Under the pieces are notes generated by a model. It made no database searches. It saw only the letters and a list, made by a program, of their open reading frames with translations, and was not told where the DNA came from. The translations under genes were made by a program, and so were the position numbers. Positions 1 through 64,000 of a stretch of 64,000 nt of DNA are shown one piece after another. How positions within the stretch are numbered: position 1 is the stretch's first letter; each line of letters begins with the position of its first letter. Source of the stretch: Raphanus sativus (Eukaryota > Streptophyta > Magnoliopsida > Brassicales > Brassicaceae); the NCBI RefSeq assembly GCF_000801105.2, contig NC_079519.1, forward strand, positions 5,268,668-5,332,667, read 5' to 3'.

Positions 1-704
1 TGTTTTCTGTCTTCCAGTTTCTTATTACTTTATTAGAGACTTTATGATCATTAGCAAGTGATTTCCTCCTTAGTTGCATGTCTCAGGTTTCTTTCTTGGT
101 CAGGATTCCTGACCAACTTTACTCAGCTCGTATGTATAATTAATCGGGAATCAGACAGCATATATGATTCTGCACTCTTTTGTTTGATTCTCTCGATATG
201 GACTCTATCACTGCCTCCAAAATAATTATCTGAGACTAATCTTCATTTTATTCCTCTCGTGACCATTGAGACAAAACATTTTGGTTGGTTTTTGGTTACA
301 AATTCCGGTAAATCCGGTATGGAAGTCTTGACTTTTGCATAAAACCAGAAGTTAGAATCTTGTTTGTTATGTACTTCCTCGGTGGAATTGTTATACCTTA
401 TATTATACAACTCTAATGAATTGATATATAATTTTGAAGGTGTTTTTTTTATTTGTTTAACTGGCACAACAAGCTTATGATACCTTCACGGGTTTATATA
501 GCCAAAAGCTGACTTCTATGTTGGATTGCACATGGTTTCATAATTTCTCCCAAATGGTATTTAGTCTTTATATGCTTTGTCTAAACATTTTTATAAAGTT
601 AACAACCTCTTCAAGCTTAGAAAGAGTTGGTATTGTAACAAATCTAGATCTTGCGTAATCACGAGCTCTCATTAGAGTGACATGACTAACACAAAGCTAA
701 TCTC
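1..704. other. Intergenic, upstream of the lipid-transfer protein gene
   Basis: AT-rich DNA. The only ORF of note (243-467, minus) has no recognisable domain, start context or splice support, so I do not call a gene. I see no repeat structure. Confidence 0.6.
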
Positions 705-716
705 CTATATATATAG
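705..716 (+). promoter_or_regulatory. TATA box of the nsLTP gene
   Basis: A TATATATATA run lies about 90 bp before the ATG at 803. A CT/TC-rich leader (about 735-775) follows, as is common in plant 5' UTRs. Confidence 0.6.
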
Positions 717-802
717 AAGAAGAGAAACACACTTCAAACTCCAAACCAGAAATCTTCTTCTCTCTCTCACTCTCATAAAACTCACAGCTTAAAAGAGTGA
801 CA

Positions 803-1099
803 ATGAAGGCCTATTGCACAAAACCAGTGTTGATCACTTGTACAATCCTTCTCTTCCTCATTCTTGCCCAAGAAAACAGGGCTGCTGCAGTAGAGCCATG
901 TAACCCTATGCAGCTCATGCCATGCGAGGAGGCCATAGTGAAAGGCTCTAACCCGTCCAAACTGTGTTGCGACAGGTTGAAACAGCAACAACACTGTGTT
1001 TGCCAGTACATGAAGAACCCGAACTTCAAATCTTTCCTTGGCTCACCAAATGCAAAAAAGATCGCCACTCACTGTCACTGCCCTATACCCAAGTGCTAG
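803..1099 (+). CDS. Type-2 non-specific lipid-transfer protein
   Basis: A single exon encodes 98 aa. Residues 1-29 are a hydrophobic secretion signal ending in AAA; the mature peptide is about 69 aa, the usual nsLTP2 size. The eight-cysteine pattern is exact: C33-X7-C41-X13-CC(55,56)-X8-C65-X-C67-X23-C91-X6-C98, with the family V/E-PCNP start. It should bind lipids or fatty acyl chains in the cell wall space. The start at 803 is chosen because the upstream in-frame codon at 797 is GTG. An additional ninth cysteine (C93, in the CHC near the C terminus) breaks the even cysteine count. Position next to the MZT1 gene suggests orthology to Arabidopsis At1g73780 (from memory). Confidence 0.93.
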   Translation: MKAYCTKPVLITCTILLFLILAQENRAAAVEPCNPMQLMPCEEAIVKGSNPSKLCCDRLKQQQHCVCQYMKNPNFKSFLGSPNAKKIATHCHCPIPKC

Positions 1100-1716
1100 T
1101 TCTCTGTTTTCGTTCTCTCTCTTTTAAACCATGCATGTACTTCTTGCTTTAAATTGAGTTTGCTTGTCACACTGTCGCTTCTGTATTAAGTGAAACACAT
1201 ATCATGTTCTTCTTCAAGTGTACTACTTTTTAGCTTTGGTTAATGTTTCTTCTGTAAGTGTGTGTGTCGTCAAAGGAATCAACTTTATTGTTTTCATAAA
1301 CCATGGCTGATCATTTCCATCCATTTCCATTAACATAAAAAAAAAGTAAAAAAAAAAACTATCTAACATCCAAATTAACCGGTCCTCGGTCCTGATCAAT
1401 TAATTTAGATACCGGTTAAGATTATAACCAATTTTGGTTTGCCTAGAAATCTATTTCAGTGCTCTTTACTTCCTCACAACTTTCAAAAGATCTGAGATCT
1501 CAGATTCGACGCCGTTCGTTGGTTATCTATCTCCGTCGCATAAACTGGTATGTTGTTCATCTCTCTGTTGCGTTTGTTTCCACTCTATATGCACATCCAT
1601 TGAGTGAGATGTGTACAATTTACATGATGCTCTTATAAAAATTGAATCTTTTTTCTTTTTGATTTTGAAATAAAGATTTGATTTTTATCGTCTGGGGGTC
1701 AGAGAGAGAGAGTAAA
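1100..1716 (+). other. Intergenic DNA and probable 5' UTR with intron of the MZT1 gene
   Basis: 3' UTR of the nsLTP gene followed by the leader of the next gene. A possible 5' UTR intron starts at a GTATGT near 1547, with an acceptor in the AG-rich stretch before the ATG at 1717. Exact splice sites cannot be decided from sequence alone. Confidence 0.4.
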
Positions 1717-1932
1717 ATGGATAAGGAGGCAGCTGAAACAGCGAGGGAGTCGCTGGAGCTTGTGTTTCGAATGTCCAACATCTTGGAAACTGGTCTCGAC
1801 CGACATACCTTGTCCGTTTTGATAGCTCTTTGTGATCTTGGTCTTAACCCTGAGACTTTAGCTGCTGTCGTTAAAGAGCTTCGACAGGAATCTGGTGCCA
1901 ACCAAGGAGGCAGCAGCAGCAGATTAACATAG
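1717..1932 (+). CDS. GIP2: Mitotic-spindle organizing protein 1 (MZT1/GIP family)
   Basis: Encodes 71 aa, the normal length of plant GIP1/GIP2. The core runs from ETARESLELVFRMSNILETG through LDRHTLSVLIALCDLG to a VVKELR helix and matches MZT1 almost residue for residue; the tail is a serine-rich variable stretch. These adaptors bind the N-terminal extension of gamma-tubulin complex proteins at microtubule nucleation sites and the nuclear envelope. The start at 1717 is preferred over the longer in-frame start at 1678 because conservation begins there. The GIP2 symbol rests on position next to the nsLTP and SARD1 genes, as I recall for At1g73790; the family is certain, the paralogue is inferred. 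Confidence 0.9.
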   Translation: MDKEAAETARESLELVFRMSNILETGLDRHTLSVLIALCDLGLNPETLAAVVKELRQESGANQGGSSSRLT

Positions 1933-2479
1933 ATTAGTTTCGAATCCTTTTTGATTCGCTAAGTTTTTCTATCGCATTCAGACAAATCTATAGTTTGATG
2001 TTTCTTCTTTATGCTTGGATGTTCTGTCGGTTGAGCTTGATGTAATTGATTTAAAACTTTCACTTGAAGCATCCAAAAAGGTGAAAACTTTGCACACTTA
2101 CTCTTGAAATTGAAAAGCAGAGTGAGTTTTTCTGTGTGTTCAGCTCAAGAAGCTATCTACAGGCTACAGCTTATAGATTACTGGAGAGTTTTTGTAACAC
2201 GTAAAAAAGAGTAACTTTTGATTAATATTGTGAATGGTAAAAACAAAACAACAGTAGAAACACGTTTTCATTTCGAAAACGCAAACATATGATACACCAT
2301 TCAGCTAGATATTACTACTCTTTTTTGAAGAAAAAAAATCACACATCTATGTTCAATAATGATCCACAAGTATGTATATATATGTAACTTCTGTCTCTAC
2401 CAAGTAGTAGACTAAAACTCTCATTTGGAATGAGTCTAAGCATCGTGTTAGAGAGCACAAGAGGCGTACTAGATGAGGA
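1933..2479. other. Convergent intergenic region
   Basis: 3' ends of the MZT1 gene (+) and SARD1 (-) converge here. The DNA is AT-rich and I see no gene or element. Confidence 0.6.
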
Positions 2480-3532
2480 TTAACCAAAAGGGTTAAGATG
2501 ATCTTGGGACGACGATCCGGTAATATTGAAATATATACCGTATTCCATTGGAGTCATTGTAGTATAACCTTCGTTTATCATCTCCAAAGTGTTGGTGGAT
2601 CTCTCTGGAGCATATCCGTTTTGTTGATACGATCTATTGATTTCCATGTTGTTGTGGTAGTGGTTTGGACCATATTGCTGCTCCATAGTATCACCTATAA
2701 GATCAGGAATAATGCACTTTAATATAATTAATACTAGGAAAATATATATGTTTGATAGTTGTACAAGATAGTGTTAATAATTCTAGTGTACCTTGTGTCA
2801 AAAGAGGAATCTTGTTCGTTTTTCTTTCCATCACTTCTAACAAATTCCACTTTGAGTTGGCATCTCGAACTAAGTTCTTAATATGGTGCTGATTCAGTGC
2901 TTCTCGACTGGAAAAAACTTGACCGTTGATTTTTGCTTCCATAACTTCGCATATCGGATTCAAGGTCAAGAAAAAACTGGGTCCACTGTGAATGTACAAC
3001 TTGTTTCCCAAAATGCACTCTCTAGCATGTTTCAGTGTGACATCCCATATTTTATCAGACATTTGGCTCATAATCTGTAAAATAAACAAACCCTCATTAT
3101 TCAGACAATCAACTTAAACAAAAACATTATTTTTATGTAGATAGTACTCCTCTCTTAATGATTCAAGACAAATTAAATCAATAATATAGTTTCAATTACC
3201 TGACGGAGTCTATTAAGGTCAACGACTGATAACTTCAAAAAGTCTTGAACATTGTTGATGTTTTCAGACGAGAGCTTCTTGTGAAAGGGGCCGTCTTTGC
3301 CTATCTTCTCTAGCCGCCACACTTCGTCTTCTAACATTGGTGGGTGATGTTTCTTGTACACTTCACCAACCACAAATAGTAGAAAACAAATAAACTTATT
3401 AATACATATTATTCAAAATTGTATTTGATTGTCTGTATTTACTTATAGTTATGTACGCTCATTTTGTGTTCATTGATCTATACAGGCTTGTTCTAAGATT
3501 CGAGAAATATGATCTCACGATGTATTAAGCAT

Positions 3533-3567
<35 letters not shown>

Positions 3568-6140
3568 TCAAAGTATTAAGCATTGATTAAAAACACAGAA
3601 AAAAGAATATATATATATATGCATTGACCAAGACTTGTTGTATTTATATAAAGTGGACACTTGTTTGCTTATGGTCCACGTCGATTATTATTTTAATTAG
3701 TTTATAGCATAAACAAAATGTGTGCGTCTGTGTGAGAGAGAAACAATCAGAATATCTGTAGACAAAACACATGTATACTAGAACAAGTAAAGACCTCAAT
3801 ATAACTTGACCAACTTTAGCAGTTGTGATGTAAACGAATTTTTGTTATATAATTTTCTAATCATTAAAATTAAGATAAACATAAAATGAGATATATACAC
3901 ATATATAATTAAGTTATAAATAGTATATATATAATTATATCACGTAAATAATAGTTTTGACAGAATAAGTTTTTTTGAACTGAATTGACAGAATAAGTTT
4001 TGACAACAAAATATCATTTAAATGTATTTACTATTGCACATGTTTTAGTAACAATTTTCTTCACATGTACATAATCTATATATTGTACGTGGTTGATAGT
4101 GTAAATGCATAAGTTGTGAATATCTATATATATATATATATATATGCCAAATGTGGTCAGGTCAAAGATAATTGAAAAATGATTCTACTGTACGTCTAGC
4201 TAGTGATATGTTACTATTGCATATATGTTCGTTAATTAACAAACGGATATACGTTCATTAATTAGTAAGTCAAGAAAAGGAACTTACGTTCTCCACGGTG
4301 ATCTTTAACAACAAATGCTTCAGTCATCGCTTCACAAACTGCAACGCCTTGCTCGCTACTCCCTTTGGCAACTTTCACGCCAATTCTAAACTTACGGCTA
4401 CGAACCCACCTCGAGTTATCTGTAAACTCAATATTTCCGATCGTTCCTACTCCGTTCCTCACCGTCACAGTTACTTCCCCAGCAATTAACGGCCGTTTCC
4501 CATCTCTTTCTTTGACGATATTACGCTCAAACTCATCGCTACTCCACTTATCACCCGAAGGAAAATCTCCGTGCAGAGCAACGATGTCTAGTCTGATCGG
4601 ACGGTCGAGATTCACAGGAACGATCTGGTGATCATTGTTTGAACCATCCACGATGATGACCTGGAGAGGAGTGTTATCCACGTCAGTGATTTTACTTCCC
4701 GTGAATATTGGTTGCGTCTGTATATTCTTAGCGAACATTAGCTTCAATGTCGGAGCAATGTTCTCCGGAGCTTCAACTCGAAACGAAGATGACCGAGAAA
4801 ATGATCGAAGTCTTTTACTTACTCCACGTTCCACTTCTTGTCTTACCTGTTCACACCACCAAAACTAGTTATAAAATACTCTTATGATGATCTCTTATCT
4901 TCTTTTATGTATTAGAAATTCCGTTTAATAATTCATAAACAAATTACAAAGTTACTAAAATGTCTATTATATCTTACTATTGTATACTCTTTTCGATTAG
5001 CATCATCATGTATCATGTATATGAATATATCCATTAATATGATGTATGGAAAAGTTAAAAAGATGCAAAAATATATAAATGCTTTTGTACTAAAATTTAA
5101 AACAAAAATTCTTATGAAACCAAATCATAATTCTAAATAGACATTATCTAAAAAAATGGAGTTCGTATTAAATATGTAGGCATGTATGTTGATCTCGTCA
5201 ATGATACCATATCATGATTGTGAATGTGTGTTGACCTTTCTTTTGTCTTTTCTATCTAAGATATAGTTGACCGAAATGTTAGGTTAGCTAGGTAGGTCTT
5301 GTTATTAATAGTTAAAAGATCTGCACTTTGCAAGTATTTATGTCAGTCTTTAATCTTCATGAATCTATGATATATTAATAATGATGCATGCAACTCTACG
5401 AATATATGCTGTACATAAAAATGTTTAGTATTAGCAACAGGATCGAATCTTTCTTATTTTATCAAGTTCTAACTCACATATTAGAAGTTGTCAATGCTAT
5501 GCATATAATACTTGTTAGTTAAATATGTATATGTATTTGATTAAACATGGTAAAATGTATCTGTAACTCTCAATTTGCTAACTAATTTGACCATTTCTTT
5601 AGTTCTCTACATCTATGAGTTATCAGTTTTAAGCTATAGATATATGCATATATATATCTGAATCTAACGCTACTTAACACGCAATATTGGCATTGGCATG
5701 TTGCTGTATTAACACAAGATAAGTATATATAAATAACAAAAGGGTGGAATTAAAGTGTACTTACAACGTTTCTGAGAAGAGGCACTAGGGCTGACGAGAA
5801 GCTTGTCACGGTGTTCTCTGAATTCAGTGCTCCAAACACACTGAAACTTGGCGAGTAAAAAAACAAAAACGTTTATCAGAAAGAAAAAACAAAAAAAACA
5901 ACTAAACTAGAGAGAGAAGAGAGCGATAGAATTCATAAAACAAATATATATGTATATATTGATTGCACAACGAACACTAAAATTGTAGTTCTATATGATT
6001 AGTCAGATACAATATAATATGAAAAAATCAAGAAATACTGAGAAGACATACGAGGCAAAGAGTGGTAGAGATTTGAATCGTTTCTCGGATTTATTTTCTA
6101 GATCTGACTCAAGATCTTGAAATAACCTCTTCCCCGCCAT
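2480..6140 (-). CDS. SARD1: SARD1, CBP60-family transcription factor of salicylic-acid signalling
   Basis: Six exons on the minus strand: 6140-6052, 5840-5765, 4846-4288, 3360-3200, 3074-2792 and 2694-2480. All junctions are GT-AG and all phases agree, giving 460 aa. The protein begins MAGKRLFQDLESD and ends SSQDHLNPFG. The central CBP60 DNA-binding region includes HGDFPSGDKW, VTVRNG, IRxRKF-like RSRKFRIGVKVAKGSS, MTEAFVVKDHRGE and PPMLEDEVWRLEKIGKDG. In Arabidopsis, SARD1 activates ICS1 and other immunity genes redundantly with CBP60g and does not bind calmodulin. Introns 2 and 3 are unusually long (about 0.92 and 0.93 kb) and hold only simple repeats: a poly-T tract at 3537-3566 and TA runs near 3612 and 4127-4145. 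The frame is intact and probably functional. Confidence 0.93.
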
Positions 6141-6275
6141 GGAATTGATATGGTGAGTTGATAAAGCGAGAGAGATGGTGCGTCGATCAAATCTAGGTTT
6201 TCTTTGTCTAATCTGTTGAGAGAAATGCTTTGAAAGGATGAGATATAAATGGTTGGTTTGTCGCTTGGTTTTTAT

Positions 6276-6282
6276 AATATTT
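6276..6282 (-). promoter_or_regulatory. Probable TATA box of SARD1
   Basis: TATAAAA on the minus strand, about 135 bp before the ATG, which would leave a leader of about 100 nt. A second TATA-like run lies further upstream at 6371-6380. Confidence 0.45.
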
Positions 6283-6403
6283 CTATATTGATACAATTTT
6301 TTTAAGTAGGTTCCTAGAACGAGAAAGGAAACAACCTGGCAGCACACACCAAAGTACACGCGAATTTTCCCTTTATATATGGCGTCATAAATAAGGAGAC
6401 TTT

Positions 6404-6411
6404 TGACGTCA
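6404..6411. promoter_or_regulatory. TGACGTCA bZIP/TGA site with overlapping W-box cores upstream of SARD1
   Basis: A perfect palindrome, TGACGTCA, lies 265 bp before the start codon inside TTTTGACGTCAACC, so a TTGAC core is read on both strands. TGA bZIPs and WRKYs are reported regulators of SARD1 in Arabidopsis; occupancy here is inference. Confidence 0.55.
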
Positions 6412-6810
6412 ACCCCAACGGAGAGAGCGCCATTTGTCAACATATATGGACGATTATGATTTCCACTCTATTAGGTTTTAGAATCTAACGGTTAATGTTA
6501 AGTTTGATCCTTATGCCACCTGATTACTTTTGTGGAGAGCACACTACGAGGGCCGTCCCGTTAGATCCGGTCCGTTCTTTATAGATTTTTGTTTTGTCAT
6601 TTCTTCATCTTCAATGAATTTAGCATTATTGATGTCTAACATACTAATTATGATGAATCAACATGTTATTATAAATCAGCTATCTATTAAATCATGTCTA
6701 AACTAATATTTTTTTTTGAACGATCTAAACTAATATTAAAATTATAAACTTTAGGGAAAAAGATAGATTTATTTCCGATTTGTTTCTTTCTCATTTTATG
6801 TCAAAAGGCA

Positions 6811-6820
6811 AAGTTTGCAA
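6811..6820. repeat. Left target-site duplication of the MULE
   Basis: AAGTTTGCAA, repeated exactly at 22240-22249 just outside the other end of the element. MULEs make 8-10 bp duplications. Confidence 0.75.
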
Positions 6821-6836
6821 GGGAGAATTACCAATT

Positions 6837-6866
6837 GTGACTCAAAACTTGGAATCAAACCCAAAA
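6837..6866 (+). repeat. Left terminal inverted repeat of the MULE
   Basis: GTGACTCAAAACTTGGAATC is the conserved core. Outside it, 6821-6836 is a weaker-matching terminal stretch. Confidence 0.7.
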
Positions 6867-6979
6867 AAGTACTCCAACTTGGATCAAAGCCAAAAATAAC
6901 CTAAAAGGCTATTAAAATTACAAATATCTCCTTGTGAACAAACAAAAAAACGGATTTTTTTTTACGTTTCTACCCCTCG

Positions 6980-7570
6980 CAAGTCATCTGTAAACAGACG
7001 ACTTGAAAATAAGTCGTCCAGACGACTTTAAGTTAAGTCGTCTGGACAGTTATTCTTAAACATAATTTAAAAATTTTGTAAAAAATATTTTGATAAGTGA
7101 AAAATTGGAATTATGTAATTAACATATGTCTTAAGAGATATAAATTAATATATAACAAATTTCAATTGTTTTCAGCCCAGATGAGTGAAAGTAGTGAATC
7201 ATGATATTCTTTAGTTTATGTTTCATCAACATATGTTGTAGTATTGTATGTGTTCTTAGGGTTAGATTTTGGAAAGCATCAAAACCGTTTTTGAAATTTT
7301 TTAAAATTACCTAGACGTGTTCATTTCTGTGTATAGTAAACACTATTGAAGTATAATTTGATTTTATAACGTGGTTAGTAAGTTAATTTAGTCATTTTAG
7401 TTTAGGGGTTCATTTTAGGGTATTGGACGACTTAATATTTAGTCTTCTGTTCCCAGACGACTAAATATTAGGTCGTCTGATGTACATTATCAGCCAGAAT
7501 AAGTCGTCTAAACCGGACCAAACCTTAAAGCTTACCAATGTACTTTTAAAGCTAACCGGATTATTTACCC
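6980..7570. repeat. 5' subterminal region with palindromic GACGACTTA/TAAGTCGTC motifs
   Basis: Motif pairs occur at about 7000-7060 and 7423-7510, in AT-rich DNA that otherwise has no coding potential. The same motif saturates every other non-coding part of the element. Confidence 0.7.
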
Positions 7571-7572
7571 AA

Positions 7573-7579
7573 TATATAA
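7573..7579 (+). promoter_or_regulatory. TATA box of the DUF1985-Ulp1 gene
   Basis: TATATAA about 480 bp before the ATG. It is followed by a pyrimidine-rich leader containing a 5' UTR intron (7954-8042, GTAAGT...TTTTTTCAG). Confidence 0.55.
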
Positions 7580-7611
7580 GGTGATTTTTTTTTTTCATTT
7601 TCCGCAAAATT

Positions 7612-7953
7612 CAGAAACCCTAACAGTTCTCTCTCACCGGCGATATCAAAGGCGATTCGAATTCCCACTATTTCTGAACAACCATCATTCTCAACGTTGG
7701 CTATCTATCTCACTTCATTCTCACCGTTGTCGCCGCAGCTTCTTCTAACCCTAGCGCCGCCGATTCCTCTAAACCCTAGCGCCCCCGCTTCCACTATTTC
7801 CTAACAAACCGTCGCCCTCGCCACCGTGCTCACCAACATTCTCACCGCCGCTTCCTCTAAACACTAGCTAGCACCGCCGCTTCGTCTAAACCCTAGCGCC
7901 GCCGCTTCTTCTCTGTAAACCGTAGCGCCGTTTCTCTGTAAACCCTAACGCCG
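7612..7953 (+). repeat. Leader of imperfect repeats bearing telo-box (AAACCCTA) motifs
   Basis: Units close to CTAAACCCTAGCGCCGCCGC recur about six times. AAACCCTA/ACCCTA cores lie near 7616, 7747, 7771, 7888 and 7940. Telo-boxes are typical of promoters and leaders of growth-linked plant genes, so the element may recruit the same factors (inference). Confidence 0.55.
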
Positions 7954-8055
7954 GTAAGTCATCAAACTCGTGGAAAAGATGAACATAAAACGTTGTCTCT
8001 TTCAATTTAATTATTCTCACCGTTTCACGTTTATTTTTTCAGATCTATAACCACA

Positions 8056-11000
8056 ATGACGAGTACTCCAACTCCTTCTGCGACTAATCAGGTCCGCTTG
8101 AAATTTTTCTACTGGAAGACTTGTAAGTAAGTCGTCTGGGAAGTCTTCAACCTGGACGACTTAGTACGTCCATTTGGAAGACTTTCCAGACGACTTAAAT
8201 ATAAGTCGTCAACTAAGTCGTCCAGTTGGGCGACTTTCTAAACGACTTATATTTAAGTCGTCTACTAAGTCATCTGGAGTAACAATTAAGGTGTGATTGA
8301 TTTAGCTTGTGTTCTGACTTCTATTGTTGTCTTTGATTATTTTGCAGACAAAAAGGATGGATATTCCAGAACTCCCCCGTAGGTTATACACATTAGGGGA
8401 AGAGCCAGAACCCCACAATAGCATTTCGTATCATACGGATAACACGAAGTTGCATACTGCTCTTAGGAAAGCTCTCACTGATGCTGAATTTGAAGAGCTC
8501 AAGGAGTCGAGATTGGGAGTTTTCATCAAGTTCAAGGAGCAGGGATTTGGTTGGGCTTCAAGGCTGGTTCACTACTTGCTCGGTTTAAAGCTGGACATTA
8601 AGAAGAAGTACGAGATGTGGTGTCTCGTTGGTCCAGAACCTGCGAGGTTTTCACTGTTAGAGTTTGAAAACATCACTGGTCTAAACTGCGAGTACATCGA
8701 GGATCTTGAGACACCAGAATGTGAAGTTACCCCAGAGATGGCTTCTTTCTGGGGGATGATGGGAGTTCATCTGGAAGCTGGGCCAACTACTGATCAGATA
8801 ATAGCAGCACTGAAGAGATGCGGGGATTGGTCCAGGGAAGATCGCAAGCGACTCGCGTACCTTTCCATCTTCACTGGATTCATTGAAGGGAGAAAGTTCT
8901 CAAGCGCTACACGAGCTACTCTGGCAAGGCTAGTGATGGATTTAGAACGGTTTGAGAATTATCCATGGGGGAGAATCGCGTTTAAGGTGCTGATGGACTC
9001 TTTGTGGAACAAAGATTTTACTGGCTGTTACACCGTGGATGGGTTTATACAAGTTCTTCAGGTCTGGGCGTACACAGCTATTCCGGGATTGGGTGCTAAT
9101 ATTGGTCTACCCAGAGCAAACAGTCCGTCTCCACCGATTCTGGCTTACGAGGGCAGCAGAGGCCGCAGATTCATGAAAGCTGCTATCTTGAGTCAGGTAC
9201 CTTTCCATCTTCACTTAATTAAGTTGTCTGGAAATCTTCCAGCTGGACGACTTAGTAGACGACTTATTATAAGTCGTCTGGAAGGTCTTCCAGCTGGACG
9301 ACTTAGTAGACGACTTATTATAAGTCGTCTGGAAGGTCGTCCAGCTGGACGACTTAGTAGACGACTTATAATAAGTCGTCTGGAAGGTCGTCCAGCTGGA
9401 CGACTTAGTTGACGACTTATAATTAAGTCGTCTATTTAGTATTTTGTTTCAAATATCTAACTTGATTCTTCTTCTATTTACTGCAGACCCGCGTGATCAA
9501 CTTTGTTGAGAAGGACATTAGTGAAATGTGGCCAAAATGGGACTCTGAAGTTGAGGTCGTGCCCGCGGAGAACATCATTAAAGTCATGTATGATCGGAGA
9601 CCGTGGAAGTGGACCATGGATTGCTGGGAAGTCAGTGGTACAAAACCTAAGTTTGTGACTCCATCGAAAAGAGCCAAACAGATGGTTGTGGTGGAGGTGG
9701 AGGAGGAGGAGGAAGACAATCAGAGACCTCGGAAGAAAGCTCGTAAAGAGACTCCTAAAGAGGCTCCTAAAGAGGCTAGAGAAGAGGCTCCTAAAGAGGC
9801 TAGAGAAGAGGCTACAGAAGAGGCTAGAGAAGAGGCTAGTTGGGTGACCAGAGAGGAGTTAGAAAATATGTTCAAGGACTTAAGAAGTGGCTTAGGTGAC
9901 ATGATGAAAGATGGGTTTAAGAAGTGCATCAGGGAGATTAGGAAGATGTCCGATAGATTGGAAGCTGTGGAGAAGAAGGTTGGTGTCACCAATCAGGCTA
10001 CCCCTCAAGCCAAAGAAACCGGGATTAGTAACAAACAGCCTACCCCTCAAGTCCCAGAAACCGGGGTTAGTAACAAACAGACTACTCCTCAAAAGGATCA
10101 GCCTACACTTCAAACCAATTATCCTACTCCTCCCACCAGACAACCTGCTCCTCAAAAGGCAAAGCCTACTTCTCAAACGAAACAACCTGCTCCTCAAACG
10201 AAACAGCCTGCTCCTCAAACGAAACAGCCTGCTCCTCAAACGAAACAGCCTACTCCTCAAAAGGCAAAGCCTTCTCCTCAAAAGAAACAGCCTTCTCCTC
10301 TGCCCAAAGAGGTTAGTATCAAATCCTCTCCCAACAAGAATTAAGTCGTCCAGGGTCTTCTAGTTGTCCAGACAACTTTTATTTAAGTCGTCCAGGGTCA
10401 ACTAGTCGTCCAGACAACTTTTATTTAAGTCGTCCAGGGTTAACTTGCAACTTTTATTGCAGAGATTGTTGCTGGAGGATACATCAGATGAGGCGATCTC
10501 GGTATATAAGATCTTGCCGGAGGATAAAGCAGATGGTGTCACCTCCAAAGAGATTGTTCCTCTCACTTCCACTGACCGACCGAGCTTCGCTTCCAACGAT
10601 CAACAACCGAGCTTTGCTTCCATCGATCCAAGCGTTCCAGTTTCAGAACCGAGCCTGGTTGTATTGGACAAAACAGCTCCCACTGCTTCTGTGCGTGCAA
10701 GGAGTGAACGAACGAAGAAACCTGCTCCCACGCAGATATCTCCTTATACGGCAGAGAGAAGGAAACTCCTTAGAGTGGGAAAGTATAATCCATTTCCCAC
10801 ACTAAACAGACCTAAGATGAAGGAGCTCGCTGATTGGTTGAAAACTGATCCGTAAGTGATTGCTTTACCCATAATAGCTTGATTTAGTCTACCAAAACTG
10901 ATTGCTTTTTTGTTTGCAGTGATTATTTCACTAAGCAAGAGGACAAACCACGTACATCACCAACTTGGTGGTATCAAAAACTCCGGACACCCAAAGCATG

Positions 11001-11812
11001 GCTGGAAGACGTAGTAAGTCTTCTGCTTATCTTTAAGTCGTCTGATAACTTGTCTTTGTATAGATTTGTAAATATATAAGTCGTCTGGAAGGTTCTAACT
11101 TGTATTATTTTATATGCAGCATATAGATGCTTGGATGAATGTGCTGAGGCAGAGGTATAAGGAGAACCCACAATGTTTCCGGAGCGAGCGAATGTGCTTC
11201 CTGGATCACAACTTTACCCAGTCTTGGAGAGAACAGTATCTGTTCTTCAAAGCATCGTCGTCTGATCACAATGGTTTAGGAAGAATGCTACCTAGTGGGG
11301 CGGCGAGTTTGTATGACGGATCAATGCCTTCATTTTGCCAATCAAACAAGAAGTGGGGGGAGGACATTGATGATATCTATGCGCCACTGAACTTGGACAA
11401 CAAACATTGGGTTGCTATTTGGATATCGATCCCTAAGAGGCACATAGTCGTCTGGGACATCATACCTTCATCTACCATACCAGAAAGATGGGATGAGATA
11501 ATGGAGCCTTTTCTCGAGATGGTCCCTTATCTGCTTATTGAGTGCGGAGACCAGATGCATGGGTTGGAGCGATACACATATGAGAGACTGCTGAAAGATG
11601 TACCCACGGCCAAGAATGGTGATTGTGGCGTGTACGCTGTAAAGTACAGTGAATGTCATGCTCTTGGGGTCCCCTTTAGCCCTAAAGACTTTGCTAGGTC
11701 CAATGCGAAGACTATGAGGGATAATATGGCTGTGGTTATATGGACGGAGCTTGTTGATCAGCATTTGAAAGATAATGAGGATGGTGGTATGTTTGTGGGC
11801 ATGTATGATTAG
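8056..11812 (+). CDS. Transposon-borne DUF1985 + Ulp1-like (C48) cysteine protease protein
   Basis: Six exons, 8056-8091, 8348-9196, 9487-10311, 10463-10851, 10920-11013 and 11120-11812, join with GT-AG sites and consistent phases to give 961 aa. Residues about 55-180 are DUF1985-like (LVHYLLGLKLDIKKKYEMW, RFSLLEFENITGLNCEY). Exon 3 encodes an acidic K/E/A repeat (KEAPKEAREEA type) likely to form a coiled coil, then a P/Q/K tract of seven-residue QPAPQTK repeats. The C terminus is an Ulp1-type protease with the whole triad: H827 in NKHWVAIW, D844 in VVWD and C900 in GDCGVYA. Ulp1 proteases cleave SUMO or related isopeptide bonds; the substrate of this transposon class is unknown. The introns are made largely of the element's palindromic motif. 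The frame is intact here, unlike the second copy. Confidence 0.85.
8105..8290. repeat. Motif cluster in intron 1 of the DUF1985-Ulp1 gene
   Basis: About nine direct or inverted AAGTCGTC/GACGACTT cores lie between the donor at 8092 and the acceptor at 8347. They form several short hairpins. Confidence 0.75.
9235..9430. repeat. 51-bp tandem palindromic repeat in intron 2
   Basis: About four units, starting at 9235 and 9286 and continuing at 51-bp spacing. Each contains CCAGCTGG, GACGACTTA and TAAGTCGTC, so each unit can fold on itself. Reading exon 2 into it gives a false repeated Leu/Arg peptide. Confidence 0.85.
10345..10450. repeat. Motif cluster in intron 3 of the DUF1985-Ulp1 gene
   Basis: Units of about 45 bp containing AAGTCGTCCAGGGT and GTCCAGACAACTTTTAT, repeated two to three times between exons 3 and 4. 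The second assembled copy begins inside this intron. Confidence 0.65.
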
Positions 11813-11814
11813 AT

Positions 11815-12020
11815 ACACAAATCTAACTTGTATAGATTTTCTAACTTGTATAGATACACAAATCTATTTGTATATTTGAACTATTTGTATACACAAATCT
11901 ATTTGTATATTTGAACTATTTGTATACACAAATCTATTTGTATGTTTGTGGGCATGTATGATTTATTTGATTTTCTAACTTGTATAGATTTTCTAACTTG
12001 TATAGATTTTCTAACTTGTG
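11815..12020. repeat. AT-rich minisatellite after the protease gene
   Basis: ACACAAATCTATTTGTATAT and TTGTATAGATTTTCTAAC units are repeated several times directly after the stop codon. The same array follows the second copy at 17780-17985. Confidence 0.7.
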
Positions 12021-12021
12021 T

Positions 12022-12181
12022 AAGGTTTTCCAGCTGGACGACTTACAAATAAGTCGTCTGGAAGGTTTTCCAGCTGGACGACTTACAAATAAGTCGTCTG
12101 GAAGGTTTTCCAGCTGGACGACTTACAAATAAGTCGTCTGGAAGGTTTTCCAGCTGGACGACTTACAAATAGTCGTCTGGA
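12022..12181. repeat. 40-bp tandem palindromic repeat between the two MULE genes
   Basis: Four units start at 12022, 12062, 12102 and 12142. Each contains CCAGCTGG-ACGACTTA-CAAA-TAAGTCGT-CTGG. The array sits between the convergent 3' ends. Degenerate units continue to about 12450. Confidence 0.88.
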
Positions 12182-12448
12182 AGGTTTGAACGACTTACAA
12201 ATAGGTAGTCTAAAAATAGTAGAAGGTAGTCTAAAAATAAAATACACTGGACGACTTCGTAAAAGGTCGTCTAAAAAAAATACACTTGAAGGGATAGTAG
12301 AAGGTAGTCTAAAAATAAAACACACTGGACGACTTAGTAGAAGACTTAGTAGAAGGTTATCTGGTAGACGAAACACTGGACGACTTAGAAATTAGTCGTC
12401 TGACGGGTAATCAAGACTGGACGACTTAAATTTAGGTCGTCTGGACAA

Positions 12449-14836
12449 CTAGTCAACTGGTTGTGTACATTATGGTTTCGTATGGCCAGTTTCCTTGCAG
12501 TTTGAGCATCTCCGTGCCCTGTGTTTCTTCCTGGGTTTGTGTCCTCTCATCCTAGATAGCTCCAACCAAGATTGCCATCTTGATTTCTTCTGTCTCCCGG
12601 ACCACGCTTTACGTTTGGAGGAAATCATTCTCGTTCCTCAATATGTTGTGACACGATAGGATATATTTCTCTGAGTATCCTGCATACAGATGATTCTTTG
12701 AGTAAAGTGGACATACAAGTGTGTCGATATGCACACAGCATGTGTTCCAGCTGCTATAGCATGAGAGCAAGGTATTTTCTCCACTCAATAGACACCACAA
12801 TCACACTTTACATGTTCCAAATCAACCACACAGTCCATTTTGCCACCTTTGACAAAGAAACGCCATCCATCAATTGGTTCGACCGTCATCGTATCCGCTA
12901 TCTCTGATCGAACAGCAAGCAAGTATTCAACACTCCGGCTATGTTCAGTTGAGAGACTCAAAGCATCTTGTCTCCTTTTCCAATACCATTTTCCTAACTT
13001 CTGCCTTATGAACTCCAGCAGGAACGGAATCGGAAATCCTCTTGCTCGCTTCAGTGCGGAATTAATAGATTCAGCGATGTTGCTTGTTTTTATGTTGAAC
13101 ATGTTCCCCTTACAATAAACCCTTGACCATAGCCTGGCGTCGGCCTTCTCCAAATACGTTGCAAGTTCCGGGTTTGCACTCCGTATCTCAGCCATGTACC
13201 GGTCAAAATCGTAAACCGTGTGCGCATAAGCAGCCCCTTTCACCAAGTACATGAGATGTTTCCCTTTAAACTTTTTGACAATGTTATCTTGAAGGTGATA
13301 ATAACATATTCCTCGGGTTGCCCAAGGAAACACCTTCTCACACGCACTTTTAATGGCCGCGTGCCGGTCAGAGACTATCACCAGAGGCTTGTCATGAGAT
13401 ATACAACTAGCCAATTTTGTGAAAAACCATTCCCAAGAAGGTTCATCTTCAGCATCCACGATCCCAAAAGCCAATGGGAATATCTGAAAATTGCCATCTT
13501 GTGCGGCTGCAACTAACATAACACCTCCATACTTTCCACTTAGGTGAGTTCCATCCACCACAATGACCCTTCTCTGATACTTAAAACCTTTGATAGAAGC
13601 TCCAAAAGAGAGAAATAGATACTTAAATCTTTTCTTAGAATCAAGTTCTATAGCCGTGATAGAATCAGGATTTGCAATGGAGATTTGCTCGAGATATGAA
13701 GGCAGACGCGAATACCCTTCTTCTGCTGATCCTCTCACCAATTTCTGTGCATATAACAGTGCTCTGTATGAAGTGGTGTAATCAAGCGTCATGCCAAACA
13801 TGTTCTTCATTGCATCAGTGATATGCTGTGGAGTTATCCCATCAATGATCCCAACACGATCAATGAAAAGACTACCAACATACTTTGGAGTACAGTGTCT
13901 CCGCTGAGCGATTCGGTCTCCAATTGAGCATAAATGTTTTTCCACATACTTTGTTACCCAAAACGTGTTTGGCCCATGTTTCACACTCGCTCTGATCTTC
14001 CATCCACAACCGCTAACCCGACATATTGCCACAAGGAGAGTTTTTGTTGATTTGTATATTCTGAAAGAAAACTTACCCCTCACTGCTGTCAACCGCAGCT
14101 CTGAAAGCAGTGCATCCTTGCTAACAAAACTCTGGTTGACATAGATGCTGGTACAATCCGATTTTCCTCCTTCAATAGCATTTGTCTTAGCATATGTCTT
14201 TTCAATTTCTTCAAAACAAATATTATCATCATCTTCCTCGTCCTCATCTAGAACCTTTCCATAAAGACTGTAATCCCCACCATTCTGATCCGTTTCACCA
14301 ACAATAGTGTTATCAGCATCCTCCTCCCCATTTTCCTCCTCCCCATCTTGATTTTCATCTTCAACAGACTCATTATCACCAACATCTTCAAAACATTCAT
14401 CAGCTTCATCATTATCACCAACATCTTCTTCCCATTCACCAGCTTCATCATTATCACCAACATCTTCTTCCCATTCACCAGCTTCTTCTCTTTTCTCTGA
14501 AACCGTTTCCACCTTGCTGCGGCTTGATACACAAAGACATACTCTATGCGTTTTGAGTATCTCGAGCAAGTTTCGAACTTGTCTATCACTTGTAACATGA
14601 ATGGGAGGACTGCCTGGAGTCATCATCATTTCTGCTGGTAATGAGTAGCTAATCTCCACAGTCACTGATCTCATGTCCAGGTTATAATCTTCTTGAGCCA
14701 TTGCAACAAGTTCAGCATGTGTTGAATCTTCATTCAATAAAAACAATCTTGCTCCTTTGAGATCATCAACCACAAAATCCCAACGGAAATCTCTCAACAA
14801 CCATTCTCCATACACTGCATGTAACTTAAAAATCAT
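12449..14836 (-). pseudogene. MULE (mudrA-type) transposase, copy 1, interrupted near the C terminus
   Basis: The start at 14836 is the ATG directly after a TTTGCAG acceptor; a 5' UTR intron (14837-15780) precedes it. The open part runs 684 codons to a TGA at 12785-12787. In order: an N-terminal region, an acidic triplicated GEWEEDVGDND repeat, a MuDR DNA-binding region (CRVSGCGWKIRA ... WVTKYVEKHLC), and the transposase core with D428 (VVDGTH), D490 (VSDRH), the CYYH motif and E589 (NIAESINS). All three catalytic acids are present. The TGA falls inside the SWIM zinc finger, between CDCGVY and VEKIPCSHA. Homology continues in shifted frames to a CCHC zinc knuckle (CSNCKETGH) that has a second stop, TAA, at 12470-12472. 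The natural end is probably TAG at 12449. Confidence 0.85.
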
Positions 14837-15905
14837 CTGCAAATATTCAAAATAAAACACATTAGTAAACATAGAGAAAATGAAGAAGTTCAATAAACAT
14901 TATCGCAGACGACTTAGATTTAAGTCGTCCAGAAGACTTTAAGGTAAGTCGTCTAAAGAGGTCACTTTTGCAATTGAAAATTAAAAGGGACGACTTAATT
15001 CTAAGTCGTCCGGCTTTGTTTGTTAAAAAAAAAATTTCAGACGACTTATATATAAGTCGTCTACGAAAAACGGGCTAGTTTTGCATTTGACCGAATCGTG
15101 TCAGATCTTTGACTATTTCTGGACGACTTATAATTCAGTCGTCTCTGGAAAGTAAAAATTTCAATATTTTATTCAAACTAGACGACTTACGTGTAAGTCG
15201 TCCTAGGTTAGTTTTGTAATTGAAAAATAAAACTTGAAATTTAACTTTCTCCAGACGACTTAACTAAAATTCGTCCAGCTAGACGACTTAATTTAAGGTC
15301 GTCCGGGATAAGCAAGGTTTGACCAGAAAATTGGGAAAAATTCTGGACGACTTTGCTTTCCCCGGACGACTTTAAATTAAGTCTTCTGACGGGACGACTT
15401 TATATTATGTCGTCTGGTAAAAGTTAAATTATGAAGTTTTATTTTTCAACTACAAAACTAACCTAAGACGACTTACACGTAAGTCGTCTAGTTTAATAAA
15501 ATATTGAAATTTTAACTTTCCTAGAGACGACTGAATTATAAGTCGTCCAGAAATAGTCAAAGATCTGACACGATTCGGTCAAATGCAAACTAGCCTGTTT
15601 CTCGTAGACGACTTATATATTAAGTCGTCTGGAGTGTTTTTTTTCAACAAACAAAGCTGGACGACTTAGTTTTAAGTCGTCCGTTTGACCAGAAGACTCA
15701 TCAGTAAGTCTTCTACATACAGATGACTTACTTGTAAGTCTTCTACGCGAACAGATTTTGAAAAAAAATTCAATTCGTACCTTAAACTAGGTGAGATGAC
15801 TTTCGTTTGCACACAGGGGTTTTCTCCAACCACCCAGAACCTCAAACGAAAGCAACCGTAAGTCAAAACGAAAGAAATATGGCTCTGTCAACCATCGCCC
15901 ATATT
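14837..15905 (-). other. 5' leader exon and leader intron of transposase copy 1
   Basis: The donor AAG|GTACG is at 15781/15780 and the acceptor CAG abuts the ATG at 14836, giving a leader intron of 944 bp. A short upstream ORF beginning MVDRA lies in the leader exon. The intron holds the large inverted repeat described separately. Confidence 0.55.
14989..15683. repeat. Long imperfect inverted repeat in the transposase leader intron, copy 1
   Basis: The left arm 14989-15235 and right arm 15434-15683 are reverse complements over about 245 bp with scattered mismatches. The spacer is about 200 bp. Matching landmarks include GGCTTTGTTTG/CAAACAAAGC, AGATCTTTGACTATTTCTGG/CCAGAAATAGTCAAAGATCT and TAGTTTTGTA/TACAAAACTA. 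Each arm also carries five or so of the small palindromes. A transcript of it would form a long hairpin. Confidence 0.88.
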
Positions 15906-16189
15906 TGAATCAAAAGCTTGAGTTTTTTGGATGAATATGGAGAGAAAGTGAAGAAATGTTGTTTTTTAGTTATAACAATTGAAACAGAGAGAGTTGTAAG
16001 AGATTTACGTGCATTAAAGGCATTAAAAAGCTCCAAACATTCGTACAAGGTTGTTCCCCACTATTCATGGCAGTGGCAATATTGTAGATACTTGAAGAAA
16101 AATGAGGTTGAGACAGTAAAAAAGCCATTTCGAAAAAAAAAAAAGGTTAATGGCATTTTCGTAGATAAAATGCAGATGTGGGTTAAAAA

Positions 16190-16289
16190 NNNNNNNNNNN
16201 NNNNNNNNNNNNNNNNNNNNNNNNNNNNNNNNNNNNNNNNNNNNNNNNNNNNNNNNNNNNNNNNNNNNNNNNNNNNNNNNNNNNNNNNN
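16190..16289. other. Assembly gap of exactly 100 N
   Basis: The round length indicates an arbitrary scaffold gap. The sequence left of it (10326-16189) and right of it (16290-22158) are two versions of the same 5.86 kb. Confidence 0.98.
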
Positions 16290-16425
16290 CTCTCCCAACA
16301 AGAATTAAGTCGTCCAGGGTCTTCTAGTTGTCCAGACAACTTTTATTAAGTCGTCCAGGGTCAACTAGTCGTCCAGACAACTTTTATTTAAGTCGTCCAG
16401 GGTTAACTTGCAACTTTTATTGCAG

Positions 16426-17777
16426 AGATTGTTGCTGGAGGATACATCAGATGAGGCGATCTCGGTATAATAAGATCTTGCCGGAGGATAAAGCAGATGG
16501 TGTCACCTCCAAAGAGATTGTTCCTCTCACTTCCACTGACCGACCGAGCTTCGCTTCCAACGATCAACAACCGAGCTTTGCTTCCATCGATCCAAGCGTT
16601 CCAGTTTCAGAACCGAGCCTGGTTGTATTGGACAAAACAGCTCCACTGCTTCTGTGCGTGCAAGGAGTGAACGAACGAAGAAACCTGCTCCACGCAGATA
16701 TCTCCTTATACGGCAAGAGAGAAGGAAACTCCTTAGAGTGGGAAAGTATAAATCCATTTCCCACACTAAACAGACTAAGATGAAGGAGCTCGCTGATTGG
16801 TTGAAAACTGATCCGTAAGTGATTGCTTTACCCATAATAGCTTGATTTAGTCTACCAAAACTGATTGCTTTTTTGTTTGCAGTGATTATTTCACTAAGCA
16901 AGAGGACAAAACCACGTACATCACCAACTTGGTGGTATCAAAAACTCCGGACACCCAAAGCATGGCTGGAAGACGTAGTAAGTCTTCTGCTTATCTTTAA
17001 GTCGTCTGATAACTTGTCTTTGTATAGATTTGTAAATATATAAGTCGTCTGGAAGGTTCTAACTTGTATTATTTTATATGCAGCATATAGATGCTTGGAT
17101 GAATGTGCTGAGGCAGAGGTATAAGGAGAACCCACAATGTTTCCGGAGCGAGCGAATGTGCTTCCTGGATCACAACTTTACCCAGTCTTGGAGAGAACAG
17201 TATCTGTTCTTCAAAGCATCGTCGTCTGATCACAATGGTTTAGGAAGAATGCTACCTAGTGGGGCGGCGAGTTTGTATGACGGATCAATGCCTTCATTTT
17301 GCCAATCAAACAAGAAGTGGGGGGAGGACATTGATGATATCTATGCGCCACTGAACTTGGACAACAAACATTGGGTTGCTATTTGGATATCGATCCCTAA
17401 GAGGCACATAGTCGTCTGGGACATCATACCTTCATCTACCATACCAGAAAGATGGGATGAGATAATGGAGCCTTTTCTCGAGATGGTCCCTTATCTGCTT
17501 ATTGAGTGCGGAGACCAGATGCATGGGTTTGGAGCGATACACATATGAGAGACTGCTGAAAGATGTACCCACGGCCAAGAATGGTGATTGTGGCGTGTAC
17601 GCTGTAAAGTACAGTGAATGTCATGCTCTTGGGGTCCCCTTTAGCCCTAAAGACTTTGCTAGGTCCAATGCGAAGACTATGAGGGATAATATGGCTGTGG
17701 TTATATGGACGGAGCTTGTTGATCAGCATTTGAAAGATAATGAGGATGGTGGTATGTTTGTGGGCATGTATGATTAG
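16426..17777 (+). pseudogene. DUF1985-Ulp1 gene, copy 2: exons 4-6 only, frameshifted
   Basis: Corresponds to exons 16426-16814, 16883-16977 and 17084-17777 of the intact gene. Exons 1-3 are absent because the copy starts in intron 3. Single-base changes break the frame: an extra A in GGTATAATAAG (about 16466), lost C bases near 16644 and 16692, an extra A in GACAAAACC (about 16909) and an extra T in GGGTTTGG (about 17528). The last shift separates the His/Asp part of the protease from the catalytic Cys. These may be sequencing errors rather than biology. Confidence 0.8.
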
Positions 17778-17998
17778 ATACACAAATCTAACTTGTATAG
17801 ATTTTCTAACTTGTATAGATACACAAATCTATTTGTATATTTGAACTATTTGTATACACAAATCTATTTGTATATTTGAACTATTTGTATACACAAATCT
17901 ATTTGTATGTTTGTGGGCATGTATGATTTATTTGATTTTCTAACTTGTATAGATTTTCTAACTTGTATAGATTTTCTAACTTGTGTAAGGTTTTCCAG

Positions 17999-18160
17999 CT
18001 GGACGACTTACAAATAAGTCGTCTGGAAGGTTTTCCAGCTGGACGACTTACAAATAAGTCGTCTGGAAGGTTTTCCAGCTGGACGACTTACAAATAAGTC
18101 GTCTGGAAGGTTTTCCAGCTGGACGACTTACAAATAAGTCGTCTGGAAGGTTTGAACGAC
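17999..18160. repeat. 40-bp tandem palindromic repeat, copy 2
   Basis: Four units equal to those at 12022-12181, again followed by degenerate GACGACTTA units to about 18415. Confidence 0.85.
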
Positions 18161-18416
18161 TTACAAATAAGGTAGTCTAAAAATAGTAGAAGGTAGTCTA
18201 AAAATAAAATACACTGGACGACTTCGTAAAAGGTCGTCTAAAAAAAATACACTTGAAGGGATAGTAGAAGGTAGTCTAAAAATAAAACACACTGGACGAC
18301 TTAGTAGAAGACTTAGTAGAAGGTTATCTGGTAGACGAAACACTGGACGACTTAGAAATTAGTCGTCTGAACGGGTAATCAAGACTGGACGACTTAAATT
18401 TAGGTCGTCTGGACAA

Positions 18417-20807
18417 CTAGTCAACTGGTTGTGTACATTATGGTTTCGTATGGCCAGTTTCCTTGCAGTTTGAGCATCTCCGTGCCCTGTGTTTCTTCCT
18501 GGGTTTGTGTCCTCTCATCCTAGATAGCTCCAACCAAGATTGCCATCTTGATTTCTTCTGTCTCCCCGGACCACGCTTTACGTTTGGAGGAAATCATTCT
18601 CGTTCCTCAATATGTTGTGACACGATAGGATATATATTCTCTGAGTATCCTGCATACAGATGATTCTTTGAGTAAAGTGGACATACAAGTGTGTCGATAT
18701 GCACACCAGCATGTGTTCCAGCTGCTATAGCATGAGAGCAAGGTATTTTCTCCACTCAATAGACACCACAATCACACTTTACATGTTCCAAATCAACCAC
18801 ACAGTCCATTTTGCCACCTTTGACAAAGAAACGCCATCCATCAATTGGTTCGACCGTCATCGTATCCGCTATCTCTGATCGAACAGCAAGCAAGTATTCA
18901 ACACTCCGGCTATGTTCAGTTGAGAGACTCAAAGCATCTTGTCTCCTTTTCCAATACCATTTTCCTAACTTCTGCCTTATGAACTCCAGCAGGAACGAAA
19001 TCGGAAATCCTCTTGCTCGCTTCAGTGCGGAATTAATAGATTCAGCGATGTTGCTTGTTTTTATGTTGAACATGTTCCCCTTACAATAAACCCTTGACCA
19101 TAGCCTGGCGTCGGCCTTCTCCAAATACGTTGCAAGTTCCGGGTTTGCACTCCGTATCTCAGCCATGTACCGATCAAAATCGTAAACCGTGTGCGCATAA
19201 GCAGCCCCTTTCACCAAGTACATGAGATGTTTCCCTTTAAACTTTTTGACAATGTTATCTTGAAGGTGATAATAACATATTCCTCGGGTTGCCCAAGGAA
19301 ACACCTTCTCACACGCACTTTTAATGGCCGCGTGCCGGTTAGAGACTATCACCAGATGCTTGTCATGAGATATACAACTAGCCAATTTTGTGAAAAACCA
19401 TTCCCAAGAAGGTTCATCTTCAGCATCCACGATCCCAAAAGCCAATGGGAATATCTGAAAATTGCCATCTTGTGCGGCTGCAACTAACATAACACCTCCA
19501 TACTTTCCACTTAGGTGAGTTCCATCCACCACAATGATCCTTCTCTGATACTTAAAACCTTTGATAGAAGCTCCAAAAGAGAGAAATAGATACTTAAATC
19601 TTTTCTTAGAATCAAGTTCTATAGCCGTGATAGAATCATGATTTGCAATGGAGATTTGCTCGAGATATGAAGGCAGACGCGAATACCTTTCTTCTGCTGA
19701 TCCTCTCACCAATTTCTGTGCATATAACAGTGCTCTGTATGAAGTGGTGTAATCAAGCGTCATGCCAAACATGTTCTTCATTGCATCAGTGATATGCTGT
19801 GGAGTTATCTCATCAATGATCCCAACACGATCAATGAAAAGACTACCAACATACTTTGGAGTACAGTGTCTCCGCTGAGCGATTCGGTCTCCAATTGAGC
19901 ATAAATGTTTTTCCACATACTTTGTTACCCAAAACGTGTTTGGCCCATGTTTCACACTCGCTCTGATCTTCCATCCACAACCGCTAACCCGACATATTGC
20001 CACAAGGAGAGTTTTTGTTGATTTGTATATTCTGAAAGAAAACCTACCCCTCACTGCTGTCAACCGCAGCTCTGAAAGCAGTGCATCCTTGCTAACAAAA
20101 CTCTGGTTGACATAGATGCTGGTACAATCCGATTTTCCTCCTTCAATAGCATTTGTCTTAGCATATGTCTTTTCAATTTCTTCAAAACAAATATTATCAT
20201 CATCTTCCTCGTCCTCATCTAGAACCTTTCCATAAAGACTGTAATCCCCACCATTCTGATCCGTTTCACCAACAATAGTGTTATCAGCATCCTCCTCCCC
20301 ATTTTCCTCCTTCCCATCTTGATTTTCATCTTCAACAGACTCATTATCACCAACATCTTCAAAACATTCATCAGCTTCATCATTATCACCAACATCTTCT
20401 TCCCATTCACCAGCTTCATCATTATCACCAACATCTTCTTCCCATTCACCAACTTCTTCTCTTTTCTCTGAAACCGTTTCCACCTTGCTGCGGCTTGATA
20501 CACAAAGACATACTCTATGCGTTTTGAGTATCTCGAGCAAGTTTCAAACTTGTCTATCACTTGTAACATGAATGGGAGGACTGCCTGGAGTCATCATCAT
20601 TTCTGCTGGTAATGAGTAGCTAATCTCCACAGTCACTGATCTCATGTCCAGGTTATAATCTTCTTGAGCCATTGCAACAAGTTCAGCATGTGTTGAATCT
20701 TCATTCAATAAAAACAATCTTGCTCCTTTGAGATCATCAACCACAAAATCCCAACAGAAATCTCTCAACAACCATTCTCCATAAACTGCATGTAACTTAA
20801 AAATCAT
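18417..20807 (-). pseudogene. MULE transposase, copy 2, with nonsense and catalytic-site mutations
   Basis: Same gene as 12449-14836. An internal stop (CGA to TGA) follows DRQV at about 20541-20543 and cuts the frame into a 106-residue N-terminal piece and a long downstream frame. The second catalytic aspartate is changed: VSDRH reads VSNRH at 19338-19340. The SWIM-domain TGA (18756-18758) is shared with copy 1. Downstream, copy 2 keeps the proper frame (CSHA, HIDTLVCPLYSK) where copy 1 has one-base losses, but it has a further TGA and the same TAA in the zinc knuckle. Confidence 0.85.
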
Positions 20808-20954
20808 CTGTAAATATTCAAAATAAAACACATTAGTAAACATAGAGAAAATGAAGAAGTTCAATAAACATTATCGTAGACGACATAGATTTAAGTCGTC
20901 CAGAAGACTTAAAGGTAAGTCGTCTAAAGAGGTCACTTTTGCAATTGAAAATTA

Positions 20955-21655
20955 AAAGGGACGATTAGTTCTAAGTCGTCCGGCTTTGTTTGTTAAAAAA
21001 AAAATTTCAGACGACTTATATATAAGTCGTCTACGAAAAACGGGCTAGTTTTGCAATTGACCGAATCGTGTCAGATCTTTGACTATTTCTGGACGACTTA
21101 TAATTCAGTCGTCTCTGGAAAGTAAAAATTTCAATATTTTATTCAAACTAGACGACTTACGTGTAAGTCGTCCTAGGTTAGTTTTGTAATTGAAAAATAA
21201 AACTTGAAATTTAACTTTCTCCAGACGACTTAACTAAAATTCGTCCAGCTAGACGACTTAATTTAAGGTCGTCCGGGATAAGCAAGGTTTGACCAGAAAA
21301 TTGGGAAAAATTCTGGACGACTTTGCTTTCCCCGGACGACTTTAAATTAAGTCTTCTGACGGGACGACTTTATATTATGTCGTCTGGTAAAAGTTAACTT
21401 ATGAAGTTTATTTTTCAACTACAAAACTAACCTAAGACGACTTACACGTAAGTCGTCTAGTTTAATAAAATATTGAAATTTTAACTTTCCTAGAGACGAC
21501 TGAATTATAAGTCGTCCAGAAATAGTCAAAGATCTGACACGATTCGGTCAAATGCAAAACTAGCCTGTTTCTCGTAGACGACTTATATATAAGTCGTCTG
21601 GAGTGTTTTTTTTCAACAAACAAAGCTGGACGACTTAGTTTAAGTCGTCCGTTTG
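20955..21655. repeat. Long inverted repeat in the transposase leader intron, copy 2
   Basis: Duplicate of the 14989-15683 hairpin, with the same arm landmarks at about 20985-21205 and 21405-21650. Confidence 0.85.
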
Positions 21656-22194
21656 ACCAGAAGACTCATCAGTAAGTCTTCTACATACAGATGACTTACT
21701 TGTAAGTCTTCTACGCGAACAGATTTTGAAAAAAATTCAAATTCGTACCTTAAACTAGGTGAGATGACTTCGTTTGCACACAGGGTTTTCTCTAACCACC
21801 CAGAACCTCAAACGAAAGCAACCGTAAGTCAAAACGAAAGAAATATGGCTCTGTCAACCATCGCCCATATTTTGAATCAAAAGCTTCAGTTTTTTGGATG
21901 AATATGGAGAGAAAGTGAAAGAAATGTTGTTTTTAGTTCATAACAATTGAAACAGAGAGAGTGTAGAGAGATTTATGTGCATTAAAGGGCATTAAAAGCT
22001 CCAAACAGTTCGTACAAGGTTGTTCCCACTATTCATGGTAGTGGCAATATTGTAGATATTTGAAGAAAATGAGGTTGAGACAGTAAATAAGCCATTTTCG
22101 AAAAAAAAAAAAGGTTAATGGCATTTTCGTAGATAAAATGCAGATGTAGGGTTAAAAACTCAAAAAAAAAAAATGAGTCAAAAGAAAAGATTAG

Positions 22195-22224
22195 TTTTCT
22201 GTTTGACTTCAAGTTTTGAGTCAC
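22195..22224 (-). repeat. Right terminal inverted repeat of the MULE
   Basis: CAAGTTTTGAGTCAC and flanking bases are the complement of the left end (GTGACTCAAAACTTG). Confidence 0.7.
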
Positions 22225-22239
22225 TTTTGCAATAAGCTC

Positions 22240-22249
22240 AAGTTTGCAA
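22240..22249. repeat. Right target-site duplication of the MULE
   Basis: AAGTTTGCAA, identical to 6811-6820. Confidence 0.75.
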
Positions 22250-22884
22250 TACCCTTAACTTGTTAGTTTTGGTTGGTGCGGTCCAACAAACGTGAATATA
22301 TATATATACAACACTTTTGAGGATAATTAATTTCATTCGAACTATCTTTCAAGCAACCCAAAAGAATGTCTTGCAATGATCTAGCCTTTTTGGATTTCCA
22401 AAAATATCTTAATAATGTAATATCTATTAACTAAAACGCTGTAATAATCGTTTTAATTTAGAATGTCTTGCATTAATCAATGTAAATCTTATCCAAACTC
22501 TTATAGCCGTTCACTAATATTAAACTATATACAAAGGGTCAAGTGAATCATTTCAAAGAAGGTTCGTTGAATTGATTTTGTCTTCTCGGGTAATTTCTTC
22601 TCGGGTCGGTCCAAATCTCAATCCTCACCTCACAGTTGTCGTTCTTTTAGCTTTAGTCGACTCTGTTTAGTCTCTATCAATAAAATTTTGTTTTAGATTT
22701 ATGTACGATTTTCCTTCCTAACTTCAAAATATTATTGGAGGCGTTATATAATTAGTAAGAATTGCCATTATCTATGTCACGATATTGTTATTATGTATTC
22801 ATCTATTAAGTTCTGATATAGTTTAAACAGAGAAGCCCATTTTGTTGTTCAGTCTGTACGTTTTCACTAACTTAATTTTTAAAT
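22250..22884. other. Short intergenic stretch between MULE and LTR element
   Basis: AT-rich DNA without an ORF or terminal structures that I can recognise. Confidence 0.5.
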
Positions 22885-23134
22885 TGTTGGATTAAGCTTG
22901 AAATAGCTTGAAGAGCAAGTTATTACTTTCCTACCGAGTTATAGAATAGGAAATTATCTATTTGTGTTACTCGTAATGAATTTAGGAAATTTTGAGTTAT
23001 ATATAAAGAGATGTGTGAGAGAATATGAATTGCGAGATTGAGAGAATTTGAAGTTTTGAGTTATTTTCCTCAAGAGATTAATAAGAGAGTTCTTATTAAG
23101 TTTGATTGTGATTCATATATTGTGAATTTATATT
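22885..23134 (+). mobile_element. 5' LTR of a retrotransposon
   Basis: Begins TGTTGGATTAAGCTTG and ends just before the primer-binding site; about 248 bp. It contains a TATATAAAG (about 22999-23007) suitable as a U3 promoter. I could not find the matching 3' LTR, so the element is truncated or rearranged. Confidence 0.6.
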
Positions 23135-23146
23135 TGGTATCAGAGC
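23135..23146 (+). other. tRNA-Met primer-binding site of the retrotransposon
   Basis: TGGTATCAGAGC, the standard plant initiator-tRNA-Met complement, immediately after the LTR. Confidence 0.85.
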
Positions 23147-23553
23147 ATGAGACGAGCCATGGGATCGATTGATGTTCCGGGGTTCTACGATCCAGAGAGG
23201 TGGGTTGAATGGATCGACGAGTTTGTTGTCACTCACAACTTCATCGTATTCAAAACAAGACAATTAGCATGTGGGTACATTGAAGGTGATGCTCTGTCGT
23301 GGTATGGAAATGAGATTTCACGATATGGAGTTTAGTAACCGGGATGAGTTGAAAGTCAGATTACTCAATCGGTTCAGTACACCCGTAAAACAAGAGAAGG
23401 AACAACTGGAACAGCCCAACTTGATGGATAGTTTGAAAGAGATGAGTCAACTTCTGAATCGATTTGAAAAAGATGGAAAGGAAAAGAGAACACAAAGAAA
23501 TCTCAGGAGGAGAAGACATATGAATCAGATGACACAAAACAGGTCGAGAGCGT
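23147..23553 (+). pseudogene. Retrotransposon gag fragment, frameshifted
   Basis: The first frame gives FYDPERWVEWIDEF ... YIEGDALSWYGNEI and then stops; the next frame continues MEFSNRDELKVRLLNRF. This is the plant gag pattern (W..R/E..., EGDAL-WY, F..RF). One frameshift near 23330 breaks it. No protease, RT or integrase follows. Confidence 0.7.
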
Positions 23554-23800
23554 AGACGGAGGAGATGATCTAATTACGTACTCAAATCAGCAGATTCAAT
23601 TTGTGAAGAGAAATACATTGAAATATCCAGTGATAGCGCCTACCAAGTGTTCCTCAAGACAAAGAAAAAAATAATAAAGAAGAAGAAGAGATTGAAAAGA
23701 CTCTTTAGTGATATTTAATATCGGTTGGTATTGTTTTTAAACCACAAAGAGAGTGATAACTCATACATGTTGGGGATACAAATGGAGAACACAACCAATA
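23554..23800. other. Retrotransposon-internal non-coding segment
   Basis: A/G-rich sequence with no clear frame, between the gag remnant and the captured gene fragment. Confidence 0.4.
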
Positions 23801-23801
23801 G

Positions 23802-24513
23802 ACAAAAAGGAGTTTGTTGGAGTGGAGTAAAGGGAGCTATCACTGTGCACACACTCGGGAAAAGTTAGACAGAAAGGGGATGCTCATGTTCAGAGAGAAG
23901 AAGATGTGCGATGAGTTTGTGAAGCTATGGACGGATCAGAAGGAGCTAGCGGATCTTCACTTGAAGATACCTACCATGTATAGGCACAGGATAGGCTTGA
24001 TCACTGCACATATATGTATTGCTAGAGGAACGATCGTGGTGAACTGTGAGACTAGGTTTGCGAAATTGACTATGGTGGGGAAAGACAGGTACAGAGTCAC
24101 CATGGATGTTCACAAGAAGGTTTTATTGGAGAGGAGCAGGTTTTTCATGGAAAAAATTAGTTGTAGAAGAGAGAAAAGAGTTTCTCATATGATGGAGATT
24201 AGCGAGTATGGTGACGTTGAGATTTATGTAGTGACTGTGTTTTTTATGTATTGTGATGATCTCAAGAAGAAGTTGGTCGGTGACAAACGTCATCAAGATC
24301 TTGGTTTTACTCAAGGTTTCTGCTGCTATATCGTTTGATGAAGGAATGCTGTCATTTTTGGGTCCCTTGGACCCCACTAGAGAGAGGAAAGATAAAGGAA
24401 ATCAGATGAATGCAGAAATCAAGAGAGAGAAGAATAAAAATGCAGTTACACTCTATGGTTTATTGAATCTTATGATGGGATTTGGTCAGCTTATGGACAA
24501 GAGAAGAAAATAA
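23802..24513 (+). pseudogene. Captured BTB/POZ-domain gene fragment
   Basis: Two overlapping frames (ending 24338 and 24513) together resemble the BTB region of plant BTB/POZ proteins of the At1g63850 type. Landmarks are DVHKKVLLERSRFFMEKIS, MMEISEYGDVEIYVVTVFFM, YCDDLKKKL and, after a frameshift at about 24280, KVSAAISFDEGMLSFLG. No introns are seen and both ends are truncated, so it was probably picked up as a transcript or fragment by the retroelement. Family assignment is by recognition, not search. Confidence 0.65.
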
Positions 24514-24515
24514 TC

Positions 24516-24812
24516 ATGAGCAATAGTAGTAGTCCTGGTGAAAGTTTATACAAAGTCAAACCGATAGTACCATCTATGTCTAAAGGGAGACGTGCTGAGA
24601 AAGTTAGAATAGTTTCTGACACAGAAAAGAAAGAAGATGAATCAGAGTCCAAACTGAAACCAGAAGAAGATATAGTTGGCGACATAGTTCGTTTCGGACA
24701 AAACAGCTACTTTGTAGTTAACATCTTCAAGAAGGAGATCTTGGAGTTAGGAGACAGAGTGAATTTAAACTTCAAGGGATTCAACAAGTTTGAAGATGTT
24801 GATGTGTTGTGA
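24516..24812 (+). pseudogene. Unrecognised 98-residue frame, probably retroelement or captured fragment
   Basis: A charged Ser/Lys/Glu-rich first half is followed by GDIVRFGQNSYFVVNIF and a terminal FKGFNKFEDVDVL. I do not recognise it. It directly abuts the BTB fragment and ends at the border of the chimeric unit at 24811. Confidence 0.35.
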
Positions 24813-25959
24813 ACAAACGCGTATTAACTTATAAAAAAGCAAAAGAACAAAACGAATTGAGGCAAATACCCCGTTTAGGATTTCTTATTCTTATTATTGT
24901 GTGAATAAATAATCTTACAAACCCTTACACCCGTATTTATAGCAGCCTCAAAAAACCTGAGTTCCTTTTCCCTGTAGGAATACATACTTATATGGAAAAA
25001 ATAATTTTCCTAAACCGAAAAAGCATATCGTACTGGACTTTTGCTGGTGCACAGAGATTTAAGACACACAGATGTAACATGATGGAAGTGCTCCGTGGGA
25101 TCATCACTTCTACATGTGTTCTTACCCCTCTTACTACTGTGTATGTTTAATCCGTAATGTTGAGAGAGAGTGGGGAAAGCTGCAGAGAGAATTAGAAAAG
25201 AATGATGGTTCTTCCAATGGAGTCAGTTTCTTTGTTAGAAATTACAACAAAATAGCCAGGAAGCTGGAAAGGAAACTTGCTTTTACTGAGAGAAAGCTAT
25301 TGAAAGCTGAACGTACTTTGGCTAAGGTGGAAGAGTGTCTACAGCCAGCAGAACATCTGACAGCTCAAATTATTCTAATGGAGAAAATATCAGACTTGAG
25401 AGTGAAGAAGCTTCTGACTAATATAAGATTCGAGCTTGTTTATTTAAGGGAAACAGTGCTATCTTCAAGAGAACATATGAAAAAGAGGAACTATTATTCA
25501 GGTACGTATGCGAAGTCTGTCTTCTGGTTCTTGAGTATGGTCCTCCAGTTAAGGTCATATACACGGCACTCAACACTAATACTCACGAGAGAGAGAGACG
25601 CGGGACGAGATTTACAAGAAAGACAGTGTGATGGACAAGCTAGAGGAGGCAGTTTCTCAGAAGGTGCGAGAAGAAGCCACGGGACGCGTACTACTCCTGC
25701 AACATGAGGTTTGATAGACATTGGAGCAATAAGAGCTTGGAGGAGATAAGCGAAAGGGATTGGCATACCTTCAGAGAAGATTTCAACATCTCTTACGAAG
25801 GATCAAGGATTCCTCGTTCTTTGAGGAGCTGGGAAGAGAGTAAACTAACTTTTGAGTTGTTGAAGGCTGTGGGGAGAGCTGGATACAAGACGTTTTCTCC
25901 TATTCAGATGGCAGTTATACCATTTGGACACCAACATCACAATGTTTTCGGCATTGCAG
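24811..25959 (+). pseudogene. Chimera of host gene fragments, copy A (CRM-like, unknown, Prp28/RH21 helicase)
   Basis: Starts GAACAAACGCG. 25114-25500 encodes VEREWGKLQRELEK ... FVRNYNKIARKLERKLAF, which looks like the charged helix of CRM-domain splicing factors (tentative). An unrecognised part follows ([16 protein letters not shown], frameshifted here). 25704-25958 encodes [33 protein letters not shown] and the Q-motif [14 protein letters not shown] of DEAD-box helicase RH21/Prp28, ending at GIA just before the Walker A motif. Satellite DNA begins directly after. 24880-25060 has LTR- or promoter-like features. Confidence 0.65.
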
Positions 25960-27452
25960 GACTAAACCTCTCTAATCATCATCTCATGTCAGTGCTCTAA
26001 GAAACTATACACTAAAACCAGATTTTCATATATTTGAATATTTTTCAAAATCCATGGGTTAACCCTTTTTAAAATAATGAGTTTTCGGTAAATCTTCTAT
26101 ATACTGAAGTTTATACTCTTCACTTTTGTTTAAAAATTTCAAACCACATTCTACATTTGAATTAATGTATTCTAAAGTTTCTTTCATGGTATATAGGAAT
26201 CATTCTAATTTTTAATATTTCGTTTACTAAAATTTCATATACTGCCTAGATTAGTAGACTTACCATTATCAAATCTTCATTATCTAGAGAAACAGAGAAC
26301 AAAGAGGTTCTAAACTCTTTGAACATCAACTTATGTTAGTCCTCGATGAAAATATACACTAAAACCAGATTTTCATATTTTTGAACTTTTTAAAAAATTC
26401 GTGGGTTAACCCCCCTTCTAAAATAATGACTTTTCGATAAATCCCCTATATACTGAAGTTTATACTCTTCACTTTTGTTTAAAAATTTCAAAACACATTC
26501 TACATTTGAATTAATGTATTCTAAACTATCTTTCATTATATACATGAATCATTTTAATTTTTTAATATTTAGTTTATTAAAATTTCATATACTGCCTAGA
26601 TTAGTGGAATTACCATTTATCAAATCTTTATTATCTAGAGAAACGGAGACAACAAAGGTTCTAAAATCTTTGACCATTATATTATGTTAGTGCTCGATTA
26701 AAATATACACTAAAACAAGATTTTCATATTTTTGAATTTTTTCCAAAATCCATGGGTTATAACCTCTTCTAAAATAATGAGTTTTTGGTAAATGTTCTAT
26801 ATACTGAAGTTTATACTCTTCACTTTAGTTTAAAATTTTCAAACCACATTCTACATTTGAACTAATTTTTTCTAAACTATCTTTCATGGTATATAGGAAT
26901 CATTCTAATTTTTTAATATTTAATTTACTAAAATTTCATATACTGCCAAGATTAGAAGAATTACCTTTATCAAATCTTAATTATCTAGAGAAACGGAGAC
27001 AACAAATGTTCTAAACCTCTTTGACCATCATCTTATGTCAGATCTCGATGAACCTATACACTAAAACCAGATTTTTATATTTTTGAAATTATTTCAAAAT
27101 CAGTGGGTACCTTTCTAAATAATGAGTTTTCGGTAAATGCTCTATATACTGAAGTTTATACTCTTCACTTTTGTTTCAAATTTTCAAATCACATTCGACA
27201 TTTGACTTAATGTATAATAAAATATCTTTCATGGTATATATGAATCATTGTAATTTTTTAATTTAGTTTTGTAAAATTTCATATACAGCCTAAAATAGTA
27301 GAATTACCTTTATAAAATCTTTATTATCTAGGGAAACGGACACATTAGAGGTTCTAAACTCTTTGACCATCATCTTATGTTAGTGCTCTGAGAAACTAGA
27401 CACCAAAACCATATTTTCATATTTTTGATTTTTTTTTCCAAAATCTGTGGGT
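25960..27452. repeat. ~350-bp satellite array, block 1
   Basis: About four head-to-tail monomers. The landmark TTATGTYAGT recurs at 26331, 26682, 27032 and 27375, so spacing is 343-351 bp. Other constant landmarks are ACACTAAAACCAGATTTTCA, TCCGTGGGTTAACCCC, TATACTGAAGTTTATACTC and TTATCTAGAGAAACGG. Short ORFs inside are not conserved between monomers. Confidence 0.9.
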
Positions 27453-28590
27453 GAACAAACGCATATTAACTTATAAAAAACAAAAGAACAAAACGAATTG
27501 AGGCAGATACCCGTTTAGGATTTCTTATTATTGTGTGAATAAATAATCTTACAAACCCTTACACCCGTATTTAAAGCAGCCTCAAAAAACCTGATTTCCT
27601 TTACCCTACAGGAATACATACTTATATGGAAAAAATAATTTTCCTAAACCGAAAAAGCATATTGTACTGGACTTTTGCTGGTGCACAGAGATTTAAGACA
27701 CACAGATACAACATGATGGAAGTGCTCCGTGGGATCATCACTTCTACATGTGTTCTTACCCCTCTTACTAGTGTGTATGTTTAATCCGTAATGTTGAGAG
27801 AGAATGGGGAAAGCTGCAGAGAGAATTAGAAAAGAATGATGGTTCTTCCAATGGAGTCAGTTTCTTTGTTAGAAATTACAACAAAATAGTCAGGAAGCTG
27901 GAAAGGAAACTTGCTTTTACTGAGAGAAAGCTATTGAAAGCTGAACGTACTTTGGCTAAGGTGGAAGAGTGTCTACAGCCAGCAGAACATCTGAAAGCTC
28001 AAATTATTCTAATGGAGAAAATATCAGACTTGAGAGTGAAGAAGCTCTGACTAATATAAGATTCAAGCTTGTTTATTTAAGGGAAACTGTGCTATCTTCA
28101 AGAGAACAGATGAAAAAAGAGGAACTATTATTCAGGTACGTATGCGAAGTCTGTCTTCTGGTTCTTGAGTATGGTCCTCCAGTTAAGGTCATATACACGG
28201 CACTCAACACTAATACTCACGAGAGAGAGACGTGGGACGAGATGTACAAGAAAGACAGTGTGATAGAGAGGCTAGAGGAGGCAGTTTCTCAGAAGGTGCG
28301 AGAAGAAGCCACAGACGCGTACTACTCCTGCAACATGAGGTTTGATAGACATTGGAGCAATAAGAGATTGGAGGAGATAAGCGAAAAGGATTGGCATACC
28401 TTCAGAGAAGATTTCAACATCTCTTACGAAGGATCAAGGATTCCTCATTCTTTGAGGAGCTGGGAATAGAGTAAACTAACTTTTGAGTTGTTGAAGGCTG
28501 TGGGGAGAGCTGGATACAAGACGTTTTCTCCTATTCAGATGGCAGTTATACCATTTGGACACCAACATCACAATGTTTTCGGCATTGCAG
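27453..28590 (+). pseudogene. Chimera of host gene fragments, copy B
   Basis: Near-identical to 24811-25959. A longer open stretch (27969-28469) joins the middle segment ([31 protein letters not shown]) to the RH21 segment, then stops at LRSWE* where copy A reads LRSWEESKL. The RH21 homology continues after the stop to GIA at 28588. Both copies are flanked by the same satellite. Confidence 0.7.
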
Positions 28591-31500
28591 GACTAAACCT
28601 CTCTAACCATCATCTCATGTCATTGCTCTAAGAAAATATACACTAAAACCAGATTTTCATATATTTGAATTTTTTTCAAAATTCATGGGTTAACCCTTTT
28701 TAAAATAATGAGTTTTCGGTAAATTCTCTATATACTGAAGTTTATACTCTTCACTTTTGTTTAAAAATTTCAAACCACATTCTACATTTGAATTAATGTA
28801 TTCTAAAGTCTCTTTCATGGTATATAGGAATCATTCTAATTTTTAATATTTTGTTTATTAAAATTTCATATACTGCATAGATTAGTAGAATTACTGTTAT
28901 CAAATCTTCATTATCTAGAGAAACGGAGAACAAAGAGGTTCTAAACTCTTTGAACATCATCTTATGTTAGTGCTCGATGAAAATATACGCTAAAACCAGA
29001 TTTTCATATTTTTGAATTTGTTTAAAAATCTGTGGATTAACCCCTTTTAAAATAATGAATTTTTGGTAAATCCTCTATATACTGAAGTTTATACTCTTCA
29101 CTTTTGTTTAAAAACTTCGAACCACATTCTACATTTGAATTAATGTATTCTAAACTATCTTTCATTGTATATAGGAATCATTTTAATTTTTTAAAATTTA
29201 GTTTATTAAAATTTCATATACTGCCTAGATTAGTGGAATTACCAATATCAAATCTTCATTATCTAGAGAAACGAAAACAACAAATGTTCTAAACCTCTTT
29301 GACCATCATCTTATGTCAGATCTCGATCAAACTATACAATAAAACTAGATTTTAATATTTTTGAAATTTTTTCAAAATCCGTGGGTTATAACCCCTTCAA
29401 AAATATTGAGTTTTCGGTAAATGCTCTATATACCGAAGTTTATACTCTTCACTCTTGTTTAAAAATTTCAAACCACATTCTACATTTGAATTAATGTATT
29501 CTAAACTATCTTTCATGGTATATAGGAATCATTCTAGTTTTTAATATTTAGTTTACTAAAATTTCATATACTGCCTAGATTAGTGGAATTAACATGATAA
29601 AATCTTTATTATCTAGAAAAATGGAGACACCAGAGGTTCTAAATCCTTTTGACCATCATCTCATGTCAGTGTTTTAAGAAACTATACACTAAAACCAGAT
29701 TTTCATATATTTGAAAAAAATTCAAAATCCGTGGGTTAACCCCTTAAAATAATGATTTTTCGGTAAATCATCTATATACTGAAGTTTATACTTTTCACTT
29801 TTGTTTAATAATTTCAAAACACATTCTACATTTGAATTAATGTATTTAAAGTCTCTTTCACAGTATATAAGAATCATTCTAATTTTTTAATATTTCATTT
29901 ACTAAAAATTCATATACTGTCTAGATTAGTGCATTACCATTATAAAATCTTCATTATCTAGAGAAACGGAGAACAAAGAGGTTATAAACTCTTTGAACAT
30001 CATCTTATGTTAGTGCTCGATGAAACTATACACTAAAACCAGATTTTCATATTTTTGAATTTTTTCAAAATAAGTGGGTACCCTTCTAAAATAATGAGTT
30101 TTCGGTAAATGCTTTATATACTGAAATTTATACTCTTAACTCTAGTTTAAAAATTTCAAACCACATTCTACATTTGAATTAATGTATTCTAAACTATCTT
30201 TTATTGTATATAGGAATAATTTTAATTTTTTAATAATTAGTTTATTAAAATTTCATATACTGCATAGATTAGTGGAATTACCATTATCAAATCTTCATTA
30301 TCAAGAGAAACGAAGACAACAAAGGTTCTAAAATATTTGACCATCATATTATGTTAGTGCTCGATTAAAATATACACTAAAACAAAGATTTTCATATTTT
30401 TGAATTTTTTCCAAAAATCCATGGGTTATAACCCCTTCTAAAATAATGAGTTTTGGTAAATGTTCTATATACTGAAGTTTATACTCTTCACTTTAGTTTA
30501 AAATTTTCAAACCACATTCTACATTTGAACTAATGTATTCTAAACTATCTTTCATGGTATATAGGAATCATTCTAATTTTTTAATATTTAATTTACTAAA
30601 ATTTCATATACTGCCAAAATTAGTAGAATTACCATTATCAAATCTTAATTATCTAGAGAAACAGAGATAATAAATGTTCTAAACCTCTTTGACCATCATC
30701 TTATGTCAGATCTCGGTGAAACTATACACTAAAACCAGTTTTTATATTTTTGAAATTATTTCAAAATCAGTGGGTACCCTTCTAAAATAATGAATTTTCA
30801 GTAAATGCTTTATATACTGAAGTTTATACTCTTCACTTTTGTTTAAAATTTTCAAATCACATTCGACATTTGAATTAATGTATAATAAAATATCTTTCAT
30901 GGTATATAGGAATCATTCTAATTTTTCAATATTTAGTTTTGTAAAATTTCATATACAGCCTAAAATAGTAGAATTACCTTTATAAAATATTTATTATCTA
31001 GAGAAACGGAGACAACAGAGGTTCTAAACTCTTTGACCATCATCTTATGTTAGTGCTCTAAGAAACTAGACACCAAAACAATATTTTCATATTTTTGATT
31101 TTTTTCCAAAATCTGTGGGTTAACCACTTCTAAAATAATGAGTTTTCGGTAAATCTTCTATATACCGAAATTTATACTCTTCACTTTGTTTTAAACATTT
31201 TCAAACCATATTCTACATTTGAATTAATATACTCTAAAGTATCTTTCATGGTATATATGAATCATTTTAATTTTTAATGTTCCGTTTACTAAAATTTCAT
31301 ATACTGCCTGGATTATTGGATTTACCATTATAAAATCTTCAATATCTAGAGAAACGGAGACAACAAATGTTCGAAACCTCTTTGACCATCATCTTATGTC
31401 AGTTCTCGATGAAACTATACACTAAAACCAGATTTTAATATTTTTGAATTTTTTTTCAAAATCCGTGGGTTAACCCCTTCAAAAATATTGAGTTTTCGGT

Positions 31501-32319
31501 AAATACTCTATATACTGAAGTTTATACTCTTCACTTTTCTTTAAAAATTTCAAACCACATTCTACATTTGAATTAATGTATTCTAAACTATCTTTTATGG
31601 TATATAGGAATCATTCAAATATTTAAATATTTATTTTAGTAAAATTTCATATACTTCCTAGATCAATTTAATTAGCATTATACAATCTTCATTATCTAGA
31701 GAAACGGAGACTACAAAGGTTCTAAACTCTTTGACCATCATATTATGTTAGTGTTTAATGAAACTATACGCTAAAACTAGATTTTCATATTTTTGAATTT
31801 TTTTCAAAATCTGTGGGTCATTCTAAAATAATGAGTTTTTGGTAAATGCTCTATATACTGAAGTTTATACTCTTTACTTTAGTTAAAAAATTTCAAACCA
31901 CATTCTACATTTGAATTACTGTATTCTAAACTGTCTTTCATGGTAAATAAGAATCATTCTAATATTTTAATATTTAGTTTACTAAAATTTCATATACTGC
32001 CTAGATTAGTTGAGTTAGCATTGTAAAATCTTCATTATCTAGAGACACGGGGACAAAAGAGGTTCTAAACTCTTTGACCATCATCTTATGCTAGTGTTAT
32101 GAGAAACTAGACACTAAAACCATATTTTCATATTTTTGAAATTTTTCCAAAATCTTTGAGTTAACCCCTTCTAAAATAATGAGTTTTCGGTAAATCTTCT
32201 ATATACTGCAGTTTATACTCTTCACTTTGTTTTATAAATTGCAAACCACATTCTTCATTTGCATTAATATACTCTAAAGTCTCTTTCATGGTATATATGA
32301 ATCATTCTAATTTTTAATA
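28591..32319. repeat. ~350-bp satellite array, block 2
   Basis: Ten to eleven monomers of the same family, with indels giving lengths of about 335-355 bp. Confidence 0.9.
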
Positions 32320-33742
32320 CTAGGGATATAGCCCCGCGCAAGCGCGGGGTCGTGAATCTCTAAAAGAATTTTCGATTTGTGTTCATGAATTCGACATCTA
32401 ACAACATTTTTTTCAAGAATATGTCAAACATAGACCATATACCCACTCAGATTCAACATCTGATACGCTGACTAATTGACATCCTCATTAGCTATCCAGT
32501 AAATCCGCAACCTGTGTAAATGTAAGAAAATAATAATTTATCCCAATTTAGAAACCCCACACAATAGTAAAACCCTTTATTAAATATAGCGCAATAATAT
32601 ATACATACCCAGAAAAATAGTCAAGGCGAGATTTTTAACAGAAATAAAAAATAAATCTCCATGAGCTCCTCTCAGATCTATGTGAACTCTCTCGCTCCGT
32701 CCAAAAAGTTGTGTTTCTTTTCCATTGGTTTTTCCTGTAGTTATCAGCTGTGTAAACAATTTTGTTCGCCTCCTCTTTGAAACTACCAGTGTGTTCTAAT
32801 TCAAATCTGACGTATGAGAAATTAGTGAATCCCTCCATGGCGTACAGGTCTCAGCGGACAACTTCAGAAAGTAGAACAAAGAACATAGAAAAGTTATACT
32901 AATCAAGTTTTCAGTAGGACTATGAAATTATATCAATTTAAGGAGTTTCAATGATATGTGACACTGAATAGAGCGGTTTAGAGTGTAATGGTTTATCATT
33001 GGATGTGAGAGTTAAGCGACAAAGTGGGAGAACCCTATGCCATATTCAAAGACAATGCAAAAGAATAGACGATTAGGAAGCTTTTTGGGTATGTCTGACG
33101 CATCAGCCTCACCTTTTAAAGGTTATGTAGAAACTGAGTGCCATAGGCCGCAAGTTAATTTAAAATGACTCAACAATCATTAATTCATTACATAATCACG
33201 TTCGAAAACTCACTGCCGAGTGCCGTAAAATCACCGGAAAAACGTAATTCAGACACCAACGATGACGATTTAAACTGACTCAGTCCAAAAACCGAAATTC
33301 TTAAAAACTTAATTTTTCACTCATTTCATCCTATAATCGAGTAATATATTTAAAAATTTATGAAGTTTTCATGAAAATGGCAAAAGCGAAGAAACTGATG
33401 TATAACTCTTGAAAAATTATGAGATGTCGGAGTCAATATTGCAGAAAGTCTAAAAGTCTAAAGAAGAAGATGACTTGTAAAAATCATAATTGCCTTTCAT
33501 TAAATCTAATCATAAAAAAATGCAAAACGCACATGTTCTCAATTCGAACCCGGGTTGTGAGCTTCTTTAATGATACATAAACCACTGCACTAAGTGATAT
33601 TTAGTGATATTCATATGAATACATACTATTTTAAAACACAAATATAAAGATGAGTCCCACAAACATTTATTAAAATCTGATGTGGACACCTTAAGAAGAG
33701 AAGAAAGTGTCTCATTATATATATATATATATATATATATGA
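32320..33742 (-). mobile_element. Non-autonomous Helitron inserted in the satellite
   Basis: On the minus strand the element starts TC at 33742 and ends with the hairpin CCCCGCGC-TT-GCGCGGGG followed by CTATATCC and CTAG at 32320. The target is A^T; removing 1,423 bp restores the satellite monomer (TTTTTAATA then TTATGTTTACT). No Rep/helicase coding sequence is present. Confidence 0.85.
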
Positions 33743-36560
33743 TTATGTTTACTAAAATTTCATATAATGCCTAGACTATTGGAATTACCGTTATAAAATC
33801 TTCAATATCTAGAGAAACGGAGACAAAAAATGTTTTAAATCTCTTTGACCATCATCTTATGTCAGTTCTCGATGAAACTATAAACTAAAACCAGATTTTC
33901 ATGTTTTTGAATTTTTTTCAAAATCTGTGGGTTAGAATATTGAGTTTTCGGTAAATCGTCTATATCCTGAAGTTTATACTCTTCACTTTTGTTTAAAAAT
34001 TTCAAACCACATTCTACATTTGAATTAATTTATTCTAAACTATCTTTCATGGTATATAGGAATCATTCTAATATTTATATATTTAGTTTAGAAAAATTTC
34101 ATATACTGCCTAGATCAATGGAATTAGCATTATATAATCTTCATTGTCTAGAGAAACGGAGACTACAAAGGTTCTAAACTCTTTGACCATCATCTTATGT
34201 CACTGCTCTATGAAACTATACACTTTTAATATTTTTAAAATTATTTCAAAGTCTGTGGGTTAACCCCTTCTAAAATAATGAGTTTTTGGTAAATGCTCTA
34301 CTTACTGAATTTTATACTCTTCACTTTATTTTAAAAACTTCAAACCACATTCTACATTTGAATTACTGTATTCTAAACTGTCTTTTATGGTATATAGAAA
34401 TCATTCTAGTTTTTGAATATTTAGTTTACTAAAATTTTATATAATGCCTAGATTAGTAGAATTAGCATTGTAAAATCTTCATTATCTAGAGAAACGGGGA
34501 CAAAAGATGTTCTAAACTCCTTGACCATCATCTTATGCTAGTGCTCTGAGAAACTAGACACTAAAACTAGATTTTCATATTTTTAAATTTTTTCCAAAAT
34601 CCTTGGGTTAACCCCTTCTAAAATAATGAGTTTTCGGTAAATACATATTATACTTAAGTTTATACTCTTCACTTTGTTTTAAAATTTTCAAACCACATTC
34701 TACATTTGAATTAATATACTCTAAGGTCTCTTTCATGGTATATAGGAATCATTTTAAGTTTTAATATTTCGTTTACTAAAATTATATATAATGCCTAGAT
34801 TATTAGAATTACCATTATAAAATCTTCAATATCTAGAGAAACGAAGACAACAATTGTTCTAAACTTCTTTGAACATCATTTTATGTCAGTTCTTGATGAA
34901 ACTATACACTAAAACCAAATTTTCATATTTTTGAAATTTTTTCAAAATCCGTGGGTTAACCCCTTCAAAAATATCCAGTTTTCGGCAAATCCTCTATATA
35001 CTGAAGTTTATACTCTCCAGTTTTGTTAAAAAATTTCAAGCCACATTCTACATTTGATTTAGTGTATTCTAAACTATCTTTCATGGTATATAGGAATCAT
35101 TCAAATTTTTAAACATTTAGTTTAGTAAAATTTCATATACTGCCTAGATCAATGGAATTACCATTATACAATCTTCATTATCTAGAGAAACGGAGACTAC
35201 AAAGGTTCTAAACTCTTTGACCATCATCGTATGTCAGTGCTCGATGAAACTATACACTTTTAATATTTTTGAAATTATTTCAAAATTCATGGGTTAACTC
35301 TTTCAAAAATAATGAGTTTTTGGTAAATGCTCTATATACTGAAGTTTATACTCTTCTCTTTAGTTTAAAAATTTCAAGTCACATTCTACATTTGAATTAA
35401 TGTATTCTAAATTATCTTTCATGCTTATAGGAATCATTATAATTTTTTAATATTGAGTTTACTAAAATTTCATGTCTGCCTAGATCAATGGAATTAGCAT
35501 TATAAAATCTTCATTATCTAGAAAACGGAAACAACAGGGGTTTTAAACTCTTTGACCATCATCTTATGTTAGTGATCTGAGAAACTAGACAGTAAAACCA
35601 TATTTTCATATGTTTGAAATTTTTCCAAAATCCATGGGCTAACTAACACCTTCTAAAATAATGAGTTTTCGGTAAATCCTCTTTATACTGAAGTTTATAC
35701 TCTTCACTTTGTCTTAAAAATTTCAAAACACATTCTACATTTGAATTAGTATACTCTAAAGTCTCTTTCATTGAATGTAGGAATCATTCTAATTTTCAAT
35801 ATTTCGTTTACTAAAATTTGATATAATACCTAGATTATTGGAATTACCGTTATAAAATCTTCAATATCCTGAGAAACGGAAAAAGAAAAATGTTCTAAAC
35901 CTCTTTGACCATCATCTTATGTCAGTTCTCGATGAAACTATACACTAAAACCAGATTTTCATATTTTTGAAATTTTTCCAAAATCATTGGGTTAACCCCT
36001 TCTAAAATAATGAGTTTTCGGTAAATCCTCTATATACTGAAGTTTAGACTCTTCACTTTTGTTTAAAAATTTTGAACCAATATATACATTTGAATTAATG
36101 TATTCTAGACTATCTTTCATAGTATATAGGAATCATTCTAATTTTAAAATATTTATTTTAGTAAAATTTCATATATTGCCTTCATCAATGGAATTAGCAT
36201 TATAAAATCTTCATATCTAGAGAAATGAAGACTACAAAGGTTCTAAACTCTTTGACCATCATCTTATGTCAATGCTTGATGAAACTATACGCTAAAAACA
36301 GATTTTTAAATTTTTGAATTTTTTTTCAAAATCTGTGGGTTAACATCTTCTAAAATAATGAGTTTTTGGTAAATACTTTATTTACTGAAGTTTATACTCT
36401 TCACTTTAGTTTAAAATTTTCAAACCACATTGTATATTTGAATTACTGTGTTCTAAACTGTCTTTTATGGTATATAGGAAACATTTTAATTTTTGAATAT
36501 TTAGTTTACTAAAATTTCATATACAGTCTAGATTAGTAGAATTAGCATTGTAAATCTTCA
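33743..36560. repeat. ~350-bp satellite array, block 3
   Basis: Continuation of the monomer interrupted by the Helitron, then about eight monomers. Confidence 0.9.
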
Positions 36561-37887
36561 TCCCCTAGACTATATTTGAGAAGTGATTTTGCCACATGTC
36601 ATCTCTACAATCGTTTTCAGAAAATAATATGACATGGCTACTAATATTGATGACATGGCTTATAGATTAATATAACATGGACAATTACATTTAATGTTAA
36701 TTTATATTTTTTGGTAAAAAATTTAAAATATGGTAACAACTCATATATTACACTTACATTTGATGTTAATTTATATTTTGTAAAATTTTTAAAATATGGT
36801 AACAACTCATATATTACACTTATTGTTGATTTATATTTTGGATTTTTTTTAGAATATGGTAATAACACATAAATCATCATTAAATAAATATATTCAACTA
36901 TGGCATCTAAAATTTCGAAATATCATTTAATTGTTTATTTTAAATAAAATTTTCAAAAAAATATATACAATTTTTTAAAAAATTATAAAATTAAATCGTA
37001 AATCATTAGTTTCATATATATATCTACAAATTTTATAAGTATTGTTTAATTTAATTTTTCTGAAAATTTCGAAATATCATTTAATTGTTTATTTTAAAAT
37101 TATAAAATTTTCAAAAAAATGTATACAATTTTTTTAAAACTTATAAAATTAAATCGTAAATAATTAGTTTCTTATATATATCTACAAATTTTATAAGTAT
37201 TGTTTAAATTTTTATTTTTTGAAAATTATGCAATTTTTTACATGTTTATTTAATATATTTAATTAAAATAAATAGATAGAAAAAATCTATCTAAGATTAG
37301 AATTTTAAATATATACATGCATATTCTTAATTATAATTTAAAATGAACAAAATTGTTTTTATCTTTATTTTTATGTTTAGTTAAATCAAATTTATACTAA
37401 AATGTTGATAATAAAAACAAAATTTACAATATTAATAAAAAATTTAAATATAATTCATATTTATCTGTTACAAATATTTTAAAATTTCGAAATATCATTT
37501 ATTTATTTATTTTAAAATTATAAAATTTTCAAAAAAATGTATAAAATTTTATTAAAAAATTATAAAATTAAATCGTAAATCATTAGTTTCTTATATATAT
37601 CTACAAATTTTATAAGTATTGTTTAATTTTATTTTTTTGAAAATTATGTAATTTTTACATATTTATTAATATATTTAATTAAAATAAATAGATAGAAAAA
37701 TCTATCTAAGATTAGAATTTTAAATATATATTTGCATATTCTTAATTATAATTTAAAATAAACAATTTATTTTAAAAAAAAAAAGAAAATTTATAATATT
37801 AATAAAAATTTTAAATATAATTTATATTTATCTGTTAAAACATATTTTAAATTTTTTTTACTGCACATGGTGCAAGAAGACACCTAG
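36561..37887 (+). mobile_element. Second non-autonomous Helitron in the satellite, with internal duplication
   Basis: Starts TCCCCTAGACTATATTTGAG at 36561 and ends with hairpin TGCAC-ATG-GTGCA, AAGAAGACAC and CTAG at 37884-37887. Removing it restores ATCTTCA|TTATCTAGAG exactly as in neighbouring monomers. Internally, landmarks such as TTTCGAAATATCATTTA recur at about 36913, 37068 and 37477, showing tandem growth inside the element. No coding capacity. Confidence 0.85.
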
Positions 37888-40760
37888 TTATCTAGAGAAA
37901 CGGGGATAAAAGAGGTTCTAAACTCTTTGACCATCATCTTATGCTAGTGCTCTGAGAAACTAGACACCAAAACTAGATTTTTATATTTTTGAAATTTTTC
38001 CAAAATCTTTGGGTTAACCCCTTCTAAAATAATGAGTTTTCGGTAAATCCTCTATATACTGAAGTTTATACTCTTCACTTTGTTTTAAAAATTTGAAACA
38101 ACATTCTACATTTGCATTAATATACTCTAAAGTCTCTTTCATGGTATATATGAATCATTCTAATTTTTAATATTTTGTTTACTAAAATTTCATATAATGC
38201 CTAGATTATTGGAATTAGCGTTATAAAATCCTCAATATCTAGAGAAACGGAGACAACAAATGCTCTAAACCTCTTTGACCATCATCTTATGTTAGTTCTT
38301 GATGAAACTAAACACTAAAACCAGATTTTCATATTTTTGATTTTTTCTCAAAATCTGTGGATTAACCTCTTCAAAATTATTGGGTTTTCGATAAATCCTT
38401 TATATACTGAAGTTTATACTCTTCACTTTTGTTTAAAAATTTCAAACCACATTCTACATTTGAATTAATGTATTCTAAACTATATTTCATGGTATATAGG
38501 AATCATTCTATTTTTTAAAATATTTAGTTTAGTAAAATTTCATATACTGCCTAGATCAATGGAATTAACATTATACAATCTTCATTATCTAGAGAAACGG
38601 AGACTACAAAGGTTCTAAATTCTTTGACCATCATCTTATGTCAGTGCATGATGAAACTATATGCTAAAACCAGATTTTCATATTTTTGAAATTTTTTAAA
38701 AATCCGTGGGTTAACCCCTTCTAAAATAATGAGTTTTTGGTAAATGCTCTATATACTGAATTTTATACTCTTTACTTTAGTTTAAAAATTTCAAACAACA
38801 TTCTACATTTGAATTACTGTATTTTAAACTATCTTTCATGATATATATGTATCATTCTAATTTTTGAATATTTAGTTTACTAAAATTTCATATACTGCCT
38901 AGATCAATGGAATTAGCATTATAAAATTTTTATTATCTAGAAAACGGCGACAACAGAGGTTATAAACTCTTTGACCGTCATTTTATGTTAGTGCTCTGAG
39001 AAACTAGACACTAAAACAAGATTTTCATATGTTTGAAATTTTTCCGAAATCCGTGGGCTAACTAACCCTCTCTAAAATAATGAGTTTTCGGTAAATCTTC
39101 TATATACTGAAGTTTATAATCTTACTTTGTTTTAAAAAAACACGATCTAAATTTGAATTAATATACTCTAAAGTCTCTTTCATTGTATATAGGAATCATT
39201 TTAATTTTTAATATTCCGTTCACTGAAATTTCATATACTGCATAGATTGTTGGAGTTATCATTATAAAATCTTTAATATCTAGAGAAACAGAGACAACAA
39301 ATATTCTAAACCTCTTTGACCATCATCTTATGTCAGTTCTCGATGAAAATATACACTAAAACCAGATTTTCATATTTTGAAATTTTTTCAAAATCTGTTG
39401 GTTAAACCCTTCAAAAATAATGAGTTTTCTGAAAATCGTCTATACAATGAATTTTAGACTCTTCACTTTTGTTTAAAATTTCAAACCAAATTATACATTT
39501 GAATTAATGTATTATAAACTATCTTTCATGGTATATAGGAATTATTCTATTTTTTAATATTTCGTTTACTAAAATTTTATATACTGCCTAGATTAGTGGA
39601 ATTAACATTGTAAAATCTTCATTATCTAGAGAAACAGGGACAAAAGATGTTCTAAACTCTTTGACCATCATCTTATGCTAGTGCTCTCAGAAACTAGACA
39701 CTAAAACCAGATTTTGATGTTTTTGAAATTTTTCCAAAATCCTTGGGTTAACTCCTTCTAAAATAATGAGTTTTTGGTAAATTCTCTATATACTAAAGTT
39801 TATACTCTTTACTTTTGTTTAAAAATTTCAAACAGCATTCTACATTTGAATTACTGTATTTTAAACTATCTTTCATGGTATATAGGTATCATTCTAATTT
39901 TTGAATATTTAGTTTACTAAAATTTCATATACTGCCTAGATTAATGGAATTAGCATTGTAAAATCTTCATTATCTAGAGAAACGGAGACAATAGATGTTC
40001 TAAACTCTTTGACCATCATCTTATGTCAATGCTTGATGAAACTATGCACAAAAACTAGATTTTCATAATTTTGAATTTTTTTCAAAATCTGTGGGTTAAC
40101 CCTTCTAAAATAATGAGTTTTTGCTAAATTCTCTATATACTGAAATTTATACTCTTAACTTTAGTTTAAAATTTCAAACCACATTCTACATTTGAATTAC
40201 TGTATTCTAAATTGTTTTTCATGGTATATAGGAATCATTCTATTTTTTTATATTTAGTTTACTAAAATTTCATATACTGCATTGATTAGTGGAATTAGCA
40301 TTGTAAAATCTTCATTATCAAGAGAAACGGGAACAAAAGAGGTTCTAAACTCTTTGACCATCGTCTTATGCTAGTGCTCTGAGAAACTAGACACTAAAAC
40401 CAGATTTTCATATTTTTAAAAAATTTCCAAAACCTTGGGTTAACCCCTTCTAAAATAATGAGTTTTCGGTAAATCCTCTATATACTGAAGTTTATACTCT
40501 TCACTTTGTTTTTTTTAAATTTCAAACCATATTCTACATTTGCATTAATATACTCTAAAGTCTCTTTCATGGTATATAGGAATCATTCTAATTTTTAATA
40601 TTTTGTTTACTAAAATTTCATATAATACCTAGATTATTAGAATTACCGTTATAAAATCTTCAATATCTAGAGAAACGGAGACAACAAATGTTCTAAAACT
40701 CTTTGACATCATCTTATGAAACTATACACTAAAACCAGATTTTCATATTTTTTGAAATTT
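37888..40760. repeat. ~350-bp satellite array, block 4
   Basis: About eight monomers. The array ends abruptly inside a monomer after TCATATTTTTTGAAATTTT. Confidence 0.9.
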
Positions 40761-42830
40761 TAAATATCCAAATGGAGATAAAACTATTAACTCCGAAAAT
40801 CCAAAATCTAAATAGATCCGAATCGAAATCGAATAAATAACCGAATGCATATACGGATATACCTAATAGATACAATAATATACTAATTCAAAACACCAAA
40901 AATATTTAAATACTCTATTGATTCTCCATCCAAAAACAACATGTTAGTATATGAATAATACAATTACATCAAATTACATCAAGTTATAAAAAAATTAATA
41001 TAATATTATGTATAAAAACTATTATCAAACATTAATATTATAAAATAATATATTCTACTCTATATGTAAATTACAAAACATAAAAATTATGCATGTGAGT
41101 TTTACAAAACTTATGGTTTATGAGTTTATGTTGGACATAAATTAAATCAAACACCCGTGCGAGGGCATGGATCAAAAAAATAATTCTTATTAAAGGAATA
41201 AAGCAAAAGAATAAATATATATTGTATTACTATAAAGTGATTAAACTGTACTCTTTGAATAGTATATATAGTCAATGGTGGATCTAGATATAAAACACTT
41301 AATAATATTTATATAATTTTTAAATTATCAACCAAGGCATTATTAAAAACCAATATTAGGGTTGGATAAAAAATCAGAATCCAAAGAATCGAATCGGATT
41401 TGATCCGATAAAGTAGTACTAACTCTGAACCGGATTTTTTAAATATCTGAATGGGTTTAAAATTTTAGTATATAAAAAACGGGAATCAAATCCGATCCGG
41501 ACTAAAATATGTTGGGTATCCGAAAATATCTGAATCAGATTTTCATGCTTTCTATATGTTAGCTATTTTTAGATTTTTAATATCCAAAAATATACAAATA
41601 TATAAGATATTTTAAAGTTATCTAAAATATTTGAAAGTATATATAAATAATCAAAAGTAAACATCTAAAATAACTAAATAATACTGAAAACACCAAAAAT
41701 ATTTAAAAACTCTATTGATTCTCCATCCAAAAATAACATGTTATATATGAATAGTACAATTATATCAAACTACATCAAGTTATAAAAAAATTAATATAAT
41801 ATTATGTATAAATAAAAGATTATTATCAAACATCTATATTACAAAATAATATATTCTACTTTATATATAAATTACAAAAAAATAAAAATTATGCGTGTGA
41901 TATCTTTTATAAAACCAACGGTTTATGAGTTTATGTTGGACATAAATTAAATAAAACACCTGGGCACAGATCAAATTATAGTTGTTATTAAAGGAATAGA
42001 GCAAAATAATAATACATATTGTATTACTATAAAGTGATTAAAGTGTACTATTTGTATCATATATATATTCAGTGGCGGATTTAAATATAAAACACTGTAT
42101 AATATTTTTATAATTTTAAATTATCAACTAAAGCATTATGAAAATCAATATTAGGATTGGGTAAAAATCTGAATCCAAAGAACCGAACCGAATCTAATCC
42201 GATAAAGTAGTATTAACTTTGAAGAATTTGTTAAATATCCGAATGGGTTTAAAATTTTGGTATCTAAAGAACTGGAACCAAATCCGATCCGACTAAATAT
42301 TTTGGGTATCCGAAAAATATATGAATCAGATTCTATGCTTCTATATGTTAGCTATTTTTAGATTTAATATCCAAAAAGATCCAAAATATATAAGATATTT
42401 TAAAGTTATCTAAAATATTTGAAAATATATATAAATACTCAAAAGTAAATATCTAAAATAACTAAATAATATTCAAAACACCAAAAATATTTTAAGAAAT
42501 TCTATTGATTTTCCATCCAAATATTCAAGTCAAGCTAACTTTTATGTTGAGTTTAGATATTGTAGCATAAATTATTCAAATTTATATATTGTTTACTATT
42601 TTTATTTTTAGATTTTGAAAATTTTAAATTATATGTGAATTTTGAAAATTTAAAAATAATTTAAACGGGTTCTGAACCCGAACCAAACAGATTCTAAATA
42701 TCCAAATGAGGATAAAACTATTAACTCCGAAAATCCAAAATCCAAATAGATCCGAATCGAAATCGAATAGATACCCGAATGCATACACTAATCAATACAA
42801 TAATATGCTAATTTAAAAAAATTTACTAGT
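40761..42830. repeat. Dispersed repeat with ~0.8-kb internal tandem duplication
   Basis: The block with CTCTATTGATTCTCCATCC and ATTAATATAATATTATGTAT occurs near 40912 and again near 41706, with a third partial match near 42502. Another shared block (AATCCAAAG...CCGATAAAGTAGTA) occurs near 41380 and 42170. The first ~100 bp (AACTATTAACTCCGAAAATC) recur at 42715-42790, so the unit is bracketed by a direct repeat. I see no coding capacity and cannot name the family. Confidence 0.65.
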
Positions 42831-43036
42831 TTTTGATCAGTGCAACCACGCATATGTTTGATTTCGATTTTGCAAAATTTAATTTTCTTTTTACATCATC
42901 AAGAGCGAATATTCTTAATATTAATTATATTTTTAGTGTTTATGTGACTTTTTCAAATACAATAATTATTTTTACATGTTTGTCTTGAAACAAAACTAAT
43001 GTATGCGAGTCTTCGGTATTGTAATTACAAAAAAAA

Positions 43037-43926
43037 GGACAAGACTTGGGTTCACCCTTATGGTGAACCTTTAAATTCACCATATCCCTAATAACCAACC
43101 AAAGTGCTAACTAAATTAATAATAAAAAAAATATTAAATAATTTTTTAAAAAACCAAAATAATTAAAAAATAAATAGGGTCAATTTTAATAATGCTAATG
43201 TCACTATCTAATCTATAAACTCAAACTCTATACCCTAAATTCAAATTCTAAACCCTAAATTCTAAATTATAAACCTAAATTCTATACCCTGAACTCAAAT
43301 CTTATACCCTAAACCCAAATCTTATACCCTAAACCCAAAAACCTTAACTCTAAACCTAAACCCAAATCCTAGACTCTAAACCCAAAACGTAAATACAAAA
43401 CCCAAACCCTATACCCTAAATATTTAGATTAATATTGATGTTGTTCTTTTGAAATTTAAGATTAAGAATTAAAGTTTGGATTTAGAGTTCATGGTTTGGG
43501 TTACGGTCTAGGGTTTGGGTTTAGGGTCTACGGTTTTAGGTTACGGTCTAGAGTTTGGGTTTAGGGTCTACGGTTTGGGTTTAGGGTTTTTGGTTTGGGT
43601 TTAGAGTCTAAGATTTGGTTTTAGGGTATAGTTTTGGGTTTAGAGTTTAGATTTTTTTTTGTTTATGATTTATGGTTTGGGTTTAGGGTTTAAGATTTGG
43701 GTTTAGGGTATAGAATTTGGATTTATAAGTTAAAATTTAGGGTTTGGAATTTGGATTTAGGGTATAGAGTTTGAATTTATGGATTAAATAGAGACATTAG
43801 CATTATTAAATATGATATTATTTATTTTTAAATTATTCTATTATTAATCTAGTTGGCACTTTGATTGATTATTAGAGATGTGGTGAATTTAAAGGTTCAT
43901 CATAGGGTGAACCCAAGTTTTGTCCA
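43037..43926. mobile_element. ~890-bp fold-back element with telomere-like interior
   Basis: The ends GGACAAGACTTGGGTTCACC (43037) and GGTGAACCCAAGTTTTGTCC (43926) are inverted repeats. Complementarity continues inward almost to the centre: AGTGCTAACTA pairs with TAGTTGGCACT and AATAATGCTAATGTC with GACATTAGCATTATT. The interior is degenerate CCCTAAA on the left and TTTAGGG on the right. A-rich flanks (AAAAAAA) could be the target duplication. No ORF. Confidence 0.8.
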
Positions 43927-43933
43927 AAAAAAA

Positions 43934-46091
43934 CTAAAACCCCATAATCCTACCAGAAAAATGAATCAACATATCTATACAACTTTCATCGAATTTTCTA
44001 GCGAACAAATAGCATTTGTTACTTTCGTTCCCATTATACACACACCCTTCTCTATTCCTCAGCTTCGTAAGAAGCTCCGCCCTCACCGACCGCCTTGTAT
44101 ACTTCCTCGGATGTGGTCCTCTTCGTGACCAATCCGTCCACGTCAACGACCGATTCGCGTTCTTCCCAGGAAACATGACGTGAACAAACGTTGGCAAGTA
44201 ATGCTCATCAGAGTAACAACCCCAACGACAATGCTTCTTGAACAATGGGAAGTAATTGTTGTCGGAGACAACAGCTAAAGCTAATTCACGGTCGATTTCG
44301 AACCACTGAGAGCCTTTTCGCCACTTGCTGCGGGTAATGAGTGGGGACATACGTCGGTTGTAGCGGCCGCGACCTGCTGCTCCAGGAAGATCGAAGAGGT
44401 CGACAAAAGAGTGTTGAGAGTTTATGAGGTAAGAGTAAATGGTGGAGAAGTTGAAGAGAGGTATGTCTGTTTCTGAGAGGAGGACGAAACGTTGGTTTGC
44501 TGCGTCGAGCAGACCGTTGGCGAGTAGCCGCCGTTCGGCCTCCACCATGCTCACCATACCCCACTTCACTTCCTACAAAACATTATAAAACCAAGGAGGT
44601 TAGACTAATCAGTGCATCTAATTACATTATTAACAATTTAATTGGTTAATTTAAAATTCCGTATGTCGGTATATATTTGTAATAGACTACTCAACGGTTT
44701 TATACTTATCTATATTGAAAGGAAAAGTAAGAGGCCTTTATGACATATTCGAAAGAAACGTAAGTATGACTTTTTGTCAAAATACTAAGTATGATCCCTA
44801 TATAACTGGTTATTAGAAGAAGCAATAAACAATAAGGTCACTATTAGTCGCATCACGTGATGTATATGTATTTTTGTTTTGATGCATATAAGTATTTTTA
44901 TAACGAAAGATTTTTATAAGATACTTTTTGATGCATATAAGTATGATTCTTGTCCATGAAACATCTCTTTCTGTCTTCGACTCTACTAAATTCTTTGATA
45001 CGCAACATTTTCTTCTTCTTCTTCTTCTTGTAAGTTAACTTTAATCTAATGAGTGGAAGAGTTAAACCCACAGATTTACGTATTTTTAGTTCAATAAAAA
45101 TAAAAACGTACAAAAGTAATTACGTATTTTTATGTTAATTGATATGACTTAAAACGTTACACCACATATTACTGTACTTTTTTTTTTGCAGTCATCATTC
45201 TTATAATTCAGTAACTAAGAAACTAAGGCGTGACAAAATGAGAAAGATATAATATATATGGTAATTGTGAAATGTCATATTCCCTATGCTTCTAAACACC
45301 ACCACACTAATTATAAAGTAAATGTATATACTTCTTAGGATGAAGATATTCCAAAAACGAATGCAAATCTCTAAAGCTGACCTTATTTTTGTCTGATTTA
45401 ATTTAGCTATATCAGTTGTTCAAAAAAAAAAATTAGCTATATCAGTAATGAAAAGAAAAAAACAATTTAAATAATAAAAAATCGTGTGATGACGACGAAA
45501 TTGACTGACCTTACTTGGAATCCTCCGACGATAAAACGGCGACGTTTCGGGAATACAATCGTCAACGTAAGAAAGGTCACTGGTATGAATGTAAACGGAG
45601 AAAAGGCCTTGATGGCCATCGAAAAATCTCTCCCACAGTTTAGCCAGAGGAAGCTTCCCTCTCGTCAAGAACATAAACGCCACTTTCTTCCTCTTCACCG
45701 TCGACGGCGTTTCTTGAACCTTCGACGCACGCCGCATGAGTTCTCCTTCCGCCGTCATGTTATGCATGATCACCACCCTCTCCGGCTCAGGAACAACCGT
45801 TTCTTTTACTAAAACGTTTTTTTCTGGCTGAGGCTGAAGCTGTGGAGAGAGGGAAGGAGAAGGAAAAGATAGACGAAAGAGCTGGGGGCTGAAAGATATG
45901 TTTCTCATGTGGAAGTTGAGTAGGAAGCCGAGACCGAATACGAAACCGATAAGAAACGAGTACAAGACGAGGTGTTGGAAGAATCTTTGTGATTTGAACA
46001 TCATCGATATGAAGATTTGGTGAAGATGATGACGGCTCTCTTGTTGAAGAGAGTCTTCTTCCGTTTCTTGGCTCTTCTTCTTCTTCATCAT
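43934..46091 (-). CDS. Core-2/I-branching beta-1,6-GlcNAc-transferase family protein (GT14-like)
   Basis: Two exons, 46091-45510 and 44572-43934, join in phase 0 (GTAAG|GTCAGT ... TTGTAG|GAAGTG) to give 406 aa. A single membrane anchor at residues 41-59 after a Lys-rich N terminus predicts a type-II Golgi protein. Family landmarks in order: MTAEGELMRRAS, KVAFMFLTRGKLPLAKLWE, SVYIHTS, FYRRRIPSK, EAERRLLANGLLD, FVLLSETDIPLFNFSTIY, WRKGSQWFEIDRELA, YSDEHYLPT, LTWTDWSRRGPHPRKY and CYLFARKF. Activity and substrate of plant members are largely undefined. The 937-bp intron is A/T-rich with no element. Position fits Arabidopsis At1g73810 (from memory). Confidence 0.92.
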
Positions 46092-46121
46092 TTTTTTTTT
46101 TGGGTTTGTGTGGTTTAAAAA

Positions 46122-46136
46122 CGTTTATATATAGTG
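46122..46136 (-). promoter_or_regulatory. TATA box of the GT14-like gene
   Basis: The complement of TTTATATATAG gives TATATATAAA about 35-45 bp before the first ATG. The transcribed leader would be very short, so the second ATG (codon 2) may also serve. Confidence 0.4.
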
Positions 46137-46291
46137 AAGAAGAATCTCTAGAAATGACTTTTCGTAATTGGTTTCTTTATGACGTATCTCTAATCTCACG
46201 GGGCTTGGGACTTCCTGAAAACATTGAATTGTCTAATAGAGGATCTTATTTTGATTGGTACACGAATTGGGTACTATGTAGACACGTTAAC

Positions 46292-46380
46292 TTTTAAATG
46301 TGACATTAAAGCTGAAGTAATGCTTGGGTTAAGGACTAGTGTCACTCTGTTTATAAATAATTCATTGTTTTTTTCTAAAA
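46292..46380. repeat. 89-bp direct repeat, left copy
   Basis: Begins TTTTAAATGTGACATTAAAG; the same 89 bp recur at 46737-46825. The two copies flank a small Helitron. Confidence 0.85.
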
Positions 46381-46734
46381 CTAGTGGTTTGTCCGCGCTT
46401 CGTGCGGAATGTTTATCAATTTTATGACATAATATTTAACATATGTTATAAATTATAAATGTATATATTGTAAACAAACACTTGAGCGGATGGGCTAACA
46501 AAAGACTTCATTTCAAGTATTTCAATTCGTCTAATATTGTTATTTGTCAAAGATTACCTTCAATTGCATAAATTATCTATGTCTTTAAAGTTTATCTATA
46601 TTTATAGATTATTTGGATTTTTAAATTGTATATCACATATTTGTTATGTTTTTAATGCAAGTCCTAAATAATTCTTTGAAAGCAGGAAAATAATATACCA
46701 AAAACTCTATAAATTAATAATATTGTAACTATGA
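46381..46734 (-). mobile_element. Small Helitron (354 bp)
   Basis: Read on the minus strand it starts TCATAGTTAC at 46734 and ends with an imperfect hairpin (CCGCACGAAGCGCGG), ACAAACCA and CTAG at 46381-46384. The host base before it is A and the base after it is T. Unusually it is bracketed by the 89-bp direct repeat. Confidence 0.65.
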
Positions 46735-46736
46735 TA

Positions 46737-46825
46737 TTTTAAATGTGACATTAAAGCTGAAGTAATGCTTGGGTTAAGGACTAGTGTCACTCTGTTTATA
46801 AATAATTCATTGTTTTTTTCTAAAA
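46737..46825. repeat. 89-bp direct repeat, right copy
   Basis: Identical to 46292-46380. Confidence 0.85.
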
Positions 46826-47028
46826 TAATAGAGTAATAATTTTATTACTTTCTTTGAAGTTTCAACAAGAAGTTTCAGAAACAGAAACGAATCAGATGTG
46901 TTGTAAGATCAACTCATTACAAACAAAACATACAGGGGAATCTGCGTTGGATGAACAGGTTCTTGAGCTTCTATACCTTGCTCCTTGCTACAACTGATAT
47001 GATGGGTTCCATCTAGGGATGTTAAAAT

Positions 47029-47042
47029 GGTAAAACCCATCC
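47029..47042. repeat. Left target duplication of the LINE fragment
   Basis: GGTAAAACCCATCC; 13 of 14 bases match 48211-48224 (GGTAAAACCTATCC). Confidence 0.7.
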
Positions 47043-48210
47043 TATTTTTTTTTTTTTGGCAGCTGCCCATCTTAGTTAGATCAAGTGGTGGTCCGACGAG
47101 CCGAGTCTCCGTGGAGTCCCTCCATCTGACCGGGTCTGATCTATATGGGAAAAAATGTATCATCTCTTTCTTGCTTCTTTAGCTAGAGCATCGGACCGTC
47201 CGTTCATGTTTCAAGGAATATGAGACAGTCTCAAATCCTCAAAATCTTCATGGAGGCTCTGGAAAATCCTGATCTCTGTCGCGAATGCTGGCCATTCCCC
47301 CGGATTCGTAATCATGTCCACCAGATCCGTGCAGTCCGTCTCGAAGCTTATCGTGGTTATCCTCATGTTCCTCATACATGAAGCTGCCCAGAGTAAACCT
47401 TCCATCTCAGCGTGCAGTGCTGATAGGCTCCTGCTACATGCCCTTTGTCCAAAGGATACATAGCCCATATGGTCCTTGAAACTCCACCCTAAGCCACTAA
47501 CGCTGCCATTATCAATCCATGAAGCATCAATTCGGCAGGTAGGGATTCAGGGTATCCAAGGTGGCACTGTCTCCACTTCTGAAGAATGGGTACCGTCATG
47601 TTCCCCCTCTTCGTCCTCCTTTTCGTTCGCCGTCCTCCAACATTCGGCCTCGAGGGTCGCGTGTTGAAGAGTATCCATCGGGGATACGACTTTCCCATTG
47701 AAGAGTTTGTCGTTCCTCGCCTTCCAGATGTACCAACAGATCCATGGGAAGGTATCGAGTTGTGGTCTCAAGGGAGCCACCTCTTTTGTCTTCCAAAACA
47801 GAATGTTCATGTTTTGGTATATAGATGTACTCGGGAAGTAACCCGGAAGGGACGGATAGTCCGATAAGGCCCAAACCTGCAGGGCTGGGGGGCACTCAAA
47901 AAGAAGATGATTAAACTCCACTGGGGCAGCACATCTAGGACAACTCCTATCGGTACCCATGTGTCTATAAGTGAGCCTCTCTGCTGTTGCCACACAGCCC
48001 GAGATAGCTTGCCACAAGAAATGCTTCATCTTGCTTGGAGCTTTTATCTTCCACACATGGCTTAGAAGACACGTGAAGCTCGGTTCACTAACCACATCCT
48101 GTTTAAGGCTTCGTTTCATCGATTGGAGTAGATCGTAACCGGTCTTAACTGAATATACTCCTGACTTAGTATGGTTCCAAGCATAACCATCTGGTAACAT
48201 GGAGCGAGAG
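47043..48210 (-). mobile_element. 5'-truncated LINE with zf-RVT and RNase H remnants
   Basis: The element reads on the minus strand from 48210 to a poly-A tail seen as poly-T at 47045-47057. 48200-47547 encodes the zinc-binding region that follows reverse transcriptase in plant LINEs (YSVKTGYDLL, FLWQAISGCVATAERL, CPRCAAPVEFNHLLFECP, WICWYIWKARNDKLF). 47468-47211 in another frame encodes RNase H pieces (ALHAEMEGLLWAASC, FETDCTDLVDMI). The 14-bp flanking duplications support target-primed insertion. Confidence 0.85.
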
Positions 48211-48224
48211 GGTAAAACCTATCC

Positions 48225-48480
48225 CATTTAAACTCACCTTATTTAAGATCCACCTCATTTAAACTCACCTCACTTAAGACCTACCCAATTTAAAATTCAT
48301 ACCCATTTAGATCCATTTAAAAAAAATTCTATTATGAATAGTACCATTTAGATCCACAATATTGCACTAACCCATTTAGACTCATTTAAACTATTATTAT
48401 ATAGTTTTTAATGTTTTTAACTTTATACTCTCTTCACAAAAATTAACAAAAATTAAACGAAACAAATAAAACAATTTAAC
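48225..48480. repeat. CATTTAAACTCACC-rich AT repeat segment
   Basis: Short related units (CATTTAGATCCATTTA, CATTTAAACTCACC) recur here and again at 49985-50030, so an older element seems to be split by the minisatellite, the Helitron and the LINE. Confidence 0.4.
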
Positions 48481-48509
48481 TGATTTTTATTATATAAATG
48501 CAATTCAAA

Positions 48510-49090
48510 TTATCACGGTAAAACCGTAAAATCATGTATTTCTGCCAAAACGGTAAAACCGAGTTTTCCCGCCAAAACCGTATAATCAAGTTTTCTCGCC
48601 AAACCGTAAAATCGAGTTTTCCGTCAAAACCGTAAAATCGAATTTTTCCGTCAAAACCGTAAAATCGAGTTTTCCCGTCAAAATCGTAAAATCGAGTTTT
48701 TCCGTCAAAACCGTAGATACGAGTTTCCGTCAAAACTGTAAAATTGATTTTTCTCACCAAACCGTAAAATCGAGTTTTACGTCAAAACTGTAAATTCGAG
48801 TTTTTCCGCCAAAACCGTAAAATCATGTATTCCCACAAAACCGTAAAACTGGATTTTCCTGCCAAAAAACAAAAAAATTAAGTTTTCCCGCCAAAACCGT
48901 AAAACAAGTTTTCCACCTTAAATCGAGTTTTCCCATCAAAACCGTAAAATCGAATTTTCCCGTCAAAACCGTAAAATCAAATTTTCCCGTCAAAACCGTA
49001 AAATCGAATTTTTCTGCCAAAACCATAAAATCAAATTTTCCCGTCAAAACCGAAATCGAGTTTTTTCACCAAAACCACACAATCACATTT
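48510..49090. repeat. 27-bp minisatellite
   Basis: About 20 units close to AAAACCGTAAAATCGAGTTT followed by TCCCGTC. The 27-bp period is nine codons, so the minus strand reads as repeated GFDGK-RFY-like peptides. I treat these as non-coding because units vary and there is no start or terminus. Confidence 0.85.
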
Positions 49091-49126
49091 TCACAAAAGA
49101 TAATTAGTTAATTATATTAAGTTAAA

Positions 49127-49810
49127 CTAGATTATGACCCGCCCTTAAAAAGGCGGGTTTATTTTTTGTTTTTATATTTTTTAGAAATTTAATTTTTATA
49201 TTTATGTTTTTAATCATATTTTTTGTTTTTGTATTATATTTCTTTTATAAAATGTTTTAATAGTTTTATTCAAATAGTTGGACCACACCTATATCAATAG
49301 GTCATGTTCATGTTTTAATAGTATTGATGCATATATATATAATTACTTAATTTCAAATTATATTAAAATTTGAAACCCGGTTGAACCGGTTGGAATGGTT
49401 AGACCAGTCTGACCACTGATCCAAATTTAACCGAGTCAATGTCTGGTTTGATTCTCAAAACATAGATAAATATTTTATGTTGAGTTAAAGTTATATTAAA
49501 AAAATTCTTGTATGATTTAAATATATGATTAATATTATATTATTAGTATATAATGTTGTTTTGAGTTAAATTTTGAATCAGTTAAATAAGTGATGGGCTT
49601 ACAAATTAATATCGTATTCAACTGATAGATTTGAGGAGATTGTAACCTTAATATATTTAATAATGGTAATTGGAAATATTTCTTTATATACTTAAAATTG
49701 ATAGCACTGTTTTACAAAATTATAAAGAATGGTGGTTTTTTAAAAGTGAATTACGCATATCATATTCAAAATCTTTCCTTTATTAGTTAGAGAATATTTA
49801 GGTAGATAGA
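49127..49810 (-). mobile_element. Helitron, minus orientation
   Basis: 3' end CTAG at 49127-49130 with the hairpin CCCGCC-TTTTTAAG-GGCGGG (complement of 49137-49156). The 5' end is proposed as TCTATCTACC at 49810; host bases are A and T. The 3' end is firm, the 5' end less so. Confidence 0.6.
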
Positions 49811-50029
49811 TTATTAATAATAATTTTAAATAAATAGTTGTTAAAATTCAGTGGCATGTAATTGTAATTATTTAGGAAGAATTAGGGTTAATTACTAAAT
49901 GTATTTTAGTTTTAATAGTTTATAGATGAATTAATAAGATTCTCATTAATTTTAATCAGAACTCTATTTATTAAATGAGTCTTAACAAAACTACCCATTT
50001 AAAATCCATCTAACTAAATGGGTCTAAAC

Positions 50030-50344
50030 GGATTTTTTTTTTTTTGAGAAACCTTTAAAGATCCGCAAATAGAACTCATTTTGATAAAATGAAAATGCTA
50101 TAAACAAGTCTCCTCCATTTGACCCCGAAAAAAAAAAGTTTCCGCCTCTGTTGTTTTTCAAAACCCGAGACATTATCATCGATTGTGTATATTCCCATGT
50201 TTCATTCCCTCCAATCTAAAACCCCCCACAACACCAGTCACCCACCCACACGTTAGTTTATAATTTGTATGATGTATCACTCACCCCAATATAAAGAGTT
50301 ATAAAACTGACTTAAATTGTGAACAATAGAAAAGGACTATTAAC
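50030..50344. other. Intergenic DNA downstream of the SSU72 remnant
   Basis: Includes a poly-T at 50033-50045. I looked for the missing last SSU72 exon on the minus strand and did not find it. Confidence 0.5.
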
Positions 50345-50829
50345 CTCTTGACAGAGGTCCAAGGCAAGTCGGCCACCACCAATAGCTGCTTCATTGTGGT
50401 TATCTTTTAGCCTCCAAGTTCATCACCAGTATGGTTTTCACAGGTGGCTCTTCTCTGTTATTAAGATCTGCAGATTTGTAAAAGCTGTGATGGAACATCA
50501 ACGTAGTTAGCCGTCACGATCAAGCGATTAAAAAAAAAAATTAAGATTACCTTCAAGAACTGAATCAAAAACTTTTTCTTCAAATGTCATAACAACATCA
50601 AACACACCAGCAATTGTATTTCCATATCTGTGGAGAAGGTATCACAGATAAGTTCCTCTTGAGCATCTGCAGCATACCATTTCGCTTGTAACTGAAAAAA
50701 AAAACAGTTAAGGTTATTACCATTCCCGTACGAAGAAGCTACGTCGAACCCCTGCCTCTTCAGGAGAGCGTGTGTTTCCATGCTCTGGTTCTGATTCGAC
50801 GAACACACCATGGCGTATCGGAACCTCAT
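50345..50829 (-). pseudogene. SSU72: SSU72-type RNA polymerase II CTD phosphatase, decayed
   Basis: Starts MRFRYAMVCSSNQNQSMETH with ALLKRQGFDV at 50829, including the CX5S active-site loop (CSSNQNQS). The middle of the protein is missing. A fragment at 50694-50600 reads RNGMLQMLKRNLSV in one frame, then GVFDVVMTFEEKVFDSVLE in another. The next exon (about 50480-50345) reads NNREEPPVKTILVMNLEAK, a frameshift (one extra A near 50410), then NEAAIGG and ALDLCQE. The final exon is absent. Functional SSU72 is about 195 aa and essential in yeast, so an intact paralogue is expected elsewhere. Position fits Arabidopsis At1g73820 (from memory). Confidence 0.82.
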
Positions 50830-50844
50830 GGCGAAGCCACCGCG

Positions 50845-51440
50845 ACGAACAAATCTCGGCGACTGTGTGGTGTTAGCGGTTTTTTATATGTTCTTGGTTG
50901 GTTTCAGAGATGGTATATGTGGCTTAACTGGGTTGGGCCTGGGCCGGGCTTTTGGAATATATTTAAATTTTCTTCTTTTTTTTGGGTTTAGATCTGAGTT
51001 TTTGGGTCTGAATTTGCTTTTATATTTTTGGGTCTAATCCAGGTTAATTCAAGGATTATATAGTTTCTCTTTTATTTATACGCTTAACAATAATTCGATG
51101 TGGTCCAAGAGGAAAAATTTTCTTTTTCTTTTATAAAGCATCAACAATAACAGAGATATTCACTTGAGTATTTTAATAATAAAATATAAATATTTTAATA
51201 TTATTTAGTTATATATTTAATTTTAGTCTAAAAATAAAATTAGCAATTCAGAAAACATGTATCTTTACCATTTGTTTCTTAATTTATCCTATTTTAAATT
51301 ATTATTATTTTAATTATTTAGATATTTTATAAAGAAACCGCCGATGAGGTGACCACAAGCCAAGAGGAAAATTCTTACGAGAAAGATGTTTTGCTTTTTC
51401 CTGTCTAAGACTGCTATCTTCCAATCAATGAGGTCCCTTG
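50845..51440. other. Intergenic region upstream of the kinase gene
   Basis: Divergent spacer between the SSU72 remnant and the kinase promoter. AT-rich, no recognised element. Confidence 0.5.
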
Positions 51441-51442
51441 CA

Positions 51443-51486
51443 TTGACTTGACTTTTGGATTACTTTGTTAGCTTTGACCACTTGAC
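51443..51486 (+). promoter_or_regulatory. Cluster of four W-box cores upstream of the kinase gene
   Basis: TTGAC occurs at 51443, 51448, 51475 (as TTGACC) and 51482, about 400-450 bp before the ATG. Such clusters are typical WRKY targets in stress-induced receptor-like kinase genes; binding here is inferred. Confidence 0.55.
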
Positions 51487-51889
51487 TTTGTCTTTAAATT
51501 CAGCTGTTAGATTTCAAATAATCTTTTCATATCAGTAGTCTCTTACGTTGTCTTGTTGCTAATTTTCCTTACTTTTCATACATTTTTTAAATTCTCTTAA
51601 GCTAATCCATAATCAGCACTTAAATAGCAGAGTCCTTCTTTTGGTCAAAAGCAAAAAAATGCTTTCAACAAATATGAAAACGGAAACTTAATATAACGCG
51701 TATTTAGTAGTTATAAGTCCTATGCTGAGTAAACGATATTGACCTGGCCAACGAGTTGTTTACGCTGGCATTAATACGAGTTTGTACAGCTTACTCTTCT
51801 ATACACCAAACAACTTGGTTTGAGATAATATCTAATCCAACCAAGCCACACACAACTGCACCTCATAATCTTCACTACAGGAACCAGAG

Positions 51890-53764
<1,875 letters not shown>

Positions 53765-54516
53765 ATCTTAGATTTTGAAAAGAAAAAAAGAATCTTAAAT
53801 TCTATAAATGCATGCACCCTTGTTTACGTGCGGTGTATATATTTACATAAGAGGGGATTTTTAAACTATATATTATGTGTTTATGGATCTTATAGTTTTC
53901 TTTAAAACAATACTGTTAGTTTAATTTATTAGTAGTGCAGCTGTTTTAAACTAGCTAAGTACCACAATTGCAACTTCCCAGAGAGGAACAGTTTTGGCAC
54001 TAACCTACTGAAGGTATTATTTTAACTATATTGTTTTGAGATGTATGATAGCAACTAAGTCAAGTTTCACAAGTAAACAATTCTAACAACCTATAGTTTA
54101 AAAGTTCTAATCAATTTATTCATTTTAAAACCAAAACTATCAAGTCATGTAGATGTGGTTTACCTTTTATTGGTTTCTAATACTGGGTCTGCCATATGTT
54201 TGTGCAGGTGTGTATATAGATCGCCCTAATAAAATTTAGATAATACATTAGCTTCTAATTCTAATGATCTTATGTATAGTTTAATTTATAGTTGGACTGA
54301 CATAACTAAATTACCAAGCCGAACAAAATAGAGTTAGACATCAATTGATTATCTCCTCACGCCCATCATTAAGTATTAGTATGTTGTGTAGAGTCTTATT
54401 GTGGTAATATACTTCTTGTATTTGGTTTTTGTTTTCTTCGGTATTATGTCAGATTTAAATTTATTTGTTGAGGTTAATTGTGTGTTTAAATCAAAGAAGA
54501 CTTTTACTTTGTCTTC
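53765..54516. other. 3' flank and intergenic DNA after the kinase gene
   Basis: AT-rich; nothing recognised. Confidence 0.5.
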
Positions 54517-54531
54517 TGCTTTTGGTTAGTT
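54517..54531. repeat. Left target duplication of the SINE
   Basis: TGCTTTTGGTTAGTT, identical to 54727-54741. Confidence 0.85.
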
Positions 54532-54726
54532 TTTTTTTTTTTGATTAATCAGGATGAGTTCGGGCATTCGGCCTTAATTCCCCTAGGCCCGGATCCAGCT
54601 TTTATCTGTACCTGTTAGGGTTTTGGACACTTCTCCCTCCCCTTCCTCCCCCACCCCCGAGACTCAAATTCGTGACTTCTTAGACAAATGCCTGAGATGT
54701 TACCAGTTGAATTAGCTCGTCCGGGT
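54532..54726 (-). mobile_element. tRNA-derived SINE
   Basis: 195 bp between perfect 15-bp duplications. Read on the minus strand it begins in a tRNA-like head with a box-A-like GAGCTAATTCAACTGGTA and a box-B-like CACGAATTTGAGTCTC, and ends in an A-rich tail (poly-T at 54532-54542). This is the layout of Brassicaceae SINEs. Confidence 0.85.
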
Positions 54727-54741
54727 TGCTTTTGGTTAGTT

Positions 54742-55199
54742 GAGCCCTTTTAGGAGTTAGGATACTGATTAAATTCATTGAAGATCTTATATAAAGTAGG
54801 GTTCGTTGGCATTAGTCATAGTTTACCTTTGATTCTTTTATTTTAATAAAAAAAAAAAACTTTTTGGAAAAGACTCATTCTATTAATCTGGTACGTAAGT
54901 TAAAAAATTCAAGGGTTAAGGTTTGGCAAAACATGCATTCAAAACAATGACTGCTTTTTCCCGCACGTTGTTGACATTTTTGCTATGTCCGTTACCGTTT
55001 GTAGCTACACTAGCAATTAGCATTGCTCAAAGTCAAAACTAGCTACAAGATAGGAACCTAACTCCAAAGTAAAAATCATGAAGAAAAACGTGTTCACTCA
55101 GCCGTTAAAAGAAACTGATTAACGTACGTAGCTAAACAGAAGACTTTGGAACTTGGATACCAATGACTAAACACAATAACATAACTAGTTCAGTATCCA
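54742..55199. other. Intergenic DNA
   Basis: Nothing recognised apart from a poly-A run near 54848. Confidence 0.5.
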
Positions 55200-57130
55200 T
55201 CTATATTATTAAATATATATTATTAAAGTTCAAGTACATTTTGGAGATGTTTGAAAACAAGTATAGTATTCTAAATGAAAGTTGTTTGGAAACATGAATA
55301 GTAGTATTACATTAATTGTATTTCCATATTTCATTAGTTTAATAATTTTATTAATTATATTACCTTAACGTTAATACACATCATTAATTATATTACCATA
55401 ATAATAATAGTGCAGATTTTTATTTATTAGTTAATCAATATAGATTTTGTGCCAATTATAAAATCAAAAATGTAAATAACTAAGTTTTATATATGGTTAA
55501 ATGTTCAATTTAGTAAAAAAATATATTTTAGTTTCAACGGTGGAAAATAACGTAATCAAAAACATTATTCAAAGCCATGTTTTATGAATAAAATAATAAC
55601 TTAAATAAAAAAAATAAAACTATGTTACATTTATTGTCACTTAATTTTTCATTTAATATAATTATTTTACTAAATAAACAGTCTTTTATCAGTTTATAAA
55701 ATCAGTTAGGCATGAACATCTATACTATTAAAGCATAATACTTCTTATGAATATGGTCCTGACTTTTCCAATTAATTACCAATATTGTATGTACCTTTTC
55801 GCCTGCAGTATTTGCAACCAATAAAAAGTCATTATTTTGCAATTACATTAAAGAATATCTAATAATTCAGTTCTTACCATTTTTTTAAAAAAATATTTCT
55901 TAAATATTTACGCCATAGCTTTCCAAAAATCTTTCACGTTATTAATTATTTGAAAGCATTTATTAAATAAAACTTTAAAATAAAATCAAGTTGAAATAAC
56001 AAATGATCAAATCAACAAAATCATAATACGGATCTAGATTATCTCAACTTCTTAAAAAATAGTTAAATTTGTAATAATAACTAAAACACATAAACTAAAT
56101 TTAATAAAATTATAGAAAATGTTTTAAAACGCACAAATAATTTTTTCAATACAGAGAGTGTTGAAGATATAAAATATTTTATTTAAATTAAAAAAAAATC
56201 AGTTTAAAATAAGTTTAACTTCGGGTTCAATAAATAAAATTATTTTAGTTTCAACCGGTGGAAAATAACGTAATCAAAAAAATTATTCAAAGCCATGTTT
56301 TTATGAATAAAATAATAACTTAAATAAAAATAGAAATGTGTTACATTTATTGTCACTTAATTTTTCATTTAATATAATTATTTTACAAAATAAACAATCT
56401 TTTTATCAATTTATAAAATCAGTTAGGCATGAGCATCTATACTATTAAAGCATAATACTTCTTATGAATATGGTCCTAACTTTTCCAATTAATTACAAAT
56501 ATTGTATGTACTTTTTTGCCGTCAGTATTTGCAACCAATAAAAATTCATTATTTTGCAATTATATTAAATAGTATTTAATATTTAATTTCTTACCATTTT
56601 TAAAATTTTTTTTTCTTAAATATTTACGCCATATTTTTCTAAAAAATCTTTCACGTTATTAATTATTTGAAAGCATTTAATAAATGAAACCTCAAAATAA
56701 AATCAAGTTGAAATAACAGATGATTAAATCAACAAAATCATAATACGGGTCTAAATTATCTCAACTTTTTAAAAAATAGTTTCATTGAAAATAAAAACTA
56801 AATCACATAAACTAAATTTAATAAAATTAAAGAAAATATTTTTAAATGCACAAATAAATTTTTCAATACAGAGAGGGTGGAAGATATAAAATATTTTATT
56901 TAAATTAAAAAAAAATCAGTGTAAAATAAGTTGAACTTCGGGTTCAATAAATAAAATCATATTACGGATTAGAATTATCTAGAGTCTTCAAATATTTAGT
57001 CATATTAAAATAACAAAAATAAGTCATAAATTTTTAAAATATATAATTTATCAAAAATCATAGTTTTATTACATAAATAATTTTTCCAACAAAAAATATA
57101 CCTGCCCTTAGAGGGCGGATCAAAATCTAG
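55200..57130 (+). mobile_element. Composite Helitron with three 5' ends and one 3' end
   Basis: TCTATA(T/C)TATTAAA-type 5' termini lie at 55200, 55719 and 56436. There is one 3' terminus: hairpin CTGCCCTT-AG-AGGGCGG, ATCAAAAT and CTAG at 57127-57130, with T next. The last two 5' ends are 717 bp apart and the sequence after each matches closely (AAGCATAATACTTCTTATGA, TGCAACCAATAAAAA). Each 5' end is preceded by A. No Rep/helicase coding sequence. Confidence 0.7.
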
Positions 57131-57384
57131 TTACTAATTAAAATAGAAATACTTTGAGGTCTTAAGTTCTTCCCCCTTGAGAATTTGCTTAAACAGAGCT
57201 CATATGTCCCGTTACCAAAACAATGGCCCACTTTCTCTATTTGGATATATCCCCTGATAAATTTTAAACGACCCCACTCCATTACAAAACATCCCCATAA
57301 CTCTCATTTCATTGGCCTTCCCTTTATTTTCTACTATTGTCTTTTTATCTTATTTTTTCCATCCACTATTACAAGTCCAATTTG

Positions 57385-57385
<1 letters not shown>

Positions 57386-57420
<35 letters not shown>
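57386..57420. repeat. (TTA)n microsatellite in the BEE3 promoter
   Basis: About eleven TTA units, roughly 40 bp before the TATA box; a likely polymorphic marker. Confidence 0.9.
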
Positions 57421-57422
<2 letters not shown>

Positions 57423-57448
57423 AAAAACTAAAAAGGAAAAAATAGTGG

Positions 57449-57458
57449 CTATATATAA
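57449..57458 (+). promoter_or_regulatory. TATA box of BEE3
   Basis: CTATATATAAAC about 130 bp before the ATG at 57583. Confidence 0.65.
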
Positions 57459-57582
57459 ACGGAATTACTCGAATGAAACGAGCCACTCTTCATTTTGAGA
57501 AAAAATAATATATCTTTAAAAACATTTGAAATTCAAGTTTTTTTATTTAGCAAAAAAAAAGAAACAGAAAGAAACTCAAGTT

Positions 57583-58863
57583 ATGGCGAATCTCTCTTCT
57601 GATCTCCAGACATACACAGTGGATGATCCCATAACTCAACTTGCAGAACTCAACAACACTCTTCATCAATTCCAAACGATGTTTGCTCCTCCTTTCTCTT
57701 CTTCTCTTGAATCTCTCCTCTTTCATCATCATCAGCATCAACCGTTACCGGACCATTTTCCCGGAAAATCTCCCGAGAATAACTTTCATCAAGGGGTTTT
57801 CGTTCCTTCTAATATTCACAACAAAAATGATGAGTCATCTTCAAGAGTCGATACCAAGAAGAGAAAAACACTAATGGCGTCCATGTCTACGTCGGAGAAC
57901 AGTGTTTCTGATCAAACCTCTTCTGCTCAAGTTTCCATTAACGGAAATGTTCGGACCAAAAATGTATTTAACTAACTTCGAAACCCTAATTTCACAACTA
58001 TACTATCAAATTCCTTTGTTCTAACTTTTTTTTTTGTTCTTAATAAAATATCAGAGTTCGTCAAGGAGAGGAAAAAGGTCGAAGAATATCGAAGAGAAAG
58101 AGAGAGAAGTTGTTCATGTTAGAGCCAAAAGAGGTCAAGCCACTGATAGCCACAGCTTAGCAGAGCGGGTAAAAATTAATAACTCGAAACTGTTTAACCG
58201 TAAATTGTATAATTAGTGAAAATTATGAATAAAGAGACTTTATATATTTATTGAATTTCAGGTTAGACGAGGGAAAATAAACGAGAGATTGAAATGCTTG
58301 CAAGATATTGTCCCCGGGTGTTACAAGGTGATTGTGAGAAATTTAAACCAAACTATTTTAATTTATTTCGACTATAAAAATTTATTGGCTTAACTTTTTA
58401 CTAATTATATGTTTGGTGATACAGGCAATGGGAATGGCCACGATGTTGGATGAGATAATCAATTACGTCCAGTCGTTACAAAATCAAGTCGAGGTATAAT
58501 GATTATGACATTTTTCGTAATTATCTTAACTCCATTCGTTTGAATACCTACTAATGCGTGTTTTTTCTTCTTGATGTGAAATCAGTTTTTATCTATGAAG
58601 CTTACAGCAGCAAGTTCTTACTATGACTTTAACTCAGAGGCTGATGCTGTTGATTCCATGCAGGTACAGAATCTCGAGTTTTTAATTAAATTCGTCTAGT
58701 AACTTCTTTATTTTTGTAGTATGTGGTTAAAATATAGGGGTAAATTGAATTTTAATATTTGAATAATTAATATTTGCAGAAGGCAAAGGCACGTGAGGCA
58801 GTAGAGATGGGGCAAGGGAGGGATGGGAATACTGTCTTCCATTCATCATCATGGACCCTTTGA
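57583..58863 (+). CDS. BEE3: BEE3, bHLH transcription factor of brassinosteroid response
   Basis: Six exons, 57583-57963, 58055-58168, 58262-58327, 58425-58493, 58586-58663 and 58780-58863, all phase 0, give 263 aa (Arabidopsis BEE3 is about 261). The start MANLSSDLQ lies after an A-rich leader; the earlier in-frame ATG at 57526 falls in AT-rich leader. Residues ~147-210 are the bHLH: basic region with H160-E164-R168 (the G-box contact pattern), helix KINERLKCLQDIVPGC, loop, helix MLDEIINYVQSLQNQVE. The C-terminal WTL end is kept. BEE1-3 are redundant positive regulators of brassinosteroid-dependent growth. Intact. Confidence 0.94.
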
Positions 58864-59220
58864 CTTTTGTTTTTTCTCTCCCTTTTGTTGTCTTCTTATA
58901 AGTTATCCTCTTTTGGATAAAAAATACTTAAGAGATTGATTTCAATAATTTGGATGCAAATGATGATATGTATACTGTGTAATGTCGACATTATAAATTT
59001 ATTGCATAGAGACTGCATTTCAATTCAATTGGGCAGTGACACATGTTCTATATAGATTTTTTAAAGTTTCTAACAGACTAACAGGACAAGTTTTCGGTAT
59101 TGAATTGGTATTATTTACTAATATATCTACGTTTTCCTTGTTTTGTACTTGAACACTAACTTATACTACTTGAACACTAACTTATACTACAAGTTTAAAA
59201 ACTGTAGGTTTTAGATGTCA
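58864..59220. other. 3' flank of BEE3
   Basis: 3' UTR and intergenic DNA; nothing else recognised. Confidence 0.5.
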
Positions 59221-59224
59221 TGTT

Positions 59225-59420
59225 ATCAGTGCTGGCCTTGAGGGGAAGCCGAAGAAGTATTGGCTTCCAGCCATCCATGTGATTAACACGTATCGGCTTT
59301 GATTCCAGTAGAATGTCTTTAATGTAGTGGTTTACATAACATTATATAGTAAGGGGCCTAGGATCGAACCATTGGAGGCAGCCTAGTTTTTCTTATTTTG
59401 CCTCAAGCCTTCTGAAACTC
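59225..59420 (-). mobile_element. Possible short retroposon
   Basis: Less AT-rich than its surroundings, with CCTCAAG/CTTGAGG at both ends and a GGTTCGATCCT on the minus strand resembling a pol III box B. I see no clear duplication, so this is weak. Confidence 0.25.
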
Positions 59421-59752
59421 AAAGACTGTGCTGCATGTTCTATATGGCTTTTATAATATAGATCAGGAAAAGAGAAAATCTTATCCTTTTTTATCAAAAA
59501 AAAAATTCTAATGCTTTAAAATGTTACATTGTGGTTTAGAGTACAAAAGTAAAATATATTAAAAAGATTGTAACAGCCATAAAGTTTAATCAGATCCAAC
59601 CACTATGGTTTTGCAGTATGATTGGTTTATAAGCGTTTTAAAATTAGTATATACCTCAGCACACTTTTAGAGAATGGGCATGAATTATCAGTCGTGAGTC
59701 ATTAGGAATGTTATCTTTTTGAGTCATTAGGAATTTTGTTTCCTTAGAACAT

Positions 59753-59955
59753 GATTAACCTCAATATCTTAACTGGAGTTCTTAGTTTCAGCTAAAAAAT
59801 AGTGTTTTTTTTTAAATTTTAACTAAGAAAAGTTAAGAATTGTCTTTTAAATAAGAGATAAGAGCCGTCTCTTATCCGTTTCTTAGCCGAAAAATATATT
59901 TAAAAAAATATCAAATCATGAGTTAAAAACTCTGGTTAAAAAATCGGGGTTAATC
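59753..59955. mobile_element. MITE of about 200 bp
   Basis: The ends GATTAACCTCAATATCTTAA and the complement of the right end (GATTAACCCCGATTTTTTAA) match over about 35 bp with several mismatches. The target duplication is TA or TTA/TAA and cannot be fixed, so Stowaway or Tourist type is undecided. Confidence 0.6.
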
Positions 59956-60239
59956 GTCTCTTATTGTTTAGTCAAGAAAAATATCAGACATATCTAAGTA
60001 GGGTTAGTTTAATATATGATATTGGATACGAAGGTTAATTTTTTTTTTGTAAACTGAACGAAGGTTAATTTTTGAGTTGTTTAAGTTAGTATAACATCAG
60101 CGACGATCTATTTTTGAATTAATTGTTGTGTAGTATAAGTCTCCAACCCATACCTTATACCATCAAATATAAAAGGTTTACTACACTTTAACCCATACTT
60201 TAAATATTCAAACTATAATACTTGAAGTTTATACTCTTA

Positions 60240-61891
60240 CTAGATTCTGACCCGCCCTTTCAAGGGCGGGTATATTTTTTGTTTAAATTGTTTCGAGAAA
60301 CTTAATTTTTGTATATATATTTTTCTTTTAATCATATTTTTGTTAAATATTAATTTAATTTAATTTTTGGTAACTATATTAAATATGTTAAATTGAATAA
60401 CTATACACTTATACCTTATCCATTTCAGAAATTATTTTTAAATTTTATTCATGAAGGTCGCAACATATTATATTTTCTTAGTAGATACCTAATATAATTA
60501 GTCAAGAATACATGTACAAAAAACGATTCTTAATCGACCCGAAAATCAAAATCTCATACTCTATTAGACCTTGCTAACATATTCAAATGGTTTTTAAACT
60601 ATTATATCTGGAAACCAATATCAAACCCAACCCGGACCGAAAACCGAACAATTTTTTTGAAAAATGTTTGAAAATTTTGATTTTTAACATATTCTGTTAA
60701 ATAATATATATATGTGTGTGTAAATGGGTTAATAATTTTTCACTAACTTTAAGTAAAATCACATTTAATAAATATTTTTAATCGAATAACCTACTTAAAA
60801 CCCGTGAGACTAAATGAGTTTATATGAATATATATCTTTTCTATCGAGAATGCTTTGTTAATTGATAAACTTAATGTATGTATAAAATATTTAAAATTTG
60901 AATAAATTAATTTATAGCTGAATAAATTCTCTTGGGCTGAGATATAAGTTATGTTGTTGTAGTGTGATCAATATTTTTTTGAGAAAATATATCAAAGTTT
61001 ATTGTAACTGAATATATATTATACTGTAATAGTCTGTGAAAATAATATATATTTTCTCTCGAAATATTAGGGGTGAAAATAAAAAGTGAAATTACTATAA
61101 GTTTTTTATTTTGTATTTCTTCACAAATATAAAGTGTCTATAATATAATAATTAATTTTTATACTTCTTAACTGATATTATGAGGAATAATTAGCATATC
61201 ATTGTAGAAAGATATGTCAACAATGTAGCTGTATACATAATTATATAAAATAATGTGTTATACTAATCAAATAAAAGGTTAAGATTCTAAAAATAATTTT
61301 TATTTAAACACCCATTAACGAAAAACACAAAAATATATGCCAACAAAAATGTATTTTTAATGTCGAGCATTAATTTTAACCTTTATAAGGGTTTATATTT
61401 TATGGTACATGACCAATTGTATAAGGGAAAAAGAGAGGCAAAAATGATATCCATTTACATATATATATTCTTAGGTTTGTAAAGTGGAAAATTTAGTTTT
61501 TATTAATATTAAGAAGGAAAATGGTAGCATGCATAGTGGTTTTTATCAAAATAAAAATAAAAATACATGCATAGTTGTTTTGGTTTCAGCATCTGCACGT
61601 GTAGAAAAAAAATTAAGCATCTAATAGATGAATTGCTTGCCGTCAATGATTGTAGTCTAATGTTATTTCTTTACTTAGTTATATATAGTTACTGTATACG
61701 TAATTTTTTTTCTAAAAATAATGCATCCCAAAATTAAAGGGGAGAGGAAGTTGTAAGTACCAAGTCACCCTATTGATAATGACAGTTTTTTTTTTACGTC
61801 AGATTATGGCAGTTCATTAATTTAAAAGTGGGTTATAAATAATTGGACAAAAAATTATCAATTAGTCATACTTGTGTTTTAATAGAATAGA
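60240..61891 (-). mobile_element. Helitron, minus orientation, 1,652 bp
   Basis: 3' end CTAG at 60240-60243 with hairpin CCCGCCCTT-GAAAGGGCGGG on the minus strand. The 5' end TCTATTCTATTAAAACACAA starts at 61891. Host bases are A (60239) and T (61892). Interior AT-rich, no Rep/helicase frame. Confidence 0.78.
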
Positions 61892-62880
61892 TTACATTTA
61901 AATCTATATAAAATGGGGCCCATAATTATATATCACATAAATTTCTAATAATTCTAATTTTATCACTTTAGTCAATTGAATTTTATATCTTACATATTTT
62001 GATATAGATTTATATAAATTTAATTTTTCAGAAAACAAACCTATATAAATATTTTTTAAAATTAATATATTAATACAAACATTACATAATCTTAGCATAA
62101 AAATTACACAACACTAGTATTACATTGACCATATTTAATACAAAGTAATAAGTTGTAAAATTTTATTTGTTTTTATTATTGTTTATGCGATTTTATTACT
62201 TAATATTTTATTGATTAAATTTGTCGTAATATGTTTATACTAGTTATTGAAAAGTGTATAAGTAAATTAATTATGATTATAATGAAAACTTTAATTTAAT
62301 ATTTAATCATTAGAGAATAACTCATTAAAACATTAAATACGAAGTTGTGTAACTCCAAAAATGAAACATGAGTTGGAGATGCCATAAATTATTTACTTCT
62401 ACAACTGTAAATCCTTTTATATCTTACTATTTTCTATTGACAAAATTTGTAATATCTTACATTTCATATTTGATATCTTACTTCTCGTTTTAGTTGGTTC
62501 ATGATTCATGAAGATAAAAGAATCTTATCTTCTTTTTGCCTAAATATTAATGTTTATATATTAGGATGAATTATATATATATAGTAGACTGCTGTGTTGT
62601 CCAAAAAAGTAGATTATTACATGCAATATAATGACTTGGGTTAGTACACTTGTTAATACAATTATTGGAACCCAAATCCGTATAACGAATTTTGTAATCT
62701 TATCTCAAATTTAGAAATGTATGAGACTTTATACAGGACTTTCGAGTTATTAATTTATAAACAGAGACATGGAACATCATCAATAAAAGCAAAAAAAAAT
62801 GAAATCACAATTTATAAAGTAATTAGCCACCGCCTTGGCGAATTCTGTAACGTCTGAAACGAGTAATCAAAAGTATAGTG
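61892..62880. other. AT-rich intergenic DNA
   Basis: No gene or terminal structure recognised. Confidence 0.5.
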
Positions 62881-62883
62881 TTA

Positions 62884-63115
62884 GAGCATCTTTATAGGTA
62901 TAACTCTTAAGATATTTTTAACCGTATGAGTCCATTTTTTTGTTAAAACTTTTCTCTCTCTCCTTTTATGCAAGAAGTAACTCTTAAGCTTTTTACGGGT
63001 TCCATCTCTCTATTTTTTTCTGAGATTGGTTATATTTCTTTTTTTTTCTTTTTTTTTAATCGGATAAAAAAAATGTTTAAGAGTCATTTTTAGAGTTATA
63101 TCTATAAAGATGCTC
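62884..63115. mobile_element. Tourist-like MITE (PIF/Harbinger type)
   Basis: 232 bp with inverted ends GAGCATCTTTATAGGTATAA and (complement of right end) GAGCATCTTTATAGATATAA, flanked by TTA at 62881-62883 and 63116-63118, the PIF/Harbinger target. Confidence 0.82.
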
Positions 63116-63118
63116 TTA

Positions 63119-64000
63119 GGAATCATGACAAATGGATAAGACAGAAATTTAACAAATGCACAGTGTAGATTAAGGGGAGCCCCTCCCCTTAAAATTAGCA
63201 GTTGATTGACTCGGGGTCAAATAAAGACAAGCACAGATGATAATCTTGAACACCAACTGGATTTGTACCTGAGGGAGTTGACGAAACTACCCCTAAGTTG
63301 TTGCTATCTATAGAAAGATATGAATCATATGCTGTGTGTCTCCAGAACGATACACAAAGACAAAGAGAGGTCTTATAACGCCGTCTGTAGAAGACTATGT
63401 GATTGTGGATTTCGAAGGAACGTGTTTAATCGTGGAGCAACCAAATATATTTTCTTCATTTTAATTTGTGGACTCTGTAATTATATAAACATAGCTTTAA
63501 TTTTAATTCATTGATTGACAAAACAAAATTTCATATTCATTGAAATAAATAATTGCATGAGTGACGGTTCATAGTTCATAGAATCTGATGAATGTTCCCT
63601 ATTCATCATATGCATGACTGGGAAGAACAGAAAATTTAGATATTTATTTCTGTTCAAAAAATTTTGGATTCTTATTACTACTTTTTAAGCATGTCGGAAA
63701 TTGTATGCTACTACAGTTAGTGTCGTTGTTCTGTTAAAATCCCAGTTCAAATATGTAAGAGTGTGAGTTGTAAATGAAGTTTTTTAATCACCTTAAAATA
63801 ATATATATTTGTATTTGACGTTTTACAAATAATATTTCAAATTATATAATATTTTAAATTTTAGTGTAAAATATATTAACTAATTATGTTATGATGACCT
63901 TTTATGATTTGTATTTTATAATCTTTTAGTATTCATTGATTGTATTTACATAGATAATAAGTAATGGCTTTATTTATAAAAATTGTTTTAAATTTGTATA
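63119..64000. other. Intergenic DNA to the window end
   Basis: A 64-codon ORF (63320-63514) has no recognisable features. 63175-63420 is less AT-rich and could be a remnant of a neighbouring gene or element, but I cannot support a call. Confidence 0.45.

What the first reader, a model, noticed from the sequence alone, without database searches (positions are those of the whole stretch)
6980..15690. A palindromic GACGACTTA...TAAGTCGTC motif saturates the non-coding parts of the MULE and avoids its exons
The motif pair occurs dozens of times in the subterminal region, in most introns of the protease gene, in the intergenic spacer and in the transposase leader intron. It is essentially missing from exons of both genes. 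This layout is what one expects of a sequence-specific recognition code. Arabidopsis VANDAL MULEs are known to encode a VANC protein that recognises short motifs spread through their own non-coding DNA and reverses silencing. By analogy (inference), the DUF1985-Ulp1 protein or the transposase of this element may read this motif. A distinct motif/protein pair would be a new member of such systems.
Basis: partly seen in the sequence, partly recalled or inferred. Interest (0 to 1): 0.88.

Follow-up and report, generated by a model that had tools for sequence, protein, structure and literature searches.

The report
Radish jumping gene's self-address motif
A radish jumping gene has peppered its non-coding DNA with a short mirror-image sequence that probably lets one of its own proteins find it and undo the plant's silencing; related jumping genes carry other versions, and cabbage relatives seem to make small RNAs from such sequences.

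Summary
One copy of the element (window 6821-16189) holds 56 GACGACTTA/TAAGTCGTC: 56 in 4,415 bp non-coding, 0 in 4,954 bp coding. The hits at 16306-21649 are an assembly artefact. The motif forms inverted dyads, GACGACTT-N6-AAGTCGTC; genome-wide GACGACTTA-N4-TAAGTCGTC occurs 4,372 times, spacers 5-12 together 65, spacer 0 five (N3 not obtained). The element is a MULE with degenerate ends and an open six-exon gene joining DUF1985 to a Ulp1-type protease. DUF1985 matches the chain of a solved VANC21-DNA complex. The motif tracks the protein: 30 of 30 fetched close copies carry it, two families at about 45% identity carry mainly AAGTCTTC, and 14 of 14 DUF1985+DUF287 loci (VANC21 clade) have none. 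Best reading: a VANC-type self-address read by a DUF1985-Ulp1 (KIU-like) protein. That kind is known; the dyad layout looks like a new variant. Some published broccoli 'miRNAs' match the element. Binding and methylation were not tested.

The parts
6811..6820 (.). target-site duplication, left copy (AAGTTTGCAA)
   Evidence: same 10 bases at 22240-22249
6821..22239 (.). whole MULE as assembled; about 9.45 kb once the false duplication and the gap are discounted; degenerate terminal repeats
   Evidence: ends flanked by the duplication; rc of right end shares GTGACTCAAAACTTG with left end
7010..7508 (.). left subterminal motif cluster (four 9-mers)
8043..8091 (+). DUF1985-Ulp1 gene, coding exon 1 (ATG at 8056)
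   Evidence: spliced frame open over 960-962 aa, depending on two alternative splice donors
8092..8347 (+). intron 1, six 9-mers; two published broccoli small RNAs match exactly
8348..9196 (+). coding exon 2: DUF1985
   Evidence: Pfam E 2.3e-26; VANC21 9lnj E 1.2e-5
9197..9486 (+). intron 2: array of 51-bp units, twelve 9-mers; RNA folds into one long hairpin
   Evidence: z -17.0
9487..10311 (+). coding exon 3: charged and peptide-repeat region
10312..10462 (+). intron 3, three 9-mers
10463..10851 (+). coding exon 4
10920..11013 (+). coding exon 5
11014..11119 (+). intron 5, two 9-mers
11120..11815 (+). coding exon 6: Ulp1-type peptidase C48 with His, Asp and Cys
12037..12428 (.). motif array in the spacer between the convergent genes (40-bp units), ten 9-mers
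12785..14836 (-). MULE transposase (MURA/VANA-like); frame ends at a stop inside the SWIM-like finger
   Evidence: Pfam MULE 3.4e-23, Transposase_mut, DBD_Tnp_Mut; (SWIM assignment by eye)
14838..15780 (-). transposase leader intron, nineteen 9-mers, largely an imperfect inverted repeat (14984-15686)
16190..16289 (.). 100-N assembly gap
16290..22158 (.). false second copy of 10326-16189 (contig overlap)
22240..22249 (.). target-site duplication, right copy

Best explanation
The motif is the element's self-address: a VANC-type cis code read at the DNA level by the element's own DUF1985-Ulp1 protein. A DUF1985 pair, or one protein with two contacts, binds the inverted dyad (half-site AAGTCGTC, 22 bp in all) that is repeated through introns, spacer and leader, and relieves silencing of this family only; the tethered Ulp1 domain may strip SUMO from silencing factors there. 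Arrays grow by tandem duplication, and the half-site drifts with DUF1985, so each family keeps a private address. The host answers with small RNAs from the same hairpin-forming repeats. Shown here: anatomy, enrichment, near-fixed spacing, family specificity among fetched loci, homology of DUF1985 to a DNA-bound VANC21. Inferred: binding, dimerisation, demethylation, SUMO step, host response.
For: Enrichment in non-coding DNA only. Dyad spacing: 4,372 at N4 against 65 for N5-12 together and 5 at N0; 21 distinct spacers at gap 6, five at gap 5 and seven at other gaps in 35 sequences. DUF1985 homology to VANC21, whose solved entry is a complex with its target DNA. 30 of 30 fetched close loci, one of them the window copy itself, carry the motif in both flanks with 0 in the exon. 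Graded change: AAGTCGTC/AAGTCTTC counts 19/4 at 89% identity, 31/19 at 67%, 14/12 at 66%, 3/21 and 2/21 at about 45%; 14 of 14 VANC-clade loci have 0 AAGTCGTC and at most 1 AAGTCTTC. In a DUF1985 tree of 27 rows the three motif classes need 2 changes, the least possible. Array size varies between copies: 5 to 29 9-mers in the 1.5 kb after the exon, as Hosaka 2017 (PMC5735166, parts 1-3 of 6 read) describes for VANC21 targets. 76 of 137 scored matches share one bit score (my count of the rows), which points to recent proliferation.
Against: No binding or methylation data. The protein lacks DUF287 as far as scanned and forms a clade apart from VANC21. VANC21 motifs lie in one orientation (PMC5735166), as do those within the arrays of four radish VANC-clade loci looked at, whereas here they are inverted. 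The co-variation rests on few independent families: two with AAGTCTTC, L005/L054 are mixed, and the AAGTCGTC group has only 79/78 support in the tree. The Ulp1 domain has Thr where SENP1 has its oxyanion Gln (read by me), so catalysis is uncertain. The DUF1985 models are weak (mean pLDDT 56). The N3 dyad count could not be obtained.
Confidence: 0.64

Rival explanations
1. The inverted repeats act as RNA: transcribed introns fold into hairpins that are diced, so the motif is a small-RNA source (host trap or regulatory by-product) and not a protein site.
For: Intron 2 RNA folds at -149.3 kcal/mol, z -17.0. Broccoli small RNAs match exactly: Bro-m0076, Bro-m0170 and a listed miR400-3p (10,669 reads) in introns, Bro-m0079 and Bro-m0154 in the DUF1985 exon.
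Against: Hairpin dicing does not need one 8-base word, one spacer length with many spacer sequences, or a word that changes with DUF1985. The motif also lies outside introns. This can be true beside the best explanation.
Confidence: 0.2
2. The motif is a transposase-binding subterminal repeat, as recalled for Ac/Spm-type transposases.
For: Clusters towards both ends; the MULE transposase has a MuDR-type DNA-binding domain.
Against: Densest in the protease gene's introns; none in about the outer 175 bp on the left and 590 bp on the right. L006 has a transposase only 52% identical yet the same motif with a 95% identical DUF1985, so there the motif follows DUF1985.
Confidence: 0.06
3. Neutral tandem-repeat growth in non-coding DNA of a selfish element, kept out of exons by coding constraint.
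For: Arrays of 51- and 40-bp units vary in number; exon absence equals the chance expectation.
Against: The same half-site and spacing sit in places with many different spacers and persist in a relative at 67-72% protein identity.
Confidence: 0.08

Closest known systems
VANDAL21/VANDAL6 with VANC21/VANC6 (Hosaka 2017, PMC5735166, parts 1-3 of 6 read; Sasaki 2023, PMC10398659, passages read)
   Same: MULE with degenerate ends; DUF1985 protein; short motifs in tandem arrays in introns, spacers and ends, private to the family; RdDM aims at the same regions. VANC6 motifs AGTTGTCC/AGTTGTAC differ from AGTCGTCC by one and two bases.
   Different: No DUF287 found; Ulp1 domain present; motif in inverted dyads of near-fixed spacing, not one orientation; DUF1985 in a separate clade.
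KIU (Kaonashi ULP-like) VANDAL/MULEs (named in review PMC13317346, passages read; Hoen 2006 and Sasaki 2022 seen only as references there)
   Same: MULE gene with a Ulp1 domain; the review says KIU-carrying VANDALs recognise motifs in KIU-carrying elements and induce hypomethylation.
   Different: Species and possibly motif; two genes found here, three described. Whether the inverted dyad or this motif is in Sasaki 2022 could not be checked.
Ulp1/SENP SUMO proteases
   Different: Fused to DUF1985; oxyanion Gln replaced by Thr here and in P0005 and P0007 (read by eye).

Membership tests
VANC of VANDAL elements | DUF1985 domain | tested here: met
   (E 2.3e-26); VANC21 chain 9lnj E 1.2e-5
VANC of VANDAL elements | DUF287 domain | tested here: not met
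   not found in exons 2, 3 and 6 (exons 1, 4 and 5 not scanned) nor listed for the close homologues P0005 and P0007
VANC of VANDAL elements | family-private short motif in non-coding arrays | tested here: met
VANC of VANDAL elements | motifs in one orientation | tested here: not met
   28 per strand; inverted dyads
VANC of VANDAL elements | sequence-specific DNA binding and hypomethylation | not testable with these tools
   needs EMSA/ChIP and bisulfite data
KIU-carrying VANDAL/MULE | MULE transposase plus Ulp1-domain gene in an element with degenerate ends | tested here: met
KIU-carrying VANDAL/MULE | three genes | tested here: inconclusive
   two genes found; no dedicated search for a third
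KIU-carrying VANDAL/MULE | clusters with Arabidopsis KIU proteins | not tested
   no sequence identified as an Arabidopsis KIU protein was retrieved
Ulp1/SENP SUMO protease | fold and His, Asp, Cys residues | tested here: met
   and the sequence
Ulp1/SENP SUMO protease | oxyanion-hole Gln | tested here: not met
   Thr at that place (VPTAKNGDCG); alignment read by eye

The most novel reading that the evidence does not exclude
DUF1985 proteins of the Ulp1-bearing clade read an inverted 22-bp dyad as a pair and tether a SUMO protease to the element, a different wiring from the one-orientation VANC21 arrays; and DUF1985 readers of both clades use one frame, AGTNNT(A/C)(C/T), in which the NN pair is the family address (AT VANC21, TG VANC6, CG here, CT in the sister families).
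Probability: 0.3. Interest if true: 0.82.

Novelty: new variant of a known kind. Interest (0 to 1): 0.62.

Why it matters
VANC-type anti-silencing has been studied in Arabidopsis. Here a crop genome holds over a hundred DUF1985-Ulp1 copies at 91-100% identity with a strict dyad address, plus sister families whose address differs by one base in step with the reader domain. That offers a natural series for finding which DUF1985 residues set specificity, and a way to ask what the Ulp1 domain adds. It also suggests that some Brassica 'miRNAs' in the literature are small RNAs of these elements.
Full report
What is there. The window lies in a 433-Mb assembly (G000, contig C9). Its contig lengths equal those of Raphanus sativus records returned by the protein searches (C5 39,956,999 and C7 25,868,459), so I take it to be radish. 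A Mutator-like element runs from 6821 to 22239 as assembled, flanked by a 10-bp duplication AAGTTTGCAA. Its ends share only a short stretch, GTGACTCAAAACTTG. A 100-N gap at 16190-16289 splits it, and both contigs carry the same 5.86 kb (98.9% identical), so the second copy is an assembly artefact; the real element is about 9.45 kb.

Genes. On the + strand six coding exons from 8043 to 11815 give an open frame of 960-962 aa, depending on two alternative splice donors. Exon 2 is DUF1985 (E 2.3e-26) and exon 6 a Ulp1-type peptidase C48 (E 1.4e-30). Homologues with both domains occur in Raphanus (95% over the queried part), Brassica, Sinapis, Eutrema and Microthlaspi (best 120 of 208 listed). On the - strand lies a MULE transposase whose frame stops inside what looks like the SWIM finger.

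Motif. In the single real copy 56 exact 9-mers, 28 per strand, lie in 4,415 bp of non-coding DNA and none in 4,954 bp of coding DNA. Synonymous shuffles also predict none in exons, so the fact is enrichment outside, not proven purging inside. All 17 adjacent inward pairs under 60 bases apart have a spacer of 5, 6 or 7 bases. In 35 sequences (the window element, L005-L009, L011-L039) gap 6 has 21 distinct spacers (219 pairs), gap 5 five (135 pairs), and gaps 2, 7, 17 and 18 together seven (13 pairs); outward pairs cluster at gap 18 (19 spacers, 207 pairs), which reflects the repeat units. Genome-wide, GACGACTTA-N4-TAAGTCGTC occurs 4,372 times, with none for the reversed control; spacers of 5-12 give 65 in all and spacer 0 gives 5. 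The N3 count was not obtained. Many of the 4,372 will be transposition copies, so the number of spacer types is the fairer measure.

Family and co-variation. The DUF1985 exon finds 137 scored matches in the genome out of 1,118 candidates, a lower bound; by my count of the rows 76 share one bit score, some of them on short unplaced contigs. Ten fetched ones (L030-L039) have two exon haplotypes, 99.98% identical on average, so proliferation was recent. All 30 fetched loci, one of them the window copy, carry the motif on both sides and none in the exon; array sizes differ. More distant families shift from AAGTCGTC to AAGTCTTC with falling DUF1985 identity; neither word fell in a tblastn-coding stretch of L005 or L054-L057. 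In L008 one 9-mer lies at the edge of a coding match. Fourteen loci of the DUF1985+DUF287 clade, the clade of VANC21, have no AAGTCGTC and at most one AAGTCTTC; these are 4.5-kb stretches around the DUF1985 match, not whole elements. Some carry other repeated words, in one orientation within an array: L040 AGTTATCC every 19 bp, and L050 AGTTGTAC ten times, which is VANC6's published AC-type motif. On the DUF1985 tree of 27 rows the three classes need the minimum of two changes; near copies inflate the shuffle test, only two families have AAGTCTTC, and the AAGTCGTC group has 79/78 support.

Small RNAs. I copied by hand 165 distinct sequences from the 184 rows of putative novel miRNAs of broccoli (PMC4920421, section 16 read whole), dropping repeats. 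Eleven carry the 8-base core, four match the window exactly (two of them in the DUF1985 exon, without the core), and 0 of 825 letter-shuffled sequences come within three mismatches. Four other sequences without the core match elsewhere or weakly (m0004, its partner, m0122, m0123; one to three mismatches). Of the 84 conserved entries I tested ten: the one listed as miR400-3p (10,669 reads) matches intron 2 exactly, miR3440b-3p matches the DUF1985 exon with one mismatch, and miR831-5p matches the acidic stretch of the transposase exactly; the other seven gave nothing within three mismatches. Among the 184 novel rows the largest, third and fourth counts (2,669, 1,356, 1,286) carry the core. Five of the eleven core-bearing sequences match at least one of 44 radish sequences of this family set exactly (these overlap and are near copies), six match none exactly, and none matches the 14 VANC-clade loci. 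Four cabbage miRNAs from PMC3840582 (Table 2 passage) were tested; bol-miR9410 and bol-miR9411 carry the core but have no exact match here. Intron 2 folds as one long hairpin (z -17.0).

How it works. The best-supported reading is a VANC-type address. Hosaka 2017 (PMC5735166, parts 1-3 of 6 read) shows VANC21 binding short motifs in non-coding DNA of its own family, with tandem growth and fast change; Sasaki 2023 (PMC10398659, passages read) shows RdDM aiming at the same regions. The features here match, apart from orientation and domain make-up. The review PMC13317346 (passages read) states that Ulp1-bearing VANC genes (KIU) also recognise motifs in their own elements, citing Sasaki 2022, which I could not read. 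So the kind is known, and I file this as a new variant because of the inverted, spacing-fixed dyad. In my literature searches no listed title or passage gave this motif for a MULE, but the word search for the motif listed only 30 of 1,224 papers, and most subscription papers are not held. Dimeric binding and local deSUMOylation are inference.

Noticed in passing
window 16190-22158: The assembly carries a false duplication: 10326-16189 is repeated after a 100-N gap, with differences crowded at the contig end.
   Followed up: yes
window 8175-8198, 8546-8566, 8927-8947, 9363-9384: Published broccoli 'miRNAs' (Bro-m0076, m0170, m0079, m0154 and one listed as miR400-3p) match this element exactly, so they are probably transposon small RNAs.
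   Followed up: partly
window 8822-8842: miR3440b-3p differs by one base from the DUF1985 exon, so a listed conserved miRNA may derive from or aim at DUF1985 genes.
   Followed up: no
window 14226-14249 (- strand): A listed miR831-5p matches the acidic repeat of the transposase exactly; the sequence is low in complexity.
   Followed up: no
G000 genome: 76 of 137 scored DUF1985 exons share one bit score, and ten fetched ones are nearly identical: a very recent burst in radish. 8 of these 10 have larger intron-2-side arrays (26-29 9-mers) than the window copy (15); the other two have 8 (cut by a contig end) and 5.
   Followed up: partly
window 10075-10326: A 21-bp minisatellite in exon 3 encodes a KQPAPQT-type peptide repeat; VANC proteins are reported to have variable repeated peptides too (PMC5735166).
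   Followed up: no
L006: A copy with 95% identical DUF1985 but a 52% identical transposase and a 49-64% identical protease part: a likely recombinant element.
   Followed up: no
L009: A stretch with 23 motif 9-mers and mostly correctly spaced dyads but no match to the two element proteins: probably a non-autonomous relative.
   Followed up: no
L050: A radish VANC-clade locus with ten AGTTGTAC, the same word as the published VANC6 AC-type motif of Arabidopsis.
   Followed up: no
window 11819-11948: A 35-bp tandem repeat (ATACACAAATCTATTTGTATATTTGAACTATTTGT) lies just after the protease gene's stop.
   Followed up: no
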